Shown: one piece after another, positions 1-64,000 of the stretch
Layout: each line of letters opens with the position of its first letter
Position numbering within the stretch: position 1 is the first letter of the stretch
From: Solirubrobacterales bacterium 67-14
Lineage (GTDB): Bacteria > Actinomycetota > Thermoleophilia > Solirubrobacterales > 70-9
DNA: 64,000 nt
Direction of reading: 5' to 3'
Assembly (NCBI GenBank): GCA_001897355.1
Contig: MKST01000005.1
Span: forward strand, 10,391 to 74,390
Made by a program: the position numbers and the translations under genes
The notes under the pieces: generated by a model
Database searches by the model: none
The model's input: the letters and a program-made list of their open reading frames with translations, nothing else
Told to the model about the DNA's origin: nothing

Positions 1-1
1 G

Positions 2-118
2 CTGGGAGACCAGGCCCTGGGCGACAGCCTGGCCGCCATATCGACCCGCCTCCAGACCCGAAACGGGGTAGAGGAAGCCGCCACCCTCATCGAAGCCGCC
101 GCCAACTCCCGACCCTGA
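2..118 (+). CDS. C-terminal fragment, possible glycosyltransferase
   Basis: An open frame enters from the left edge and ends at a TGA at 116-118, leaving 38 codons. The fragment is an amphipathic, Ala-rich helix pair ending in EEAATLIEAAANSRP. That resembles the last helix of UGT/MGT-type glycosyltransferases, where an Arg-x-Gly-xx-xAAxLIE pattern is common. Too little is present to see any catalytic residue, so the family is a guess. It runs toward the DUF559 gene on the other strand, and a palindrome lies between the two ends. Confidence 0.35.
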   Translation: MGDQALGDSLAAISTRLQTRNGVEEAATLIEAAANSRP

Positions 119-136
119 GCCCAGGCCGTCAAGGGC

Positions 137-185
137 CGCTTGGTTCGATTTGCAAGCGCTATGGCCTAGTAAGTCGAACCAAGCG
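137..185. repeat. 49-bp palindromic repeat, copy 1
   Basis: Perfect 12-bp inverted arms (137-148 and 174-185; arm CGCTTGGTTCGA) enclose a 25-nt loop. It is 47/49 identical, in direct orientation, to 1182-1230. It lies between convergent gene ends, and the TAG stop of the downstream minus-strand gene (166-168) sits in its loop, so the repeat also encodes that protein's last residues. It may be a bidirectional terminator or the edge of a mobile cassette. Confidence 0.85.
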
Positions 186-1092
186 CCATTCTGATCTGGT
201 TGACGACCCATTCTGGACGTTCGACCACGTCGTTCCAGGTGAAGCGGAGGACGCGAAAGCCGAGGCTCCTCAGGCAGCGGGTCTTCTCGGAATCGGCGAC
301 CAGCGCTTCGGCGTCGCTGTGGAACTTTCTTCCGTCCAGCTCGACCACGAGCCTCGCCTCCAGCCAGACGGCGTCAACCTCGTAGGGACCGATCCGATAG
401 TTGGTAAGAGGCGGCGGGAGACTCCCCTCGGCGCAGACCAGCTTGAACTCGCCTTCGAGAATCGAACGGATACGGCCGGTTGTTGGATCCCAGCTGCCGA
501 TGAGAGCCGCCAGCTTCCTTCGGTTCTTGAACCTGAGGCTCCGGCGGGCCATCCGGTTCAGGCAAGGGGCCGTGAGGAGGCCGTTGCGTCCTGCTTCGAT
601 GAAATATCGGCGAAGCCGACGATCGCTCACCCTTGTGCAGAGGTCGATCAAGGTCCGAGCCGGGTCCATGGTCGGGAGCGGGCCCTTCGGGGCGAAGTCA
701 TCCGGTTCCAGCGAGCCACGGCGGAGGATGAACTTCGACTCGTCGTGGGGAGCGATCCCCCGGACCGACCTTTGGACACCGCGCGGCCTGACCACTTCGA
801 TTCCCGTCCTCGATTGCCCCATTCCCCAAGCCTGGGCGGCGGACTCACCTGCGAGGATCGACCCGTCACCGGCGTAGAGGACACCGGCCATCCAGAACGA
901 CTCGTCGCGGTCGGCCGGCCTGCCGAGTGAATAGACACCGGGCAGGAACTTGAACACATAACCGGACCTGAGCCAGTGCGCGACGACGTCGTTGGACACG
1001 CCCCGGCCGATCAACTGCCTCCGGGCGATCACTCCCTCCTGCGAGGCGGCCAGCGAGTAAGCGATCCGTCTTGCTTCGACACCATTCGCCAT
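166..1092 (-). CDS. DUF559 / AbiEi-like N-terminal domain protein
   Basis: 308 aa. The N-terminus (about 5-60) reads like the winged-helix domain of type IV antitoxins of the AbiEi family (ARRQLIGRGVS...VYSLG). The C-terminus (about 235-305) is a DUF559/VSR-like PD-(D/E)XK nuclease fold, with Asp240, Glu251 and Asp253 in a VDAVW...VVELDG pattern followed by a strand FRVLRFTW. Such two-domain proteins are common and often multicopy in Actinomycetota; their role is not settled (defence, repair and toxin-antitoxin have been suggested). No toxin partner is adjacent. The gene stands alone between two copies of a 49-bp palindrome and its stop codon is inside copy 1. ATG start. Confidence 0.8.
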   Translation of the reverse strand: MANGVEARRIAYSLAASQEGVIARRQLIGRGVSNDVVAHWLRSGYVFKFLPGVYSLGRPADRDESFWMAGVLYAGDGSILAGESAAQAWGMGQSRTGIEVVRPRGVQRSVRGIAPHDESKFILRRGSLEPDDFAPKGPLPTMDPARTLIDLCTRVSDRRLRRYFIEAGRNGLLTAPCLNRMARRSLRFKNRRKLAALIGSWDPTTGRIRSILEGEFKLVCAEGSLPPPLTNYRIGPYEVDAVWLEARLVVELDGRKFHSDAEALVADSEKTRCLRSLGFRVLRFTWNDVVERPEWVVNQIRMALGSTY

Positions 1093-1181
1093 CCGCCGAT
1101 GATGGCCGGGATTCGCTCACACGTGGCTCTATAAGTGCAACAAATCTGTGACAGAGAGCCGTCCCGGCGAGGAAGGCCCGG

Positions 1182-1230
1182 CGCTTGGTTCGACTTGCAA
1201 GCGCTATGGCCTAGTAACTCGAACCAAGCG
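1182..1230. repeat. 49-bp palindromic repeat, copy 2
   Basis: Same 12-bp arms (1182-1193 and 1219-1230) as the copy at 137-185. The two copies differ only at the first and last loop bases. It lies just past the 3' end of the minus-strand thiamine-binding gene and upstream of the DUF559 gene, so it could end transcription of the former. There is no U-run on either strand. Confidence 0.85.
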
Positions 1231-1254
1231 GCCCTTGGGGGCGTGGCCGGTCGG

Positions 1255-1554
1255 CTAGAGGCGGTTGGTTACTGATTCGACCTTTGATTCCAGGGTCTGG
1301 GTCTTGTCGGTTCTCTGGTCGATCTTTAGGACGGTGTAGACGCGGGGGATGCCGGACTCGAAGGGGAGGGCGTGGATCTCGGCGGCGAGGGCGAAGATGT
1401 CCGCCGGGTCGCCTTCGAGGGCGGTGCCCATCGCGTGCATCTCGAACCGCACCTTCTCCTGGCCGTTCAGGTGCCGGGCGATCTCGGCCAACAGGTCCGA
1501 GACCGAGGCTCCTTCGCGACCGATCGGCAGGACGGTGATGTCAGCAGTAGCCAT
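1255..1554 (-). CDS. MTH1187/YkoF-type thiamine-binding protein
   Basis: 99 aa, the whole length of the small MTH1187/YqgV (DUF77) family. Family hallmarks are the opening strand ADITVLPIGREG, the HAMGTALEGD segment (about 40-49) and the PRVYTVLKIDQRTDK strand near the C-terminus. Related proteins form ferredoxin-like tetramers that bind thiamine or related pyrimidines in the cytoplasm; the in vivo role is unclear. It is the last gene of a minus-strand run after the lipid kinase, 30 bp downstream of it, and probably shares its transcript. No thiamine transporter or TPP riboswitch is adjacent. Confidence 0.85.
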   Translation of the reverse strand: MATADITVLPIGREGASVSDLLAEIARHLNGQEKVRFEMHAMGTALEGDPADIFALAAEIHALPFESGIPRVYTVLKIDQRTDKTQTLESKVESVTNRL

Positions 1555-1584
1555 ACACCGATGGTAGCCATCGGGAGACTTGGG

Positions 1585-2556
1585 CTAGGCGACGATGGTG
1601 AGCGCCCCGGGGGCGGCTTCGAGCTTGATCTCCTCGAAGGTGCCGATGTAGTCGCCGTCGACCTGGACCGGGAAGGGGCGCGGCTGGCCGGACTGGTCCT
1701 TCGAGCCGGAGCGGACCCGGGCCTCGGCGAACTCCTCGAAAGCCTCGACCTGTCCGTGCCTGGACGCCTTCATCTTCTCGGTCAAGAGGCGCGGTACGAC
1801 CATGCCCATGTCCAGCAGGTTGGCCCGTCTGAGCAGGATCATGCCCAGCGAACCGTCGTCGATCGCGACGTTCTCGCAGACGTGGACCGGCTGTTTGCTG
1901 AAGTAGGTGAAGGGGTCGGAGTTCTGGACCAGGACCGTGACCCCGCTGTGGACCTCGCCGTCGATCTCGAGGTCGAGCTGGACCGGGTTGCGCATGTAGC
2001 TCTTGAAATAGCCCTTGGTCGCGACCCAGGAGTAGAACCAGGGGCCGGCCCGGCGCTTCCACTTCGGGTTGGCATCGACCTTCTCGACCACGGTCGCGTC
2101 GATTCCGGCGCCGCAGGCGAAGACGAAGTAGCGGTCGTTGATCTTGCCGAGGTCGATCTTGCGGGGCTGGAAGTCATCGGCCAGCGAAAGCAGGTGCTCG
2201 GTCGCATCGACCACGTCGTTGGGGATCCCCAGGGAACGGCAGACCACGTTGGTGTTGCCGCCAGGGAGGAAGGTCACCGGGATATCGGTGCCGGCCAGAC
2301 CGTTCGCGACCTCGTTGACGGTGCCGTCGCCACCGAAAGCGACCACGATGTCGTAGCCGCCGTCCCGGGCGTCGCGCCCGATCTCGGTTGCGTGGTCCTG
2401 GCTCTCGGTTGCCTCGACCTCGACTTCGTACCGGCCCTGAAGGGCATAGACGACCAGGTTCTTCAGGCGATCCGAGACCGTGCTCGCGTAAGGGTTGACG
2501 ATGATCAGCATGCGCCGCTTGCCGTTCATCTTCGGTACCGCCGGCTCGGTGTTCAT
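1585..2556 (-). CDS. Diacylglycerol kinase family lipid kinase
   Basis: 323 aa, typical of the YegS/BmrU/DgkB group. The catalytic-domain signature FGGDGTVNEVANGL is at about 74-87 and the PGGNTNVVCRSL loop follows at about 98-109. The C-terminal beta-sandwich ends in an FPVQVDGDYIGTF strand. The family uses ATP to phosphorylate diacylglycerol or a related lipid at the membrane face; which lipid cannot be told from the sequence. It lies 16 bp after the metallo-hydrolase gene and 30 bp before the thiamine-binding gene, all on the minus strand, so it is probably cotranscribed. Confidence 0.9.
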   Translation of the reverse strand: MNTEPAVPKMNGKRRMLIIVNPYASTVSDRLKNLVVYALQGRYEVEVEATESQDHATEIGRDARDGGYDIVVAFGGDGTVNEVANGLAGTDIPVTFLPGGNTNVVCRSLGIPNDVVDATEHLLSLADDFQPRKIDLGKINDRYFVFACGAGIDATVVEKVDANPKWKRRAGPWFYSWVATKGYFKSYMRNPVQLDLEIDGEVHSGVTVLVQNSDPFTYFSKQPVHVCENVAIDDGSLGMILLRRANLLDMGMVVPRLLTEKMKASRHGQVEAFEEFAEARVRSGSKDQSGQPRPFPVQVDGDYIGTFEEIKLEAAPGALTIVA

Positions 2557-2572
2557 CGGGCCGCCCGCAGGT

Positions 2573-3592
2573 TCACGAGACGACCTCGAAAGTGGAGCGG
2601 TCTTCTCCTTCGACCTCGACCACGCGGCCGTCGGCGACCAGGATGTCGAGGTGGCCGATCACTTCGGAAAGCGTGAGATACGCCTGGGTCAGGGCGATGT
2701 CACCCCAGATCGCGTTGGCGACCGCGTGCGCCGAGTCGTGGCCCTCGGCGACCAGCTTGAAGATCTTCTCGGTCCGGCGGTCCTGCCCGGCCAGTCGCTT
2801 CTCGATCAGGTCGGCGTGGTCAGTGATCGCCAACCCATGTCCGGAAAGCATGATCTCGACCGGCATCGCCGCGGTCGCCTTCAGCGACTCGCGGTAGTTG
2901 ATCAGCGACTTGGTACGTCCGGAGGACCCGTCCAGCCGCTTCGAGATCAGCGGGTTGGAGGAGATGTGGGAGAGCAGGTGGTCGCCGCCGAACATCAGCT
3001 TGCGGTCCTCGTCCCAGAAGACGGTGTCGGAAGGGCTGTGGCCCGGTCGGTGGAAGGTCTGGTACTCGCGGGATCCCATCGTGATCGATTCGCCGGCCCG
3101 GAAGGGATGAGTGACGGTGACCGGAGCACCGAGGTCGCGGAAGCTGGCGGTCACCTCTTTGAGCATGTTGGCGATGTCCATCGGCACCCCGTAACGGACC
3201 ATCAAATCGACCGCCATCTGGTCCTCCTGCTCGGATCCCCAGTTGAACTCGGCCAGCCGCGGCACCACCAGGTCGATCGCCGCGACGCCGGCCCCGGAGC
3301 GGCCGACCACGGTGCTGATCTGGCCGATGTGGTCGATGTGCTGGTGGGTGGCGACCACCAGCTCGATGTCCTCGACCTCGTAACCGGCGGCCTTGACGCC
3401 TTCTTCCAGGCCCTGCATCGACTTCTCCGAACGCGGCCCGGCGTCGATCAGGGTCAGCGGGTCGCCCTCGACCAGGTAGCAGTTGACCCGGCCCACCGCG
3501 AAAGGCGTGGGCACCGGAATGGTGTGGATGCCCCATTCACGCGCCTGGGCGAGTGCCGCCTCCGACTCGGGCGTCGGATCCGGCTCAGCCAC
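2573..3592 (-). CDS. MBL-fold metallo-hydrolase
   Basis: 339 aa. The metal site is seen as ATHQHIDHIGQ (HxHxDH at 83-88), with a later HRPGHSPSD segment and FGGDHLLSH, which supply further His/Asp ligands of a dinuclear zinc centre. A C-terminal helical and winged-helix extension (about 250-330) is typical of the LACTB2/glyoxalase-II-like subgroup, some of which cleave thioesters or RNA. The substrate is not predictable. The start overlaps the end of manB by 8 bp, implying translational coupling. Confidence 0.85.
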   Translation of the reverse strand: MAEPDPTPESEAALAQAREWGIHTIPVPTPFAVGRVNCYLVEGDPLTLIDAGPRSEKSMQGLEEGVKAAGYEVEDIELVVATHQHIDHIGQISTVVGRSGAGVAAIDLVVPRLAEFNWGSEQEDQMAVDLMVRYGVPMDIANMLKEVTASFRDLGAPVTVTHPFRAGESITMGSREYQTFHRPGHSPSDTVFWDEDRKLMFGGDHLLSHISSNPLISKRLDGSSGRTKSLINYRESLKATAAMPVEIMLSGHGLAITDHADLIEKRLAGQDRRTEKIFKLVAEGHDSAHAVANAIWGDIALTQAYLTLSEVIGHLDILVADGRVVEVEGEDRSTFEVVS

Positions 3593-4940
3593 GGATCACC
3601 GCCAGCACCGCGTCGCGCTTTTCCTCCATGTCCGCGCGGGAAACCAGCGATTCTAGATTGAGGCGCAGCAACGGCTCGGTGTTCGAGGGGCGCACGTTGA
3701 AATGCCAGTCTTCGTAGTCGATCGAGACGCCGTCGAGATGGGTTACCTCCGCTTCGGGATGCATCGCCTCGATCTCGTCCATCTTCGCCTGCGGGTCGTC
3801 GACCTCGGAGTTGATTTCACCGGAGATGAAGTACTTGGAATGGAATTCCTCCATCAGTTCGGAAAGCGAGCGACCGTCGGTCGAGATCAGCTCCAGCAAC
3901 CGCAGGGCGGGGAGGGAACCCGAATCGGCGCAGTAGAAGTCCCGGAAGTAGTAGTGGCCGGAGACCTCGCCGCCGAAAACCGCGTTCTCCTCTCGCATGC
4001 GCCGCTTGAAGAAGGCGTGGCCGACTCGCGAGAGGTCGGTCCGGCCGCCGGCTGCGGCGACCACGTCGGGGACCGCCCGGCTCGAGCGGGGGTCGTAGAG
4101 GATGGTGCCGCCGGGCTCGGTCTGAAGCGCCGAGCGGGCCAGCAGGGCGCAGATGAAGTCGCCGTCGCAGAAGCGGCCGTCGCTGTCGATGAAGAAGCAG
4201 CGGTCCGAGTCACCGTCCCAGGCGATGCCGAGGTCGGCACCCTCGTCCTTGACCGTCTTGATGATCAGCTGGCGGTTCTCCTCCAGCAGCGGGTTCGGCT
4301 CGTGGTCGGGGAACTCACCGTTCGGCTCGAAGTAGAGCTCGACCAGGTCCATGCCGAGCTTCTTCAGGACCGGCCCGACCATCGGCCCGGCCATGCCGTT
4401 GCCGCCATCGACCACGATCCGCATCGGCTTGACCTTGGCCGGGTCGACGAAGCCGAGGGCGGCCTGGTGGTACTCGTCCCAGAGGTCGATCTCCTCGTTG
4501 CTGCCGCCGCCCGGCGCGGCGCCCATCCCGGCCTCGACCAGGCCGCGGATGTCACCGATCCCGGCATCGCCGGACAGGGCCAGGGCACCCGTCTGGACCA
4601 GCTTCACTCCGGTGTAGGCCTTGGGGTTGTGGGAGGCGGTGCACATCGCGCCGCCGTCGAGGTCGCGGCTGCCGACCAGGTAGTAGAGCATCTCGGTCGC
4701 GACCTGGCCCGCATCGATCACATGCGCCCCCTCACTGACCATGCCGTCGCGGTAGGCGGCGGCCATGGTCGGGGCCGAGAGCCGCATGTCGCGGCCGAGG
4801 CCGATCCTCAGCTCATGCGGGTCTTTCCGCACCAGGTCGGCGAGGGTGAGGACGAAGGCGCGGCCGATCTGCTCCGCGGTGCTCTCGTCCATTTCCTCGC
4901 CGTAGATGCCGCGGATGTCATATGCCTTGAAGATCGAGAT
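3585..4940 (-). CDS. manB: Phosphomannomutase/phosphoglucomutase
   Basis: Alpha-D-phosphohexomutase that interconverts hexose 6- and 1-phosphates to supply sugar nucleotides. Seen: the phosphoserine loop TASHNP (about 101-106), the metal loop DGDSDR, the sugar-binding GGEVSGHYYF and the C-terminal phosphate loop RPSNTEP. The conserved N-terminal KAYDIRGIYGEE lies upstream of the first in-frame ATG (4892). Between an in-frame TAA (4971-4973) and that ATG there is no ATG, GTG or TTG. I place the start at ATC 4938-4940, giving (M)SIFKAYDIRG, 451 aa, with AGGAAAGG seven bases upstream. An AUC start is rare; the alternative is a start at 4892 that loses the motif. Confidence 0.85.
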   Translation of the reverse strand: MSIFKAYDIRGIYGEEMDESTAEQIGRAFVLTLADLVRKDPHELRIGLGRDMRLSAPTMAAAYRDGMVSEGAHVIDAGQVATEMLYYLVGSRDLDGGAMCTASHNPKAYTGVKLVQTGALALSGDAGIGDIRGLVEAGMGAAPGGGSNEEIDLWDEYHQAALGFVDPAKVKPMRIVVDGGNGMAGPMVGPVLKKLGMDLVELYFEPNGEFPDHEPNPLLEENRQLIIKTVKDEGADLGIAWDGDSDRCFFIDSDGRFCDGDFICALLARSALQTEPGGTILYDPRSSRAVPDVVAAAGGRTDLSRVGHAFFKRRMREENAVFGGEVSGHYYFRDFYCADSGSLPALRLLELISTDGRSLSELMEEFHSKYFISGEINSEVDDPQAKMDEIEAMHPEAEVTHLDGVSIDYEDWHFNVRPSNTEPLLRLNLESLVSRADMEEKRDAVLAVIRG

Positions 4941-4989
4941 GGTGGTGCCTTTCCTGCCGGGTTGACTGGGTTATGACGCCGGGCTCTCC

Positions 4990-5502
4990 CTAACCCGGTT
5001 TGTCGGCCTCATCGCCAAATGCTTCCCGCAGTACGCGGTAGCTGTCCTCAAGAGACTGGGGCATGACCCGGTGGTTCGCGATCACCGGCATGAAGTTCGT
5101 GTCGCCGCCCCAGCGCGGGACGACATGCATGTGGATGTGATGCTCGACGCCGGCACCGGCGGAGCGACCCTGGTTGAAGCCGACGTTGAATCCCTGCGGC
5201 CGGTAGACGTCCTCGAGCCGGTTCATCGCGACCTTCGCCAGGGCTAGCATCTCGGTCGTGGTCTCCGCGGGGATTTCCTGGATCCGGCCGACGTGCTCAT
5301 AAGGCGCGACCATCAAATGCCCGTTCGTGTACGGGTAGAGGTTGAGGATCACGAAGGAATGCTCGCCGCGATGGACGACCAGGGCGGTCTCGTCGTCGCC
5401 GAGGGCCGGTTTCGCGCAGAAGACGCACTGGTCTTCGTTGTCCTTGTCGGCGTCCTTCACATATTTGAGGCGCCAGGGTGCCCAGATCCGATTCTCTGCC
5501 AT
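4990..5502 (-). CDS. HIT family protein, Ap4A phosphorylase-like
   Basis: 170 aa. The histidine triad HIHMHVV is at 122-128 within the segment VEHHIHMHVVPRW. An N-terminal CVFC pair (Cys26/Cys29) and the WAPWRLKYV opening match the actinobacterial HIT group that includes mycobacterial Rv2613c, characterised as a diadenosine tetraphosphate phosphorylase. It is a soluble nucleotide hydrolase or phosphorylase whose exact substrate is inferred from that similarity. It sits between corA and manB on the same strand, with short gaps, probably in one transcript. Confidence 0.88.
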   Translation of the reverse strand: MAENRIWAPWRLKYVKDADKDNEDQCVFCAKPALGDDETALVVHRGEHSFVILNLYPYTNGHLMVAPYEHVGRIQEIPAETTTEMLALAKVAMNRLEDVYRPQGFNVGFNQGRSAGAGVEHHIHMHVVPRWGGDTNFMPVIANHRVMPQSLEDSYRVLREAFGDEADKPG

Positions 5503-5525
5503 CGACGACTCATCCTATTGATGCC

Positions 5526-6542
5526 CTACAGCCAGTGGCGCTTGCGGAAGTAGGCGACCATGCCGACCAGGATCGCGACCATGATCCCGACCACGATGAA
5601 GAAGTGGACGTCGGTGCCGGTGGCCGGGTCGCCGCCGCCGGGGAGGCCCACGTTCATGCCGAAAACCGAGGCGATCAGGGTCAGCGGCAGGACGATCACC
5701 GAGATCGAGGTCAGCACCCGCAGGATGTCGTTCACCTTGTGGCTGAGGATCGATTCGTTGGTCTCCTCAAGCGCGACCACGACCTCCTTGTAGTTCTCGA
5801 GCATGTCCCAGATCCGCTCGTGGGCGTCGACGATGTCGTCGAAGTAGATCTCCAGATCGAGGTCGCTGGCCAGGTAGCGGGACTTCACGTTCTCGAGGTC
5901 CCTCAGCACCGGCCGCTGCGGGCGGATCACCTTGCGGAAGTTGATGATCTCCTGCTTCGCGTTCGAGAGGTCCCGGACCACGTCCTCCGAGTTGCCCTCG
6001 AAGATCTCCTCTTCCAGGGCATCGAGCTTGTTGCCGATCTTGCGCAGCATCGGGAAGCAGTAGTCGAAGCTGTCGTCGACCAGCCGGTACATCAAGTAGC
6101 CGGAGCCGCGGGCGAAGAGCTTGTGGCGCAGCGTGTCATCGGCTCGGCAACGCTCGAAGAGGTACTCGACCGGGGGAATCGACCGGTTGGGCAGGGTGAC
6201 CATGAAGTCCGGTCCGACGAAGATGTCGATCTCCCCGGCGACCAGCCTTTTCGCCTTGCGGTCGAAGACCGGCACGTGGACGACCAGGAACAGGTAGTCC
6301 GGGTACTCGTCGATCTTCGGTCGCTGGTTGTGCGAGAGCACGTCCTCGATGTCGAGGGCATGGAAATCGAAGTTCTCTTCCAGCCAGGCGCGCTCCTCGC
6401 CGCCGGGGCTTTCGATGTTGATCCAGCGCAGACCGCCCGAAGAGATCTCCTCGACCTGGGGTGCGGAGACTTCGGGTTCGGCTGAATCCGGGGTCAGGAG
6501 TTCAGTTTCGCGCGCACGGCGAAGACGAGGGAGGTTCGGCAT
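5526..6542 (-). CDS. corA: CorA family magnesium/divalent-cation channel
   Basis: 338 aa. A large soluble N-terminal domain (1-270) is followed by two C-terminal transmembrane helices. The first ends in the ion-selectivity motif GMN (FGMNVGLPGG) and the second is FFIVVGIMVAILVGMVAYF, followed by a basic tail (RKRHWL). This is the classic pentameric CorA/Alr1 layout for Mg2+ (or Co2+) uptake across the inner membrane. It heads the minus-strand run and is divergent from the SAM-riboswitch operon. ATG start at 6542. Confidence 0.93.
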   Translation of the reverse strand: MPNLPRLRRARETELLTPDSAEPEVSAPQVEEISSGGLRWINIESPGGEERAWLEENFDFHALDIEDVLSHNQRPKIDEYPDYLFLVVHVPVFDRKAKRLVAGEIDIFVGPDFMVTLPNRSIPPVEYLFERCRADDTLRHKLFARGSGYLMYRLVDDSFDYCFPMLRKIGNKLDALEEEIFEGNSEDVVRDLSNAKQEIINFRKVIRPQRPVLRDLENVKSRYLASDLDLEIYFDDIVDAHERIWDMLENYKEVVVALEETNESILSHKVNDILRVLTSISVIVLPLTLIASVFGMNVGLPGGGDPATGTDVHFFIVVGIMVAILVGMVAYFRKRHWL

Positions 6543-6666
6543 CGCCGCCTCCAGTCATGTCGATTCGCTTCGCGGGCATGGAACAACCCTAAACCAGAGG
6601 TCAACCCCTTGCGTGAACGGGATGTATCTGAAATCTGGCTCCACAAACATTCCGGGCGCGGGTTGG

Positions 6667-6672
6667 TAGTCT
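6667..6672 (+). promoter_or_regulatory. Possible -10 element (TAGTCT) for the riboswitch transcript
   Basis: TAGTCT lies about 18 bases before the first paired base of the SAM aptamer, the right distance for a start near 6679. No convincing -35 box could be seen, so this is a weak call based on position. Confidence 0.3.
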
Positions 6673-6688
6673 GTCCGGCAGACATAAG

Positions 6689-6806
6689 CGCCACATCCAG
6701 AGGGGTGGAGGGACTTGGCCCTACGAAACCCCGGCAACCAGCGGTCGCGAGAGCGATCGAGAAGGTGCCAAATCCAGCGGCTCGCGTAGCCGGGAGATGT
6801 GGGGAG
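6689..6806 (+). ncRNA. SAM-I (S-box) riboswitch aptamer
   Basis: Conserved S-box blocks appear in order: AGAGGGGTGGAGGGAC (6699-6714), GGCCCTACGAAACCCCGGCAACC (6717-6739), GGTGCCAAATCCAGC (6764-6778) and a closing GAGATGTGG. Helix P1 is formed by CCACATC (6691-6697) with GATGTGG (6796-6802). It binds S-adenosylmethionine and usually switches off methionine or cysteine genes by termination. A strong intrinsic terminator follows 14 bases later. The regulated operon starts with a threonine-synthase-like gene, then a CysO-like sulfur carrier. Confidence 0.93.
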
Positions 6807-6819
6807 AAGTCCGATCGGA

Positions 6820-6851
6820 CCTTCGCCCCACGCGGCGAAGGTTTTTGTTTT
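6820..6851 (+). terminator. Riboswitch-controlled intrinsic terminator
   Basis: Perfect 8-bp stem CCTTCGCC/GGCGAAGG (6820-6827 and 6834-6841) with a 6-nt loop, followed by TTTTTGTTTT. It lies between the SAM aptamer and the first gene, so ligand binding should favour termination and low SAM should allow read-through. Confidence 0.9.
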
Positions 6852-6882
6852 CCCGCAGGGGATTCATGAAAGGAACGATCGG

Positions 6883-8115
6883 ATGGCAGTCAAGAATTTG
6901 AAATGCAAGGAATGCTCGGCCGAGTACGAGCTCGGGGCGAACTTCTTCTGCGCCGAGTGCTTCGGGCCGCTCGAAGTCAAGTACGACCACTCGGACCTGA
7001 ACCCGGAGGAAACCCGCCGGCGGATCCAGGCCGGATCCCGGGGGATCTGGCGTTACGCCGATTTCCTGCCCTTCCAGAACAAGGCGGGAGACCCGCTCGA
7101 GCCGGGCATGACTCCGCTGCTCAAGGCCGACCGCCTCTCCGAGGTGCTCGGGACCGGGGCCGAGATCTACATCAAGAACGACGCCGCCAACCCGACCCAC
7201 TCCTTCAAGGACCGGGTCGTGGCGGTCGCTATCGCCAAGGCCAAGGAGCTGGGTTTCGAGACCGTCGCCTGTGCCTCCACCGGCAACCTGGCCAACGCCG
7301 TCGCCGCCCACGCCGCTGCGGCGGGTCTCGACTCCTACGTCTTCGTGCCCTCCAACCTGGAGGAGCAGAAGCTGCTCGCCACCGACATCTACGGCACCAA
7401 CCTGGTCGGCGTGAAGGGCAACTACGACGACGTCAACCGGCTCTGCACGCAGCTTGCCGACGAGAAGCCCTGGGCCTTCGTCAACGTCAACCTGCGCCCG
7501 TACTACGCCGAGGGTTCGAAGACCCTCGCTTTCGAGACGGTCGAACAGCTGGGCTGGAACCTGCCGGACCGGGTGGTCGCCCCGATCGCTTCCGGATCGC
7601 TCTTCACCAAGATCTCGCGCGGTTTCCAGGAGTGGCAGGAGGTCGGGTTGGTCGAGGGTGAACAGCCGGTCTTCCACGGCGCCCAGGCCGAGGGCTGCTC
7701 GCCGGTGGCGACCGCCTTCGCCGAGGGCACCCGGGTCTGCCGCCCGCAGAAGCCGGACACGATCGCCAAGAGCCTGGCGATCGGCGACCCGGCCGACGGT
7801 CCCTACGCGGTTGCCCAGGCCAATGAGACCGGCGGTTCGATCGACGCGGTTTCCGACGACGAGATCCGGGCCGGCATCCGCCTGCTGGCCGAGACGACCG
7901 GCATCTTCACCGAGACCGCCGGTGGGGTCACGGTCGGTGTGCTGAAGAAGCTGGCCGACCGCGGCGAGCTGAAGGACGGCGAGAAGGTCGTGGTGTACAT
8001 CACCGGCGAGGGATTGAAGACCCTCGACGCGAATCGCGATAGCTTTGCCCTGACCGCGATCGATCCCAACCCGGAATCGTTCGAAAGCAAGTTCGGCCAG
8101 GAGGTCGCCGCCTGA
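6883..8115 (+). CDS. thrC: Threonine synthase-like PLP enzyme
   Basis: 410 aa fold-type II PLP enzyme. An N-terminal zinc-ribbon has Cys8, Cys11, Cys23 and Cys26; the PLP lysine is Lys109 in PTHSFKD; the ASTGNLANA loop follows. Threonine synthase converts O-phosphohomoserine to threonine. Control by a SAM riboswitch and overlap with a CysO-like sulfur carrier suggest it could instead, or also, make homocysteine from O-phosphohomoserine with carrier thiocarboxylate; that is inference. The start is ATG 6883, preceded by AAAGGA. An in-frame ATG at 6799 lies inside the aptamer P1 helix and is rejected. No hom or thrB gene is adjacent. Confidence 0.88.
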   Translation: MAVKNLKCKECSAEYELGANFFCAECFGPLEVKYDHSDLNPEETRRRIQAGSRGIWRYADFLPFQNKAGDPLEPGMTPLLKADRLSEVLGTGAEIYIKNDAANPTHSFKDRVVAVAIAKAKELGFETVACASTGNLANAVAAHAAAAGLDSYVFVPSNLEEQKLLATDIYGTNLVGVKGNYDDVNRLCTQLADEKPWAFVNVNLRPYYAEGSKTLAFETVEQLGWNLPDRVVAPIASGSLFTKISRGFQEWQEVGLVEGEQPVFHGAQAEGCSPVATAFAEGTRVCRPQKPDTIAKSLAIGDPADGPYAVAQANETGGSIDAVSDDEIRAGIRLLAETTGIFTETAGGVTVGVLKKLADRGELKDGEKVVVYITGEGLKTLDANRDSFALTAIDPNPESFESKFGQEVAA

Positions 8116-8390
8116 TGGCAGTCACAGTCAAGATCCCGACCCAGCTTCGCGCCACCACTGGCGGCCAGGCCGACCTGACCGCCGAGGGTTCGACCGTCGG
8201 CGAGGTACTCGGCGCGGTTTTCGCCGAGCACGGGGACCTCAAGGACCGGATCACCGAGGGCGGCGAACTGCGCCGTTTCGTCAACGTCTACGTCGGGGGG
8301 GAGGACATCCGCTTCGGCGAAGGCCTCGGCACCGAGGTCGCCGACGGGGCCGAGGTCACGATCCTGCCCGCTGTCGCCGGCGGCTGCTGA
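8115..8390 (+). CDS. CysO/MoaD-family sulfur carrier protein
   Basis: 91 aa ubiquitin-fold carrier. It tracks mycobacterial CysO along its whole length: a VKIPTQLR opening, TGGQ, RRFVNVYV in the middle and the C-terminus VTILPAVAGG. CysO carries sulfur as a C-terminal Gly-Gly thiocarboxylate for PLP-dependent amino acid synthesis. Here the diglycine is followed by one extra Cys before the stop, so a protease of the Mec/JAMM type would have to trim it, as known for some carriers. The start overlaps the thrC-like stop (TGATG), implying coupled translation. No JAMM protease or activating enzyme is in the window. Confidence 0.88.
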   Translation: MAVTVKIPTQLRATTGGQADLTAEGSTVGEVLGAVFAEHGDLKDRITEGGELRRFVNVYVGGEDIRFGEGLGTEVADGAEVTILPAVAGGC

Positions 8391-8394
8391 AGAC

Positions 8395-9114
8395 CTGAAA
8401 CCTCCAGTCCTCATCCTCAGCGGCGGGCGGGGGACCCGCCTGCGCGAAAGGACCGAGACACTGCCCAAACCGCTGGTCGAGGTGGGTGGCAAGCCGCTGA
8501 TCTGGCATGTGATCCAGATCTACGCGCGCCAGGGTTTCACCCGCTTCTACCCGCTGACCGGCTACCTCGGCGAGAAGATCGAGGAGTTCGTGGCCGGCGA
8601 GGCCTGGCCTGAAGGAGTCTCGGTCGAGTGCGTCGAGACCGGCCTGGACACGCCGACCGGCGGCCGGATCGCCCTGGCCCGGGACCTGGTCGACGGAACC
8701 TTCTGCGCCACCTACGCCGACGGCGTCTCGGACATCGACCTCACCGCGCTTCTCGATTTCCATCGCTCCGGCGGTCGCGCGGCGACCATGACCGCGGTGC
8801 GGCCGAACCTCCAATGGGGGGTGGCCGAGATCGACACCGCCGGCGAAGTCACCGGGTTCACCGAGAAGCCCCGCTCCGAACACTGGATCAACGGCGGCTT
8901 CTTCTGCTTCGAGCCGTCCGTTCTCGATTGGCTCGGATCCGATTCCGTGCTCGAACGGGAGCCGCTGGAAGGCTTGGCCGCGGACGGCCAGCTCGGCGCC
9001 TTCCGTCACCAAGGCTTCTGGGACTGCTGCGACACGTACAAGGACCTGGTCACCCTCAACGACCTCTGGGCCGGCGGAGACGCTCCCTGGCTCACGGCGA
9101 AAGCGCCCGCGTGA
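8395..9114 (+). CDS. Sugar nucleotidyltransferase (RfbF-like)
   Basis: About 239 aa. The N-terminal nucleotide loop LILSGGRGTRLRE and PKPLVEVGGKPLIWH match glucose-1-phosphate cytidylyl/thymidylyltransferases; GWhole motifs TYADGVSDID and FTEKPRSEHWINGGFF follow. The WGVAEID and HWINGGFF blocks are most like the CDP-glucose pyrophosphorylase group. The frame is open from a stop at 8176-8178 to the first GTG (8482), which would delete the whole nucleotide loop, and it holds no ATG, GTG or TTG in between. The best start is CTG 8395, four bases after the cysO stop, giving (M)KPPVLILSGG. The end overlaps the next gene by four bases (GTGA). Confidence 0.82.
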   Translation: MKPPVLILSGGRGTRLRERTETLPKPLVEVGGKPLIWHVIQIYARQGFTRFYPLTGYLGEKIEEFVAGEAWPEGVSVECVETGLDTPTGGRIALARDLVDGTFCATYADGVSDIDLTALLDFHRSGGRAATMTAVRPNLQWGVAEIDTAGEVTGFTEKPRSEHWINGGFFCFEPSVLDWLGSDSVLEREPLEGLAADGQLGAFRHQGFWDCCDTYKDLVTLNDLWAGGDAPWLTAKAPA

Positions 9115-10088
9115 CCCGTTCGCTGGTCACCGGGGGGCAGGGGTTCATCGGTGGCCACCTGGTCCGCGCCCTGCTGGACCGGGGCGACGAAGTCACGGTG
9201 CTCGACCTGCGCGCCGCGCCGGGCCGGGCGCTGGAGCTCCACGGCCTGACCGACGCGGTTCGGCTGGTCGAGGGCGATGTCGCCGACCCGGCCGCGGTAC
9301 ACCGCGCGATCCGCGAGGCAGGATCCGGCTCGGCCGGCCCCGACTCCGTCTTCCACCTGGCCGCGCAGACCCTGGTCGGACCGGCCGCCGAGGATCCCGT
9401 TGCGACCTTCCGGGCCAACGCCGAAGGCACCTGGACGATTCTCGAAGCTGCCCGTGACGCCGGGACCGGCGCGGTGGTCGTCGCCTCCTCCGACAAGGCA
9501 TACGGCCCCAGCGAATCGCTCCCGTATCGGGAAACGGACGAGTTGAAGCCGGCCGCGCCCTACGAGGCGAGCAAGGCGGCCGCCGACGTGATCTCCCGCA
9601 GCTACTGGCCTGCCTTCGGGTTGCCGGTCGGGGTGACCCGGCTCGCCAACGTGTACGGCGGCGGCGACCTGAACGGCTCGCGGCTGGTACCGGAAGCAGT
9701 CAACGCCTGCCTCGAAGGCCGGGCCCCGCAGATCCGCTCCGATGGTTCGCCCGAAAGGGACTACCTGCACGTGAGCGACGCCACGGCCGCCTACCTGGCG
9801 ATCGAGCAGGCGGTCAAGGACGGCCCGGGCCGGGGCGAGGCCCTGAACGCCGGAACGGGCGAGCCCTGCTCGGTCCGCGAGGTCGTCGCCCTGATCGCCG
9901 CCGAGGTGGCGAGGACCGGAGGGGAGCCGGTCGAACCCGAATATCTCGGAGACGGCGTTCCCGAAGGCGAGATCGACCGCCAGTACGTCGACGCCTCCCG
10001 CCTCGAAGGGCTGACCGGCTGGCGGCCGCGGGTCAGCTTGGCCGACGGCGTCGCCGAAGCGGTTTCCTGGTACCGCAAGCGCAACTAG
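9111..10088 (+). CDS. NAD-dependent sugar epimerase/dehydratase
   Basis: 325 aa extended SDR. The Rossmann motif TGGQGFIGGHL is near the N-terminus, HLAAQTLVG follows, and the catalytic YEASKAAAD (YxxxK) is present. A C-terminal RDYLHVSDATAAY and NAGTGEP complete the pattern of NDP-sugar dehydratases/epimerases, with resemblance to CDP-glucose or GDP-mannose 4,6-dehydratases. It probably acts on the sugar nucleotide made by the preceding gene, which it overlaps by four bases; GTG start at 9111. It is the last gene of the SAM-riboswitch transcript unless an internal promoter exists. Confidence 0.85.
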   Translation: MTRSLVTGGQGFIGGHLVRALLDRGDEVTVLDLRAAPGRALELHGLTDAVRLVEGDVADPAAVHRAIREAGSGSAGPDSVFHLAAQTLVGPAAEDPVATFRANAEGTWTILEAARDAGTGAVVVASSDKAYGPSESLPYRETDELKPAAPYEASKAAADVISRSYWPAFGLPVGVTRLANVYGGGDLNGSRLVPEAVNACLEGRAPQIRSDGSPERDYLHVSDATAAYLAIEQAVKDGPGRGEALNAGTGEPCSVREVVALIAAEVARTGGEPVEPEYLGDGVPEGEIDRQYVDASRLEGLTGWRPRVSLADGVAEAVSWYRKRN

Positions 10089-10156
10089 CTACCCGGCACG
10101 GGGTTTGAGCAGCGTCCAGTCGTAGGCGGGGGACCGCCGAAAAAGGGGGAACCTCG

Positions 10157-12595
10157 ATGCGTACGAAGCTCGCTGTGATTGTGATTGCCGTTGCGGCACT
10201 CACTTTGGTCCCGGAAAGCCGGGCCGCATCCTGGTCCGGCGCGGACCTGCTCGGCGTGGCGGGCAGCAAGGTCGGCTTCGGCGGGTCGCCCGATCGAAAC
10301 CGGTATGGCACCGCCCGGATCATCGGCTTCGACGGCAAGGGAGGAACCTACGTGCAGGGCACCAGCGGAACCCTCGACCGAACTTCGGCCCTGTTCAGGT
10401 TCGCCGCCGATGGCCACCCCGACCGGACCTTCAATCAGCGGCTCAAACCCCGCTTCGGACGCGACAGCTCGGCCGCGGTGGTTGGAAACCGCATATTGGT
10501 CGCCGACGGCAGGCGACTCACGGCATTCACGCCGCAGGGCCGAGTCGACACCAGTTTCGGGCAAGACGGCGAGCTCGTTACGAAGCGCTTTCTGCAGCAA
10601 GTCGTCGCTTACGGGAAAACACGCTTCTATCTCGTCTCGTCGATTCGACGTTTCGACGTCGGACAGGTCCGGCTGGAGCGGTACACGGCGACCGGCAGGC
10701 GGGTCGCAGGGTCCCTGGTCGAGGGCGGTCAGTGGTTCGGGATCAAGGACGTCTCCGCCGGCGGCGACGTGGCGTTCGTCGCCGGCTGGGATCCAGGCGA
10801 CTATGGCTCGGAGGAAGTCCTCTCCGTAATCGATTCCGCTCTGGACTCAAAGCCTGTCAGCATCGCTTCGATCCAGTACACGGGGTTCGGCGACGTGCAC
10901 TTCCTGGCCGGTGGCAAACTCCTCGTGAGCGACGGAGGGGAGACGACCGCACTCGACGAGAAGGGAAAGCCGGTGACCGCCTTCGGCGAGGAAGGCGTCT
11001 TGCGCTGTCTACCCGCAGCGGAGCCAGATTACGATGGCGGCTCGCCCGCCCTCACGACGGTCGACCCGGCCGGAAGGATCGTCGGTGTGGCTTCGTTCGG
11101 GAACGGGAACTGCGGGGTGCAGCGGTTCACCGGTGACGGCACTCCCGATCCGGGGTTCGACCATGTCTCTGCGTCGGCCGGGTTGGCCGGCCAGGTCAAG
11201 TGGCCATCCGATGTGGCGGTTTCCGGCGAAAGGATCATGGTCTCCTGGTGGGATGCGGAACACGGTGGCCCCGGTCTGCTGGCGATCGAGGACGGTGGTG
11301 AGGTCGACACCGCCTTCGGATCCGGGGGGAAGGCCCACGCGGTGCTGCTCACCCCGGATCGCTCGAGTCCCACCGACTCGGTCGTCGATACGCGTGGCAG
11401 GATCCTGGTCGCCGGGCTGAACCGGTCGGCCGACGGTCATTCCAAGCGGCTTGCCCTCGCTCGGTTCCGTCGCGACGGTTCGCCCGACCGCAGCTTCGGC
11501 CAGAAAGGCCGGGTCAGGCTCGACCTCGGAGAGAAGGTGGTCTTGGCCGCTATGACCAGGCTGAAGTCCGGGGAGATCATGGTCTCCGGCACACTCGAGA
11601 ACGAGGAGAAGGAAACCTCCGGGTTCCTTCTGCGACTCACCGCTGCGGGTCGGGTTGACCGGCGCTTTGGGGAGAACGGTCTGCGTCGGGTGGACGTACC
11701 CGGATACGCGTCGACCTCCTTCCTGGGTTCAAGGGCCTTTGGCCCCGGGCTGCTGCTCGCCGGCTCGGTTTGCTGCTCGGAGAAAGGTCAGGACGCCCTG
11801 GTCGCCTCCTTTGACCGTCGGGGGAAGCTCGTCGGTTCGTTCGGAGACGGCGGGCTGGTGATCCGCGACCTGTTCGACCTCCCGGCCGACCGGGGTGCCG
11901 CCGGTGATTCCGACCGGGCCGTGGCCCTGGACCTGGACCGTGCCGGGAGACCGGTGATTCTCGCCGAGACCACACCCCGCGGCGCTTATCCGAAACCAGT
12001 CAGCTTCGGACTGACGATCGAGGGCAAGCCATCCCGGCTTTTCCGGGGCCGTGTCGTCCGCGTGCCCGCCTTCCGGCTGGCGAAAGACGGCACCGGCAAG
12101 TACTGGCGATGGGCAATGAACCTGGATGCCAGTGGAGTCGAGGTGCTGCCGTCGGGCCGGATCCTTTACGCGATGGGCCGCGAGGGCCGGCAGTTCATCC
12201 GGTATTCGACGACCGCCAACACGATCGGGCACATGACCGTCCTCAACCGCAAGGGGAACCTGGACCGGAGTTTCGGCACACGCGGGCAGGTGAGCAGCCG
12301 GAGCCTGTCCTTCCAGGACGTGGCGCTTGACTCCTGCGGACGAATCCTGGTCGGCGGTTCGAGCCAGAAGAAGTCGATCTTCAGTTTCGGTCTGGCCCGG
12401 TACCGTCCCGATGGTCGGTTCGATGGTGCCTCCCGGCCCGGCGGTTACCGGCTCGGCGGGCCCAACAGCCTCGAACGAGGCACCACCCTGGCCGTTGCCG
12501 GAGACCGGGCCTTCGTGGCCGGGCCGCTCGCCCCGGAATACCGATCGACTTCATTCGGCCTGGTTGGCTTCAGGGCGGGCGGGAAGTGCGGTTGA
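10157..12595 (+). CDS. Secreted delta-60 repeat protein
   Basis: 812 aa with an N-terminal signal peptide (MRTKLAVIVIAVAALTLV, cut likely after SRA-A). The mature part holds about nine repeats of the delta-60 type, each with a D-x-x-F-G-xx-G core: DTSFGQDGE, DTAFGSGGK, DRSFGQKGR, DRRFGENGL, DRSFGTRGQ and weaker ones. Such repeats fold as blades of a beta-propeller. It is exported and ends without a cell-wall sorting signal. Function is unknown. ATG start 10157 with AGGGGGAA upstream. It stands alone between the sugar genes and the SRAP gene. Confidence 0.82.
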   Translation: MRTKLAVIVIAVAALTLVPESRAASWSGADLLGVAGSKVGFGGSPDRNRYGTARIIGFDGKGGTYVQGTSGTLDRTSALFRFAADGHPDRTFNQRLKPRFGRDSSAAVVGNRILVADGRRLTAFTPQGRVDTSFGQDGELVTKRFLQQVVAYGKTRFYLVSSIRRFDVGQVRLERYTATGRRVAGSLVEGGQWFGIKDVSAGGDVAFVAGWDPGDYGSEEVLSVIDSALDSKPVSIASIQYTGFGDVHFLAGGKLLVSDGGETTALDEKGKPVTAFGEEGVLRCLPAAEPDYDGGSPALTTVDPAGRIVGVASFGNGNCGVQRFTGDGTPDPGFDHVSASAGLAGQVKWPSDVAVSGERIMVSWWDAEHGGPGLLAIEDGGEVDTAFGSGGKAHAVLLTPDRSSPTDSVVDTRGRILVAGLNRSADGHSKRLALARFRRDGSPDRSFGQKGRVRLDLGEKVVLAAMTRLKSGEIMVSGTLENEEKETSGFLLRLTAAGRVDRRFGENGLRRVDVPGYASTSFLGSRAFGPGLLLAGSVCCSEKGQDALVASFDRRGKLVGSFGDGGLVIRDLFDLPADRGAAGDSDRAVALDLDRAGRPVILAETTPRGAYPKPVSFGLTIEGKPSRLFRGRVVRVPAFRLAKDGTGKYWRWAMNLDASGVEVLPSGRILYAMGREGRQFIRYSTTANTIGHMTVLNRKGNLDRSFGTRGQVSSRSLSFQDVALDSCGRILVGGSSQKKSIFSFGLARYRPDGRFDGASRPGGYRLGGPNSLERGTTLAVAGDRAFVAGPLAPEYRSTSFGLVGFRAGGKCG

Positions 12596-12645
12596 GGCAA
12601 CGCTCGATTCCCAAGTCCACGTCATCCGATCGGTAGGTTGGGTTC

Positions 12646-13356
12646 ATGTGCGGCCGATACACACTGACGACTTCCGACCAGCGTCGTCTGGGCAACCGGT
12701 TCCAGATTTCGCTCGACGACGAGGCTCCGGGGCTCGGGAGGTTCAACGTCGCCCCGACCCAGGAGGTACTGACCGTGGGCACCGACCCCGACTCGGGCGA
12801 GCGGGAGGCTGTCGCGTCGCGCTGGGGACTGGTGCCGTTCTGGGCCAAGGACCTGAAAGCGGGCTACAAGATGATCAACGCCCGCAACGACCGGCTGCTG
12901 CAGAGCAAGGCCTACGGGCCGCTGGTCAGGAAGAGCAAGAACCGCTGCCTGATCCTTGCCGACGGCTTCTACGAATGGCTGAAGGCCGAGAAGCCGAAGG
13001 AGCCGCGCCAGCCGGTGCGTTTCACCGTCGACGGGGGCGAGCCGTTCGCCTTCGCCGGGCTGACCGTCACCCGCGAGTGGGAGGGCGAGCCGCTGACCTC
13101 ATGCACGATCGTCACCACCGAGGCAAATGACGTGGTCGGAAGCGTCCACGACCGGATGCCGGTGATCCTGCCGAACGAGGAAGTCGAGCAGGCATGGCTG
13201 ACCGGTGACCTCAGCGCCGAGGAAGCGGTGTCGCTCTGCATCCCGCTCGACCCGAAGCGGATGGCGGCCAAGCCGGCCAACCCGATCCTGAACAAGGTGG
13301 GTGGGGCGAAGGAAGGCCCGGACTTCCTCGAAGCGCCGGACCAAGAGTCCGACTGA
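12646..13356 (+). CDS. SRAP-domain protein (YedK/HMCES)
   Basis: 236 aa, full length. Cys2 directly follows the start Met (MCGRYTL), as required for the thiazolidine crosslink that SRAP proteins form with abasic sites in single-stranded DNA. Also seen are FNVAPTQ (about 33-39), NARND, the glutamate in DGFYEW (about 105-110) and the histidine in VHDRMPVIL. Known role: shields abasic sites and self-releases. Often near SOS genes, but no LexA box was seen here. It is convergent with the next gene, 6 bp apart. Confidence 0.93.
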   Translation: MCGRYTLTTSDQRRLGNRFQISLDDEAPGLGRFNVAPTQEVLTVGTDPDSGEREAVASRWGLVPFWAKDLKAGYKMINARNDRLLQSKAYGPLVRKSKNRCLILADGFYEWLKAEKPKEPRQPVRFTVDGGEPFAFAGLTVTREWEGEPLTSCTIVTTEANDVVGSVHDRMPVILPNEEVEQAWLTGDLSAEEAVSLCIPLDPKRMAAKPANPILNKVGGAKEGPDFLEAPDQESD

Positions 13357-13362
13357 GGCCGC

Positions 13363-14175
13363 CTACTGGACGTTGGAAACGTCGCCGGTGTCGGCGTCGT
13401 CGGTGTTCGGCTGATCGTCGGTGATCGGCCACTCGTCCTGCAGGAACTTGGCTTTGAGCGTGGCGCTCTTGGCGCCGATCTGGGCCTTGCACTCGATCGA
13501 ACCCCGGGGGCGGGTCTCCGATTCGAAGATCACGGCCCAGGGCAAGGTGGTCGTGCCCACACCAGATCCGTCGGGGAGTTCCCATTCCCAGTTCTGGTCG
13601 TCCTCCGTGTACCCGTCCCAGTCGACCGTGACCATCGCGTTCGTGTCCACGTAGCGCTGGATGACGTCGCGGATCGGCAGGTCGATCTTCTTGCTGTTCT
13701 CGGTCTGGAACTTGACCGTGCTCGTCTCCGGAACCGCCTGACGGTGCAGGTCGGCGCCGCTGCTCGGCCTGGGCCAGGCGGCACGTAGCTTGGTCGAGCG
13801 GGCCATCCTGGTGTCGCCCCGGACCCGGGAGAAGACGTCGCAGCGCACGCGGCTCATCTTGCGGCCACCGGAATCGACCCGCACGATGCCGCTGACCCGA
13901 TAGAGCAACAGTCCATCGTCGTTGGGGGCAATGGCCGAGAGGCTAGTGCGAGCCAGGGTGAAGGAGCCGTCGCCGACCTTGGCGGGGGCGGGTGACTTGA
14001 TCGGCTCCAGCGTGTCCCAGCCGATCTCCTCCGAGCCGTTGCCGGGGACGAAGGAAAGCCCGTAGATCGCCAGCGAGGCGACCACCCCGAGCACCACCAC
14101 CGCGATCGCGAGGCGGGGGATGCGGCCACCCTGGTCCTGGTCGGGTGATGTCTGTGGCGGGGCGGATTCAGTCAT
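13363..14175 (-). CDS. Membrane-anchored protein of unknown function
   Basis: 270 aa. A short Pro/Gln/Asp-rich cytoplasmic start (1-22) is followed by one transmembrane helix (RLAIAVVVLGVVASLAIYGLSFV, about 23-45). The rest is predicted to lie outside the membrane and contains two Cys-poor, strand-rich segments with repeated Trp (WDTLEP, WDGYTEDDQNWEWELP). I recognise no family. It could be a bitopic envelope protein. It runs convergently with the SRAP gene and is followed upstream by a tRNA on the same strand. Confidence 0.6.
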   Translation of the reverse strand: MTESAPPQTSPDQDQGGRIPRLAIAVVVLGVVASLAIYGLSFVPGNGSEEIGWDTLEPIKSPAPAKVGDGSFTLARTSLSAIAPNDDGLLLYRVSGIVRVDSGGRKMSRVRCDVFSRVRGDTRMARSTKLRAAWPRPSSGADLHRQAVPETSTVKFQTENSKKIDLPIRDVIQRYVDTNAMVTVDWDGYTEDDQNWEWELPDGSGVGTTTLPWAVIFESETRPRGSIECKAQIGAKSATLKAKFLQDEWPITDDQPNTDDADTGDVSNVQ

Positions 14176-14233
14176 GAAGCGGCGAGCGGTGAGGATATTC
14201 GATGCGGATGACCCGATGCGACCGAGTAAAAGA

Positions 14234-14307
<74 letters not shown>

Positions 14308-14345
14308 CGAAGCGCGGAGTCTAGTGATCGGGCTACCCTCCCCGC

Positions 14346-15311
14346 ATGGACCTCTCTGTCGCCTTTCTCGGTACCGGCGGGCCGGTGCCGACCGCCCTGC
14401 GCGGTACCGCCAGCGTGCTCGTCACGCGAGGCGGCGAGAAGCTCATGTTCGATTGCGGCGAGGGAACCCAGCGGCAGATGCGCCGCTCGCTCGGGCTGGT
14501 CCAGGTCGATGAGCTCTACCTGACGCACTTCCACCTCGACCACTGCCTCGGCCTGCCGGGCCTGCTCAAGACCTACGACCTGAACGACCGGGAGGAGCCG
14601 CTCCAGATCTTCGGGCCGGTCGGGCTGCACAAGCTGATGGGCGACTTCGCCCCACTGATCGGCCGGCTCGGCTTCCACCTCGAGGCCGAGGAACTGGAAC
14701 CGGGCGACATCGTGCCGCATGTGGACTACGAACTCGAGGCCTTTCAGGTCGAGCACCGAACCCGGGCGCTCGGCTACGCCCTGCTCGAGGACGACCGGCC
14801 CGGAAGGTTCGATCCCAACGAGGCGATCCGGCTCGGGGTCGAGCCCGGCCCCGCCTTCAAGCAGCTACAGGACGGGGAAGAGGTGGAGGGCAAGGACGGC
14901 CAGGTACGGCCCGACCAGGTGATGGGCGAGGACCGGCTCGGCCGGGCGATCGCGATCACCGGCGACACCCGGCCCTGCCAGGCCACCGTCGAAGCCGCCC
15001 GGGACGCCGACCTGCTCATCCACGACGCCAGCTTCATGGCCGAGGACGGTGAAAGGGCTCGTGAGACCGGCCACTCGACCGGCGTCGAGGCGGCCGAGGT
15101 GGCCGCCGAAGCCGAAGCCAAGATGCTCGCCCTGGTCCACATCTCATCCCGCTACCACGTCGGCAAGGCCCTGGAAGAAGCCAGGAAAGCCTTCCCCAAC
15201 ACGGTCGCCCCAAGGGACTTCGACACGGTCGAAATCCCCTTCCCCGAACGCGGCGAGCCGACCCTGGTCCCCAAGGGCGCCAAAAGAGACACGCCACCAA
15301 GTACTGAGTAG
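14346..15311 (+). CDS. rnz: Ribonuclease Z
   Basis: 321 aa, the short bacterial form. The metallo-beta-lactamase core has FLGTGGPVPT at the N-terminus, the zinc motif THFHLDH at about 60-66, an exosite-like insertion (about 150-200) and ITGDTRPC plus a later HISSRYH. It cuts the 3' trailer of tRNA precursors lacking CCA, which fits the neighbouring tRNA-Arg that has no encoded CCA. ATG start at 14346. It is followed by the pyr operon promoter on the same strand. Confidence 0.93.
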   Translation: MDLSVAFLGTGGPVPTALRGTASVLVTRGGEKLMFDCGEGTQRQMRRSLGLVQVDELYLTHFHLDHCLGLPGLLKTYDLNDREEPLQIFGPVGLHKLMGDFAPLIGRLGFHLEAEELEPGDIVPHVDYELEAFQVEHRTRALGYALLEDDRPGRFDPNEAIRLGVEPGPAFKQLQDGEEVEGKDGQVRPDQVMGEDRLGRAIAITGDTRPCQATVEAARDADLLIHDASFMAEDGERARETGHSTGVEAAEVAAEAEAKMLALVHISSRYHVGKALEEARKAFPNTVAPRDFDTVEIPFPERGEPTLVPKGAKRDTPPSTE

Positions 15312-15330
15312 CCGAGAACGCCGGGGCGGC

Positions 15331-15339
15331 TGCTATCTT
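15331..15339 (+). promoter_or_regulatory. Extended -10 promoter of the pyr operon
   Basis: TGCTATCTT is an extended -10 (TGn followed by TATCTT). It would start transcription near 15346, exactly at the base of the PyrR-binding hairpin. No clear -35 is visible, as is usual for extended -10 promoters. Confidence 0.55.
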
Positions 15340-15345
15340 CACAAT

Positions 15346-15381
15346 CGTTCCTTTAACCGCGGTCCTGTGAGGCCGGGAAGG
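15346..15381 (+). promoter_or_regulatory. PyrR-binding RNA hairpin in the pyr leader
   Basis: The leader contains TTCCTTTAA (15348-15356), GGTCC (15361-15365) and GTGAGGCC (15367-15374), then GGGAAGG. This matches the PyrR-binding consensus (TTTAA...GTCCnGaGAGGCt...AAGG). The 3' side of the hairpin carries the ribosome-binding site of pyrR itself, so bound PyrR would block initiation. Translational repression of this kind is known in mycobacteria. No terminator was found between it and pyrR. Confidence 0.85.
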
Positions 15382-15386
15382 TGACT

Positions 15387-15941
15387 TTGAACGAGAAGGT
15401 AGTGCTGGAAGCAAACGACGTCGAGCGCACGCTCCGTCGCATCGCCCACGAGGTCGTCGAGAAGAACCCCGACGTCTCGAGCCTCGCCATCGTCGGCATC
15501 CACACCGGTGGCGCCTACCTCGCGGAACGCCTGACCACGATGATCGGCAGCCTGGTCGGTGAAGCTCCGCCGCTCGGTGAGATCGACATTTCCTTCTACC
15601 GGGATGACATCGGCACCCGCGGCTCGGACTACCAGCCGGTCGTCCACTCGACCCGGCTCGACTTCCCGCTCGAACAGCGCACCGTGGTGCTGGTCGATGA
15701 CGTGCTGTTCACCGGCCGCACCGTGCGGGCCGCGATCGAGGCGCTCTTCGACTTCGGCCGGCCGGCCCGGATCCAGCTGGCGGTGCTCTGCGACCGTGGT
15801 CACCGGGAGCTGCCGATCCGGCCCGATTACGTCGGCAAGAACCTGCCGACCTCGCGCTCCGAGCAGGTGGCCGTCCGGCTCAAGGAAACGGACGGCGAAG
15901 ACGGGGTGGCGATCCTCTCGCCGGTGGAGGCGGTCGAATGA
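15387..15941 (+). CDS. pyrR: PyrR: pyr mRNA-binding regulator/uracil phosphoribosyltransferase
   Basis: About 184 aa. The PRPP-binding signature TVVLVDDVLFTGRTVR lies at about 97-112, and the type I PRTase hood (HTGGAYLAERL) precedes it. PyrR binds pyr mRNA in response to UMP/UTP and can make UMP from uracil and PRPP. TTG 15387 gives 5-base spacing from GGGAAGG; GTG 15381 in the same frame has no spacing and overlaps the hairpin. It is the first gene of an operon of seven with 4-base overlaps, and its own leader carries the binding site, so it is autoregulated. Confidence 0.92.
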   Translation: MNEKVVLEANDVERTLRRIAHEVVEKNPDVSSLAIVGIHTGGAYLAERLTTMIGSLVGEAPPLGEIDISFYRDDIGTRGSDYQPVVHSTRLDFPLEQRTVVLVDDVLFTGRTVRAAIEALFDFGRPARIQLAVLCDRGHRELPIRPDYVGKNLPTSRSEQVAVRLKETDGEDGVAILSPVEAVE

Positions 15942-16885
15942 AGCACCTGCTCAGCATCGACGATCTCGATCCGGAACAGATCGAGGGTCTGCTCGACCGG
16001 GCGGAGAGCTTCGCCGAAGTCTCCAAGCGGGACATCAAGAAGGTGCCGGCCCTGCGCGGCCGCACCGTGGTCACCCTCTTCTACGAGGCCAGTACGCGCA
16101 CCTCGTCCTCTTTCGAGCTGGCCGCCAAACGCCTCTCTGCGGACGTGGTCTCGGTCAAGGCCTCCGGCTCTTCGGTCGAGAAGGGCGAATCGCTCAAGGA
16201 CACGGTCGAGACCCTCTCGGCCTATGACCCGGCGGCGATCGTGATCCGCCATCCCCAGGCCGGCGCGGCGCAGATGCTGAGCCAATGGGTCGACGCCGCC
16301 GTCGTCAACGCCGGGGACGGCATGCACCAACACCCGAGCCAGGCTCTGCTCGACCTTTTCGCGCTGCGGCAGCGGATCGGTTCGGCCGAGGGCCGGAAGA
16401 TCTGGATCGTCGGCGACGTCCTCCACAGCCGGGTCGCCCGTTCCAACATCCAGGCATTCTCGATGATGGGTGCTGAGGTGACCGTGGCCGGGCCGCCGAC
16501 CCTGATGCCACGCGGGATCGAGGCTTCCGGCTGCGAGGTGCGCCACTCGCTGGACGGGATCGAGGAAGCCGACGTCGTCTACCTGCTGCGGATGCAGAAC
16601 GAACGGATGGACGAGAGCTTCGTGCCCTCGATCCGCGAGTACGCCCGGCTCTTCCAGGTCAATTCACGCCGGCTCGGGCCGCGCCAGCTGGTCATGCACC
16701 CGGGACCGGTGAACCGCGGGGTAGAGATCGGTGGGGACGTGATCGATTCCGACCGTTGCCTGATCGCGGACCAGGTCGCTTCAGGCCTGGCGGTGCGGAT
16801 GGCGATCCTCTTTGAACTGCTCGCCCACGGCGGTGAGACGAACACCACCAGCGAAGGCCCAGTGCCGATCGGAGAGCCCGCATGA
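15938..16885 (+). CDS. pyrB: Aspartate carbamoyltransferase catalytic subunit
   Basis: 315 aa. The carbamoyl-phosphate loop STRTSSSFELA (about 50-60) and the HPSQALLDLFAL block (about 128-140) are intact, as is the C-terminal MHPGPVNRG loop. It condenses carbamoyl phosphate with aspartate, the committed step of pyrimidine synthesis, in the cytoplasm. There is no pyrI regulatory gene, so control is at the RNA level through PyrR. It overlaps pyrR and pyrC by four bases each. Confidence 0.96.
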   Translation: MKHLLSIDDLDPEQIEGLLDRAESFAEVSKRDIKKVPALRGRTVVTLFYEASTRTSSSFELAAKRLSADVVSVKASGSSVEKGESLKDTVETLSAYDPAAIVIRHPQAGAAQMLSQWVDAAVVNAGDGMHQHPSQALLDLFALRQRIGSAEGRKIWIVGDVLHSRVARSNIQAFSMMGAEVTVAGPPTLMPRGIEASGCEVRHSLDGIEEADVVYLLRMQNERMDESFVPSIREYARLFQVNSRRLGPRQLVMHPGPVNRGVEIGGDVIDSDRCLIADQVASGLAVRMAILFELLAHGGETNTTSEGPVPIGEPA

Positions 16886-18276
16886 ACGAAGTGATCGACG
16901 GGCTGCCCGACGAAGGGGCCGAGAACGGCGGCCTGCCCGCACCCCTGGTCCAACGTCCCGGCCCGGAGGCGACGATCCTGATCCGTGGGGCCGAGCTGCT
17001 CGACCCGGCGGCCGGTCTCGAAGGCGCCCATGACCTGCTGGTCGAGGACGGACGGATCTCTCGGATCGCCGACGCCGGCTCGATCGGGGCCGCGGAGGGT
17101 GTCGAGGTGATCGAGGCAGAGGGGTTCCACGTCTTCCCGGCCTTCTTCGACCCGCATGTCCATTTCCGGACCCCTGGCCAGGAGTACAAGGAAGATCTCG
17201 AAACCGGCACCCGCTCGGCCGCGGCCGGTGGCTATGCCGGGGTGATCGCGATGGCCAACACCTCGCCGCCCGTGTCGACCGCTGAACAGGTGGAGGCGCT
17301 GCGCGACCGGGCCTCCCACGTGGCCTCGGTCCCGGTCGGCTTCACCGCCACGGTCACCCGCGACATGAAGGGCCGGGAGCTGACCGACATGGCGGAGCTG
17401 CGCCAGGCCGGGGCGGTCGCCTTCACCGACGACGGCCGGCCGATCGCCAGCGCCCGCATCCTGCGCCGCGCCCTCCAGTACCAGGCGATGACCGGCGGCC
17501 GGATCGCCCTGCACGAGGAGGATCCGGAGCTCTCCGGCAAGGGCGTGATGAACGAGGGCGTCGTTTCCTCCGAGCTCGGTCTGCGGGGGGTGCCCCCGAT
17601 CTCAGAATCGACGATGATCGGGCGTGACGCCGCGATCGCCGGCTACGAGGGCGGCGCGATCCAGATCCAGCACCTTTCCGCGGTCGAGTCGATCGAGCAG
17701 GTCCGACGGGCCAAGGCCGACGGGGTGGACATCACCTGCGAGGTCACGCCCCATCACCTCTGCCTGACCGACGAGGCGGTAAGGGACCTCGACGCCTCGA
17801 AACACAAGATGAATCCGCCGCTCAGGACCGAGGCCGACCGCCAGGCTCTGATCGAGGCGCTGAAGGACGGCACGATCGACTGCATCGCGACTGACCACGC
17901 CCCGCATGCGGTCCACGAAAAGGAAGTCCCCTACGAGGCGGCCAACATGGGGGTGACCGGGCTCGAGACCGCCTTCGCCTCGGTCTACACCGAACTGGTC
18001 CTGCCGGGGACGATCAGCCTGGGGCTCTTGGTCGAGAAGCTCGGCTGCGGCGGCACCCCGTTCGGGATCGATCCGTTCACCTTGGCCGAGGGCAGCCGGG
18101 CCAACCTTTGCCTGATCGACCTCGACGCGGAATGGGTGGTCGGCGAAGACGGCTACGAGAGCCGCTCGGTGAACTCATGGTGCGCCGGCGAGAAGCTGCG
18201 CGGCCGGGTGCTGGTCACCCTGGCCGACGGGCAGGTCGCCTATCGCCTTCGAACCTTCAGCCTGGGAGTCGCATGA
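16882..18276 (+). CDS. pyrC: Dihydroorotase (class I)
   Basis: 464 aa. The metal motif DPHVHFRTPGQEYKED is at about 90-105 and a second site, ATDHAPH, is at about 335-341. The extended N-terminal sequence and AMANTSPPV segment mark the type I amidohydrolase. It closes carbamoyl-aspartate to dihydroorotate. An acidic N-terminal stretch of about 25 residues precedes the typical first strand; ATG 16882 overlaps the pyrB stop. The next gene, carA, overlaps its stop by four bases. Confidence 0.95.
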   Translation: MNEVIDGLPDEGAENGGLPAPLVQRPGPEATILIRGAELLDPAAGLEGAHDLLVEDGRISRIADAGSIGAAEGVEVIEAEGFHVFPAFFDPHVHFRTPGQEYKEDLETGTRSAAAGGYAGVIAMANTSPPVSTAEQVEALRDRASHVASVPVGFTATVTRDMKGRELTDMAELRQAGAVAFTDDGRPIASARILRRALQYQAMTGGRIALHEEDPELSGKGVMNEGVVSSELGLRGVPPISESTMIGRDAAIAGYEGGAIQIQHLSAVESIEQVRRAKADGVDITCEVTPHHLCLTDEAVRDLDASKHKMNPPLRTEADRQALIEALKDGTIDCIATDHAPHAVHEKEVPYEAANMGVTGLETAFASVYTELVLPGTISLGLLVEKLGCGGTPFGIDPFTLAEGSRANLCLIDLDAEWVVGEDGYESRSVNSWCAGEKLRGRVLVTLADGQVAYRLRTFSLGVA

Positions 18277-19400
18277 CCGAAAATTCACCCGGATACATCC
18301 TGTTGGAAGACGGCAGCCGTTTTGACGGAACCCTCTGCGGCGCCACCGAAGGCGGCGTGGGGGAGGTCGTCTTCAACACGTCGATGACCGGATATCAGGA
18401 GGCGGTGACCGACCCGTCCTACGCCGGCCAGATCATCACCTTCACCTACACGATGATCGGCAACTACGGGGTTTCCGCCGGGGCGATGGAATCGGACCGG
18501 CCCCATGCCCGCGGGGTGATCATGCGTGACGCCCGCAACAACTCGGACGCGGCCAGCGCCGAAGGCGGATGGCTCGACTGGCTCGAGGCGAACGGCGTCT
18601 GGGCGATCACGGGGGTCAACACCCGGGCGTTGGTGCGTCACATCCGCGACCAGGGCGCGATGCGCGGCGGGATCTTCCCCGCCGGCGTCCCGGTCGATGA
18701 GGCGAAGGCCCGGATCGAGGCGGAGCCCTCGATGGTCGGGTCCGACTTCGCTTCCAAGGTGAGCCCGGAACAGCCGGTCGAACACGACGGCAACGGCCCT
18801 CACGTGGTCGCGCTCGACACCGGCATCAAAGCCTCGATCGTCAACCAGTTCCTCGAAAGGGGCTGCCGGGTCACCCTGCTGCCCTGCCTGACCGGGGCGG
18901 ACGAGGTGATGGCCCGTCAGCCCGACCTGGTCTTTCTCGCCAACGGGCCCGGGGACCCGGCCGCGGTCTCGGCCGTGACCGACACGGTCCGCGCGTTGAT
19001 CGGGAAGAAGCCGATGGTCGGGATCTGCCTCGGCCACCAGCTCCTCAGCCGGGCGGTCGGGCTCGAAACCTTCAAGCTGCCTTTTGGCCATCGCGGCTCC
19101 AACCATCCGGTCAAGGACCTCGAGACCGGGGTGATCGAGATCACCTCACAGAATCACGGCTTCGCGGTGGTCGGCCCGGATGGCGCCGGCACGATCGAGA
19201 AGGACGAGCCGGTCCGCTGGCAGACCGACCACGGCGAGGCGGTGCTCTCCCACATCAACCTCTACGATCGCACGGTCGAGGGTCTGCGTCTGCCCGAGGC
19301 AAAGGCGATGACGGTCCAGCACCACCCCGAGGCCGGCCCGGGACCCCGCGACGCCCGCCACCTCTTCGACCGGTTCCTCGACCTGGCAAAGGAAGGCTGA
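18273..19400 (+). CDS. carA: Carbamoyl-phosphate synthase small subunit
   Basis: 375 aa. The N-terminal domain holds [10 protein letters not shown] and TYTMIGNYG. The class I glutaminase domain has its nucleophile in GICLGHQLL (Cys at about 252) and the catalytic His/Glu in [11 protein letters not shown]. It hydrolyses glutamine and passes ammonia to CarB. The ATG at 18273 overlaps the pyrC stop (ATGA) and gives the expected length; a longer in-frame extension inside pyrC is not used. It lies 4 bp before carB. Confidence 0.96.
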
Positions 19401-19404
19401 GCCC

Positions 19405-22471
<3,067 letters not shown>

Positions 22472-22482
<11 letters not shown>

Positions 22483-23335
22483 GGCGCGCCCCCAGGCACC
22501 CTTCGGCCGACGGCCCTGTGAGGTGGCCGACTCACGGGCTAGCGGCGGCTACCACATCTTCACCCTGATCGACTCGGAAGGCCCGGCACCCGCGCCGGGT
22601 CAGTTCTACATGCTGGCCGCGGCACCGGAGTGGGGTGGCGAGGGCGGGCGCCCCTACTTGCCGCGGGCCATCTCCTACGCCCGGGTGGCCGAGAACCTGA
22701 CCGGCGGCCTGCGCCTCGACTTCCTGATCGACGAGGTCGGCCCCGGTACCTCGCGGCTGGCTCGGATGGAACCGGGAGACAGCTGTCATCTGACCGGGCC
22801 TTTCGGCTCCCGCTTCAGCCTGCCCCGGGAGCTCAACCCGGAAGCGGCCGGGGCGATCCTGGTCGGCGGTGGGATCGGCATCGCCCCGATGGCGGTGCTG
22901 CGCCGCGAACTGGTGGACCGGGGGATCCCGTCCCGTTCGCTGCTCGGGTTCCGTGACCAGGCCCACTCCGGCGGGGTCGACGAACTGTTCGGCTGCGATT
23001 CGACCCGGCTCGCCTTCGAGGACGGCAGCTCCGGCCACAAGGGTTACGTGACCGACCTGCTGCTCCAACTGCTCGAAGGCGACGACGCTTCGTCGGCTGC
23101 CGTCTACTCCTGCGGGCCGCCAGCGATGCTGGAAGCGGTCCGGCAGATCTGCCTTCAGCGGGAGATCCCGGTCGAGCTGGCCCTCGAATCGCCGATGGCC
23201 TGCGGCTACGGCGCCTGCTTCGGCTGCGCGGTCCCGAAGGCCGACGGCGGCTACCTGCGGCTCTGTATCGACGGTCCGGTGGTGCGCGGCGAAGAGATTG
23301 CGACCGCGATGGCGGGAGAGCCGTCGGTTGGCTGA
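22472..23335 (+). CDS. pyrK: Dihydroorotate dehydrogenase electron-transfer subunit
   Basis: 287 aa FAD/2Fe-2S reductase. The FAD-binding RAISYAR (about 67-73), the nucleotide-binding [10 protein letters not shown] (about 131-140) and a C-terminal cluster site, [13 protein letters not shown] plus LCIDGP, supply four cysteines for the 2Fe-2S centre. It pairs with class 1B PyrD to pass electrons from dihydroorotate to NAD+. ATG 22472 lies inside the carB end. Its presence distinguishes this operon from mycobacterial pyr operons, which use the membrane class 2 enzyme. Confidence 0.93.
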
Positions 23336-23342
23336 GACGACC

Positions 23343-24260
23343 ATGGATCTGAGCACGGAGATCTGCGGCATCGAGCTGACCGGACCGGTGCTCAACGGCT
23401 CCGGCACCTTCGACGTCCTGGCCGCCCGCCGGGTCTTCGGTGACGCCCTGGTCGAAGAGTTCCCCTTCGACTGCTACGTGTCGAAGACGATCACCATGAA
23501 CCCGCGGCCCGGCAACCCGCCCTACCGGCTCTGGGAGACCCCCTCGGGGATGATCAACTCGATCGGGCTGCCCGGCCCCGGGCTGGAGGGATTCCTCGAA
23601 CGTGACCTGGCCGGCCTGGCCGAGCTCGGGGTTCCGCTGATCGTCTCGGTGATGGCCGACTGCGCCGAGGACTTCGAGGTGCTGGTCCGGCGGGTCGCCG
23701 CCCGCGACGAGGTGGCCGGGATCGAGCTGAACGTTTCCTGCCCCAACGTCCACTCCGGCCTGATCGTCGGCGAGCAGCCCTCCGAGACCGAGGCCCTGAT
23801 GAAGGCTCTGCGGCCGATCACCGGGAAGCCGCTGATCGTCAAGCTGACCCCGAACGTGGCGAACCCCGAGGAAGTCGCCCTCGGGGCCGAGGCCGGGGGG
23901 GCCGATGCGGTCTCGATGATCAACACGGTCAAGGCGGCGGCGATCGACCCGGGCGACAATCGAACCTGGCTCGGGGTCGGCGCTGGCGGGCTCTCCGGGC
24001 CGGCCGTCCGGCCGATCGCGCTGGCCCAGGTGCGGGTCGTGGCCGCCGCGGTCGAGATCCCGGTGGTCGGGATGGGCGGGATCAGCGACGCCGAGTCGGC
24101 GCTCGAGTTCATCCTGGCCGGCGCAAGAGTTGTTGCGGTCGGCACCGAGAACTTCCGTGACCCGCGGGCCGGCTCGGCCGTGACCTCGGGCCTGCCTGCC
24201 GCGCTCGCCCGGCGTGGTTTCGGGTCGCTGGCCGAGGCCCAATCGGCCAGGCTCGATTGA
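23343..24260 (+). CDS. pyrD: Dihydroorotate dehydrogenase, class 1B catalytic subunit
   Basis: 305 aa FMN enzyme. The active-site loop LNVSCPNVHSG carries the catalytic Cys. KTITMNPRPGNPPYR near the start and VGMGGISDAESALEFILAGA at the phosphate site are class 1 features. There is no N-terminal membrane helix, which fits the NAD-linked 1B form with PyrK. ATG 23343 is used; an in-frame TTG at 23328 overlapping the pyrK stop is a possible alternative with a better purine run upstream. It is the last pyr gene here; pyrE and pyrF are not in the window. Confidence 0.94.
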   Translation: MDLSTEICGIELTGPVLNGSGTFDVLAARRVFGDALVEEFPFDCYVSKTITMNPRPGNPPYRLWETPSGMINSIGLPGPGLEGFLERDLAGLAELGVPLIVSVMADCAEDFEVLVRRVAARDEVAGIELNVSCPNVHSGLIVGEQPSETEALMKALRPITGKPLIVKLTPNVANPEEVALGAEAGGADAVSMINTVKAAAIDPGDNRTWLGVGAGGLSGPAVRPIALAQVRVVAAAVEIPVVGMGGISDAESALEFILAGARVVAVGTENFRDPRAGSAVTSGLPAALARRGFGSLAEAQSARLD

Positions 24261-24323
24261 ACGCCTGTTTACCGAACGGTGGCCGTCGCAACACTCCGGC
24301 TTCGTGTTCGCCGGAAGCGGCAC

Positions 24324-24346
24324 CTCAACCTTGAGTTGAGGTTGAG
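24324..24346. promoter_or_regulatory. CTCAA/TTGAG inverted and tandem repeat upstream of mihF
   Basis: CTCAACCT (24324-24331) is inverted at AGGTTGAG (24339-24346), and the middle holds TTGAGTTGAG, giving three spaced TTGAG units. There is no U-run, so an operator or protein-binding site is more likely than a terminator. It is 64 bases upstream of the mihF -10. Confidence 0.45.
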
Positions 24347-24409
24347 ATGGATTTGGTCAAAATCGCCCGTTTTCGGGGGTTTCGGGCCAACAGCCCGGCG
24401 CGTAAAGGC

Positions 24410-24415
24410 TATACT
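24410..24415 (+). promoter_or_regulatory. -10 element (TATACT) of mihF
   Basis: TATACT lies 11 bases before the mihF ATG (24427), so the transcript would have a leader of about five bases or none. No clear -35. This separates mihF from the pyr transcript. Confidence 0.55.
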
Positions 24416-24426
24416 CGCGCCCTTCC

Positions 24427-24768
24427 ATGGCTCCGACCTCGAAGACCGTATCCAGTCCCCCCGAAGCCCCGGAAAGGTCCCTCGACCAACGGATGGATGC
24501 GCTCAAGAGGGCGAACGGCATCCGCACCGCCAGGGCCCAGTTGAAGCGTGACCTCAAGGCCGGCCGGACCACGATCACCGAGGTGCTCGGCGACCCGCCC
24601 GAGTACCTGCTCACCGCCAAGGTCTTCGACATGCTCCTCGCCGTCCCGAAGTACGGCAGGGTCAAGACCAACCGGATCTTGAAGCAGTGCAAGGTCAGCC
24701 CCGCCAAGACCATCGGCGGCCTCTCAGACCGCCAGCGCAAAGAGCTGGTCTCACTCCTCCAGCGCTAG
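24427..24768 (+). CDS. mihF: Integration host factor, actinobacterial type
   Basis: 113 aa, the size of mycobacterial IHF. Diagnostic blocks are RTARAQLKRDLKAG, the helix-two-turns-helix region KTNRILKQCKVSPAKTIGGLS and the end RQRKELVSLL. mIHF is a nucleoid protein that bends DNA and aids phage integration; it is restricted to Actinomycetota, which is the strongest taxonomic marker in the window. It sits upstream of gmk as in mycobacteria. A near-leaderless promoter precedes it. Confidence 0.95.
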   Translation: MAPTSKTVSSPPEAPERSLDQRMDALKRANGIRTARAQLKRDLKAGRTTITEVLGDPPEYLLTAKVFDMLLAVPKYGRVKTNRILKQCKVSPAKTIGGLSDRQRKELVSLLQR

Positions 24769-24944
24769 CAGCCCGGGCGGCGCCAGGAACCTCCAGCCGC
24801 TCAAGTTGGAGCTGTCTCGTCAGCCTGTGTTACGCGAGATTGAGTTTTTGGTCCTATGCGAACCAATTTCTCAACTTCGTTGATTCCGACTCGCCTGGCG
24901 CAGCCGTCCCGTCATCCGGTCTCGAGGGTAGGCTGATCGCTCTT

Positions 24945-25526
24945 ATGTCTGGTCCGTCTCCGTCCAAGGTCTTCGTCATCACCGGTCCTTCCGGGGTCGG
25001 GAAGGGGAGCCTGATCTCGCTGCTCCGGCACCGGATCCCGGAGCTGGAGCTTTCGACCTCGGCGACCACCCGGGAACCGCGCACCGGCGAGCAGCACGGG
25101 GTCGATTACCACTTCCTCGACAAGGACGAATTCCTTGACCGGGTCGAAGCTGGGGAGTTCCTCGAGCACGCCGCCTACAGCGGCAACCACTACGGCACCC
25201 TGCGCTCCGAGGTCGACCGGCGGATCGAGGCCGGCAGCCCGGTGGTGCTGGAGATCGAGGTTCAGGGCGCCCGGCAGATCGCCGAATCGATGCCCGAGGC
25301 CGTGCAGATCTTCATCGCCCCGCCCGCCCTGGAATCGCTGAAGGGGCGGCTGGAGGGGAGAGGCACCGATTCACCCGAGGCGATTGCCCGCCGGCTCGAG
25401 GTCGCGGAAGAGGAGCTGGCGGCCCGGGACGAGTTCCACCACCAGGTGGTCAACGACGAACTCGAACATGCGCTGGACGAGCTCGAAGCCATAGTCCGGG
25501 GCAAGCTGTCACAATCAAGTCAATGA
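24945..25526 (+). CDS. gmk: Guanylate kinase
   Basis: 193 aa. The P-loop GPSGVGKGS is at about 12-20, followed by STSATTREPRTGEQHGVDYHF, the GMP-binding block, and IEVQGARQI. It phosphorylates GMP to GDP. ATG 24945 gives the family's standard start; an open extension upstream has no similarity. The 176-bp gap after mihF holds an imperfect TTGAG/CTCAA dyad (24840-24874). The stop overlaps rpoZ by four bases. Confidence 0.96.
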   Translation: MSGPSPSKVFVITGPSGVGKGSLISLLRHRIPELELSTSATTREPRTGEQHGVDYHFLDKDEFLDRVEAGEFLEHAAYSGNHYGTLRSEVDRRIEAGSPVVLEIEVQGARQIAESMPEAVQIFIAPPALESLKGRLEGRGTDSPEAIARRLEVAEEELAARDEFHHQVVNDELEHALDELEAIVRGKLSQSSQ

Positions 25527-25756
25527 TCAAGCCACGCGTCGACCATCTTCTCCAGCATTCCGACTCGCATTACGCGGCGGTGGTTCTGGCTGCCCGTCGG
25601 GCTCGCCAGATCAACAGCTACTACCAGAGCCTCAGCGAAGGCGGCTACGGCGACTACCCGCCGCCGATGGTTCCCGCCGAGCCCGGCAAGGGTGCCCTGA
25701 CCCTGGCCCTCGAGGAAGTGGCCACCGGCAAGCTCAAGTACGAGTACCGCTCGTAG
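25523..25756 (+). CDS. rpoZ: RNA polymerase omega subunit
   Basis: 77 aa. The omega core KPRVDHLLQHSDSHYAAVVLAARRARQI and the C-terminal LTLALEEVATGKLKYEY are typical of actinobacterial omega. It helps fold and assemble the beta-prime subunit. It overlaps gmk by four bases and is followed 41 bp later by coaBC; gmk-rpoZ-coaBC is a widely conserved trio. Confidence 0.95.
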   Translation: MIKPRVDHLLQHSDSHYAAVVLAARRARQINSYYQSLSEGGYGDYPPPMVPAEPGKGALTLALEEVATGKLKYEYRS

Positions 25757-25797
25757 GTTCCGTTCCGGGCCACGCGCCCAACGAGGAGCATCCGCAA

Positions 25798-27036
25798 GTG
25801 GCCAAGATCCTGCTCGGAGTAAGCGGGGGGATAGCGGCCTACAAAGCAGTCGAGTTCGTCCGCCTTGCGACCGGGGCCGGGCATTCGGTCCGTGTCCTGA
25901 TGACCGCGTCGGCCCGCAAGTTCGTCGGCCCGGACACCTTCGAGGGGATCCTCGGGGCGCCGGTGCTCACCTCGGAGTTCGAGCGGGACCCGATGCGCGG
26001 CGCCTTTCCCGGCGAGGAGATGCCGGAGCATGACCCGATCGGCCACCTGGCCGTGGCCGAGTCGGCCGACGTCTACCTGGTCGCACCGGCCTCGGCCAAC
26101 ACGATCGCCAAGCTGGCCACCGGCCAGGCCGACTCGATCCTGACCACCGCCTTCCTCGCCTTCGATGGGCCGCGCCTGGTCGCACCGGCCATGAACGAGC
26201 GGATGTATCTCTCGGAAGCGACTCAGGCCAACCTGAAACGGCTCAAGGAGATCGGGGTCGAGGTGATCGACCCCGGCGAGGGCCGGCTCGCCTCGAAGGG
26301 CGAGGCGGGAGTCGGGCGCCTGCCCGAACCGGCCGAGTTGCTGGAAAGAGTCGAGGCTGCGCTCGACCAGGAGAAGGCAAAGGATCTCGAGGGGCTGAGG
26401 ATCCTGGTCACCGCGGGCGGCACTCGGGAGGGGATCGACCCGGTCCGCTACATCGGCAACCGGTCCTCCGGCCGGATGGGCCTCGCGATCGCCGACCGGG
26501 CCCGCCGTCGCGGCGCCGAGGTGACGGTGATCTGCGCCAACGTGAACCTGCCTGCCCCGGCCGGCGCCAAGCGGGTGGATGTCGAATCCACGGTCGACCT
26601 GGCCCGGGCCTGCCGGGAACAGTTCCCCGCCCACGACCTGCTGCTGATGGCCGCCGCCCCGGCCGACTTCACCGTCTCGGGATCCTCCAACGAGAAGCTC
26701 TCGCGGACCGGCGGCGAGTTCACCCTGACCCTGGTCCCGACCGAGGACATCCTCGCCGGCCTTGCCGCGAACCGGATCGAGGGCCAGACCGTGGTCGGCT
26801 TCGCCGCCCAGCACGGCGGCGACGCGATCGGCCGGGCTCGCCAGAAGCTGGAGCGGAAGGGTGCCGACATGATCGTCCTCAACGACGTCTCCGACAAGAC
26901 GATCGGCTTCGACTCGAGTGAGAACGCGGTCACCCTGGTCACCGCCGAAGACGAGCGCGAGGTCGCCAAGGCGCCGAAGGGTGAGATCGCCGACCGCATC
27001 CTCGACCGCGCGGTCGAGCTCCGGGCACAGGGCTGA
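25798..27036 (+). CDS. coaBC: Bifunctional 4'-phosphopantothenoylcysteine decarboxylase/synthetase
   Basis: 412 aa. The N-terminal CoaC half (1-185) binds FMN (GVSGGIAAYKA, ASANTIAKLATG) and holds the PxMNxxM motif as APAMNERMY. The C-terminal CoaB half begins with TAGGTREGIDPVRYIGNRSSGRMG and has the ND loop ending in NDVSDKTIGF. It makes 4'-phosphopantetheine for coenzyme A. GTG start at 25798. The dtd gene follows after 9 bp. Confidence 0.95.
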   Translation: MAKILLGVSGGIAAYKAVEFVRLATGAGHSVRVLMTASARKFVGPDTFEGILGAPVLTSEFERDPMRGAFPGEEMPEHDPIGHLAVAESADVYLVAPASANTIAKLATGQADSILTTAFLAFDGPRLVAPAMNERMYLSEATQANLKRLKEIGVEVIDPGEGRLASKGEAGVGRLPEPAELLERVEAALDQEKAKDLEGLRILVTAGGTREGIDPVRYIGNRSSGRMGLAIADRARRRGAEVTVICANVNLPAPAGAKRVDVESTVDLARACREQFPAHDLLLMAAAPADFTVSGSSNEKLSRTGGEFTLTLVPTEDILAGLAANRIEGQTVVGFAAQHGGDAIGRARQKLERKGADMIVLNDVSDKTIGFDSSENAVTLVTAEDEREVAKAPKGEIADRILDRAVELRAQG

Positions 27037-27045
27037 CGGCAACCC

Positions 27046-27462
27046 TTGCGGGCGCTGGTCCAGAGAGTGAGCCGCGCCTCGGTCGCGGTGGGCGGGGAAA
27101 CCGTCTCGGAGATCGGCCCGGGCATGCTGGTCCTGCTCGGCGTGAAGAAGGGCGACACACCGGCCGAGGCCGAAAAGATCGCGACAAAGCTGCTCAAGCT
27201 GCGGATTTTCGAGGACGAGGAAGGCCGCATGAACGAGCCGCTCGGCGAGCGGGAGATCCTCTGCATCAGCCAGTTCACCCTCTACGGCGGCACCCGCAAG
27301 GGCAACCGACCGAGCTGGATCGAAGCGGCCGGGGGCGAGGAAGCGGAACCGCTCTACGACCTGGTCTGCGAACGACTTGGCGCGAAGAAGGGCATCTTCG
27401 GGGCCGAGATGAAGGTCGACCTGGTGAACGAGGGGCCGGTCACCCTGCTGCTCGAAGCCTGA
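27046..27462 (+). CDS. dtd: D-aminoacyl-tRNA deacylase
   Basis: 138 aa, full length. It opens RALVQRVSRASVAV, carries SQFTLYGGTRKGNRPSW (about 78-94) and ends with the Gly-cis-Pro loop NEGPVTLLLEA that checks chirality. It removes D-amino acids from tRNA. TTG start at 27046, since no ATG or GTG lies upstream in the short gap. Last gene of the gmk-rpoZ-coaBC-dtd run; convergent with the sigma-factor partner gene 11 bp away. Confidence 0.95.
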   Translation: MRALVQRVSRASVAVGGETVSEIGPGMLVLLGVKKGDTPAEAEKIATKLLKLRIFEDEEGRMNEPLGEREILCISQFTLYGGTRKGNRPSWIEAAGGEEAEPLYDLVCERLGAKKGIFGAEMKVDLVNEGPVTLLLEA

Positions 27463-27473
27463 GCTCTAGTCCT

Positions 27474-28358
27474 TCAGTCGTCGAAGACTGGACGGCCGCG
27501 CTTGTCGTACTCGGTCCCCCGAGGAATGAACTCGCGGGCCACGAAGATTCGGGTCACCACCTTCCCGTCCTGGTCACGCCCCAGCAGGTAGAAGCGGTCC
27601 GTGGGGATGTCGGCTACCCGGAAGACGTTGTCGTGAATCGGCACCTCGCCGTACCCTGGGTAGTCGATCTCCAGGGTGGCGACCCGGTCTGTGACCAAGC
27701 CGACCGTCCCGCTCCAGGTGGTTGATTCTCCTGTCCTCATCGTGGTGGCAAGGCCTCTCCGTTCGACCTGCTTGATCGTGCCGCAGTCGCCGCCGTGGTA
27801 GCGGTCGAACACGATGCAGACCTTTCCGTTCATCGAGACCACGGCCACCTTGTCTCCCAGATCCGTCGTGGTCTCGCCCCAGGCCCCGATCCGGCCCGGT
27901 TTCTGTTTCACGTACGACTTCCAGTTCGGGTCGTTGGCCCTGGGACCGGCCGGCGGTGCCTTGGGGAGAACCATCCTGGGCAAGAGCAGCCAGTGCTTCA
28001 ACCGTTCGGGGAGCTCGTCGAGCCCTCGGTCGGTCATCGGCTCGAGAATCGAAAAATGGCCGAGCCCGTAGGCCGACTCGTCGACCGAAAGGCCGGCGTT
28101 GCGGTCCAGGCCCATCATTCGTTCGAACCGGTCCAGCGGGCTGGTGCCGGTCGTGGCCCAGGCGACGCCGTACCCGACCACGACCATCGCCGCCAGGACC
28201 GCCAGCAGGTTGAGGATTCCCCGAAGCCGCCGTCTGCGCCTGCGGGTCGTTCGCTGTTCCCGCTGGGACCGCATGATGCTGGCCAGCAGATCCTTCGGCG
28301 GTACCGCCGTGGTGGGAGCCGGATCGGCGGATCGGAGTCGCTTCCAGTCGTCGCTCAT
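27474..28358 (-). CDS. Membrane protein encoded with an ECF sigma factor
   Basis: 294 aa. A basic cytoplasmic head (QREQRTTRRRRRRLRG, about 33-48) is followed by one transmembrane helix (LNLLAVLAAMVVVGYGVAWA, about 50-69) and an outer domain of about 220 residues with two cysteines near the middle. The start overlaps the sigma gene stop by four bases. Position and topology suggest an anti-sigma factor or signal sensor, but no zinc-binding HxxxCxxC motif is present in the cytoplasmic part. I recognise no named family. ATG 28358; longer in-frame extensions run into the sigma gene. Confidence 0.65.
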   Translation of the reverse strand: MSDDWKRLRSADPAPTTAVPPKDLLASIMRSQREQRTTRRRRRRLRGILNLLAVLAAMVVVGYGVAWATTGTSPLDRFERMMGLDRNAGLSVDESAYGLGHFSILEPMTDRGLDELPERLKHWLLLPRMVLPKAPPAGPRANDPNWKSYVKQKPGRIGAWGETTTDLGDKVAVVSMNGKVCIVFDRYHGGDCGTIKQVERRGLATTMRTGESTTWSGTVGLVTDRVATLEIDYPGYGEVPIHDNVFRVADIPTDRFYLLGRDQDGKVVTRIFVAREFIPRGTEYDKRGRPVFDD

Positions 28359-28885
28359 GGTCGTTCTTCTTTCGGTGTTGCGGTGATGCCGGTTGCGGGC
28401 GAGTCCCCGAGCTGCTCCCGGAAGCGTCGGCGGGCACGGCTCAGCCGCACCCGAAATGTGGCTGGCCGGATCCCCAGGGATGTCGCGGCTTCCTTCGGGG
28501 TCAGGTCTTCCCAGGCGACCAGCAGGAGGGCTTCGCGGTCGATCGGGTCCAGGGCACTCAGGGCGCGATCGATCTCTGGGTCCGGGGAATCGATGACGAA
28601 CTCGGGAGCGGCCGGGTCCTCGATCTCGAACGACGCGGGATCGAGGGGCGAGGGGGCCGACTCGCGGTACTCGGCCAGCAGGAGATTTCGGGCCGTGGCC
28701 AGAAGCCAGGGCCGACAATGGTCGGGGTCGATGTCATCGAGCCGTCGCCAGGCGACCGAGAGGGTCTCAGCAGCGATCGCCGCGGGGTCCCGGCTGCCTC
28801 GCCTGCGGGCGAACGCCTCGATCAGCCCGTAGTGGGCGAAAACCCGCTCGAACCGCTTTTCTGGACTGTCCTTGTCCTTGCCCAC
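28355..28885 (-). CDS. ECF-type RNA polymerase sigma factor
   Basis: 176 aa. Region 2 is seen as ETLSVAWRRLDDIDPDHCRPWLLATARNLLL (about 40-70). Region 4 follows at about 107-155, with a DPIDREALLLVAWEDLTPKEAATSLGI helix-turn-helix and RVRLSRARRRF. It directs RNA polymerase to a private promoter set, probably under control of the membrane partner encoded just downstream. The 4-base overlap with that gene supports coupled expression. It is divergent from the rimP operon. The regulon cannot be read here. Confidence 0.88.
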   Translation of the reverse strand: MGKDKDSPEKRFERVFAHYGLIEAFARRRGSRDPAAIAAETLSVAWRRLDDIDPDHCRPWLLATARNLLLAEYRESAPSPLDPASFEIEDPAAPEFVIDSPDPEIDRALSALDPIDREALLLVAWEDLTPKEAATSLGIRPATFRVRLSRARRRFREQLGDSPATGITATPKEERP

Positions 28886-28963
28886 TGGGGGAGTATGTGC
28901 GAAATGGCCCCGATCGTTACCGGGGCGGCAAATTGCGCCCTTTCGTCGACTTGATGCAGGGGC

Positions 28964-28969
28964 TATACT
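28964..28969 (+). promoter_or_regulatory. -10 element (TATACT) of the rimP-nusA operon
   Basis: TATACT is placed to start transcription near 28976, giving a leader of about 77 bases that contains a terminator-like hairpin. It is the same hexamer as the mihF -10. No clear -35 at 17 bp. Confidence 0.5.
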
Positions 28970-29002
28970 GGTAGGTGCTTTTCCCCTTCAAGCTGTGTCG
29001 AA

Positions 29003-29027
29003 AAGTGGGCCTTGCCCGCTTTTTTTT
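29003..29027 (+). terminator. Leader terminator/attenuator before rimP
   Basis: The stem AAGTGGGC/GCCCGCTT has one G-U pair and a CTT loop, and is followed directly by a run of T. It lies 26 bp before the rimP ATG and after the likely promoter. It may attenuate the rimP-nusA-infB operon, as leader terminators do in enterobacteria. Confidence 0.7.
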
Positions 29028-29052
29028 GGCCCTCAGGCCGGATTCCCACCCC

Positions 29053-29490
29053 ATGAACCCCACCCCCCAGGACATAGAAAACCGCCTTGCGGAGATCGAT
29101 CCCGAGATCGAGTTTCTGGCGCTGGAAAGCGCCGGAGGCGACGGCCTGCGGCTTTTCATCGACCACCCGGGCGGGGTCACGCTGGACCTCTGCCAGCAGG
29201 TGACCTCGGGGCTCCAGGACGTGTTGGTCGACCACTCGCTTGAAGTCTCGTCGCCCGGCCCCGAGAGGCCGTTGACCAAACCGTCGCATTTCGAGCGTTT
29301 CACCGGCCGCCGTGCCAAGGTGACCACGCGCGAGCCGCAGGACGGCCGGAAGAACTTCACCGGAACCATCGTCGCGGCTCGGGAAAGCGAGTTCGTCCTC
29401 GAATCGGACGGCCAGAATTTCGATATTCCTTACGCGAGCATCGAGCGCTCGCACCTCGTGCCAGAAATCCCCCAAGGAGCAGCCAAGTGA
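29053..29490 (+). CDS. rimP: Ribosome maturation factor RimP
   Basis: 145 aa. It has the two-domain RimP layout: an alpha/beta part with LRLFIDHPGGVTLDLCQQVTSGL (about 37-59) and the EVSSPGPERPLTKPSHFERF block (about 72-91), then an SH3-like C-terminal domain with strand IPYASIERSHLVP. It assists 30S subunit maturation. ATG 29053 is chosen because upstream in-frame sequence is the terminator hairpin. It overlaps nusA by four bases. Confidence 0.93.
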   Translation: MNPTPQDIENRLAEIDPEIEFLALESAGGDGLRLFIDHPGGVTLDLCQQVTSGLQDVLVDHSLEVSSPGPERPLTKPSHFERFTGRRAKVTTREPQDGRKNFTGTIVAARESEFVLESDGQNFDIPYASIERSHLVPEIPQGAAK

Positions 29491-31150
29491 CCCAAGAGAT
29501 CGTCGACGCAGTTCGAGTACTCGAACAGGAGAAGGGAATCGCCGCCGACACCCTGATGGACGCGCTGGAAGATGCGCTGCTCTCCGCCTACCGCAAGAGC
29601 CCCGGGTCGGCCAAGTACGCCCGGGTCGATCTCGACCACGAGACCGGGGACTTCCGGGTCTTCGAGCTGATCCTGCCGGCCGAGCTGGAGGAGAAGCTGC
29701 TCGAGGAGGCCGCGGCCGAGCAGGAGCGGACGATCAACCCGGAGACCGGCGAGTACAACGAGCCGGAGGAGCCGGAGATCGATCCCGAGGTGCTGGAGCC
29801 CTACCGCGACCAGATCGAGACCCGGGACGTGACCCCGGACGACTTCGGCCGGATCGCCGCCCAGACCGCCAAGCAGGTGATCTACCAGCGGATCCGCGAG
29901 GCCGAGCGCCAGATGATGTTCGAGGAGTACCGCGACCGGGTCGGCGAGCTGATCACCGGCCTGATCCAGCAGTCGGACAAGCGCTACACGCTGGTCCAGC
30001 TGCGTGAGCGGGTCGAGGCGCTGCTGCCCAAGTCCGAGCAGGTCTACAGCGAGCGCTACGACCACGGCATGCGGGTCAAGGCCGTGATCACCGACGTCTC
30101 CGAGTCGACCAAGGGTCCGAGCATCGTGGTCTCGCGCCGCAGCCCCGAGCTGATCAAGGGGCTGTTCGAGCTCGAGGTGCCGGAGATCGCCGACAAGCTG
30201 GTCGAGATCGTCGGCGTCGCCCGCGAGCCCGGCTACCGCTCGAAGATCGCCGTCGTCTCCCATGCCGACGGGGTCGACCCGGTCGGCGCCTGCGTCGGCC
30301 CCCGCGGCTCGCGCGTCCGCATGGTCGTCTCCGAGCTGCGCGGCGAGAAGATCGACATCATCCCTTACAACGAGGAGCCCGCCCGCTTCGTCGCCAAGGC
30401 GCTCTCGCCGGCCCGGGTCCGCGAGGTCCTGGTCGACGACGAGGAGATGCAGGCGACCGTGGTGGTGCCGGACGACCAGCTCTCGCTGGCGATCGGCCGC
30501 GACGGCCAGAACGCCCGCCTCGCCGCCCGCCTGACCGGCTGGCGGGTCGACATCAAGTCCGAGAGCGAGTTCGCCCGAGAGGAAAGCGAGCACGAGTACG
30601 AGGGCGAAGAGGAATTCGACGGTCGCTGCATGGCCGTCCTCTCCAGCGGCCGCCGCTGCCCGAACGCCGCGGTTTCCGGCTCGACCTACTGCCAGCTGCC
30701 GCAGCACCAGGCGCTTTCGCGTTTCTCGACCAGCCACGTCGGCGTGCTCGCCGAGCTGAGTGACGAGGACATCGCCCTGCTGGCCGATCCCGACGCCGAC
30801 GAGACGGCGGTCGGGGCGATCGTGGCCGGTGCCGAGGCCGGCTTCGTCGAGCCGAGCGGGGAAGAGGAAGTCGCGCCCGAGGAGGCGGCCGCCGAGCAGG
30901 CGGAAGCCGAGGTCGAGGCCGACGAGCAGCTGGTCGAAGAGGCCGAAGCCGAGCTCGAAGCCGATGACCAGGTAGCCGACGAACTGGTCGCCGAAGAAGA
31001 CTCGGCCGCCGAGGCCGAGGAAGAAGCCGCCGAGGAGGAGGCCGGTGAAGAGCTGGCTGCCGCCGAGGAGGCCGAGGCAGAAGCCGAACTTGAAGCAGCC
31101 GAGGCCGAAGGGGCCGAAGAGCAAGCTGAAGCGGCGGAAGGCGAGGCCGA

Positions 31151-31154
<4 letters not shown>
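29487..31154 (+). CDS. nusA: Transcription factor NusA with a C-terminal zinc-finger-like and acidic tail
   Basis: 555 aa, about 200 longer than mycobacterial NusA. The N-terminal polymerase-binding domain, an S1 domain (about 130-205) and two KH domains ([12 protein letters not shown] at about 268-279 and [14 protein letters not shown] at about 339-352) are normal. After residue 375 comes a Cys/His cluster, C381-x9-C391-x10-C402-x4-H407, followed by about 110 residues rich in Glu and Ala. The tail is low in complexity and may be disordered. NusA regulates pausing, termination and antitermination. The ylxR gene usual between nusA and infB is absent, and the two overlap by four bases. Confidence 0.93.
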
Positions 31155-33529
<2,375 letters not shown>

Positions 33530-33540
33530 GCGGTCGGAAA

Positions 33541-33903
33541 GTGTCGAAGGCCCGGATGCGCAGGGTGAACGAGGTGCTTCGTCAGGTGATTTCCGACGCG
33601 ATCACCAATGACCTGAGCGATCCTCGGCTGGAGATGGCCACAGTCACTTCGGTCGACACCACCCCCGACCTCCGGCACGCCAAGGTGTACTTCACGGTGC
33701 TCGGCGACGAACAAGCCAAGGAAGATGCCCTGAAGGGCCTGAAGCGGGCCCACAGCCTGCTGCAGGGCAAGATCGCCGCCGAGACCCGTATGAAGCACAC
33801 ACCGGCCCTGGCCTTCGCATACGACGACTCGATCGAATCCGGCATGAGGATCGACGCCCTGCTGGCCGAAGGCGAGACAACCGGCCAGGGGGAGGGACAA
33901 TGA
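33541..33903 (+). CDS. rbfA: Ribosome-binding factor A
   Basis: 120 aa, full length. A type II KH-like fold is indicated by RRVNEVLRQVISDAI at the N-terminus, the DLRHAKVYFTVLGDE strand and RMKHTPALAFAYDDSIESGMRID near the C-terminus. It binds the 30S subunit during late assembly. GTG start at 33541, 11 bp after infB. Its stop overlaps the start of nrnA by four bases. Confidence 0.95.
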   Translation: MSKARMRRVNEVLRQVISDAITNDLSDPRLEMATVTSVDTTPDLRHAKVYFTVLGDEQAKEDALKGLKRAHSLLQGKIAAETRMKHTPALAFAYDDSIESGMRIDALLAEGETTGQGEGQ

Positions 33904-34916
33904 ACCCGGCCGCGGCCAGCCATCTGGTCGTCAAGGGCAACCTGGAAGAGATCGCCGGGCTGATCCGGGACGAGCAGAAGTTCCTGCTGACCACGCATGA
34001 GGGCCCGGACGGGGACGCGCTCGGCTCGCTGCTCGGCATGCACCACCTGCTGGAGAGCCTGGGCAAGGACTCGGTCATGTTCCTCGCCGCCAAGGAGTTC
34101 CCGCTGCCGATCGAGTACCGGCACCTGCCGCTCGAAGGCGTCTTCCACGAGCCGCCGGCCGATGTGCGGGACCGGGTCGTGGTCTTCCTGGACTGCGGCA
34201 ACATCGACCGCATGCCGGTCGACTTCCTGCGGGAGGACGGCAAGCTGGTCGTCAACATCGACCACCACCATGACAACACCGAGTTCGGCGATCTCAACTT
34301 CGTCGACGCCGGTGCATCCTGCACCGCCGAGATCGTCTACGAACTGGCGGTCTTGCTCGACGTCAAGGTCTCCCCGGCGATGGCTCGGGCGCTCTACATC
34401 GGGATCGTCACCGACACCGGCAAGTTCATGTACGACGCGACCGACGCCCGCACCCACCGGGTCGCGGCCGACCTGATCGAGGCGGGGGTGGACGTCGACG
34501 ACGTCAACCGGCGCCTCTACGAGAGCGTGCCGATCGAGAAGCTGCGGCTCTTGACCAGGGCGCTCGACCACCTCGAACTCCGCTGTGACGGCCAGCTGAT
34601 CATCAGCTACATCACCGATCAGGACTACGAAGAGACCGGGGCCGGGGAGGAGATGACCGAAGGGATCATCGACAACCTGCGGGCGGTCGACGGGATCCGG
34701 GTCGCGGCCGTGATCCGCGACCAGGTGAGCCGTGGGCACTCGGCCCGCAAGATCAGCCTCCGGGCCGGGGACGACCACACGGATGTTTCCGTTCTCGCCC
34801 GCAAGTTCGGTGGCGGGGGCCACGTGCGCGCGGCCGGCTGCTCGACCGAGCTGAGCTTCGACGAGATCGTCACCGAGCTCTGCGACGGCCTGGACGAGCA
34901 GCCGCTTCCCTCCTGA
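33900..34916 (+). CDS. nrnA: DHH/DHHA1 phosphoesterase, NrnA-type
   Basis: 338 aa. DHH-domain metal motifs are visible: THEGPDGDALGS (about 32-43), FLDCGNIDR, and the name-giving NIDHHHDN (about 119-126). The DHHA1 domain has the terminal GGGGHVRAAGC. NrnA removes nucleotides from very short RNAs (nanoRNA) and dephosphorylates pAp. Its place between rbfA and truB is conserved in Actinomycetota and Firmicutes. It overlaps rbfA by four bases. Confidence 0.94.
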   Translation: MNPAAASHLVVKGNLEEIAGLIRDEQKFLLTTHEGPDGDALGSLLGMHHLLESLGKDSVMFLAAKEFPLPIEYRHLPLEGVFHEPPADVRDRVVVFLDCGNIDRMPVDFLREDGKLVVNIDHHHDNTEFGDLNFVDAGASCTAEIVYELAVLLDVKVSPAMARALYIGIVTDTGKFMYDATDARTHRVAADLIEAGVDVDDVNRRLYESVPIEKLRLLTRALDHLELRCDGQLIISYITDQDYEETGAGEEMTEGIIDNLRAVDGIRVAAVIRDQVSRGHSARKISLRAGDDHTDVSVLARKFGGGGHVRAAGCSTELSFDEIVTELCDGLDEQPLPS

Positions 34917-34933
34917 ACGGCAACGGGCGGAAT

Positions 34934-35800
34934 TTGGCCGCAGAACCCGAAACGGGCGTATTGATAGTCGACAAGCCGGCCGGGGTCACCTCGCATGACG
35001 TGGTCGCCCGGGTACGGCGCGAGCGCGGCGGAAAGGTCGGACACGCGGGGACCTTGGACCCCTTCGCGACCGGGGTGCTGACCATCCTGCTCGGCCGGGC
35101 CACCCGCCTGCAGCGCTACCTGCTCGAGCTGCCCAAGACCTATGTCGCGACCGCGAAACTGGGCTGGCGCTCCAGCACGGGCGACCCCGACGGCGAGTTG
35201 ACCGAGACCGGGATCCTGCCGGAGAAGCTGGAGCTCCCGACCGGCAAGGTCGAGCAGATGGTGCCGATGACCTCGGCCGTCAAGGTCGACGGCGAGCGGC
35301 TCTACAAACGAGCCCACCGCGGCGAGGAGAGCGAAGACAGGCCGGTGCGAGAGGTCGAGGTCTACCGGGCCGAGCTGCTCGACCAGCCTGCCGGAGGACC
35401 CGGCGTGGACAGCCGGCTGGAGGTCGGCCAGGAGGTGCGTTTCGAGGTCGAGGTCAGCTCCGGCACCTACGTCCGAACCCTGGTCGAGACCCTGGGCGAC
35501 GCCTACTGCTCGGCGCTGCGGCGCACCGCGGTCGGCCCGCTGGACATCTCCCGCCAAGGCCAGGTGCTCGGCCCCCAGCAGGCGCTTTGCTTCCTGCCCG
35601 AGGTCGCGCTGGACGAGGCTCAGGCCCGGGCGATCTCCTACGGCCAGAAGGTGCCGGTGGAGGCGGTTGAACTGCCAGCCGCCGTTCAGGCAGACCCTTC
35701 GGGGAGTTTCCGGTTGGTCCACGCGGATAACCTGATTGCCGTGGCCCGTCTAGCCGACCAAAACCTCCGGCCCGAAGTGGTCCTGGAGCCCGCCTCATGA
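34934..35800 (+). CDS. truB: tRNA pseudouridine(55) synthase
   Basis: 288 aa. The catalytic aspartate lies in GHAGTLDPFATGVL (about 37-50), and VDKPAGVTSHDVV opens the fold. YVRTLVETLGDAY and a short C-terminal PUA-like region follow. It makes pseudouridine 55 in the T loop of tRNAs. TTG start at 34934, because the frame holds no ATG or GTG nearby and this gives the normal N-terminus. It overlaps ribF by four bases. Confidence 0.95.
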   Translation: MAAEPETGVLIVDKPAGVTSHDVVARVRRERGGKVGHAGTLDPFATGVLTILLGRATRLQRYLLELPKTYVATAKLGWRSSTGDPDGELTETGILPEKLELPTGKVEQMVPMTSAVKVDGERLYKRAHRGEESEDRPVREVEVYRAELLDQPAGGPGVDSRLEVGQEVRFEVEVSSGTYVRTLVETLGDAYCSALRRTAVGPLDISRQGQVLGPQQALCFLPEVALDEAQARAISYGQKVPVEAVELPAAVQADPSGSFRLVHADNLIAVARLADQNLRPEVVLEPAS

Positions 35801-36681
35801 TCAAGGTGACCCCGCTTGGCGAAGCCGAATTTCGCTCGCGCAAGATCGCGATCGGAACCTTCGACGGGGTCCACGTCGGGCATCGGGCAGTGATCGAGGG
35901 CGCCGACACGGTGCTCACCTTCGAGCCACATCCGCTCGAGATCCTGCATCCGGCGGCCGCACCGAAGCTGCTCATGCCCTTCGACGTCAAGCGCGACGTG
36001 CTGGACGGTCTCGGGGTGGAGGAGATGATCGTCATCCCCTTCGACGAGTCGTTCACGAAGATCACCGCCGAGCAGTTCATCGAGGAGATCCTGATCGCCC
36101 GCCTGGGGGCGGAGGAAGTCTCGGTCGGCGACAACTTCCGCTTCGGCCAGAAGGCCCAGGGCACCCCGCAGATGCTGGCCGAGCGGCCCGAGTTCACCAC
36201 CCGGGTGGAACCGCTGGTCGAGGTCGACGGGGAGGCCGTTTCCTCGACCCGGATCAGGGCCTTGGTCGCGGCCGGCGACATGGAGCTGGCCCGTCGTTGC
36301 CTCGGGGTGCCGTTCATGGTCGAAGGCGAGGTGGTCACCGGCGACCAGCGCGGCCGTGAGCTCGGCTTCCCGACCGCGAACATCGTGCCCGACGACCGGT
36401 TCGTCCATCCTGGACACGGCGTGTATGCCGCCTTCGCCGATGGCCTTCCGGCGGCCGCGAACATCGGTGTCAGGCCGACTTTCGACACCGGCCGGGGCGT
36501 GCTGATCGAGACCTACATCCTCGACCAGGACGTCGATCTCTACGGTCGGATCCTCCGGGTGGCCTTCGTCGAGCGGCTCCGGGGCGAGAAAAGGTTCGAC
36601 TCGGTCGAGGAGCTGATCGAGGAGATGAAGAGGGATGTAGAGAAGACGAGGGCCGTCTGTGCTAGCTTCCATCGGCCGTGA
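35797..36681 (+). CDS. ribF: Bifunctional riboflavin kinase/FAD synthetase
   Basis: 294 aa. The nucleotidyltransferase half has [15 protein letters not shown] (about 20-34) and FRFGQKAQG; the kinase half has [11 protein letters not shown] (about 185-195) and GVRPTF. The adenylylation motif ISSTRIR is present as SSTRIRALV. It converts riboflavin to FMN and FAD. It sits between truB and rpsO, as in many bacteria. ATG 35797 overlaps truB. Confidence 0.95.
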
Positions 36682-36725
36682 ACGGGTCCGCCCGTGACCC
36701 GAAACCAAGGATTTTTGAAGAAGAA

Positions 36726-36995
36726 ATGACACTGACCAAAGAGAACAAGGCCGAACTGATCAGCAAGTACGGCAAGTCCGAGGGCGACACCGGCTCGACC
36801 GAAGTCCAGGTTGCCCTGCTTACCGAGCGCATCAACGATCTGACCGGCCACCTGCGCGAGCACGGGAAGGATCACCATTCCCGCCGCGGCCTGCTGATGA
36901 TGGTCGGCAAGCGTCGCCGCCTGCTGCGTTACCTCGAGCGGACCGACGTCGAGCGTTACCGCGCTCTCGTCGCCGATCTCGGCCTGCGCCATTGA
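36726..36995 (+). CDS. rpsO: 30S ribosomal protein S15
   Basis: 89 aa, the exact family length. The signature [24 protein letters not shown] and [20 protein letters not shown] are unchanged. It binds 16S rRNA early in 30S assembly. ATG at 36726 with a purine-rich GAAGAAGAA upstream. The stop overlaps the peroxiredoxin start. In many bacteria pnp follows directly; here one gene and a hairpin intervene. Confidence 0.97.
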
Positions 36996-37450
36996 TCGAA
37001 GTCGGGGCCAAGGCTCCGGACTTCACCCTGCCTGACCACGCCGGTCAGGAAATTTCCCTGTCGGATTTCGCCGGCCGAAGGGTGCTGCTCGCTTTCTACC
37101 CACTCGATTTCAGCCCGGTCTGTTCGGATCAGCTCGCCCAGTACCGCGGCATCCAGGGCGAGCTGGAGGAGGCCGGCGTCACCCTGGTCGGGATCAGCGT
37201 CGATTCCGCCTTCGCCCACAAGGCCTTCCGCGAACAGCTGGGAATCGAAACCTCGCTGCTGGCCGACTTCGAGCCCAAGGGCGCCGTGGCCGAGTCATAC
37301 GGCGCCTACCTCGGCCAGGCCGGGCATTCCAACCGCTCCCTGGTCCTGATCGGACCGGACGGCACCGTCGAGTGGGTCCACGAGACCGCGACCCCGCTCG
37401 ACATCCCCGGCCCGGACCTGATCCTCAGGGCAATCCAGGCTTTGAACTGA
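36992..37450 (+). CDS. Peroxiredoxin, AhpE-like
   Basis: 152 aa thioredoxin-fold peroxidase. The peroxidatic Cys is in [14 protein letters not shown] (Cys at about 44). There is no second Cys of the Bcp type near it, and the [17 protein letters not shown] block resembles mycobacterial AhpE. It reduces peroxides with an unidentified thiol reductant. TTG start at 36992 overlaps the rpsO stop, an unusual insertion between rpsO and pnp. A perfect 18-bp inverted repeat begins just after its stop. Confidence 0.88.
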
Positions 37451-37451
37451 A

Positions 37452-37496
37452 CGACAGCGGACTTTTCAGCAGATAAGTCTGAAAAGTCCGCTGTCG
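37452..37496 (+). terminator. Perfect 18-bp stem-loop between peroxiredoxin gene and pnp
   Basis: Arms 37452-37469 and 37479-37496 are exact inverted copies with a 9-nt loop. No U-run follows, so it may be a factor-assisted terminator, an mRNA 3'-end stabiliser or an RNase III-type processing site upstream of pnp. Confidence 0.7.
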
Positions 37497-37641
37497 GCCA
37501 TCGCCGGACCTGATTTTCCTGCAATTTGCGGCGGCGCACCCGTCAGGGCGCGACCCTTGTAAGCTAGGCGGGATAAGGGAACGACAGTTCTGAAGACAGA
37601 TGGCCGCCAACCGGGCGGCCGGAGGAAAAACCAATATTCCA

Positions 37642-39888
37642 ATGAGTATTTTCGAAACGACTCGCGTTGAAACGCGGGTCGGCGACGCCGATATCTCCTT
37701 CGAGACCGGCAAGCTCGCCAAGCAGGCCAGCGGTTCCGTCGTAGTTCGCAGCGGCGACACCATGGTCCTCTCAACCGCCACGATGGGCGGTCTGCGTGAC
37801 GTGGACTTCCTGCCCCTCACCGTCGACGTCGAAGAGCGCATGTACGCCGCGGGCAAGATCCCGGGCTCCTTCTTCCGCCGCGAAGGCCGTGCCGGCGAGA
37901 AGGCGACCCTCACCGCCCGCATGATCGACCGTCCGATCCGTCCGCTCTTCCCCAAGGGTTGGCATTACGAGACCCAGCTGGTCACCATCCCGATGAGCGT
38001 CGACCAGGAGCATCCCTACGACATCCTCGCCATGAACGGCGCTTCCGCCGCCCTGGCGATCTCCGAGATCCCGGTCGCCAAGCACGTCGGCGCGGTCCGC
38101 ATCGGCAAGCTCGACGGTGACTTCGTGATCAACCCGAACGAGGAAGATCACGAGAACCTCGACCTCGACCTGATCGTGGCGGGCACCGACGAGGCGATCC
38201 TGATGGTCGAAGCCGGCGCCAACGGCGTCAGTGAGGCCGACATCCTCGACGCGCTCGACATCGCCCACGGCGAGATCAAGAAACTGGTCGGCGCGATCGA
38301 AGAGCTGCGCCAGAAGATCGGCAAGCCGAAGCTGGAGATCGAAGAGCCGACCCTCGACGAGGGCCTGCTCGCCGACATCCGCGGTTCGCACGGCCAGGCT
38401 CTGGTCGACGCGATCGCCACCACCGGCAAGCTCGAGCGCTACGAAGCGATCGCCGCGGTCAAGGACGACGTCGTAGGCAAGTACGCCGGCGACATCGCCG
38501 ACGAGGAAGAGGCGGCCGATCGCGCCGCCGAGGTCGGCAAGGCCTTCGACGCGATCGAGAAGGACACGATCCGCAAGGCGATCGCCGTCGACAAGAAGCG
38601 CCCCGACGGTCGTGCCCAGGACGAGATTCGTCCGATCGAGTGCGAGGTCGACGTGTCGCCCCGCGTTCACGGCTCGGCCCTGTTCACCCGTGGCGAGACC
38701 CAGATCCTCGGCAACGTCACCCTCGGGACCACCCGCATGGACATGCGGATCGACGGTCTCGGCCTGGAGACGACCAAGACCTTCTGGCACCACTACAACT
38801 TCCCGCCCTTCTCGGTCGGCGAGGCCGGCTTCATGCGCGGCCCGAAGCGCCGCGACATCGGCCACGGCGCCCTCGCCGAGCGCGCCCTCGCGCCGAGCGT
38901 CCCGGATCAGGAGGAATTCCCTTACGTGATCCGCGCCGTCTCCGAGACCCTGGAGTCGAACGGCTCCTCCTCGATGGGCTCGGTCTGCGCCTCCTCGATG
39001 GCGATGCAGGCGGCCGGCATCCCGGTCTCCGCTCCCGTCGCCGGCGTCGCCATGGGCCTGATCAAGGAAGGCGACGACTACATCGTGCTGACCGACATCG
39101 CCGGCGTGGAAGACCACCTCGGTGACATGGACTTCAAGGTCGCCGGCACCGCGGACGGCATCAACGCCCTCCAGATGGACATCAAGATCACCGGCGTCAC
39201 CTTCGACATCCTGACCGACGCCCTCGAGCAGGCCCGCAAGGGGCGCCTTTTCATCCTCGGCAAGATGGCCGAGGCGATCGACGGACCGCGCGAGCAGCTC
39301 TCCTCGCATGCCCCGCGCATCGAGTCGATCAAGATCGACCAGGAGAAGATCGGCGCCGTGATCGGCAAGGGTGGCGAGACCATCCGCGGGCTCTGCGAGG
39401 AGTTCGAGGCCGAGATCGACGTCGAGGACGACGGCACGATCCGGATCTACGCCCCGACCGGCACCCAGGTCGAGGATGCGGTCGCCCGTATCCAGTCGAT
39501 GACCAAGGAAGCCGAAGTCGGTGACCGTTACACCGGTGCCAAGGTCGTGAAGACGACCACCTTCGGTGCCTTCGTCGAGCTGACCAAGGGCACCGACGGC
39601 CTGCTGCACATCTCCAACGTCAAGCCCGGTGGCCGGGTCGAGACGGTCGAAGAGGTGCTCGAGCAGGGCCAGGAGATCGACGTCACCGTGGCCGAGGTCG
39701 ACCGCGAGCGCGGCCGGATCGGCCTGCGCATGACCGACGACCCGGCGATCGCGGGCAAGAGCCCGGAGGAGATCGCCGCCCTCGCCGCCAACAGCGGTGG
39801 GGGAGGCGGCGGAGGCCGTCGTGACCGCGACCGCGACGGTGGTGGCGGACGCCGCCGCCGGGACCGCGGCGACCGGGACCGCCGCTAG
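37642..39888 (+). CDS. pnp: Polynucleotide phosphorylase
   Basis: 748 aa. Two RNase PH domains (about 1-215 and 310-540) flank a helical domain; the second carries GSSSMGSVCASSMAMQAAG. The KH domain has IGAVIGKGGETIRGL and the S1 domain has GAFVELTKGTDGLLHIS. A Gly/Arg/Asp-rich tail of about 30 residues ends the protein. It degrades RNA 3' to 5' with phosphate. ATG 37642 fits the family start; GGAGGA is 15 bases upstream, rather far, and an in-frame ATG at 37600 is an alternative. Confidence 0.96.
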   Translation: MSIFETTRVETRVGDADISFETGKLAKQASGSVVVRSGDTMVLSTATMGGLRDVDFLPLTVDVEERMYAAGKIPGSFFRREGRAGEKATLTARMIDRPIRPLFPKGWHYETQLVTIPMSVDQEHPYDILAMNGASAALAISEIPVAKHVGAVRIGKLDGDFVINPNEEDHENLDLDLIVAGTDEAILMVEAGANGVSEADILDALDIAHGEIKKLVGAIEELRQKIGKPKLEIEEPTLDEGLLADIRGSHGQALVDAIATTGKLERYEAIAAVKDDVVGKYAGDIADEEEAADRAAEVGKAFDAIEKDTIRKAIAVDKKRPDGRAQDEIRPIECEVDVSPRVHGSALFTRGETQILGNVTLGTTRMDMRIDGLGLETTKTFWHHYNFPPFSVGEAGFMRGPKRRDIGHGALAERALAPSVPDQEEFPYVIRAVSETLESNGSSSMGSVCASSMAMQAAGIPVSAPVAGVAMGLIKEGDDYIVLTDIAGVEDHLGDMDFKVAGTADGINALQMDIKITGVTFDILTDALEQARKGRLFILGKMAEAIDGPREQLSSHAPRIESIKIDQEKIGAVIGKGGETIRGLCEEFEAEIDVEDDGTIRIYAPTGTQVEDAVARIQSMTKEAEVGDRYTGAKVVKTTTFGAFVELTKGTDGLLHISNVKPGGRVETVEEVLEQGQEIDVTVAEVDRERGRIGLRMTDDPAIAGKSPEEIAALAANSGGGGGGGRRDRDRDGGGGRRRRDRGDRDRR

Positions 39889-39917
39889 GCCAACCCGAAG
39901 CCAGGTCCTCAGTACGC

Positions 39918-41195
39918 ATGAGCACTGACGAACCGCGCCTCTCAGAGACCGCCGCCGGCGTCCGGGTGATCACCGAGGAAGTTCCCTCGGTGCGCTCGGT
40001 CGCCCTCGGCCTCTGGGTGAGGACAGGTTCCCGTGACGAGACCCTCGCGCAGGCGGGGGTCTCTCACTTTCTGGAGCACCTGCTCTTCAAAGGCACGCCG
40101 AACTACTCGGCGATCGAGATCTCCGAGCGCTTCGACGGGCTCGGGGCGTCGTTCAACGCCGCCACCGGCAAGGAGACCACTCACCTCCACGCCCGTTTCC
40201 TCGACGAGCACACGAAGGACGTCTTCGACCTGCTCGGAGAGATGCTGCTCGAATCGACCTTCCCCGACATCGACTCCGAAAGGGATGTGGTGCTCGAGGA
40301 GATCGCGATGTACGAGGACGAGCCCTCGGACCGGGTACATGACTACCTGGCCGACGCGATCTTCGGCGACACGCCGCTGGGCCGCCGCATCCTGGGCCGG
40401 GCCGACGTGATCTCGGGCATCCCGGTGCCGGACATCGCCAGTTATCACCGGGCCCGGTACACGGCGGGCAACATCGTCGTCGCCGCGGCGGGGAACGTCG
40501 ACCACGACCAGATCCTGGCCATGGCCGAAACGCTCAAGCCGGACGGCGGGAGCGGGGAGGAGACCCTGGTCCCGCAGCACCCTGCGGAAACGGGCCGCCT
40601 CGAGTTCGCGGTCAAGGACACCGAGCAGTACCACGTGTGCATCGGCGCCCCCGGGATCAACCGGGCCGACGAGCGGCGCTTCGTGCTGGCCGTGCTCGAT
40701 TCCATCCTCGGTGGCTCCAGCTCCTCGCGGCTCTTCACCGAGGTGCGGGAGAAACGCGGCCTCGCCTACTCGGTCGGCACCTACTCCGAGCAGTTCACCG
40801 ACACCGGCGTCGTCGCCACATACGTCGGCACCCGCGAGGACAACGTCGAGGAAGCCTGTGAGGTGATCGGCACCGAACTGAAGCGGATCCAGTGCGAACC
40901 GGTGACGGCCGAGGAACTCGATCGGGCCAAGGAACACGTCAAGGGCCGGCTGGTCCTTTCCGGAGAGTCGACCGCGGCGCGGATGTCCCGCATCGCCCGG
41001 GCGGTGCTGCATGACCTGCCCCTGCTCAGCCTTGACGAGATGCTGGCGAAGGTCGATGCTGTGGGGGTGGAGGACGTATCCAACCTGGCCGCCGAGCTCT
41101 ACGGCGAGAAGAGGCTCTCGGCCGCTGCCGTGGGCCGCGACGAGGACCGCTTCCGTTCGGCGATCCAGCCGGTCAGCGAGGCGCTGGCCGCATGA
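39918..41195 (+). CDS. M16 family zinc peptidase
   Basis: 425 aa, the single-chain bacterial PepR/YmxG type. The inverted zinc motif HxxEH is HFLEHLLFKGT (about 52-62), with the third ligand Glu in VVLEEIAMYEDEPSD about 77 residues on. The C-terminal half has GGSSSSRLFTEVREKRGLAYSVG, the conserved R/Y pair of the second M16 domain. Substrates are unknown. It follows pnp, as in Streptomyces and Bacillus, and overlaps dapB by four bases. Confidence 0.93.
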   Translation: MSTDEPRLSETAAGVRVITEEVPSVRSVALGLWVRTGSRDETLAQAGVSHFLEHLLFKGTPNYSAIEISERFDGLGASFNAATGKETTHLHARFLDEHTKDVFDLLGEMLLESTFPDIDSERDVVLEEIAMYEDEPSDRVHDYLADAIFGDTPLGRRILGRADVISGIPVPDIASYHRARYTAGNIVVAAAGNVDHDQILAMAETLKPDGGSGEETLVPQHPAETGRLEFAVKDTEQYHVCIGAPGINRADERRFVLAVLDSILGGSSSSRLFTEVREKRGLAYSVGTYSEQFTDTGVVATYVGTREDNVEEACEVIGTELKRIQCEPVTAEELDRAKEHVKGRLVLSGESTAARMSRIARAVLHDLPLLSLDEMLAKVDAVGVEDVSNLAAELYGEKRLSAAAVGRDEDRFRSAIQPVSEALAA

Positions 41196-41869
41196 TCAGG
41201 GTCGGGGTTGCCGGCGCCGCCGGCCGCATGGGCGCGACGGTCTGTGGGGCGGTCGAGGAAGCCGACGGGATGGAATTGACCGGCCGAGCCGACCCGGCGC
41301 TCGAGACCGAGCTTTCGGCGATCCTGCCCGAGGTCGACGTGGTGGTCGAGTTCACCACCCCGGACACCTCGCTCCAGAATTCGATCGCCTGCCTCGAGGC
41401 CGGCGTCCACGTGGTGGTCGGGGCGACCGGCTTCGACCTGGACGAGCTCCGCGACGCGGCGGAGAACTCGGGCACCGACGCCAACTGCTTCGTCGCCCCG
41501 AACTTCGCGATCGGTGCCGTGCTGCTGATGGAACTGGCCCAGAAAGCGGCCCGGCACATGCCGGAATGCGAGATCATCGAGCTCCACCACGACAAGAAGC
41601 TCGACGCGCCCTCCGGTACCGCCAAGCGGACCGAGGAGCTGATCACCGCGGCGGGAGGCCATGTCCACCAGCCGATCCACTCGGTTCGGCTGCCGGGGCT
41701 GGTCGCCCATCAGGAGGTCCTCTTCGGCGGGACCGGGCAGACGCTCTCGATCCGCCACGACAGCATCGACCGCTCCTCCTTCATGCCCGGGGTGGTGCTG
41801 GCGGTGCGCAAGGTAGGCCAACTCGAAGACCGGTTCACGGTCGGACTGGAGAAGCTCCTAGATGACTGA
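41192..41869 (+). CDS. dapB: 4-hydroxy-tetrahydrodipicolinate reductase
   Basis: 225 aa. The dinucleotide loop GVAGAAGRMGATV is at the start, and the catalytic ELHHDKKLDAPSGTAKRT (about 130-147) carries the His-His and Lys pair. APNFAIGAVLLMELA is also conserved. It reduces the DapA product in lysine/DAP synthesis. It is followed by an amidase gene, which it overlaps by eight bases, then dapA. Confidence 0.95.
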   Translation: MIRVGVAGAAGRMGATVCGAVEEADGMELTGRADPALETELSAILPEVDVVVEFTTPDTSLQNSIACLEAGVHVVVGATGFDLDELRDAAENSGTDANCFVAPNFAIGAVLLMELAQKAARHMPECEIIELHHDKKLDAPSGTAKRTEELITAAGGHVHQPIHSVRLPGLVAHQEVLFGGTGQTLSIRHDSIDRSSFMPGVVLAVRKVGQLEDRFTVGLEKLLDD

Positions 41870-43310
41870 TGTCGTAGCTCTCGACGCAACCGCCCAGGCC
41901 GAGTTGGTGGCGGCGGGGGAAGTCTCGCCGCAGGAGCTGGTGCGCGACGCAATATCAAGGGCCGAGAAGGCCAATCCCGAGTTGAACGCGATCTGCTCGC
42001 CGCTGTACGACGAAGCGACCGAGGCCGCGGCCGGTGAGTTGCCCGACGGGCCGTTCAAGGGCGTTCCCTTCCTGTTCAAGGATCTCGGCGCCGGCCTGGC
42101 CGGCCAGCCGATGTACATGGGCAACCGGGCGCTCAAGGAAATCGACATGCGGATGCCCTACGACACCCATCTCGGTTCCCGCTTCCGTGACGCCGGCCTG
42201 GTCACCCTGGGGCGCACGGCGACCCCGGAGCTCGGCATCCTGCCGACCACCGAGCCGGTCCTGAATGACGGGCCTACCCGAAACCCCTGGGACACGACCC
42301 GCTCCAGCGGCGGTTCCTCCGGCGGCTCGGCTGCCGCGGTGGCGGCCGGCATCGTGCCGATCGCCCACGCCTCCGATGGCGGCGGCTCGATCCGCATCCC
42401 GGCCAGCGAATGCGGCCTGGTCGGCCTCAAGGCGACCCGGGCCCGGATCTCGCAGGCCCCCGTGATGGGCGATTCGATGTCGGGCCTGACCACGGAGTTG
42501 GTCGTCGCACACTCGGTCCGTGACGTCGCGGCCATGCTCGACTGGGTCCACGGCCCGGTGCCCGGAGACCCCTACGGTTGCCCGGCCCCGATCCGGCCCT
42601 ATTCGGAAGAGGTCGAGGCCGGGACCCAGCCGCTCCGCATCGCGCTGCTGACCGAGTCGTTGACCGGCGACACGCTGCAGCCGGCGGTCGTCGCAGCGGC
42701 CAAGGAAGCCGCCCACAGGTTGGAGGATCTCGGCCACGAAGTGACCGAGTTCGACCTGCCGGCCGCCGGCGAACCCGAGGCGCTGTACCAGACTTTCATC
42801 ACCCGCTGGGCGGCCGGAATGAGCCAGACTTCGGACACCCTGAGCCTGATCCTCGGCCGGCCGCTGACCCAGGATGACGTCGAGCCGCTGACCTGGGCGT
42901 TGATCGAGAAGGGCCGGACCGAAGGCGGGGCGGCCTACCTCTCGGCGATTGCCCAGCATCAGCTGATCGCACGACTGATCGCCGGTGTGATGATCGACGG
43001 CCAGTTCGACCTGATCATGACCCCGACCCTGGGTGCGGTGCCGCCGAAACTCGGCCACTTCGACCAGAACGGCCCCGACCCGATGGACGCGATGTTGAAA
43101 GCCCGTGAGCTGGCCACCTTCACCGGCATCTTCAACGCGACCGGCCAGCCGGCGATCTCGCTGCCGCTCGAGATGAGCGAAGAGGGGCTGCCGATCGGGA
43201 TCCAGTTCGTCGCCCCGATGTGGGGAGAAGACGTTCTGATCCGGCTCGCCGGCGAACTCGAGCGTGCGCATCCTTGGATCGAGCGGCGGGCGCCTGGAGT
43301 TCTCGAATAG
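41862..43310 (+). CDS. Amidase-signature family amidase
   Basis: 482 aa. The catalytic Lys-cisSer-Ser triad is visible: Lys in PFLFKDLGAG (about 66-75), and GGSSGGSAAAVAAG with GGGSIRIPASECGLVGLK (about 148-190). It belongs to the AS family that includes GatA and 6-aminohexanoate-cyclic-dimer hydrolase; the YMGNRALKE segment favours the latter group over GatA. The substrate is unknown. Its position between dapB and dapA, overlapping dapB, is unusual and hints at a role in amide or DAP metabolism, which is inference. Confidence 0.88.
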   Translation: MTDVVALDATAQAELVAAGEVSPQELVRDAISRAEKANPELNAICSPLYDEATEAAAGELPDGPFKGVPFLFKDLGAGLAGQPMYMGNRALKEIDMRMPYDTHLGSRFRDAGLVTLGRTATPELGILPTTEPVLNDGPTRNPWDTTRSSGGSSGGSAAAVAAGIVPIAHASDGGGSIRIPASECGLVGLKATRARISQAPVMGDSMSGLTTELVVAHSVRDVAAMLDWVHGPVPGDPYGCPAPIRPYSEEVEAGTQPLRIALLTESLTGDTLQPAVVAAAKEAAHRLEDLGHEVTEFDLPAAGEPEALYQTFITRWAAGMSQTSDTLSLILGRPLTQDDVEPLTWALIEKGRTEGGAAYLSAIAQHQLIARLIAGVMIDGQFDLIMTPTLGAVPPKLGHFDQNGPDPMDAMLKARELATFTGIFNATGQPAISLPLEMSEEGLPIGIQFVAPMWGEDVLIRLAGELERAHPWIERRAPGVLE

Positions 43311-43320
43311 ATTGCCTTTC

Positions 43321-44190
43321 GTGAGTGAGATTCGCGGTGTAATAACGGCCTTGGCCACTGCTTTCCGTCCCGACGGAGAGCTCGACGTCGATTCGACGCG
43401 AAAGCTCGCGGCCCACCTGGTCGAGAATGGCTCCCACGGCCTGGTCGTGGCGGGCACGACCGGCGAGTCACCGACCCTCGAAGACCAGGAGAAGATCGAC
43501 CTGCTCAAGGGCGTGCGGGAAGAGGTCGGTGACCAGGTCACCGTGATCCTCGGGACCGGTTCCAACGACACGCCCCACTCGGTGCGCCTGACCAGGATGG
43601 CGGCCGAAGCGGGTGCCGACGCCGGCCTGATCGTCACCCCGTATTACAACCGCCCCAACCAGGCGGGGATCAGGGGGCATTTCGAGGCGATTGCCGAAGG
43701 CAGCCCCGGCTTTCCGCTGGTCGCGTACAACATCCCGGCCCGGACCGGCGTGAACATGCCGCCGGATTTCCTTGCCGAGCTGGCCCAGATCGACGAGTTG
43801 AAGGCGGTCAAGCAGGCCAACGACGACGACCTCGGGCCGATCGAGGGCCTCGACGTGCTGGCCGGCAACGACGTCGGTTTCCTGCCGACCCTGAAGTTCG
43901 GTGGCGTCGGCGGGATCCTGGTCGCCTCCCATCTCGACAACGGCCGGATGCGAACGATCTGGGATCTCTGGCAGGAAGGTCGCCACGACGAGGCGGAAGC
44001 CCTCGACAACCAGCTGCAGCCTCTCTACGAGGCGATCAGCGTGGTGGTCAACCCGATCCCGGTCAAGGCGGCACTGGCACGGCGGGGCCTCATTCCCCCG
44101 ACCATGCGCCTGCCGATGGTCGAACCGACCCAGACCGAGATGGACGCGATCGAGGAACTCCTGGCCGAAGCCGGGGTACCCGCCACATGA
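43321..44190 (+). CDS. dapA: 4-hydroxy-tetrahydrodipicolinate synthase
   Basis: 289 aa TIM barrel. GTTGESPTLEDQEK (about 42-55) and the YYNRPNQAGIRGHF block carry the conserved Thr-Thr and Tyr; the Schiff-base lysine is in ELKAVKQAN. It condenses pyruvate and aspartate semialdehyde, the first DAP-specific step. GTG 43321 is used, with an in-frame TTG at 43312 possible; neither has a strong ribosome-binding site. It overlaps rnj by four bases. Confidence 0.95.
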   Translation: MSEIRGVITALATAFRPDGELDVDSTRKLAAHLVENGSHGLVVAGTTGESPTLEDQEKIDLLKGVREEVGDQVTVILGTGSNDTPHSVRLTRMAAEAGADAGLIVTPYYNRPNQAGIRGHFEAIAEGSPGFPLVAYNIPARTGVNMPPDFLAELAQIDELKAVKQANDDDLGPIEGLDVLAGNDVGFLPTLKFGGVGGILVASHLDNGRMRTIWDLWQEGRHDEAEALDNQLQPLYEAISVVVNPIPVKAALARRGLIPPTMRLPMVEPTQTEMDAIEELLAEAGVPAT

Positions 44191-45860
44191 TGGCCGCCGG
44201 CAACGACCGCCTCAAGCTGCTGCCGCTCGGCGGGCTGGGGGAGATCGGCAAGAACATGATGGTGATCGAGTACCGCGGCTCGATCGTGGTGGTCGACACC
44301 GGCCTGATGTTCCCGACCCCGGAGATGCTCGGCATCGACCTGGTGCTGCCCGACTTCGAGTACCTGCGCGACCGGGCCGACGACATCGAGGCGATCGTGC
44401 TCACCCACGGCCACGAAGACCACGTCGGGGCGCTGCCCTATGTGCTGCGGGAGATCGGCTTCCCCAAGGTGATCTACGGCGGCATGCTCACGGTCGGCAT
44501 GGTCCGTTCGAAGCTGGATGAGCACAAGCTCGGCGCGGCGCCGCTGACCGAGCTGCCGGCCGGCCAGAAGGTGAACGCCGGCCCCTTCGAGCTGGAACTG
44601 GTCCATCTCTCGCATTCGATCCCGGACATGCGTGGCGTGATCGTCGGCACCGACCTCGGCAAGATATTCATGACCGGCGACTACAAGTTCGACCAGACCC
44701 CGGTCGACGGCCGCCCGGCCGACGTCGCCCGGCTCGCCGCGCTCGGAGACGAGGGGCTGCTGCTGCTCTGCGGCGACTCGACCAACGCGGACCGGCCGGG
44801 GGTTTCCCCTTCCGAGTCCAGCGTCGGCCCGGCGCTCTACGAGACCTTCTCCCGCTGCAAGGGCCGGATCATCGTCACCTCCTTCGCCTCGAACATCCAT
44901 CGGGTCCAGCAGGTGATCGACGCGGCCGCACGGCTCGACCGCAAAGTCGCCCTGGTCGGCCGCTCGATGCGCAAGAACTTCAACATCGCCTCCAATCTCG
45001 GCATGGCGAATGCTCCCGACGGGATGCTGATCCAGCCCCGCGAGATCGAGGACTACCCGGACGAGCGGGTGGTGGTGATTTCGACCGGCTCCCAGGGTGA
45101 GCCTTTCTCGGCCCTCCGGCGGATGGCCAACAACGACCATCGCGACGTCGAACTCCACTCCGGTGACACGGTCGTCTTCTCGGCGACCCCGGTGCCCGGC
45201 AACGAACGGGCCGTCAACGAGACGATCGACCGGATCTACGAGCTCGGGGCGACGGTGATCACCCCGAAGGACGCCCCAATCCACGCCTCCGGCCACGGCT
45301 ACCGGGAAGAGATCAAGATGATGCTCAACCTGACCCGGCCCAAGTACGTGATGCCGGTTCACGGCGACTTCCAGCGGATCAGGCTCCATTCCGAGTTGGC
45401 CGAGTCGGTCGGCGTGCCGAGCGAGAACATCTTCCGCAACCACAACGGGCGAGCACTGCTGGTCGGGCCCGACGGCGCCGAGCTTTCCGACGAGACCGCC
45501 GGTGGCGTGATCTACGTGGACGGGGTGGAGCTATCCGACCCCAACGACGCCACCCTGCGTGACCGTCGCACGATCTCCGAGGACGGCATCGTGATCGTGG
45601 TCGCAACGATCGCTGGCGACGACGGGGAGGTCGTCTCCGATCCGGAAATGATCGCCCGCGGCGTACCCGGCCTCGAGGACGACGACGAACTGGTCGACGA
45701 GCTCCACGACCTGATCGAGGATTCACTCGAACGGGCGGCCGAGGCCAAGGTCCGCGAAACCGACCTGATCCAGCAAGACCTCCACGACGCCGTGGCGGGC
45801 TTCATCTACAAGCGCCTGAAACGCCGCCCGATGGTCGTCCCCGTAGTAGTCGAAGTCTGA
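44187..45860 (+). CDS. rnj: Ribonuclease J
   Basis: 557 aa. The beta-lactamase core carries THGHEDHVGALPYVL (about 72-86), the beta-CASP part has GSQGEPFSALRRMANNDH, and the metal His in PVHGDFQRIRLH lies near residue 390. It is a 5'-to-3' exonuclease and endonuclease for mRNA turnover and rRNA maturation. Its place after dapA is conserved in Actinomycetota. Two Met codons at the start make 44187 or 44190 equally possible. It runs convergently to the histidine kinase. Confidence 0.96.
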   Translation: MMAAGNDRLKLLPLGGLGEIGKNMMVIEYRGSIVVVDTGLMFPTPEMLGIDLVLPDFEYLRDRADDIEAIVLTHGHEDHVGALPYVLREIGFPKVIYGGMLTVGMVRSKLDEHKLGAAPLTELPAGQKVNAGPFELELVHLSHSIPDMRGVIVGTDLGKIFMTGDYKFDQTPVDGRPADVARLAALGDEGLLLLCGDSTNADRPGVSPSESSVGPALYETFSRCKGRIIVTSFASNIHRVQQVIDAAARLDRKVALVGRSMRKNFNIASNLGMANAPDGMLIQPREIEDYPDERVVVISTGSQGEPFSALRRMANNDHRDVELHSGDTVVFSATPVPGNERAVNETIDRIYELGATVITPKDAPIHASGHGYREEIKMMLNLTRPKYVMPVHGDFQRIRLHSELAESVGVPSENIFRNHNGRALLVGPDGAELSDETAGGVIYVDGVELSDPNDATLRDRRTISEDGIVIVVATIAGDDGEVVSDPEMIARGVPGLEDDDELVDELHDLIEDSLERAAEAKVRETDLIQQDLHDAVAGFIYKRLKRRPMVVPVVVEV

Positions 45861-45893
45861 GCTTCGGGGCCAGGTCGAGGGGTCCGGGACGGT

Positions 45894-45950
45894 GGTGTTC
45901 CCCAAAAACCGTCGCTGCGCTCCTCATTCCGGAGGTTTTTGGGGAATACC
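45894..45950. repeat. 17-bp-arm palindrome downstream of rnj
   Basis: Arms 45894-45910 and 45934-45950 (core TTCCCCAAAAACC/GGTTTTTGGGGAA) pair with one G-U, enclosing a 23-nt loop. It could terminate the rnj transcript on the plus strand; the A/T block inside the stem gives U-rich RNA from either strand. Confidence 0.75.
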
Positions 45951-45982
45951 CCCGACCCGAACCCTGCATGCTCTGGCCAAAG

Positions 45983-46102
45983 CACCTCAAGGGTGGGCAC
46001 GTTGGTGCTGCCGCCAACCGGAGCCGGCCCATCCATCATTTGTTTCTGTGGGCCGGCGGGTTTGACTGGGAGGCGGAGCGAAGCTCGCCGACTTGCAGTT
46101 AA
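45983..46102 (+). repeat. Double-hairpin repeat, copy A
   Basis: The core has stem 1 GCCGGCCCA/TGGGCCGGC (46023-46031 and 46049-46057) with a 17-nt loop. It is followed by stem 2 (46072-46079 with 46083-46089), then the conserved CCGACTTGCAG and TTAA. About 76 of 84 core bases match copy B at 52649-52750, read on the other strand, including an unbroken 38-base block at the 3' end. Confidence 0.8.
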
Positions 46103-46165
46103 AAGACAGAGGGCCCGTTGGGCCTAGGGGAGGGAGTTGGCTCAACGGACCGCTCTGTAAGAAGC

Positions 46166-46206
46166 GAAGCCGCCGGGGCAGTCTGGGGGAGATCCCCGGC
46201 GGCTTC
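46166..46206. terminator. 13-bp perfect stem-loop, likely terminator
   Basis: GAAGCCGCCGGGG (46166-46178) is inverted at 46194-46206 with a 15-nt loop. There is no U-run on the plus strand. It sits between convergent rnj and the histidine kinase gene, whose stop is about 60 bp further. Confidence 0.6.
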
Positions 46207-46264
46207 ATGTGTCTCGTCCGCTAAGAAAGATAGGCCCGTGCTCTAAAAAGGCTCTAAAGCTTCC

Positions 46265-47806
46265 TTAACGGTTTCCTTGAGGTTTTTTCACCGGGGTTTC
46301 GGCCACGGCCGCGGCGTCTTTCTCGAAGGCTGCCGTAGACCCTGTGGGCGCTTTCAGGGCCGGGATCCGGACCACGAACGAGGCGCCACCGTGGGGCGAA
46401 TCCCCGACCGTGGCCGTGCCGCCGTGGCTGCGGGCGATCACGCGGACGATCGAGAGCCCGAGGCCGGTGCCCTTGCCCTTGGCCCGGTCACCCGGCCCGT
46501 CGTGGCGGACGAAGCGGTCGAAGATCGTCGGCCACATCTCCTTCGGCACGCCCGGCCCGTCGTCCTCGACCCTGACCTCGCCGGTGTCACCGTCGAGGCG
46601 GCTGGTCACGGTGATCGTGGTTTCTTCGGGGGTGTGGCGGATCGAGTTGTCGACGAGATTGAGGATCACCCGGTGGAGTTCGTCGGCGTTGCCGCTGACC
46701 ACGACCGGCTCCGGCACGTCGAGGACGACCCGGTGGTTTTCGCAGAGCGGCCGGAGTTCATCGGCGACGTGGGCCGTGATCTCGGAGAGGTCACAGGGCA
46801 CCCGGTCACCGGTGCGGCCCGAATCGGCCTTGGCGATCAGCTGCAGGTCGGCGACCAGGCGGGCCATCCGCTCGGCCGAGCGCAGGGCCGACTCGACCGA
46901 TTCGATCTCGAACTCGCGGTCGCCGTTGCCTGAACCGGGGCGGCGCAGCGAGTCGTCGAGCAGCTCCAGATTCGCCTTGACGCTGGTCAGGGGGGTGCGC
47001 AGCTCGTGGGATGCGTCGGCCACGAACTCGCGCTGCCGCTCCAGCGACCGTTCCTTTTCGTAGCGGGAGATAGAAAGCTCGTGGAGCATGTCGTTGAAGG
47101 TGCGGGTCAGTTCCGCGACTTCGTCGTCTCCTTCGGGCTCGGCCAAGGTGACTTCGGTGTCGCGGGTACGGGCGATCTCGCCGGCGGTGGAGGTGAGCGA
47201 GGAGATCGGGCGCATCGCGCGGCGGGAGAGGATCACGCCGCCCAGTGCGGCGAGCAGGGTGGCGCCCAGGGTGCCGGCCAGGATCGAGATCCAGATCCGG
47301 CCGATCGAGGCGTCGAGCCGGTCCATCGGCCGGCCGTAGCGAACCAGTCCGATCGCGTAGGGCTGAGTCGCGGACTGGGTGACGAGCGCGGTGGCGATCT
47401 GCCAGCCGTCCGAGGTGGAGATGCCCGGGCTGGTCGGCTCACCGAGATCGTGGCTGTTGGGCGGGCGGTACCGGATCTGGTTTGCCAGGGAGGTGATGTC
47501 GGCGGCGCCGTTGACCGAAGCCAGCAGATTGTTCAGCACCGCTTCGTCGCCGAAGTAGGCGGGGGTGATCAGGTTTTTGTCCCTGATCTCGGCGGCGAGT
47601 TCGTTTACCTTCGCCTCGGTGTCCGCGGCGTAGTTGTCCTTGAGCTGGTTGGTCGTGATCTGGCCGACCGCGAACCCGAAGGCGACCAGGATCACGAAGG
47701 TGATGCCGGCGGAAACCGCGGCGAGCTTCCACTGGATCGGCCAGTGGGGAGGCCACTTGCGCGATCGACGCATCCGGTCCAGCAGGCTGGTTTCGGAACG
47801 GGCCAT
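46265..47806 (-). CDS. Sensor histidine kinase
   Basis: 513 aa. Two transmembrane helices (about 25-50 and 178-200) bracket a 125-residue outer sensor domain. A HAMP linker follows, then the HisKA phospho-acceptor box ADASHELRTPLTSVK (His at about 266) and a full ATPase domain: N box NLVDNSIRHT, G1 DDGPGVP and G2 GTGLGLSIV. The signal is unknown. It is the partner of the response regulator immediately upstream on the same strand (one base between them), so the pair is cotranscribed. Confidence 0.93.
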   Translation of the reverse strand: MARSETSLLDRMRRSRKWPPHWPIQWKLAAVSAGITFVILVAFGFAVGQITTNQLKDNYAADTEAKVNELAAEIRDKNLITPAYFGDEAVLNNLLASVNGAADITSLANQIRYRPPNSHDLGEPTSPGISTSDGWQIATALVTQSATQPYAIGLVRYGRPMDRLDASIGRIWISILAGTLGATLLAALGGVILSRRAMRPISSLTSTAGEIARTRDTEVTLAEPEGDDEVAELTRTFNDMLHELSISRYEKERSLERQREFVADASHELRTPLTSVKANLELLDDSLRRPGSGNGDREFEIESVESALRSAERMARLVADLQLIAKADSGRTGDRVPCDLSEITAHVADELRPLCENHRVVLDVPEPVVVSGNADELHRVILNLVDNSIRHTPEETTITVTSRLDGDTGEVRVEDDGPGVPKEMWPTIFDRFVRHDGPGDRAKGKGTGLGLSIVRVIARSHGGTATVGDSPHGGASFVVRIPALKAPTGSTAAFEKDAAAVAETPVKKPQGNR

Positions 47807-47807
47807 C

Positions 47808-48500
47808 TCAGGCCTTGATTACGTAGCCGGCTCCGCGCTTCGTGTGGAGGATGCGGGGTTCGCCGCCTTCCTCGAGTTTGCGACGGAGGTTGGAGATGAA
47901 GACGTCGATCGTGTTCGTCTCATCGAGCGGGTCATATCCCCAGACCTCTTCCAGCAGGCGTTCGCGCGAGATCACCAGGCGCTGGTTGCGCATCAGGTAC
48001 TCGAGCAGTTCGAATTCGCGCTTGGTGAGCTCGACTTCCCGGTCGCCTCTCATCGCTTCCTGGGAGTCCGGGTTCAGCTTCAGGTCACCGACCGTGAGCA
48101 TGGCCGAGCCGCGCGGCGGATGTCTGCGCAGCAGCGCTCTGATCCGGGCCAGCAGCTCTTCCCGGTCATATGGCTTCTCCAGGTAGTCGTCGGCACCGCT
48201 GTCGAGGCCGGTCACCCGGTTCTCGGCGCCATCGCGAGCGGTCAGCATCAGGATCGGCAACTCGGCGCTTTCCTCGCGGAGCTGATTGCAGACTTCGAGC
48301 CCATCCATGTCCGGCAGCCCGAGGTCGAGCACGACCAGGTCGGGCAGGAACTCGGTGGCGGTGCGAAGGCCGCCACCACCGTCCTCGCTGGCCCGGACCT
48401 CGTATCCCTCCGCTCGCAGCGTGCGTCGGAGGACATCGACGATTTCGTCGTCGTCCTCGATGACGAGAATGCGCCCGCCGACCTGCTCCTCTTCCACCAT
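47808..48500 (-). CDS. OmpR/PhoB-type response regulator
   Basis: 230 aa. The receiver domain (about 10-122) has the phosphorylatable Asp in VVLDLGLPDMDG and the switch Lys in YLEKPYDREEL. The winged-helix output domain (about 135-230) contains LTKREFELLEYLMRN and the recognition region NTIDVFISNLRRKL. ATG 48500 is chosen because a -10 (TACAAT) lies exactly seven bases before it, predicting a leaderless mRNA; an in-frame ATG at 48518 lies upstream of that -10. It is divergent from ftsK. Confidence 0.93.
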   Translation of the reverse strand: MVEEEQVGGRILVIEDDDEIVDVLRRTLRAEGYEVRASEDGGGGLRTATEFLPDLVVLDLGLPDMDGLEVCNQLREESAELPILMLTARDGAENRVTGLDSGADDYLEKPYDREELLARIRALLRRHPPRGSAMLTVGDLKLNPDSQEAMRGDREVELTKREFELLEYLMRNQRLVISRERLLEEVWGYDPLDETNTIDVFISNLRRKLEEGGEPRILHTKRGAGYVIKA

Positions 48501-48507
48501 GGTCGAG

Positions 48508-48513
48508 ATTGTA
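48508..48513 (-). promoter_or_regulatory. -10 element (TACAAT) for a leaderless two-component operon
   Basis: TACAAT on the minus strand is followed by seven bases and then the ATG at 48500, which would place +1 at the A of the start codon. No good -35 was found. Confidence 0.5.
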
Positions 48514-48566
48514 AGCAAGGCCGGATTACGGAAGGGTAAATCGTCCTTTCGTTGAATGAAAAAGTC

Positions 48567-51296
48567 ATGTTCGTACGTTCAGTCCGGCGCGGTTCTGATC
48601 GGCGCCCGTCGCGTGGCGCCGCGAAGCGAGGTGCCAAGGCCGAGAAGCCGGCCCGTGAGCCGCTGCGCCAGCACCATCTCGACCTGATCGGCCTCGGCTG
48701 CGTCCTGCTCGGGATCTATCTCGTCTTCGTGCTCTATTTCGGCTGGAATGGGGGCCGCCTCGGCTCCGGCATCAGCGACGGCCTGACATACCTGTTCGGC
48801 CTGGCCGCTTACCTGGCCCCGGTCGCCCTTTTCGCGGCGGGCGGTATCGCGATCTTCCGTCCGGCGGTGCCGACCACCCGGCCGCTGCGCACCGGGGCCG
48901 CTTTGCTCATGGCCGGCCTGCTGCTCGCCTTCGCCGGGGGCACTTTCGGTATCGCCGGCGGTCGCCCGGACCGGATCGCCTACTTCGATCCCGGCTGGTT
49001 CCCGGACCACGGCGGCGTGGTCGGCGAGAGCATCTACTGGCTCTTTGCCACGGCCCTGCAGCCGTTCGGCGCCCATCTGGTCGCCGTGTTCGCGATCCTC
49101 GGGGGGATCCTGCTGCTGACCGGCACCACCGCCGCGACCGTCCTCGGTCGTAGCGGCAAGGCCGTGAAGAAGGCCAGCAGCAGCTCGGTCGAGAAGACCC
49201 GTACCTTCGCCCGCACCGCAATCCTCCACGACGGCAAGCCAGAGGTGGACCCGGCGGCGGAAACGATCGTCGACCCGCTTCCCTTCGATGGTGAGCCGAC
49301 GGTGACGATCGGCGACGGCGACCCCACCGACGAGATGGAGCTGCCCGGCGAGCCGGAGAAGGAAGCGTCCCCGTTCGCGGTCGACATCTGGGGCGAAGAG
49401 GGTGGCGAGCCGACCGTTTCCGACAAGACCGAACGCCTGGAGCCGATCGATATTTTCGGCGAGTCCGGTGCCCAGGCGGCAATCGGCGAGCCCGGCACCG
49501 CGGTGGCAGAGCCGGGTTCCGACGATGGGACCGGGGCAGGCGACGGTGATTCCGGCGACGACTCGGTCTTCAGCGACGACTTCGAGGAGGAGCTGAAGCA
49601 GCTCGAAGAGGAGTTCGACGAAACGCCGGAAGAACCCGAGCCCGAACCAGAGCCGGAGCCGGTCGCGGAGGCCGACGAACCGCCCGCCGGCGGCAAGGAA
49701 GAGCAGCTCAAGCTGACCCCGCAGGGCGAGAAGCGCGGCGCCACGCTTTCCGAGGAGATCAACTACAAGTCGCCACCGGTCAAGGTCCTCGAACGAGGCC
49801 AGAAGGGCGGCGGCCCCGATCCGGCCGAGCAGAAGGAGCTGGCCCGCAAGCTGGTCGAGACCCTGGGTCACTTCGGGGTCGAGGCGAAGGTGGTCGGTGT
49901 GGTCACCGGCCCGCATGTGTCCCGCTTCGAACTGCAGCTCGCTCCGGGTACCAAGGTGAAGAAGGTCTCGGAGCTGGCCAACGATCTCGCCTACGCGCTC
50001 GCTTCGACCGATATCCGCATCCTGGCGCCGATCCCGGGCAAGCAGGCGGTCGGCGTGGAAGTCCCGAACTCGAGCCGCAACATGGTTCGGCTGGGGGATA
50101 TCTTCGGTAAGCCGAAGGAGAAGGATTCGCCGCTCCTGGCCTGGCTGGGCAAGGGGATCGACGGCAAGCCGGTCTCGACCGACCTGGCCAAGATGCCGCA
50201 TGTGCTGGTCGCCGGCACGACGGGCTCGGGCAAGTCCGGCTGCGTGAACGCGGTCCTTTCGTCAATCCTGATGAATTCCTCGCCCAACGACGTGCGCCTG
50301 GTGCTGGTCGACCCGAAGCAGGTCGAGCTGAACCACTACGAGGCGGTCCCGCACCTGCTCACCCCGGTGGTCACCAACCCGAAGCTGGCCGCCAACGTGC
50401 TGAACAACCTGATCGCCGAGATGGAGACCCGTTACGGCTTGATGAAGGACGCCCGGGCGAGGAACATCGAGGATTACAACAAGGCGATGGCCGCCGAGGG
50501 CGAACCGCGCCTGCCGTACATCCTCTGCGTGATCGACGAGCTGGCCGACCTGATGATGGTCGCCCCGGCCGACGTCGAGGCCTCGATCATCCGTCTCGCC
50601 CAGAAGTCACGGGCCACCGGCATCCACCTGCTGCTGGCGACCCAGCGCCCGTCCACGGACATCATCACCGGCACGATCAAGGTCAACATCCCCTCGCGGA
50701 TCGCCTTCGCGGTCTCCTCCCAGACCGACTCCCGGGTGATCCTCGACCAGGGCGGGGCCGAATCGCTGCTCGGGGCCGGCGACATGCTCTTCCGCGGCCC
50801 AGGCACCTCGAAGCTGGCCCGTATCCAGGGTGCCTTCGTGACCGAGGACGAGATCGCCCGAATCACCGATTTCTGGTCCGCCCAGGGCGAGCCCGAGTTC
50901 GAACAGGAACTGCTGAGCGAACCGGAGACGGTTCAGGAAGAGAGCTCCGACAGCGACTTCGACCCGGACCAGGACGACCTGCTGACCGAGGCGATCATGC
51001 TGGTGGTCGAGACCGAGACCGCCTCGGTTTCGATGATCCAGCGACGACTGCGGGTCGGGTACACCCGGGCCGGCCGGCTGATCGACATGCTGGAGCGCCG
51101 CGGCGTGATCTCCGGATACGAAGGCTCGAAGCCGCGTCAGGTGTTGATCACCCACGCCGACCTGCCGCGGATCCTGGGCGGGGGCAACGCCGCCGACGAT
51201 GGCGGGGAGGACGCGCCCTCAGACGTCGCCGCGGAACAGTCCGTACCGGTCGAAGTGCTGGAGACCAGCGACCCGGTCGAGCCGGATCAGGGTTAA
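48567..51296 (+). CDS. ftsK: FtsK/SpoIIIE DNA translocase
   Basis: 909 aa. Four transmembrane helices (about 35-190) are followed by an acidic Glu/Asp/Pro-rich linker (about 230-385). The motor domain has Walker A GTTGSGKSG (about 550-558) and Walker B ILCVIDELADLMM; RPSTDIITGTIKVN is the RecA-like core. The C-terminal gamma winged helix (SMIQRRLRVGYTRAGRLIDMLE) reads KOPS-like polarity sites. It moves chromosome ends across the septum. ATG 48567 or TTG 48552 could be the start. The pgsA gene often found downstream is absent. Confidence 0.94.
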   Translation: MFVRSVRRGSDRRPSRGAAKRGAKAEKPAREPLRQHHLDLIGLGCVLLGIYLVFVLYFGWNGGRLGSGISDGLTYLFGLAAYLAPVALFAAGGIAIFRPAVPTTRPLRTGAALLMAGLLLAFAGGTFGIAGGRPDRIAYFDPGWFPDHGGVVGESIYWLFATALQPFGAHLVAVFAILGGILLLTGTTAATVLGRSGKAVKKASSSSVEKTRTFARTAILHDGKPEVDPAAETIVDPLPFDGEPTVTIGDGDPTDEMELPGEPEKEASPFAVDIWGEEGGEPTVSDKTERLEPIDIFGESGAQAAIGEPGTAVAEPGSDDGTGAGDGDSGDDSVFSDDFEEELKQLEEEFDETPEEPEPEPEPEPVAEADEPPAGGKEEQLKLTPQGEKRGATLSEEINYKSPPVKVLERGQKGGGPDPAEQKELARKLVETLGHFGVEAKVVGVVTGPHVSRFELQLAPGTKVKKVSELANDLAYALASTDIRILAPIPGKQAVGVEVPNSSRNMVRLGDIFGKPKEKDSPLLAWLGKGIDGKPVSTDLAKMPHVLVAGTTGSGKSGCVNAVLSSILMNSSPNDVRLVLVDPKQVELNHYEAVPHLLTPVVTNPKLAANVLNNLIAEMETRYGLMKDARARNIEDYNKAMAAEGEPRLPYILCVIDELADLMMVAPADVEASIIRLAQKSRATGIHLLLATQRPSTDIITGTIKVNIPSRIAFAVSSQTDSRVILDQGGAESLLGAGDMLFRGPGTSKLARIQGAFVTEDEIARITDFWSAQGEPEFEQELLSEPETVQEESSDSDFDPDQDDLLTEAIMLVVETETASVSMIQRRLRVGYTRAGRLIDMLERRGVISGYEGSKPRQVLITHADLPRILGGGNAADDGGEDAPSDVAAEQSVPVEVLETSDPVEPDQG

Positions 51297-51331
51297 CGCG
51301 GCGGCAACCCCGGCGGCTGTAGGGTCAGGCC

Positions 51332-52651
51332 GTGGGATCGAGCGAAGAGATATTCAGGCCGGGGAGCAGCTCTGACGGCGAGGTGCGGGCCGGCATCCTG
51401 GTGACCGGAACCGAGGTGCTGACCGCCACGATCCGTGACGAGAACGGCCCCTGGCTCTCCGAGCAGTTGGCTGGGCTCGGGGTCGAGCTGGTCGAGATCC
51501 TGGTCGTCGCCGACCACCCGGGCGACCTGGCCAACGGCCTCGAACACATGAAGTCGATCGGGATCGACCTGATCATCACCACCGGTGGCCTGGGACCGAC
51601 CGCCGACGACCTGACCGCCGAAGTGGTTGCCTCTTTCTGCGGCCGGGAGATGGAACTGGACGACGAAATGGAGGCGCGGATCGCCACCATCCTCGCTCGC
51701 TTCGCCGCGAACACGAACTTGGACCTCTCGACCGATGCCCTGAACGAGGCGAACCGCAAGCAGGCGATGGTGCCGGTCGGGGCGGTCGCCTTGAACCCGA
51801 TCGGCACGGCACCCGGCCTGATCGTGCCCGGGCAAGTCGATGAGGATCCCCTGGTCCTGGTGCTGCCGGGGCCGCCGCGGGAACTACACCCGATGTGGGA
51901 GGCAGCCCAGGAGCAGCCTTTGCTGCGGAGAGTGCTGGACCGGGCGACCCGGCTCGAGAAGTACCGGCTGCGGATGTTCGGCACCCCGGAGTCCGAGCTG
52001 GCGATGAGCCTGCGGGAGATCGAGGGGGAGGGGCTGGCTTTCGACGGGCTGGAGATCACGACCTGCCTGCGCAAGGGGGAGGTCGAGGTGGACGTGCGCT
52101 ACCGGGAGGCCGCAGCCGACGCGGCCGAGCGCCTCAAGCAGGAGCTGAAGCAGAGGCACGACCGCTCGCTCTACAGCTTGGATGGCCGTACCGTGGATGA
52201 AGTGGTCGCGGGTCTGCTGGCCGGTCGCAGGCTGGGCCTGGCCGAGTCGTGCAGTGCCGGTCTGCTGGCGGCACGGATCACCGACCTGCCGGGTTCGTCC
52301 GAGTACTTCGCCGGCGGGGTCGTCTCCTACTCGAACGAGGCCAAACGGGACCTGCTCGGGGTCGATCAGGCATTGCTAGACGAGTTCGGGGCGGTATCGG
52401 GCGAGGTCGCGGAAGCGATGGCGATCGGCGCCCTGGAGCGCTTCGACGCCGACGTTTCGGTGGCGATCACCGGTATCGCCGGTCCCGGCGGCGGCAGCGA
52501 CGAGAAACCGGTCGGCCTGGTCCACTTCAACGTGCGAACCGCCGAGGGCGGCGTACGGGCCGCGGCCCCGATCATCCCGGGCGGCCGCCGCGACGTAAGA
52601 GAACGCTCGGCCCTCGTGGCGATGCATCTCCTTAGGGAGATGCTTTCTTAA
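51332..52651 (+). CDS. cinA: CinA family protein (NMN amidohydrolase/competence-damage inducible)
   Basis: 439 aa with both family domains. The N-terminal MoCF-like domain (about 18-185) has ILVTGTEVLTATIRDENGPWLSEQL and TTGGLGPTADDLT. The C-terminal NMN deamidase domain (about 290-435) holds AESCSAGLLAARITDLPGSSEYFAGGVVSYSN and GIAGPGGGSDEKPVG. It recycles nicotinamide mononucleotide or ADP-ribose. GTG start at 51332. The TAA stop is the first triplet of a repeat copy (B). It precedes recA, as in Firmicutes. Confidence 0.94.
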   Translation: MGSSEEIFRPGSSSDGEVRAGILVTGTEVLTATIRDENGPWLSEQLAGLGVELVEILVVADHPGDLANGLEHMKSIGIDLIITTGGLGPTADDLTAEVVASFCGREMELDDEMEARIATILARFAANTNLDLSTDALNEANRKQAMVPVGAVALNPIGTAPGLIVPGQVDEDPLVLVLPGPPRELHPMWEAAQEQPLLRRVLDRATRLEKYRLRMFGTPESELAMSLREIEGEGLAFDGLEITTCLRKGEVEVDVRYREAAADAAERLKQELKQRHDRSLYSLDGRTVDEVVAGLLAGRRLGLAESCSAGLLAARITDLPGSSEYFAGGVVSYSNEAKRDLLGVDQALLDEFGAVSGEVAEAMAIGALERFDADVSVAITGIAGPGGGSDEKPVGLVHFNVRTAEGGVRAAAPIIPGGRRDVRERSALVAMHLLREMLS

Positions 52652-52750
52652 CTGCAAGTCGGCGAGCTTCGCTCCGCCTCCCAGTACAACCCGCCGGCCC
52701 ACAGGGCTAAATGACGGATGGGCCGGCTCTGGTTAGTGGCAACACAGGCC
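52649..52750 (-). repeat. Double-hairpin repeat, copy B
   Basis: On the minus strand it repeats copy A, with stem 1 formed by 52693-52701 and 52719-52727 and an identical stem 2. Its last bases (TTAA on the minus strand) include the cinA stop codon. It is back-to-back with copy C. Confidence 0.8.
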
Positions 52751-52860
52751 TGGCCACCTTGGAGGCTCTTCAATCGGAGCCCCGCCCAACCATTCCTTAC
52801 TTCTAGTGGGCGGGGCGGGTTTCTCGTGGAGGGCGGGTTGGACCCCGCCCGACTTGTAGA
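52751..52860 (+). repeat. Double-hairpin repeat, copy C (divergent)
   Basis: Stem 1 here is GCCCCGCCCA/TGGGCGGGGC (52779-52788 and 52807-52816), and stem 2 is GGGCGGG/CCCGCCC (52831-52837 and 52844-52850), followed by CGACTTGTAG. Base pairs differ from copy A but pairing is kept, which supports a real structure. Confidence 0.75.
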
Positions 52861-53015
52861 TGAACCCGTCCGACTGCAGGTGTAACGATTCCGGCACGGA
52901 ATCGTGCCTGAATTGTTGCCTCGTTTGCACACTTTTGAGGGTTTTTCAGGCAGATTCTGGCTCGTGAAGCGGTGTTCCAAATTTACGTCCGAAGCAGGAC
53001 TTACTGTTCCGAAAA

Positions 53016-53029
53016 CGAACTTGTGTTCG
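53016..53029 (+). promoter_or_regulatory. LexA (SOS) box of recA
   Basis: CGAACTTGTGTTCG fits the Gram-positive/actinobacterial LexA site GAACnnnnGTTC. It lies 62 bases upstream of the recA start, so LexA would repress recA until DNA damage. Confidence 0.85.
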
Positions 53030-53091
53030 TGTCCGTTCGGGCACGAAAGGATCAACGATCTGCCCGCAAGGGCGGCGGCGAGGTGAATGAG

Positions 53092-54228
53092 ATGAGCGAA
53101 AGAAGGATCAACGACCTGGAGCCGGCCACCGATAAGGAGGTCAAGGCCCGAGCCGCCGCCCTCGAAGCGGCCCAGCGGCAGATCGAGAAGGATTTCGGTG
53201 CCGGTTCGCTGATGAAGCTCGGCGACCAGGCCGCGGTCAACGTCGAGGCGATCTCGACGGGTGCCCTGCCCTTGGACATCGCACTCGGGGTGGGTGGCAT
53301 ACCGCGGGGCCGGATCGTCGAGATCTACGGTCCGGAGTCTTCGGGTAAGACGACGCTCGTCTACCACATCATCGCCGAGGCCCAGAAGCGCGGAGGGGTC
53401 TGCGCCTTCGTCGATGCCGAGCATGCGATCGACCCGGTCTACGCGCGCAGGATCGGCGTGAACACGGACGAGCTGCTGGTCTCGCAGCCCGACTACGGCG
53501 AGCAGGCGCTGGAGATCGTCGACGTGCTGACCCGCTCGGGCGCGGTCGACGTGGTCGCGATCGACTCGGTCGCCGCGCTGACCCCGCGGGCCGAGTTGGA
53601 GGGTCAGATGGGGGACGTGACGGTCGGGCTCCAGGCCCGACTCATGTCCCAGGCGTTGAGGAAGCTGGCCGGCAACCTGAACCGGGCCAACACGCTCTGC
53701 CTTTTCACCAACCAGATCCGCGAGAAGATCGGCGTTTCCTTCGGCTCACCGGAGACCCAGCCCGGCGGCCGCGCACTGAAGTTCTACTCGTCGCAACGGC
53801 TCGACATCCGCCGGATCGAGACACTCAAGGACGGCACCGAGGCGGTTGCCAACCGGGTGCGGGTCAAGGTCGTCAAGAACAAGGTGGCAGCTCCCTTCAA
53901 GCAGGCCGAATTCGACATCGAGTACGGCCTCGGCATCTCCCGCGAGGGCAGCCTGATCGACCTCGGCATCGAGCATGACCTGGTACAGAAGTCCGGTTCG
54001 TTCTTCTCCTACGGCGAGACCCGCCTCGGCCAGGGTCGCAACAACTCGAAGCAGTTCCTGGCTGAGAACCCCGACATCGCCCAGGAGATCGAGGACCGTA
54101 TCCTCGCCAGCTTGGGGATCTCCAGGGATGGTTCGCCGATCGAGAGCTCCGCTCCCGAAGGCATTGATGCGGAGACCGGCGAGGTGATCGAACCGGCCGG
54201 GGGCGACGCTGAGTTGAAGGCAGCCTAG
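53092..54228 (+). CDS. recA: Recombinase A
   Basis: 378 aa. Walker [10 protein letters not shown] (about 76-84), Walker [11 protein letters not shown], and the L2 loop region with [26 protein letters not shown] are unchanged; it ends with an acidic tail. It pairs homologous DNA and stimulates LexA cleavage. ATG 53092 gives the normal N-terminus; GTG 53083 is possible. The N-terminal 20 residues ([16 protein letters not shown]) are a little longer than usual. An SOS box lies upstream and recX follows. Confidence 0.97.
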
Positions 54229-54285
54229 GAGACGAGGTCGACGGGGCGGCGTTCGTGGCCGGACCGCCGCCCGTCCGGGTTCCAC

Positions 54286-54750
54286 ATGGCTGACGAACTC
54301 CTGGCCAAGGCGTTGGCGGCGATCAGCCGCAAGGACCGGACCGAACGGGAGATGAGGCAGTGGCTTGCCGATCGGGAAGTGGAACCGGAGGAGATCGAGC
54401 GGGTGGTCGCCTTCCTGATCGAGAACCTCGCCCTCGATGATCGTCGGTTCGCCTTCGTCTACACCAGCGACAAGAGGGAGCTTTCCGGCTGGGGCCGAGA
54501 CCGGATCCGCGAGACGTTGCTTCGGCGCGGTATCGATCGGTCCCTGGCCGAGGAAGCGCTGAGCCAGCCGGCCGTCGTCGGAGGGGAAGAAGAGACCGAG
54601 GTGGATCGGGCGGTGCGGGTCTTGAACGAGAAGGGGGCCGACCTCAGCGATGACCGGGGCCGGCAGAGGGCATTGGGGTTGCTGGCCCGGCGAGGTTACG
54701 ACGCCGAAGAGGCATACGCGGCGATCCGGATCGCCGGAAGGGCGGCCTGA
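54286..54750 (+). CDS. recX: Regulatory protein RecX
   Basis: 154 aa three-helix-repeat protein. The first repeat carries ALAAISRKDRTEREMRQWLADREV and the second GWGRDRIRETLLRRGIDRSLAEEAL, with the third near RQRALGLLARRGYDAEEAYAAI. RecX caps RecA filaments. It lies 57 bp after recA, where it is usually cotranscribed with it and under the same SOS control. Confidence 0.93.
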   Translation: MADELLAKALAAISRKDRTEREMRQWLADREVEPEEIERVVAFLIENLALDDRRFAFVYTSDKRELSGWGRDRIRETLLRRGIDRSLAEEALSQPAVVGGEEETEVDRAVRVLNEKGADLSDDRGRQRALGLLARRGYDAEEAYAAIRIAGRAA

Positions 54751-54822
54751 ACCGGAAGGATCCGTTCCCGGCCTGCCGGGCGGAGGGGGTGACTTGGAGC
54801 GTCGGCTACCCTTGAGTGAGGC

Positions 54823-56379
54823 ATGGCACTCGACTCGTTCATTCCGGCCTGGCTGAGAAACCGGTCCTCGAAACCGGAGGTCGAGAAAGGGGAAAGGAGC
54901 CCCAAGCCGCAGAGCGAGGACGAGGGACGCGAGACGGCCCCGACGCTCAACGGGGCATCTGCGAACGGTTCCGGGACCGCGACACCCTCGGCGGACTTCG
55001 ACTCGCCATCCCCGGACTACGACTCGCCGCCGCCCCGCGAGAACATGCTCTCCGCCGAGGAGGAGCTCAGGGCCCGCCGGGAAGAGATCGTGCGGATGGA
55101 AGAACGTGCCCTGCGCGACCTGGAATCGGCCCAGACCCGGCTGCGTGAGGCCGATCGCCGAGCCGAGCTGGCGGCCGAGAGAGAACGACGGCTCGCCGAC
55201 GCCGAATCGCAACTCGAGGCGACCCGGGAAGCCCGGCTGGCTGCACTCGAATCCATCTCGGGCCTGACCCGGGCCCAGGCCAAGGAAGCTCTGGTGAAGG
55301 AGGTCGAGGAGGAAGCGACCCGTCAGGCCGGGCTCGCGGTGAGGCGGATCGAGGAGGAAGCCCGCCTCGACGCGGAACGCCGGGCCCGCGGCATTCTCGC
55401 CGTGGCCATGCAGCGGCTCGCCTCGACCCAGTCGATCGAATCGAACACCTACACGCTCCACCTGCCGAGCGAAGACATGAAGGGACGGATCATCGGCAAG
55501 GATGGCCGCAACATCCGTGCCCTGGAGAACCTCACCGGGGTCGACATCATCATCGACGAAACGCCCGAGACGGTGGTCATCTCCAGTTTTGACGGGGTAC
55601 GGCGGGAGATCGGGCGGCTCACCTTGGAGAAGCTGATCGAGGACGGGCGCATCCACCCGGCCTCATGTGAGGCGGCCTACGAGGAAGCGGCGGCCAAGGT
55701 CGACGACGTGATGATCGAGGCGGCCGAATCGGCCATGCTCGACGCGCGAGTGACCGGGCTCCATCCGGAACTGGTGCGTTTGCTCGGCAAGCTTCGCTTT
55801 CGCACCAGCTACAGCCAGAACGTGCTCAGCCACCTGGTCGAGTGCGCCAACCTGGCCGCGTTGATGGCGGTGGAACTCGGCGCCTCGGTCGAGGTCGCCC
55901 GGCGGGCGGCCCTGCTTCATGACATCGGCAAGGCGGTGAGCCATGAGGTGGAGGGAACCCACGCCGCGGTCGGTGCCCGCCTGGCCCGGCGCTACGACGA
56001 GGTGGACGCGATCACCCACGCGATCGAAGCCCACCACAACGAGGTCGAGCCGGTGACCGTCGAAGCGGTGATCGTGCAGGCGGCAGACGCTCTGTCCGGC
56101 GCCCGGCCCGGCGCCCGTGGCGACTCGCTCGAGCAATACGTGACCAGGCTCGGCGACCTCGAGGAGATTGCGCTGCGACAGGACGGTGTGAAGAAAGTCT
56201 TCGCGATGCAGGCCGGGCGGGAGATCCGGATCATGGTCGATCCGGAACAGGTCGATGACGACGCAACCGCACTGATCTCGCATGAAATAGCAGCGGCGAT
56301 CGAGCGGGAAATGGAGTACCCAGGCCAGATCCGGATCACCGTGATCAGGGAACTTCGTTCGACCCGGATAGCCCGGTAG
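54823..56379 (+). CDS. rny: Ribonuclease Y lacking the membrane anchor
   Basis: 518 aa. The usual N-terminal transmembrane helix is missing; residues 1-75 are a Ser/Pro/Asp-rich disordered stretch with no hydrophobic run. A coiled coil (about 75-195), a KH domain (RIIGKDGRNIRALENLTGVD) and the HD domain with LLHDIGKAVSHEVEGTHA follow intact. RNase Y starts mRNA decay with endonuclease cuts. A TGA stands just upstream of ATG 54823, so no longer start exists. Located after recX, as near recA in Firmicutes. Confidence 0.93.
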   Translation: MALDSFIPAWLRNRSSKPEVEKGERSPKPQSEDEGRETAPTLNGASANGSGTATPSADFDSPSPDYDSPPPRENMLSAEEELRARREEIVRMEERALRDLESAQTRLREADRRAELAAERERRLADAESQLEATREARLAALESISGLTRAQAKEALVKEVEEEATRQAGLAVRRIEEEARLDAERRARGILAVAMQRLASTQSIESNTYTLHLPSEDMKGRIIGKDGRNIRALENLTGVDIIIDETPETVVISSFDGVRREIGRLTLEKLIEDGRIHPASCEAAYEEAAAKVDDVMIEAAESAMLDARVTGLHPELVRLLGKLRFRTSYSQNVLSHLVECANLAALMAVELGASVEVARRAALLHDIGKAVSHEVEGTHAAVGARLARRYDEVDAITHAIEAHHNEVEPVTVEAVIVQAADALSGARPGARGDSLEQYVTRLGDLEEIALRQDGVKKVFAMQAGREIRIMVDPEQVDDDATALISHEIAAAIEREMEYPGQIRITVIRELRSTRIAR

Positions 56380-56422
56380 CCGACAGGCAAAGAGTCCCCC
56401 GGAAAAGGTAGGATTCGCACCG

Positions 56423-56701
56423 ATGGAAATCAAGACCGTCTTCCTCATCTTCGGCATCGCTCTCGCCTGCTTCGCACTGATCGTCAGCTTCATCGGGCTG
56501 AGGGCCAAGAATTTCCCCAGCAAGGGCGCCCTGATCGGGCTGCTGTTGCTCGCCGTGGTCCTGGTCGGCGGCACCACCACCTTCGCGGTCAAGCTCTCGG
56601 TCGAAGAGCAGCACGAGCGCGAAGAGGGTCACGAAGGCCTCGGCGAAGAAAGCAAAGACGCCGCCGCCATCAAGATTGTCACCACTTCCCGGGACGCCTA
56701 A
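56423..56701 (+). CDS. Small membrane protein of unknown function
   Basis: 92 aa with two transmembrane helices (about 5-27 and 37-60), separated by a short loop (RAKNFPSKG). An acidic tail, rich in Glu and His (EEQHEREEGHEGLGEE), follows. I recognise no family; the layout is that of small membrane proteins near respiratory or envelope genes. It lies between rny and miaB. An inverted repeat follows downstream. Confidence 0.6.
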   Translation: MEIKTVFLIFGIALACFALIVSFIGLRAKNFPSKGALIGLLLLAVVLVGGTTTFAVKLSVEEQHEREEGHEGLGEESKDAAAIKIVTTSRDA

Positions 56702-56740
56702 GCGCCGGGAAACCACGGCAGTTCTTCACCGGGCTTCACA

Positions 56741-56827
56741 GGTCTGGTGCCAGGGGTACCTTAAAAGTGACTCCTTAATCAGAGCGCGAAGCGCTCGTTA
56801 CTTTTCAGGTACCCCTGGTGCCAGACC
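56741..56827. repeat. 28-bp-arm palindrome with an inner hairpin
   Basis: Arms 56741-56768 and 56800-56827 (ends GGTCTGG.../...CCAGACC) agree at 25 of 28 positions, and two of the differences pair as G-U in RNA. The 31-nt middle holds a second hairpin, GAGCGC-gaa-GCGCTC (56782-56796). It sits 30 bp before the miaB ATG. It could be a MITE-like element or a regulatory leader. Confidence 0.85.
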
Positions 56828-56857
56828 CACACCTGTGCATGTAATCTCGGTTGCCTG

Positions 56858-58180
56858 ATGAAGAAGTTCCATGTCACCACCTTCGGGTGCCAGATGAACG
56901 AGCATGACTCGGAACGGATGAAGGGCATGCTCACCTCGCTCGGGTACACGGAATCCGACCAGCGTGATGATGCCGATCTGATCCTGTTCAACACCTGCTC
57001 GATCCGTGAAAACGCGGACAACCGGTTCATCTCGCATCTGGGCGAGGCCAAGCGCCTGAAGGGTGAGGATCCGGAACGGATCGTCGGGGTCGGTGGCTGC
57101 TGGGCCCAGTCGGTCAAGGACGAGGTCTTCCGCCGTTTCCCGTTCGTGGACGTCGCTTTCGGACCCGGCCAGATCCACCGGCTGGCCGAGTTCCTGAACT
57201 CCGACCAGCTGACCGCCCAGGGCTATTTCGAGTTCGAGGATTTCGCCGGCCACCTGCCCGCCCACCGGGCGCGGCAATTCCAGGGTTGGCTGCAGATATC
57301 CCAGGGCTGCAACTGCGTCTGCTCCTACTGCATCGTGCCCTCGACCCGGGGCCGGGAGCAGAGCCGCGACCCCCAGGAACTCCTGCTCGAAGCCGAAAGG
57401 CTGGCTGCCGACGGCGTACGGGAGATCACCTTGCTCGGCCAGAACGTCAACTCGTACGGCCGGGACCTGCCGAAGGAGAGCCGGATCCGGTTCTCCGACC
57501 TGCTCGGCATGATCGACCAGGTGGACGGCATCGATCGCATCCGCTACACGAGCCCCCATCCCAAGGACATGCGGGAAGACGTGATCGAGGCCCACGCGAC
57601 CCTGCCCGCGCTCTGCGAGCACATCCACCTGCCGCTGCAGTCCGGTTCCAGCCCGATCCTCAAGAAGATGCGCCGCACCTACACCCGCGAGCGGTACATG
57701 GACCGGGTGACGATGATCCGCGAGAAGGTGCCCGACTGCGCCATCACGACCGACATCATCGTCGGCTTCCCCGGAGAGACCGAGGCGGACTTCGACCAGA
57801 CCCTCGAGGTGGTCGAAGAAGTCGGCTACGACGGCGCCTTCACCTTCGTCTACTCACCCCGGCGTGGCACTCTCGCCGCCGAGATGGAAGACCAGGTGCC
57901 CCATCCGGCCAAGGTCGAGCGGATGGAACGGCTGGTCGAGGCGGTCCAGAGGCGTGCCAGGGAGCGTTCACAGCGCTTCGTCGGCCGCAGCATGGATGTC
58001 CTGGTCGAAGGCCCGAGCCGTAACGACCCGACCCGGATCCGTGGCCGCATCCGCCACAACAAGGCGGTCAACTTTGAAGGCACGGCCGAGCCCGGCCAGA
58101 TGGTCGAGGTCGAGATCAGCGCCGCGACGTCGCAGACCCTGACCGGCACCGAGCGCCTGCTCAGCGGCATCGGCGTCTGA
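56858..58180 (+). CDS. miaB: tRNA-2-methylthio-N6-isopentenyladenosine synthase MiaB
   Basis: 440 aa. The N-terminal MTTase domain has its three cluster cysteines in FGCQMNEHDSE, NTCSIREN and GGCWAQS. The radical-SAM motif is CNCVCSYCIVPSTRG (about 145-159), and a C-terminal TRAM domain (about 372-432) is present. It adds the methylthio group at A37 of tRNA. Together with the next gene, miaA, it forms the A37 modification pair. ATG 56858. Confidence 0.96.
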   Translation: MKKFHVTTFGCQMNEHDSERMKGMLTSLGYTESDQRDDADLILFNTCSIRENADNRFISHLGEAKRLKGEDPERIVGVGGCWAQSVKDEVFRRFPFVDVAFGPGQIHRLAEFLNSDQLTAQGYFEFEDFAGHLPAHRARQFQGWLQISQGCNCVCSYCIVPSTRGREQSRDPQELLLEAERLAADGVREITLLGQNVNSYGRDLPKESRIRFSDLLGMIDQVDGIDRIRYTSPHPKDMREDVIEAHATLPALCEHIHLPLQSGSSPILKKMRRTYTRERYMDRVTMIREKVPDCAITTDIIVGFPGETEADFDQTLEVVEEVGYDGAFTFVYSPRRGTLAAEMEDQVPHPAKVERMERLVEAVQRRARERSQRFVGRSMDVLVEGPSRNDPTRIRGRIRHNKAVNFEGTAEPGQMVEVEISAATSQTLTGTERLLSGIGV

Positions 58181-58190
58181 CCGTCCGGCG

Positions 58191-59102
58191 ATGAAGCCGG
58201 TCATTGCCCTTTTCGGCCCGACTGCAATCGGCAAGACCGGGGTAGCGATCGAGCTGGCCCGGATGCTTCGGGAGGGCGATGAGGATCCGGTCGCGATCAA
58301 CTGTGACTCGATCCAGGTCTATGAGGGACTGGAGGTCATCAGCGGCGCGGCGTCGGAGGAGGACCAGCGGGAGCTCGAGCATCGCCTGCTCTCGTTCGTC
58401 CCGGTCACCGAGGAGTTCAGCGCCGGGAAGTTCGGGGAGGCGGCCCGGCGGGAGATTGACGCCGCCGTCGAATCCGGACGCCGTCCGATCCTGGTCGGTG
58501 GCACCGGCCTGTACCTGCGGGCAGCGCTCTCCGACCTGGAGATGAAACCACCGGTCGACAAGGACCTTCGTGAGCAGGTGGAGTCGGAAATAGCCTCGCG
58601 GGGAGCGGACGCGCTCCACGCCGAGCTGCCGGCGGAACTGGCCGAGCGGGTCCATCCAAATGACCGTAAGCGGATCGCCCGCCTGACCGAGTTGATCCGC
58701 GCGGGGATGGATCCGCATCCGGACCATCAGGGTGGTGGGGAGCTGTGGACTTCCTCGCTCCGGCACCCGACCGTGATGGTCGGGCTGGTCGAAGACGACG
58801 AGGTTCTGACCGAGAAGATCCGGGCCCGGGTCGGTGCCATGGCTGCGAACGGAGCCGGGGAGGAGGCCGACCGGGCGATCGAGGCAGGTGCCTCGCGCAC
58901 CGTCAGGGCGGCGATCGGTTTCGACGAGTTCCGGGCCGGGGACCTGGAGCGGGTGGTCACGCTCCAGCGCCGGTATGGCCGCCGTCAAATGACCTGGATG
59001 CGCCGTATGGAGGGGGTGGAAGTGGTCGACCGGACCGGGCTCGACGACCGCGAGGTCGCCGGCGAGATCCTCAGGCTCGCTGCAGCATCCGCAGCTTCCT
59101 AA
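58191..59102 (+). CDS. miaA: tRNA dimethylallyltransferase MiaA
   Basis: 303 aa. P-loop-like GPTAIGKTGVAIELA is at about 9-23, followed by NCDSIQVYEGLEVISG and the VGGTGLYLRAALSDL block. It moves a dimethylallyl group to A37 of tRNAs reading U-starting codons, before MiaB acts. The family's R-Y-K/R-QMTWMRR region (RRYGRRQMTWMRR) ends the core. ATG 58191, ten bases after miaB. Confidence 0.95.
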   Translation: MKPVIALFGPTAIGKTGVAIELARMLREGDEDPVAINCDSIQVYEGLEVISGAASEEDQRELEHRLLSFVPVTEEFSAGKFGEAARREIDAAVESGRRPILVGGTGLYLRAALSDLEMKPPVDKDLREQVESEIASRGADALHAELPAELAERVHPNDRKRIARLTELIRAGMDPHPDHQGGGELWTSSLRHPTVMVGLVEDDEVLTEKIRARVGAMAANGAGEEADRAIEAGASRTVRAAIGFDEFRAGDLERVVTLQRRYGRRQMTWMRRMEGVEVVDRTGLDDREVAGEILRLAAASAAS

Positions 59103-59118
59103 TACCTTGCCGGGTCGC

Positions 59119-59961
59119 ATGAAGTTCGAAAAGTGGCAAGCCCTCGGTAACGACTACGTCATCCTCGAAGCGGGCGACCTCCCCTGGGAGTTGACCGAAT
59201 TGAGGATCCAGCGGATCTGCGACCCCCACTTCGGGGTGGGCTCGGACGGGATACTCCTGCTCGCCCGTGCGACCGACCCGGCCTACGTGGCGGAGCTGAG
59301 GATCTTCAACCCGGACGGCTCGGAAGCCGAACTCTCCGGCAACGGCGCCCGGGAGGCGATCCTCTACCTGCGGCGCCACGGCTGGACCGACGCCGAGACT
59401 TTCAGCATCCTCACCGCTTCCGGCCCGGTCACCCCGACCATCACCGACGAGCGGACCTGCTCGGTCGAGATGGGCCAGGCCTCGACTGCCTCGAAGGATT
59501 TTCCCGACGGTGCACCTGACGGACTGGGAACCCTGACCTCCGGCGACCGTGACTGGAAGTTCCAGCACGTTTCGATCGGCAACCCGCAATGCGCGATCGA
59601 AGCGGGCGCCGATCTCGAAGAGCTCGACCTGGGCAAGATCGGACCCGGCATAGAACGCAACTCGCAGTTCCCGAACCGGACCAACGTCTCGTTCTTCCGA
59701 GTTTCCGGGTCGCGGGTTCGCGCCCGGATCTTCGAACGCGGGGTGGGAGAGACCCTTTCCTCCGGCACCGGCGCCTCCGGCGCCGCTGTGGCCGCTTACC
59801 TGGCCGGTGCGCCCAGCCCGATCACCGTCGAACTCGACGGCGGTGAGCTGAAGGTCGACATCAGCCCCGAACTGGACGTGACCCTGACCGGCTGGGCCGA
59901 GCCGATCGCCGCGGGTGAGTTGGCACCTGAGATGATGGCCGCATTGGCCGACCTCGGCTGA
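59119..59961 (+). CDS. dapF: Diaminopimelate epimerase homologue, both catalytic cysteines replaced
   Basis: 280 aa with the DapF double-domain fold. FNPDGSEAELSGNGAREA stands where the family has a Cys-Gly-Asn-Gly, and GETLSSGTGASGAA where it has a Cys-Gly-Thr-Gly: both catalytic cysteines are serine here, while the surrounding glycines and the GNDYVI, GVGSDG and NPQCAI motifs are kept. DapF normally inverts LL- to meso-DAP by a two-cysteine mechanism. The gene follows miaA and precedes an LL-DAP aminotransferase, so it likely still works in this pathway by an altered route. ATG 59119; TTG 59107 possible. Confidence 0.85.
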   Translation: MKFEKWQALGNDYVILEAGDLPWELTELRIQRICDPHFGVGSDGILLLARATDPAYVAELRIFNPDGSEAELSGNGAREAILYLRRHGWTDAETFSILTASGPVTPTITDERTCSVEMGQASTASKDFPDGAPDGLGTLTSGDRDWKFQHVSIGNPQCAIEAGADLEELDLGKIGPGIERNSQFPNRTNVSFFRVSGSRVRARIFERGVGETLSSGTGASGAAVAAYLAGAPSPITVELDGGELKVDISPELDVTLTGWAEPIAAGELAPEMMAALADLG

Positions 59962-60044
59962 TCCGGCCCGATCTTCCCGGGCCGTCAGAGCAGGCAGGTC
60001 GGCGACAGACTTCGAAAACGACCAAGACCGATGAAGGAGAAACC

Positions 60045-61214
60045 GTGGCGCTGACCGATCCATCCCGGCGACTGCAGGCGATGCCGCCCTACATGTTCGC
60101 CGAGCTCGAAAAGAAGATCGCCGCCAAGCGGGCCGCAGGCATCGACGTGATCAGCCTCGGGATCGGCGATCCCGACCATCCGACCTACCCGCATGTGGTG
60201 AGGGCGATGCAGGAGGCGGTCGCGGACCGGGCCAACCAGAACTACCCGAGCAACCGTGGCCGCGAAGAGTTCCGCCGGGCCTTTTCCGAGTTCTACCGGG
60301 ATCGGTTCGGGGTCGAGATCGACCCCGAGAACGAGGTGATCCCGGCGATCGGCGCCAAGGAGTGCATCTACAACCTCTGCTTCGCCTTCCTCGACCCGGG
60401 CGACGTCGCGCTCGCCTCCGATCCGGGCTACCCGGTCTACACCGGTGGCCCGATCCTGGCCGGCGCCGAGGCGGTGCTGCTGCCGCTCAAGGAGCGGTTG
60501 GGCTTCGCCCCCGACCTCGACGCGATCGACGCGACGACGGCCGAGCGCGCCCGCCTGCTCTTCCTCAACTACCCGAACAACCCCTCCGGGGCGATCGTCC
60601 CCGACGGCTTCTTCGAACAGGTCGTCGAGTTCGCGCGGAAGAACGAGATCCTGGTCGTCCACGACAATGCCTACTCGGAAACGACCTACGACGGCTACGT
60701 CGCGCCGAGCTTCCTCGCCACCCCGGGCGCCAAGGAGGTCGGGGTCGAGGTGTTCTCGCTCTCCAAGGGCTACAACATGACCGGCTGGCGGGTCGGAGCG
60801 ATCCTCGGCAACGCTGACGCGATCTCGACCTACTGGCGGCTCAAGACCAACGTCGACTCGGGCCTCTTCGAGGCGATCCAGCTGGCCGCAGTCGCCGCCC
60901 TCGAGGGTCCGAGCGGGCCGCTCGAGGAAATGAATGCGATCTACGCCCGCCGCCGCGACCTGGTGGTCGACACCCTGCGGACGATCGGGGTCGACGTCAA
61001 GAGCCCCAAGGGCACGATCTACGTATGGGCGCCGGTGCCGGAGGGCTACACCTCGACCAGCTTCTGCGAGAAGGTGCTGGAAGAGGCCGCAGTCGTGATC
61101 TCACCCGGCTCGATGTACGGGCGCAGCGGCGAAGGGTACTTCCGCATCTCGCTGACCACCCCGGACGAGCGCCTCAGCGAGGCGCTGGAGCGGATGCGCG
61201 AGCACCTCGCCTGA
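60045..61214 (+). CDS. dapL: LL-diaminopimelate aminotransferase-like
   Basis: 389 aa fold-type I PLP enzyme. NYPSNRGREEFRRAF, YPNNPSGAIV and the PLP lysine in SLSKGYNMTGWRVG (about 232-245) are present, with RISLTTPDERL at the C-terminus binding the carboxylate. It is closest to the DapL/DapC-type class I aminotransferases and, next to dapF, most likely makes LL-DAP from tetrahydrodipicolinate. An alanine or aspartate aminotransferase role cannot be excluded. GTG 60045 has a strong GAAGGAG site. Confidence 0.85.
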   Translation: MALTDPSRRLQAMPPYMFAELEKKIAAKRAAGIDVISLGIGDPDHPTYPHVVRAMQEAVADRANQNYPSNRGREEFRRAFSEFYRDRFGVEIDPENEVIPAIGAKECIYNLCFAFLDPGDVALASDPGYPVYTGGPILAGAEAVLLPLKERLGFAPDLDAIDATTAERARLLFLNYPNNPSGAIVPDGFFEQVVEFARKNEILVVHDNAYSETTYDGYVAPSFLATPGAKEVGVEVFSLSKGYNMTGWRVGAILGNADAISTYWRLKTNVDSGLFEAIQLAAVAALEGPSGPLEEMNAIYARRRDLVVDTLRTIGVDVKSPKGTIYVWAPVPEGYTSTSFCEKVLEEAAVVISPGSMYGRSGEGYFRISLTTPDERLSEALERMREHLA

Positions 61215-61222
61215 TGCCGAGT

Positions 61223-61271
61223 GCCGAAGTAAGGAAAGTTGGCAACTATCGCCAACTTTCCTTACTTCGGC
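61223..61271. terminator. Perfect 21-bp stem-loop, bidirectional terminator
   Basis: Arms 61223-61243 and 61251-61271 are exact inverted copies with a 7-nt loop; the AAGTAAGGAAAG stretch gives U-rich RNA on both strands. It separates dapL and the convergent SDR gene, whose stop codon begins at 61271-61273. Confidence 0.85.
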
Positions 61272-62275
61272 TAGCCGGGTAGACGGCCTTCGGCTTCGAG
61301 GGTCTGGCGGAGGCCGGACTTGAGGTCGCGGGGGTGCCAACCCAGTTCCGACTTGGCCTTGGCGGCGTCGGCCCAGAAGGTGACGCCGTCGGCCGACTTG
61401 ATCAGTTCGGCCAGGTTCGGCGGCTGGCCCATGACCTTGCCGACCAGCGGTCCGATCGGGCGCAGGGCCTTGAGCATCGCGGTCGGCATGCTCCGCTTCG
61501 GCACCTTGCGACCGGCCAGGGCACCGACTTCCTCCAGCACGCCACGCATCTCGTAGTTGCCCTCGTTGAGGATGTAGCACTCGCCGACTTCGCCCTTGTC
61601 GAGGACCAGCGCCAGCCCTGCGGCGATGTCGTCGACATAGGTGAGGCCGGTGCCGAAATCGGGGAAGGGAACCATCGGCAGCTTGCCGTCGAGGAACTGG
61701 TTCATCGTGTTGCCGAGCTCCGAGTGGTCCTGGGGGCCGTAGACACCGGCCGGCTGGGCGATCACGCAGGGCAGGTCACGGGTCTTGATCAGGTTGAGGG
61801 CGACCTGATGGGCCTCGTACTTGGTCTCTTCGTAGACCGACGTGAAATCAAGCCCCTGCGGGTCGTCGAGGTCGGGTCGGCGGAAATCCTCGGTCGCCAC
61901 CTCGCGGTGGGTGTTGCCGAAGATCGCACAGGTCGAGACGTAGAGGATCCGGGGGATGCCGGCTTCGAGCGCTGCCTCGAGGGTGTTTGCGGTGCCTTCC
62001 ACATTGGCCTTGCGCAGCACCGGGATCCTCTCCTTCGGGATCCCGACCTCGTAGAGGGCGGCGTTGTGGAGCAGGGCGTCGTGGCCCGCCATCTGCTCGG
62101 CCAGGCGGGGGCGGCTGGAGAGATCGCCATCGACCAGGGCACAGCCCATCGATTCGAGGTCGGCGGCCTTGGAGCGGTCGCGGACCAGGCAGGTCAGTTG
62201 ATGGCCCTGGTCGACCAGATGCCTGGCCGTCGCCCCGCCGATGAATCCCGTCGCTCCCGTCATGAAGATCTTCAT
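61271..62275 (-). CDS. NAD(P)-dependent sugar/steroid-type SDR epimerase
   Basis: 334 aa extended SDR. Rossmann motif GATGFIGGATARHL is at about 7-20, followed by HNAALYEVG, STCAIFGNT and the catalytic YEETKYEAH (YxxxK at about 150). The C-terminal half (RPIGPLVGKVMGQPPNLAEL) resembles the NAD-dependent epimerases acting on dihydroflavonol- or hopanoid-like substrates (HpnA group). The substrate is not clear from the sequence. It is convergent with dapL and divergent from hflX. Confidence 0.82.
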   Translation of the reverse strand: MKIFMTGATGFIGGATARHLVDQGHQLTCLVRDRSKAADLESMGCALVDGDLSSRPRLAEQMAGHDALLHNAALYEVGIPKERIPVLRKANVEGTANTLEAALEAGIPRILYVSTCAIFGNTHREVATEDFRRPDLDDPQGLDFTSVYEETKYEAHQVALNLIKTRDLPCVIAQPAGVYGPQDHSELGNTMNQFLDGKLPMVPFPDFGTGLTYVDDIAAGLALVLDKGEVGECYILNEGNYEMRGVLEEVGALAGRKVPKRSMPTAMLKALRPIGPLVGKVMGQPPNLAELIKSADGVTFWADAAKAKSELGWHPRDLKSGLRQTLEAEGRLPG

Positions 62276-62319
62276 GGACGGCAGCGTAGCGCGGGGCCGC
62301 GTTATCTAGCATGGAGTAG

Positions 62320-63588
62320 GTGACCGAGTCAGTCGAGAGTTCGAAAACCCGCCGGGCGAAACAGCGGGCCCTGATGATCGCCGTGGACACCACCGGCGAT
62401 ACGACCCTGGACGAACTCGGTGAGCTGCTCCGCACGGCCGGCGTGGCCACGGTCGGCGAGGTGATCCAGCGTCGCAGCGAACCGGACCCTGACCGCTACT
62501 TCGGCCAGGGCAAGCTGGAGGAAGTCAGGGAAGAGGTCAAGCGGACCGGCGCCAACCTCGTCGCCTGTGACGACGAACTGGCCCCACGGCAGGAACGCAA
62601 CCTGGAAGCGGCCCTGGAAGTGCCGGTGATCGACCGGACCGCGACGATCCTCGACATCTTCGCCGACCACGCCCACTCGGCCGAGGGCAAGCTGCAGGTC
62701 GAGCTGGCCCAGCTCGAGTACAACCTGGCCCGCATGCGCGGCCTCTGGACCCACCTCGAACGCCTGGGCGCCGGGATCGGCACCAGGGGACCGGGCGAAT
62801 CCCAGATCGAGACCGACCGCCGCCTGGCCCGCGACCGGATCGCCATGCTCAGGCGCCGCCTCCGCCACGTCGAGCAGAACCGAGGCGTGATGAGGGCGAG
62901 GAGGCAGGACTCGTCGCTGCCCCAGGTCGCCCTGGCCGGTTACACCAACGCCGGCAAGTCGACCCTCCTCAACGCCCTGACCGGAGCCGAGGTCAGTGTC
63001 GGCGACCGGCTCTTCCACACCCTCGACCCGACCACGCGGGCCTTCGAGTACGAGGGACGGCGCTACCTGGTGACCGACACGGTCGGCTTCATCGAGAAGC
63101 TGCCACATCAACTGGTCGAAGCCTTCAAGGCCACCCTGGAGGAAACCGTGCTGGCCGACCTGATCCTCCACGTGGTCGATTCCTCCGCCGGGGATGAACG
63201 GATGGAGGCCGAGATGGCCGCGGCGGACGAGGTGCTGGGCGAGATCGGCGCCGGCGAGAAGCCGCGGCTCCTCGTCCTCAACAAGATCGACCTGCTGGAC
63301 GAGGCACAACGGGCCGAGGTGCGGATCGCGCATCCGAAGGCGGTCCAGGTCTCGGCCGTGACCGGGGAGGGCCTGGATCAGCTCAAGGTCGAGATGGAAC
63401 GGGCCTTCGAGGAGACGATGGCCCCGGTGGAACTGCTGGTGCCCTACTCCGAGGGTGCTCGCTTGCACGAACTCCATGAGGTGGCCGGTAAGGTCGAACG
63501 CGAGGACGGTCCCGAAGGCGTCCTGGTCAAGACCCGGCTGCCGCTGGGCGAGATGCATCGCTTCGCCGACCTCGTGACCACCAGCTAG
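62320..63588 (+). CDS. hflX: Ribosome-associated GTPase HflX
   Basis: 422 aa. The N-terminal HflX domain (about 20-170) has YFGQGKLEEVREEV, LAPRQERNLE, and the GAGIGTRGPGESQIETDRR glycine-rich linker. The GTPase domain carries G1 AGYTNAGKSTLLN, G3 DTVGFI, and G4 NKID. It splits stalled ribosomes during stress. GTG 62320 gives the best start. A possible -10 (TATCTA at 62303-62308) would leave a leader of only a few bases. Confidence 0.95.
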   Translation: MTESVESSKTRRAKQRALMIAVDTTGDTTLDELGELLRTAGVATVGEVIQRRSEPDPDRYFGQGKLEEVREEVKRTGANLVACDDELAPRQERNLEAALEVPVIDRTATILDIFADHAHSAEGKLQVELAQLEYNLARMRGLWTHLERLGAGIGTRGPGESQIETDRRLARDRIAMLRRRLRHVEQNRGVMRARRQDSSLPQVALAGYTNAGKSTLLNALTGAEVSVGDRLFHTLDPTTRAFEYEGRRYLVTDTVGFIEKLPHQLVEAFKATLEETVLADLILHVVDSSAGDERMEAEMAAADEVLGEIGAGEKPRLLVLNKIDLLDEAQRAEVRIAHPKAVQVSAVTGEGLDQLKVEMERAFEETMAPVELLVPYSEGARLHELHEVAGKVEREDGPEGVLVKTRLPLGEMHRFADLVTTS

Positions 63589-63610
63589 AGGTCGTCTAGA
63601 GTGCCGGGCG

Positions 63611-64000
63611 ATGGAACTCAAGGTCCAGCTTCTCAGCGACTCTGCCGTCCTTCCGACCCGCGCCCATGAGGGTGACGCCGGGCTCGATCTCTGCGCCTCT
63701 GAGGCCGCCCACATCGGCCCCGGCGAGCGTTGGCAGGTTCCGACCGGGATCGCGGTCGAGATCCCGGAGGGCCACGCCGGCCTGGTGCTCCCCCGTTCGG
63801 GCCTGGCCCGTCGCCACGGGATCTCCTTGGTCAATGCGCCCGGACTGATCGACTCCGGGTATCGCGGCGAGGTGAAGGTGCTGCTGCTCAACAACGACCC
63901 GGCCGAGGTCTTCCGGATCCAGCCCGGCGACCGGATCGCGCAGCTCCTGATCACCCCGTTCGTCACAGCCGACGCGGTCGAAGCAGAGACCCTGAGCGCC
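63611..64000 (+). CDS. dut: dUTP diphosphatase, 5' part
   Basis: 130 codons are present before the window edge, nearly the whole protein. Motif 1 (EGDAGLDLCA), motif 2 (PRSGLARRHG), motif 3 (GLIDSGYRGEVKV) and motif 4 (PGDRIAQLLI) are visible; only the C-terminal glycine-rich P-loop-like motif 5 is cut off. It splits dUTP to dUMP and pyrophosphate. ATG at 63611, 22 bp after hflX. Confidence 0.95.
   Translation, partial: MELKVQLLSDSAVLPTRAHEGDAGLDLCASEAAHIGPGERWQVPTGIAVEIPEGHAGLVLPRSGLARRHGISLVNAPGLIDSGYRGEVKVLLLNNDPAEVFRIQPGDRIAQLLITPFVTADAVEAETLSA

Follow-up and report, generated by a model that had tools for sequence, protein, structure and literature searches.

A metM-metO pair behind a SAM-I riboswitch in Solirubrobacterales bacterium 67-14: a probable sulfur-carrier route from O-phosphohomoserine to homocysteine

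The DNA analysed here, called the window, is a stretch of 64,000 nt from Solirubrobacterales bacterium 67-14 (GCA_001897355.1, MKST01000005.1, positions 10,391–74,390, forward strand). The GTDB lineage of the host is Bacteria; Actinomycetota; Thermoleophilia; Solirubrobacterales; 70-9. Its genome assembly (G000) is 3.23 Mb in 12 contigs and is 95% complete. The operon segment under study corresponds to window positions 6689–8390. It carries on the plus strand, in this order, a SAM-I (S-box) riboswitch aptamer (6690–6803), an intrinsic-terminator-like hairpin with a T tract (6817–6854), metM (6883–8115), and metO (8115–8390).

The aptamer is matched by the Rfam covariance model RF00162 over 108 of its 108 positions, with 81.6 bits (gathering score 44.4) and E=1.1e-17. 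The terminator scan places a hairpin stem at 6817–6844, followed by TTGTTTT. The leader segment 6804–6856 folds at −19.5 kcal/mol (z −2.1), and 9 of 200 shuffles fold as well. The scan alone finds two terminators in the region against a shuffle mean of 1.7, which is within chance. The hairpin is credible because of its position between the aptamer and the start codon, and it is the likely expression platform. The original prediction had read this leader as a full S-box aptamer with a terminator, and both are recovered, the latter as a terminator-like hairpin. The SAM-I riboswitch would bring the expression of metM-metO under SAM-dependent control.

By the same scan, a similar leader hairpin is seen in two relatives (L012 and L013), and none is found in two others (L016 and L020). 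Of the 109 metM loci of the class, 108 were scanned; one was omitted since its upstream stretch is too short. A terminator-like hairpin is present in 29 of these 108 leaders; when every leader was letter-shuffled once, 0 of 108 had one. A hairpin common to all leaders of the class was expected and was not found by the scan. Many relatives might therefore use another expression platform, or their hairpin might lie beyond the reach of the scan.

The ThrC-like ORF runs from ATG 6883 to 8115 and encodes 410 aa. An in-frame GTG is also present at 6799, and the ATG is taken as the start because relatives align from residues 1–6. The N-terminus of MetM forms a CxxC...CxxC ribbon, and a PALP domain (Pfam) follows. 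MetM scores 288.9 bits against TIGR00260 (threonine synthase; cut-off 167.1). Among the matches listed, it stays under the cut-offs of the five PRK threonine-synthase models, and the best cysteine-synthase model gives 47.4 bits with a cut-off of 387. The top NCBIfam name is threonine synthase both for the window enzyme (P0001) and for the Streptomyces-type orthologue L066, which is 56% identical to it. No MetM model of NCBIfam appears among the best 25 of 41 matches of P0001 or among all 16 matches of L066.

The metO ORF (8115–8390, plus strand) encodes a sulfur carrier of 91 aa of the ThiS family. It begins on a base that also belongs to the metM stop codon, so the overlap noted in the original prediction, of a zinc-ribbon ThrC-like gene with a CysO-like carrier gene, is present. 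The C-terminus, PAVAGGC, extends one Cys past Gly-Gly. The carrier is 52.7% identical to the Streptomyces-type carrier of L066. Among the 86 class carriers called by ORF pattern, 17 have one or two residues past Gly-Gly, which suggests that clipping is sometimes needed. Directly after the carrier, a nucleotidyltransferase-like frame is seen by eye at window positions 8395–9114 on the plus strand. Its first ATG/GTG/TTG (8482) comes only after the N-terminal motif, so that it may start at CTG 8395, and it may share the metM-metO transcript.

The two best solved relatives of the carrier are 4n6e_B (E=8.5e-24) and CysO of M. tuberculosis (3dwg, E=3.5e-23). This likeness could be taken to mean that the pair forms cysteine in a CysM-like route, with a serine ester as the acceptor and sulfur from a CysO-type carrier. 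A separate carrier locus of the own genome, L004:1333–3780, combines a CysM-like gene and a JAB protease with a ThiF-type E1 piece and a CysO-like carrier whose tail is GGRA. The CysM-like enzyme there (P0008) is a member of the cysteine synthase family and is labelled after its neighbour genes. CysK is present in addition, and the window enzyme is matched by the ThrC model at 289 bits against 47 bits for the best cysteine-synthase model among the matches listed. A cysteine-forming role of the pair is very improbable on these grounds.

In a tree of 60 rows, a MetM-type clade of 45 rows is separated from 15 ThrC rows by a split with 100/100 support and a branch of 1.97. The window MetM falls in the 45-row clade together with the Streptomyces-type L066, L070, and L073. 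These three make up the Streptomyces side of the tree; the S. albulus sequence and the named Streptomyces loci lie outside its sampling. Six second copies from class genomes are also inside the MetM-type clade, on longer branches (midpoint root). Motifs were picked by eye from an alignment. Of the 134 MetM-type rows, 114–131 contain each of six MetM motifs, which are absent from all 15 ThrC rows; six ThrC motifs are each seen in 8–13 of the 15 ThrC rows and in none of the 134. The N-terminal ribbon pattern is found in 131 of the 134 MetM-type rows. Three sequences cut by contig ends (L124, L130, L131) and three partial or distant ones (L136, L150, L151) were left out of this count. Based on the clade and the shared motifs, the window enzyme is orthologous to Streptomyces-type MetM. 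It has neither the placement nor the motifs of canonical ThrC, despite its TIGR00260 score above the cut-off.

The own genome encodes seven PALP proteins, among them CysK (P0003), the CysM-like P0008, a canonical ThrC (P0004), and the window MetM. A second, ordinary thrC had been proposed as something to look for, and P0004 is this gene, placed directly after the gene for homoserine dehydrogenase (P0005). A homoserine-kinase-type ORF (L252:1254–2129, by eye) lies about 2.3 kb past it on the same strand. MetH is also encoded. For PF01053, one protein is above the family cut-off and two weaker ones are below. The former is MetY, and the gene of MetX, which passes PRK00175, follows directly. The MetM route is therefore redundant in this genome, where the classical route is present. 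A complete standard homocysteine pathway without any other threonine synthase had been named in the original prediction as what would speak against it; the pathway is present here, whereas the second thrC contradicts the other part of this condition.

Two SAM-I riboswitches of the own genome are among the matches listed, one on contig 5 and one on contig 7. MetY is encoded on contig 2, at a locus that contains no Rfam family above threshold. The riboswitch on contig 7 (locus L084, G000:C7:239168–239267, minus strand) scores 56.9 bits. The sole notable frame after it, judged by eye, is a short ORF of about 80 residues.

The distribution of MetM was compared over a class set of 199 genomes. MetM (E<=1e-80 to the window enzyme) is found in 109 of them, PF01053 (E<=1e-50) in 143, and MetX (TIGR01392, E<=1e-30) in 100. 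Presence of MetX rests on E-values, because no MetX match in the 199 genomes reaches the curated cut-off of TIGR01392. At these thresholds, MetM is present in 46 of the 51 genomes with neither MetX nor PF01053 matches, and in 63 of the 148 genomes with either or both; the remaining 5 and 85 genomes, respectively, do not have MetM. Fisher's test of this cross-table gives p ~1e-9 with related genomes treated as independent. Four of the 46 MetM-only genomes (G017, G093, G103, and G160) are single-contig assemblies. A separate ThrC (E<=1e-70) is found in 45 of the 46 and in 105 of the 109 MetM-bearing genomes. The co-occurrence of MetM and a separate ThrC in genomes without MetX and PF01053 is to be expected of a substitute homocysteine synthase that draws on O-phosphohomoserine. 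The expectation that the enzyme occurs where classical genes are absent is thus borne out, at these thresholds, in 46 of the 109 MetM-bearing class genomes; it does not hold in the own genome, where MetX and MetY are present.

The HcyBio enzyme PF01837 is found in 0 of 47 genomes (the 46 MetM-only genomes and G000), in a search whose control gave matches in 3 of 14 known genomes. PF02574 (MetH/BHMT type) is present in 27 of the 46 MetM-only genomes and in G000. Two of the other 19 have PF01717 (MetE type). The remaining 17, which are the 16 genomes of family f9 and G173, have neither PF02574 nor PF01717. All 16 genomes of f9 carry a metM gene with a SAM riboswitch, and 14 of them have MTHFR. 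At three f9 loci (L258, L260, and L261), MTHFR is seen by eye amid ORFs resembling a corrinoid/acetyl-CoA-pathway operon.

The linkage of MetM with the riboswitch is nearly constant in the class. Among the matches listed, 107 of the 109 genomes have a SAM riboswitch at most 1 kb upstream of MetM and in the same orientation, with a median gap of 78 nt (range 28–629). Of the two exceptions, MetM of G095 is a fragment at the edge of a contig, and that of G110 is a match of 41% identity. None of the six second, more distant copies is preceded by a SAM riboswitch among the matches listed under stricter filters. SAM riboswitches are also located directly upstream of PF01053 enzymes in relatives, for example in G015, G114, and G117. 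It may be that control by SAM passes from one of the homocysteine routes to the other. In three of the 46 MetM-only genomes (G093, G133, and G136), a second SAM riboswitch precedes a PF02574 gene among the matches listed; the gene in G093 is read as MetH.

At 87 of the 109 loci of the class, a carrier follows MetM within 300 nt; 86 of these carriers were called by ORF pattern and one by tblastn. A contig end truncates three other loci, and 19 contain no carrier within ~400–500 nt downstream. Fourteen of these 19 are all 14 loci of family f7. In G168, a member of f7 (L254:7254–9448, minus strand), MetM without an adjacent carrier overlaps an ORF of 305 residues for a homocysteine S-methyltransferase, with one SAM riboswitch ahead of both. 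ThrC is near this MetM, as are ThrB-like and homoserine-dehydrogenase-like ORFs (these two by eye).

These data bear on the possibility that MetM is an additional threonine synthase, whose control by SAM would help divide phosphohomoserine between threonine and methionine, with the carrier as a neighbour of another role. The curated model TIGR00260 is passed, and a homologue of Microcystis forms threonine in vitro, acting on O-phosphohomoserine mainly as a threonine synthase according to the excerpted text of PMC12172450. In the same excerpts, this homologue gives an unidentified peak close to methionine, whether or not sulfide is added, and methionine is not raised in treated cells. The MetM family may therefore not be uniform in activity. 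For the window enzyme, threonine synthesis is very improbable. A separate ThrC stands beside homoserine dehydrogenase in the own genome and is found in nearly all MetM-bearing class genomes, the enzyme tracks the loss of MetX/MetY, and none of the six tested ThrC motifs occurs in its clade. Besides, turning on a threonine enzyme at low SAM would be the wrong direction of control.

A related possibility is that the beta carbon receives the carrier sulfur, which would give 3-methylcysteine (2-amino-3-mercaptobutyrate) or a derived metabolite instead of homocysteine. The enzyme belongs to the same sequence family as ThrC, and ThrC adds a nucleophile, water, at the beta carbon. Such a product would leave unexplained the SAM control, the replacement of MetX/MetY, and the unit of G168 with the homocysteine S-methyltransferase. 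The Streptomyces enzyme is moreover reported to give homocysteine (PMC12172450, excerpted text). Beta-addition is highly improbable, even more so than threonine synthesis. On the evidence above, the second threonine synthase, the beta-addition enzyme, and the CysM-like route are all rejected.

MetM is not restricted to this class. It is found at E<=1e-100 in 107 of 296 genomes of the phylum. Outside the class, an adjacent carrier is present at 27 of 31 phylum loci (26 by pattern and L079 by tblastn), and one of the four loci without it ends 85 nt past the gene. Rfam finds a SAM riboswitch at 13 of 20 phylum loci outside the class, a sample that does not include the named Streptomyces loci, and finds none at the other seven (L056–L058 and L061–L064). 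In a scan of named genomes with L066 as the query, the best 80 loci are 93–99% identical; 79 of them are titled Streptomyces and one is Actinobacteria bacterium OV320. The carrier is downstream of MetM at 80 of these 80 loci, and a SAM riboswitch is found at all 19 that were given to Rfam. Many Streptomyces are described as lacking the classical homocysteine genes, but such a lack does not define the metM-metO pair as such. A plasmid search returned one record, from Nonomuraea.

Taken together, the operon very probably represents a metM-metO pair that, under a SAM-I riboswitch, makes homocysteine, the precursor of methionine, from O-phosphohomoserine with carrier-borne sulfur. This reading builds on the parts and their order, the riboswitch, the separate ThrC, the homoserine-kinase-type ORF, MetH, and the genomic replacement pattern, all of which are read directly from the DNA. 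Weighing against it are the MetX and MetY of the own genome, the 19 class loci with no carrier nearby, the seven phylum loci where Rfam finds no riboswitch, the behaviour of the Microcystis homologue, and the 17 MetM-only genomes in which neither PF02574 nor PF01717 matched a methionine synthase. The reaction itself would be that of the Streptomyces enzyme. The abstract of the 2024 work on the latter reportedly names MetO as the thiocarboxylate donor, and is said to place the route also in other bacteria and archaea.

The route can be pictured as follows. At low SAM, the leader would be read through, and both MetM and MetO would be made. A JAB/Mec-type protease probably clips the extra C-terminal Cys of MetO and exposes Gly-Gly. 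An E1-like enzyme would then adenylate and thiocarboxylate this end. The E1 and the JAB protease are possibly those of the CysM-like locus. MetM, a fold-type-II PLP enzyme, would eliminate phosphate from O-phosphohomoserine and add the carrier sulfur at the gamma carbon. Hydrolysis would free homocysteine, which MetH would methylate to methionine.

The O-phosphohomoserine acceptor, the carrier sulfur, and the homocysteine product of the original prediction are supported at the level of sequence comparison. They are the same as those reported for Streptomyces MetM with its neighbouring MetO, and the loci are alike. The mechanism had thus already been published, as the same architecture is present in Streptomyces and MetM/MetO were reported in 2024. 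The sulfur-carrier homocysteine route is real and is not a new idea.

The own genome has two homocysteine routes, and a SAM riboswitch is detected only at the carrier route, so MetM-MetO may be a demand-driven branch. It can be tentatively speculated that this branch is sulfide-sparing, stands beside MetX-MetY, and shares the E1 and the JAB protease with the own CysO-CysM system. As part of the same doubtful proposal, MetM of f7 without an adjacent carrier and the riboswitch-led MetM-homocysteine methyltransferase unit of G168 might reflect another sulfur donor and a direct hand-over of homocysteine.

With a riboswitch at 107 of 109 class loci (among the matches listed) and MetM in 46 of 51 genomes without MetX and PF01053, the Streptomyces route is extended to another class of the phylum. 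Genes of the metM type are likely mis-annotated as threonine synthase. As this is the top NCBIfam name, automated pipelines may list such bacteria as methionine auxotrophs or credit them with a spare thrC. The riboswitch, the carrier, and the motifs are simple marks for re-annotation. Points of interest are that this genome has MetM beside MetX and MetY, the class-wide riboswitch link with the replacement pattern, and the MetM loci of f7 without adjacent carriers. The questions of sulfur donor and regulation become testable in genomes that have both routes and in those whose MetM has no carrier beside it.

The closest known system is that of Streptomyces albulus, whose MetM is described as a novel homocysteine synthase converting O-phosphohomoserine to homocysteine (Hasebe et al. 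2024, Appl Environ Microbiol 90:e01247-24, doi 10.1128/aem.01247-24, as cited in PMC12172450). The excerpted text of PMC12172450 also names metO beside S. albulus metM as a gene of the sulfur-carrier family, and places a SAM riboswitch upstream of this metM, whereas the Microcystis homologue is without one. In its available excerpts, PMC12452182 treats T-box control of thrC in Bacillota and contains nothing on the metM-metO pair; for active-site residues of Thermus ThrC, nothing usable was found in the literature. The present locus resembles that of S. albulus, as excerpted, in its ThrC-like enzyme, its neighbouring sulfur-carrier gene, and its upstream SAM riboswitch. It differs in that MetX and MetY are also present in the genome, the carrier has an extra Cys after Gly-Gly, and the host comes from a different class within the phylum.

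Three other systems share parts of this design. The CysO-CysM-Mec system of mycobacteria is a carrier-thiocarboxylate pathway to cysteine. The carriers are homologous, the thiocarboxylate logic is common to both, and the own genome has its CysM-like/JAB/CysO-like/E1 cluster. Here, however, the enzyme is ThrC-like and not CysM-like, and the acceptor would be derived from homoserine and not from serine. The Wolinella-type HcyS system makes homocysteine via MetY, a fold-type-I enzyme, with O-acetylhomoserine as the acceptor and carrier tails that need clipping. Carrier-borne sulfur going to homocysteine and a carrier tail past Gly-Gly are shared with the present pair, whereas the O-acetylhomoserine acceptor and the fold-type-I MetY belong to the HcyS system. 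Finally, ThrC (TIGR00260) is similar to MetM in sequence family, in substrate lineage, and in the score above the model cut-off. MetM differs from ThrC in its separate clade, its own motifs, its carrier partner, and its SAM riboswitch.
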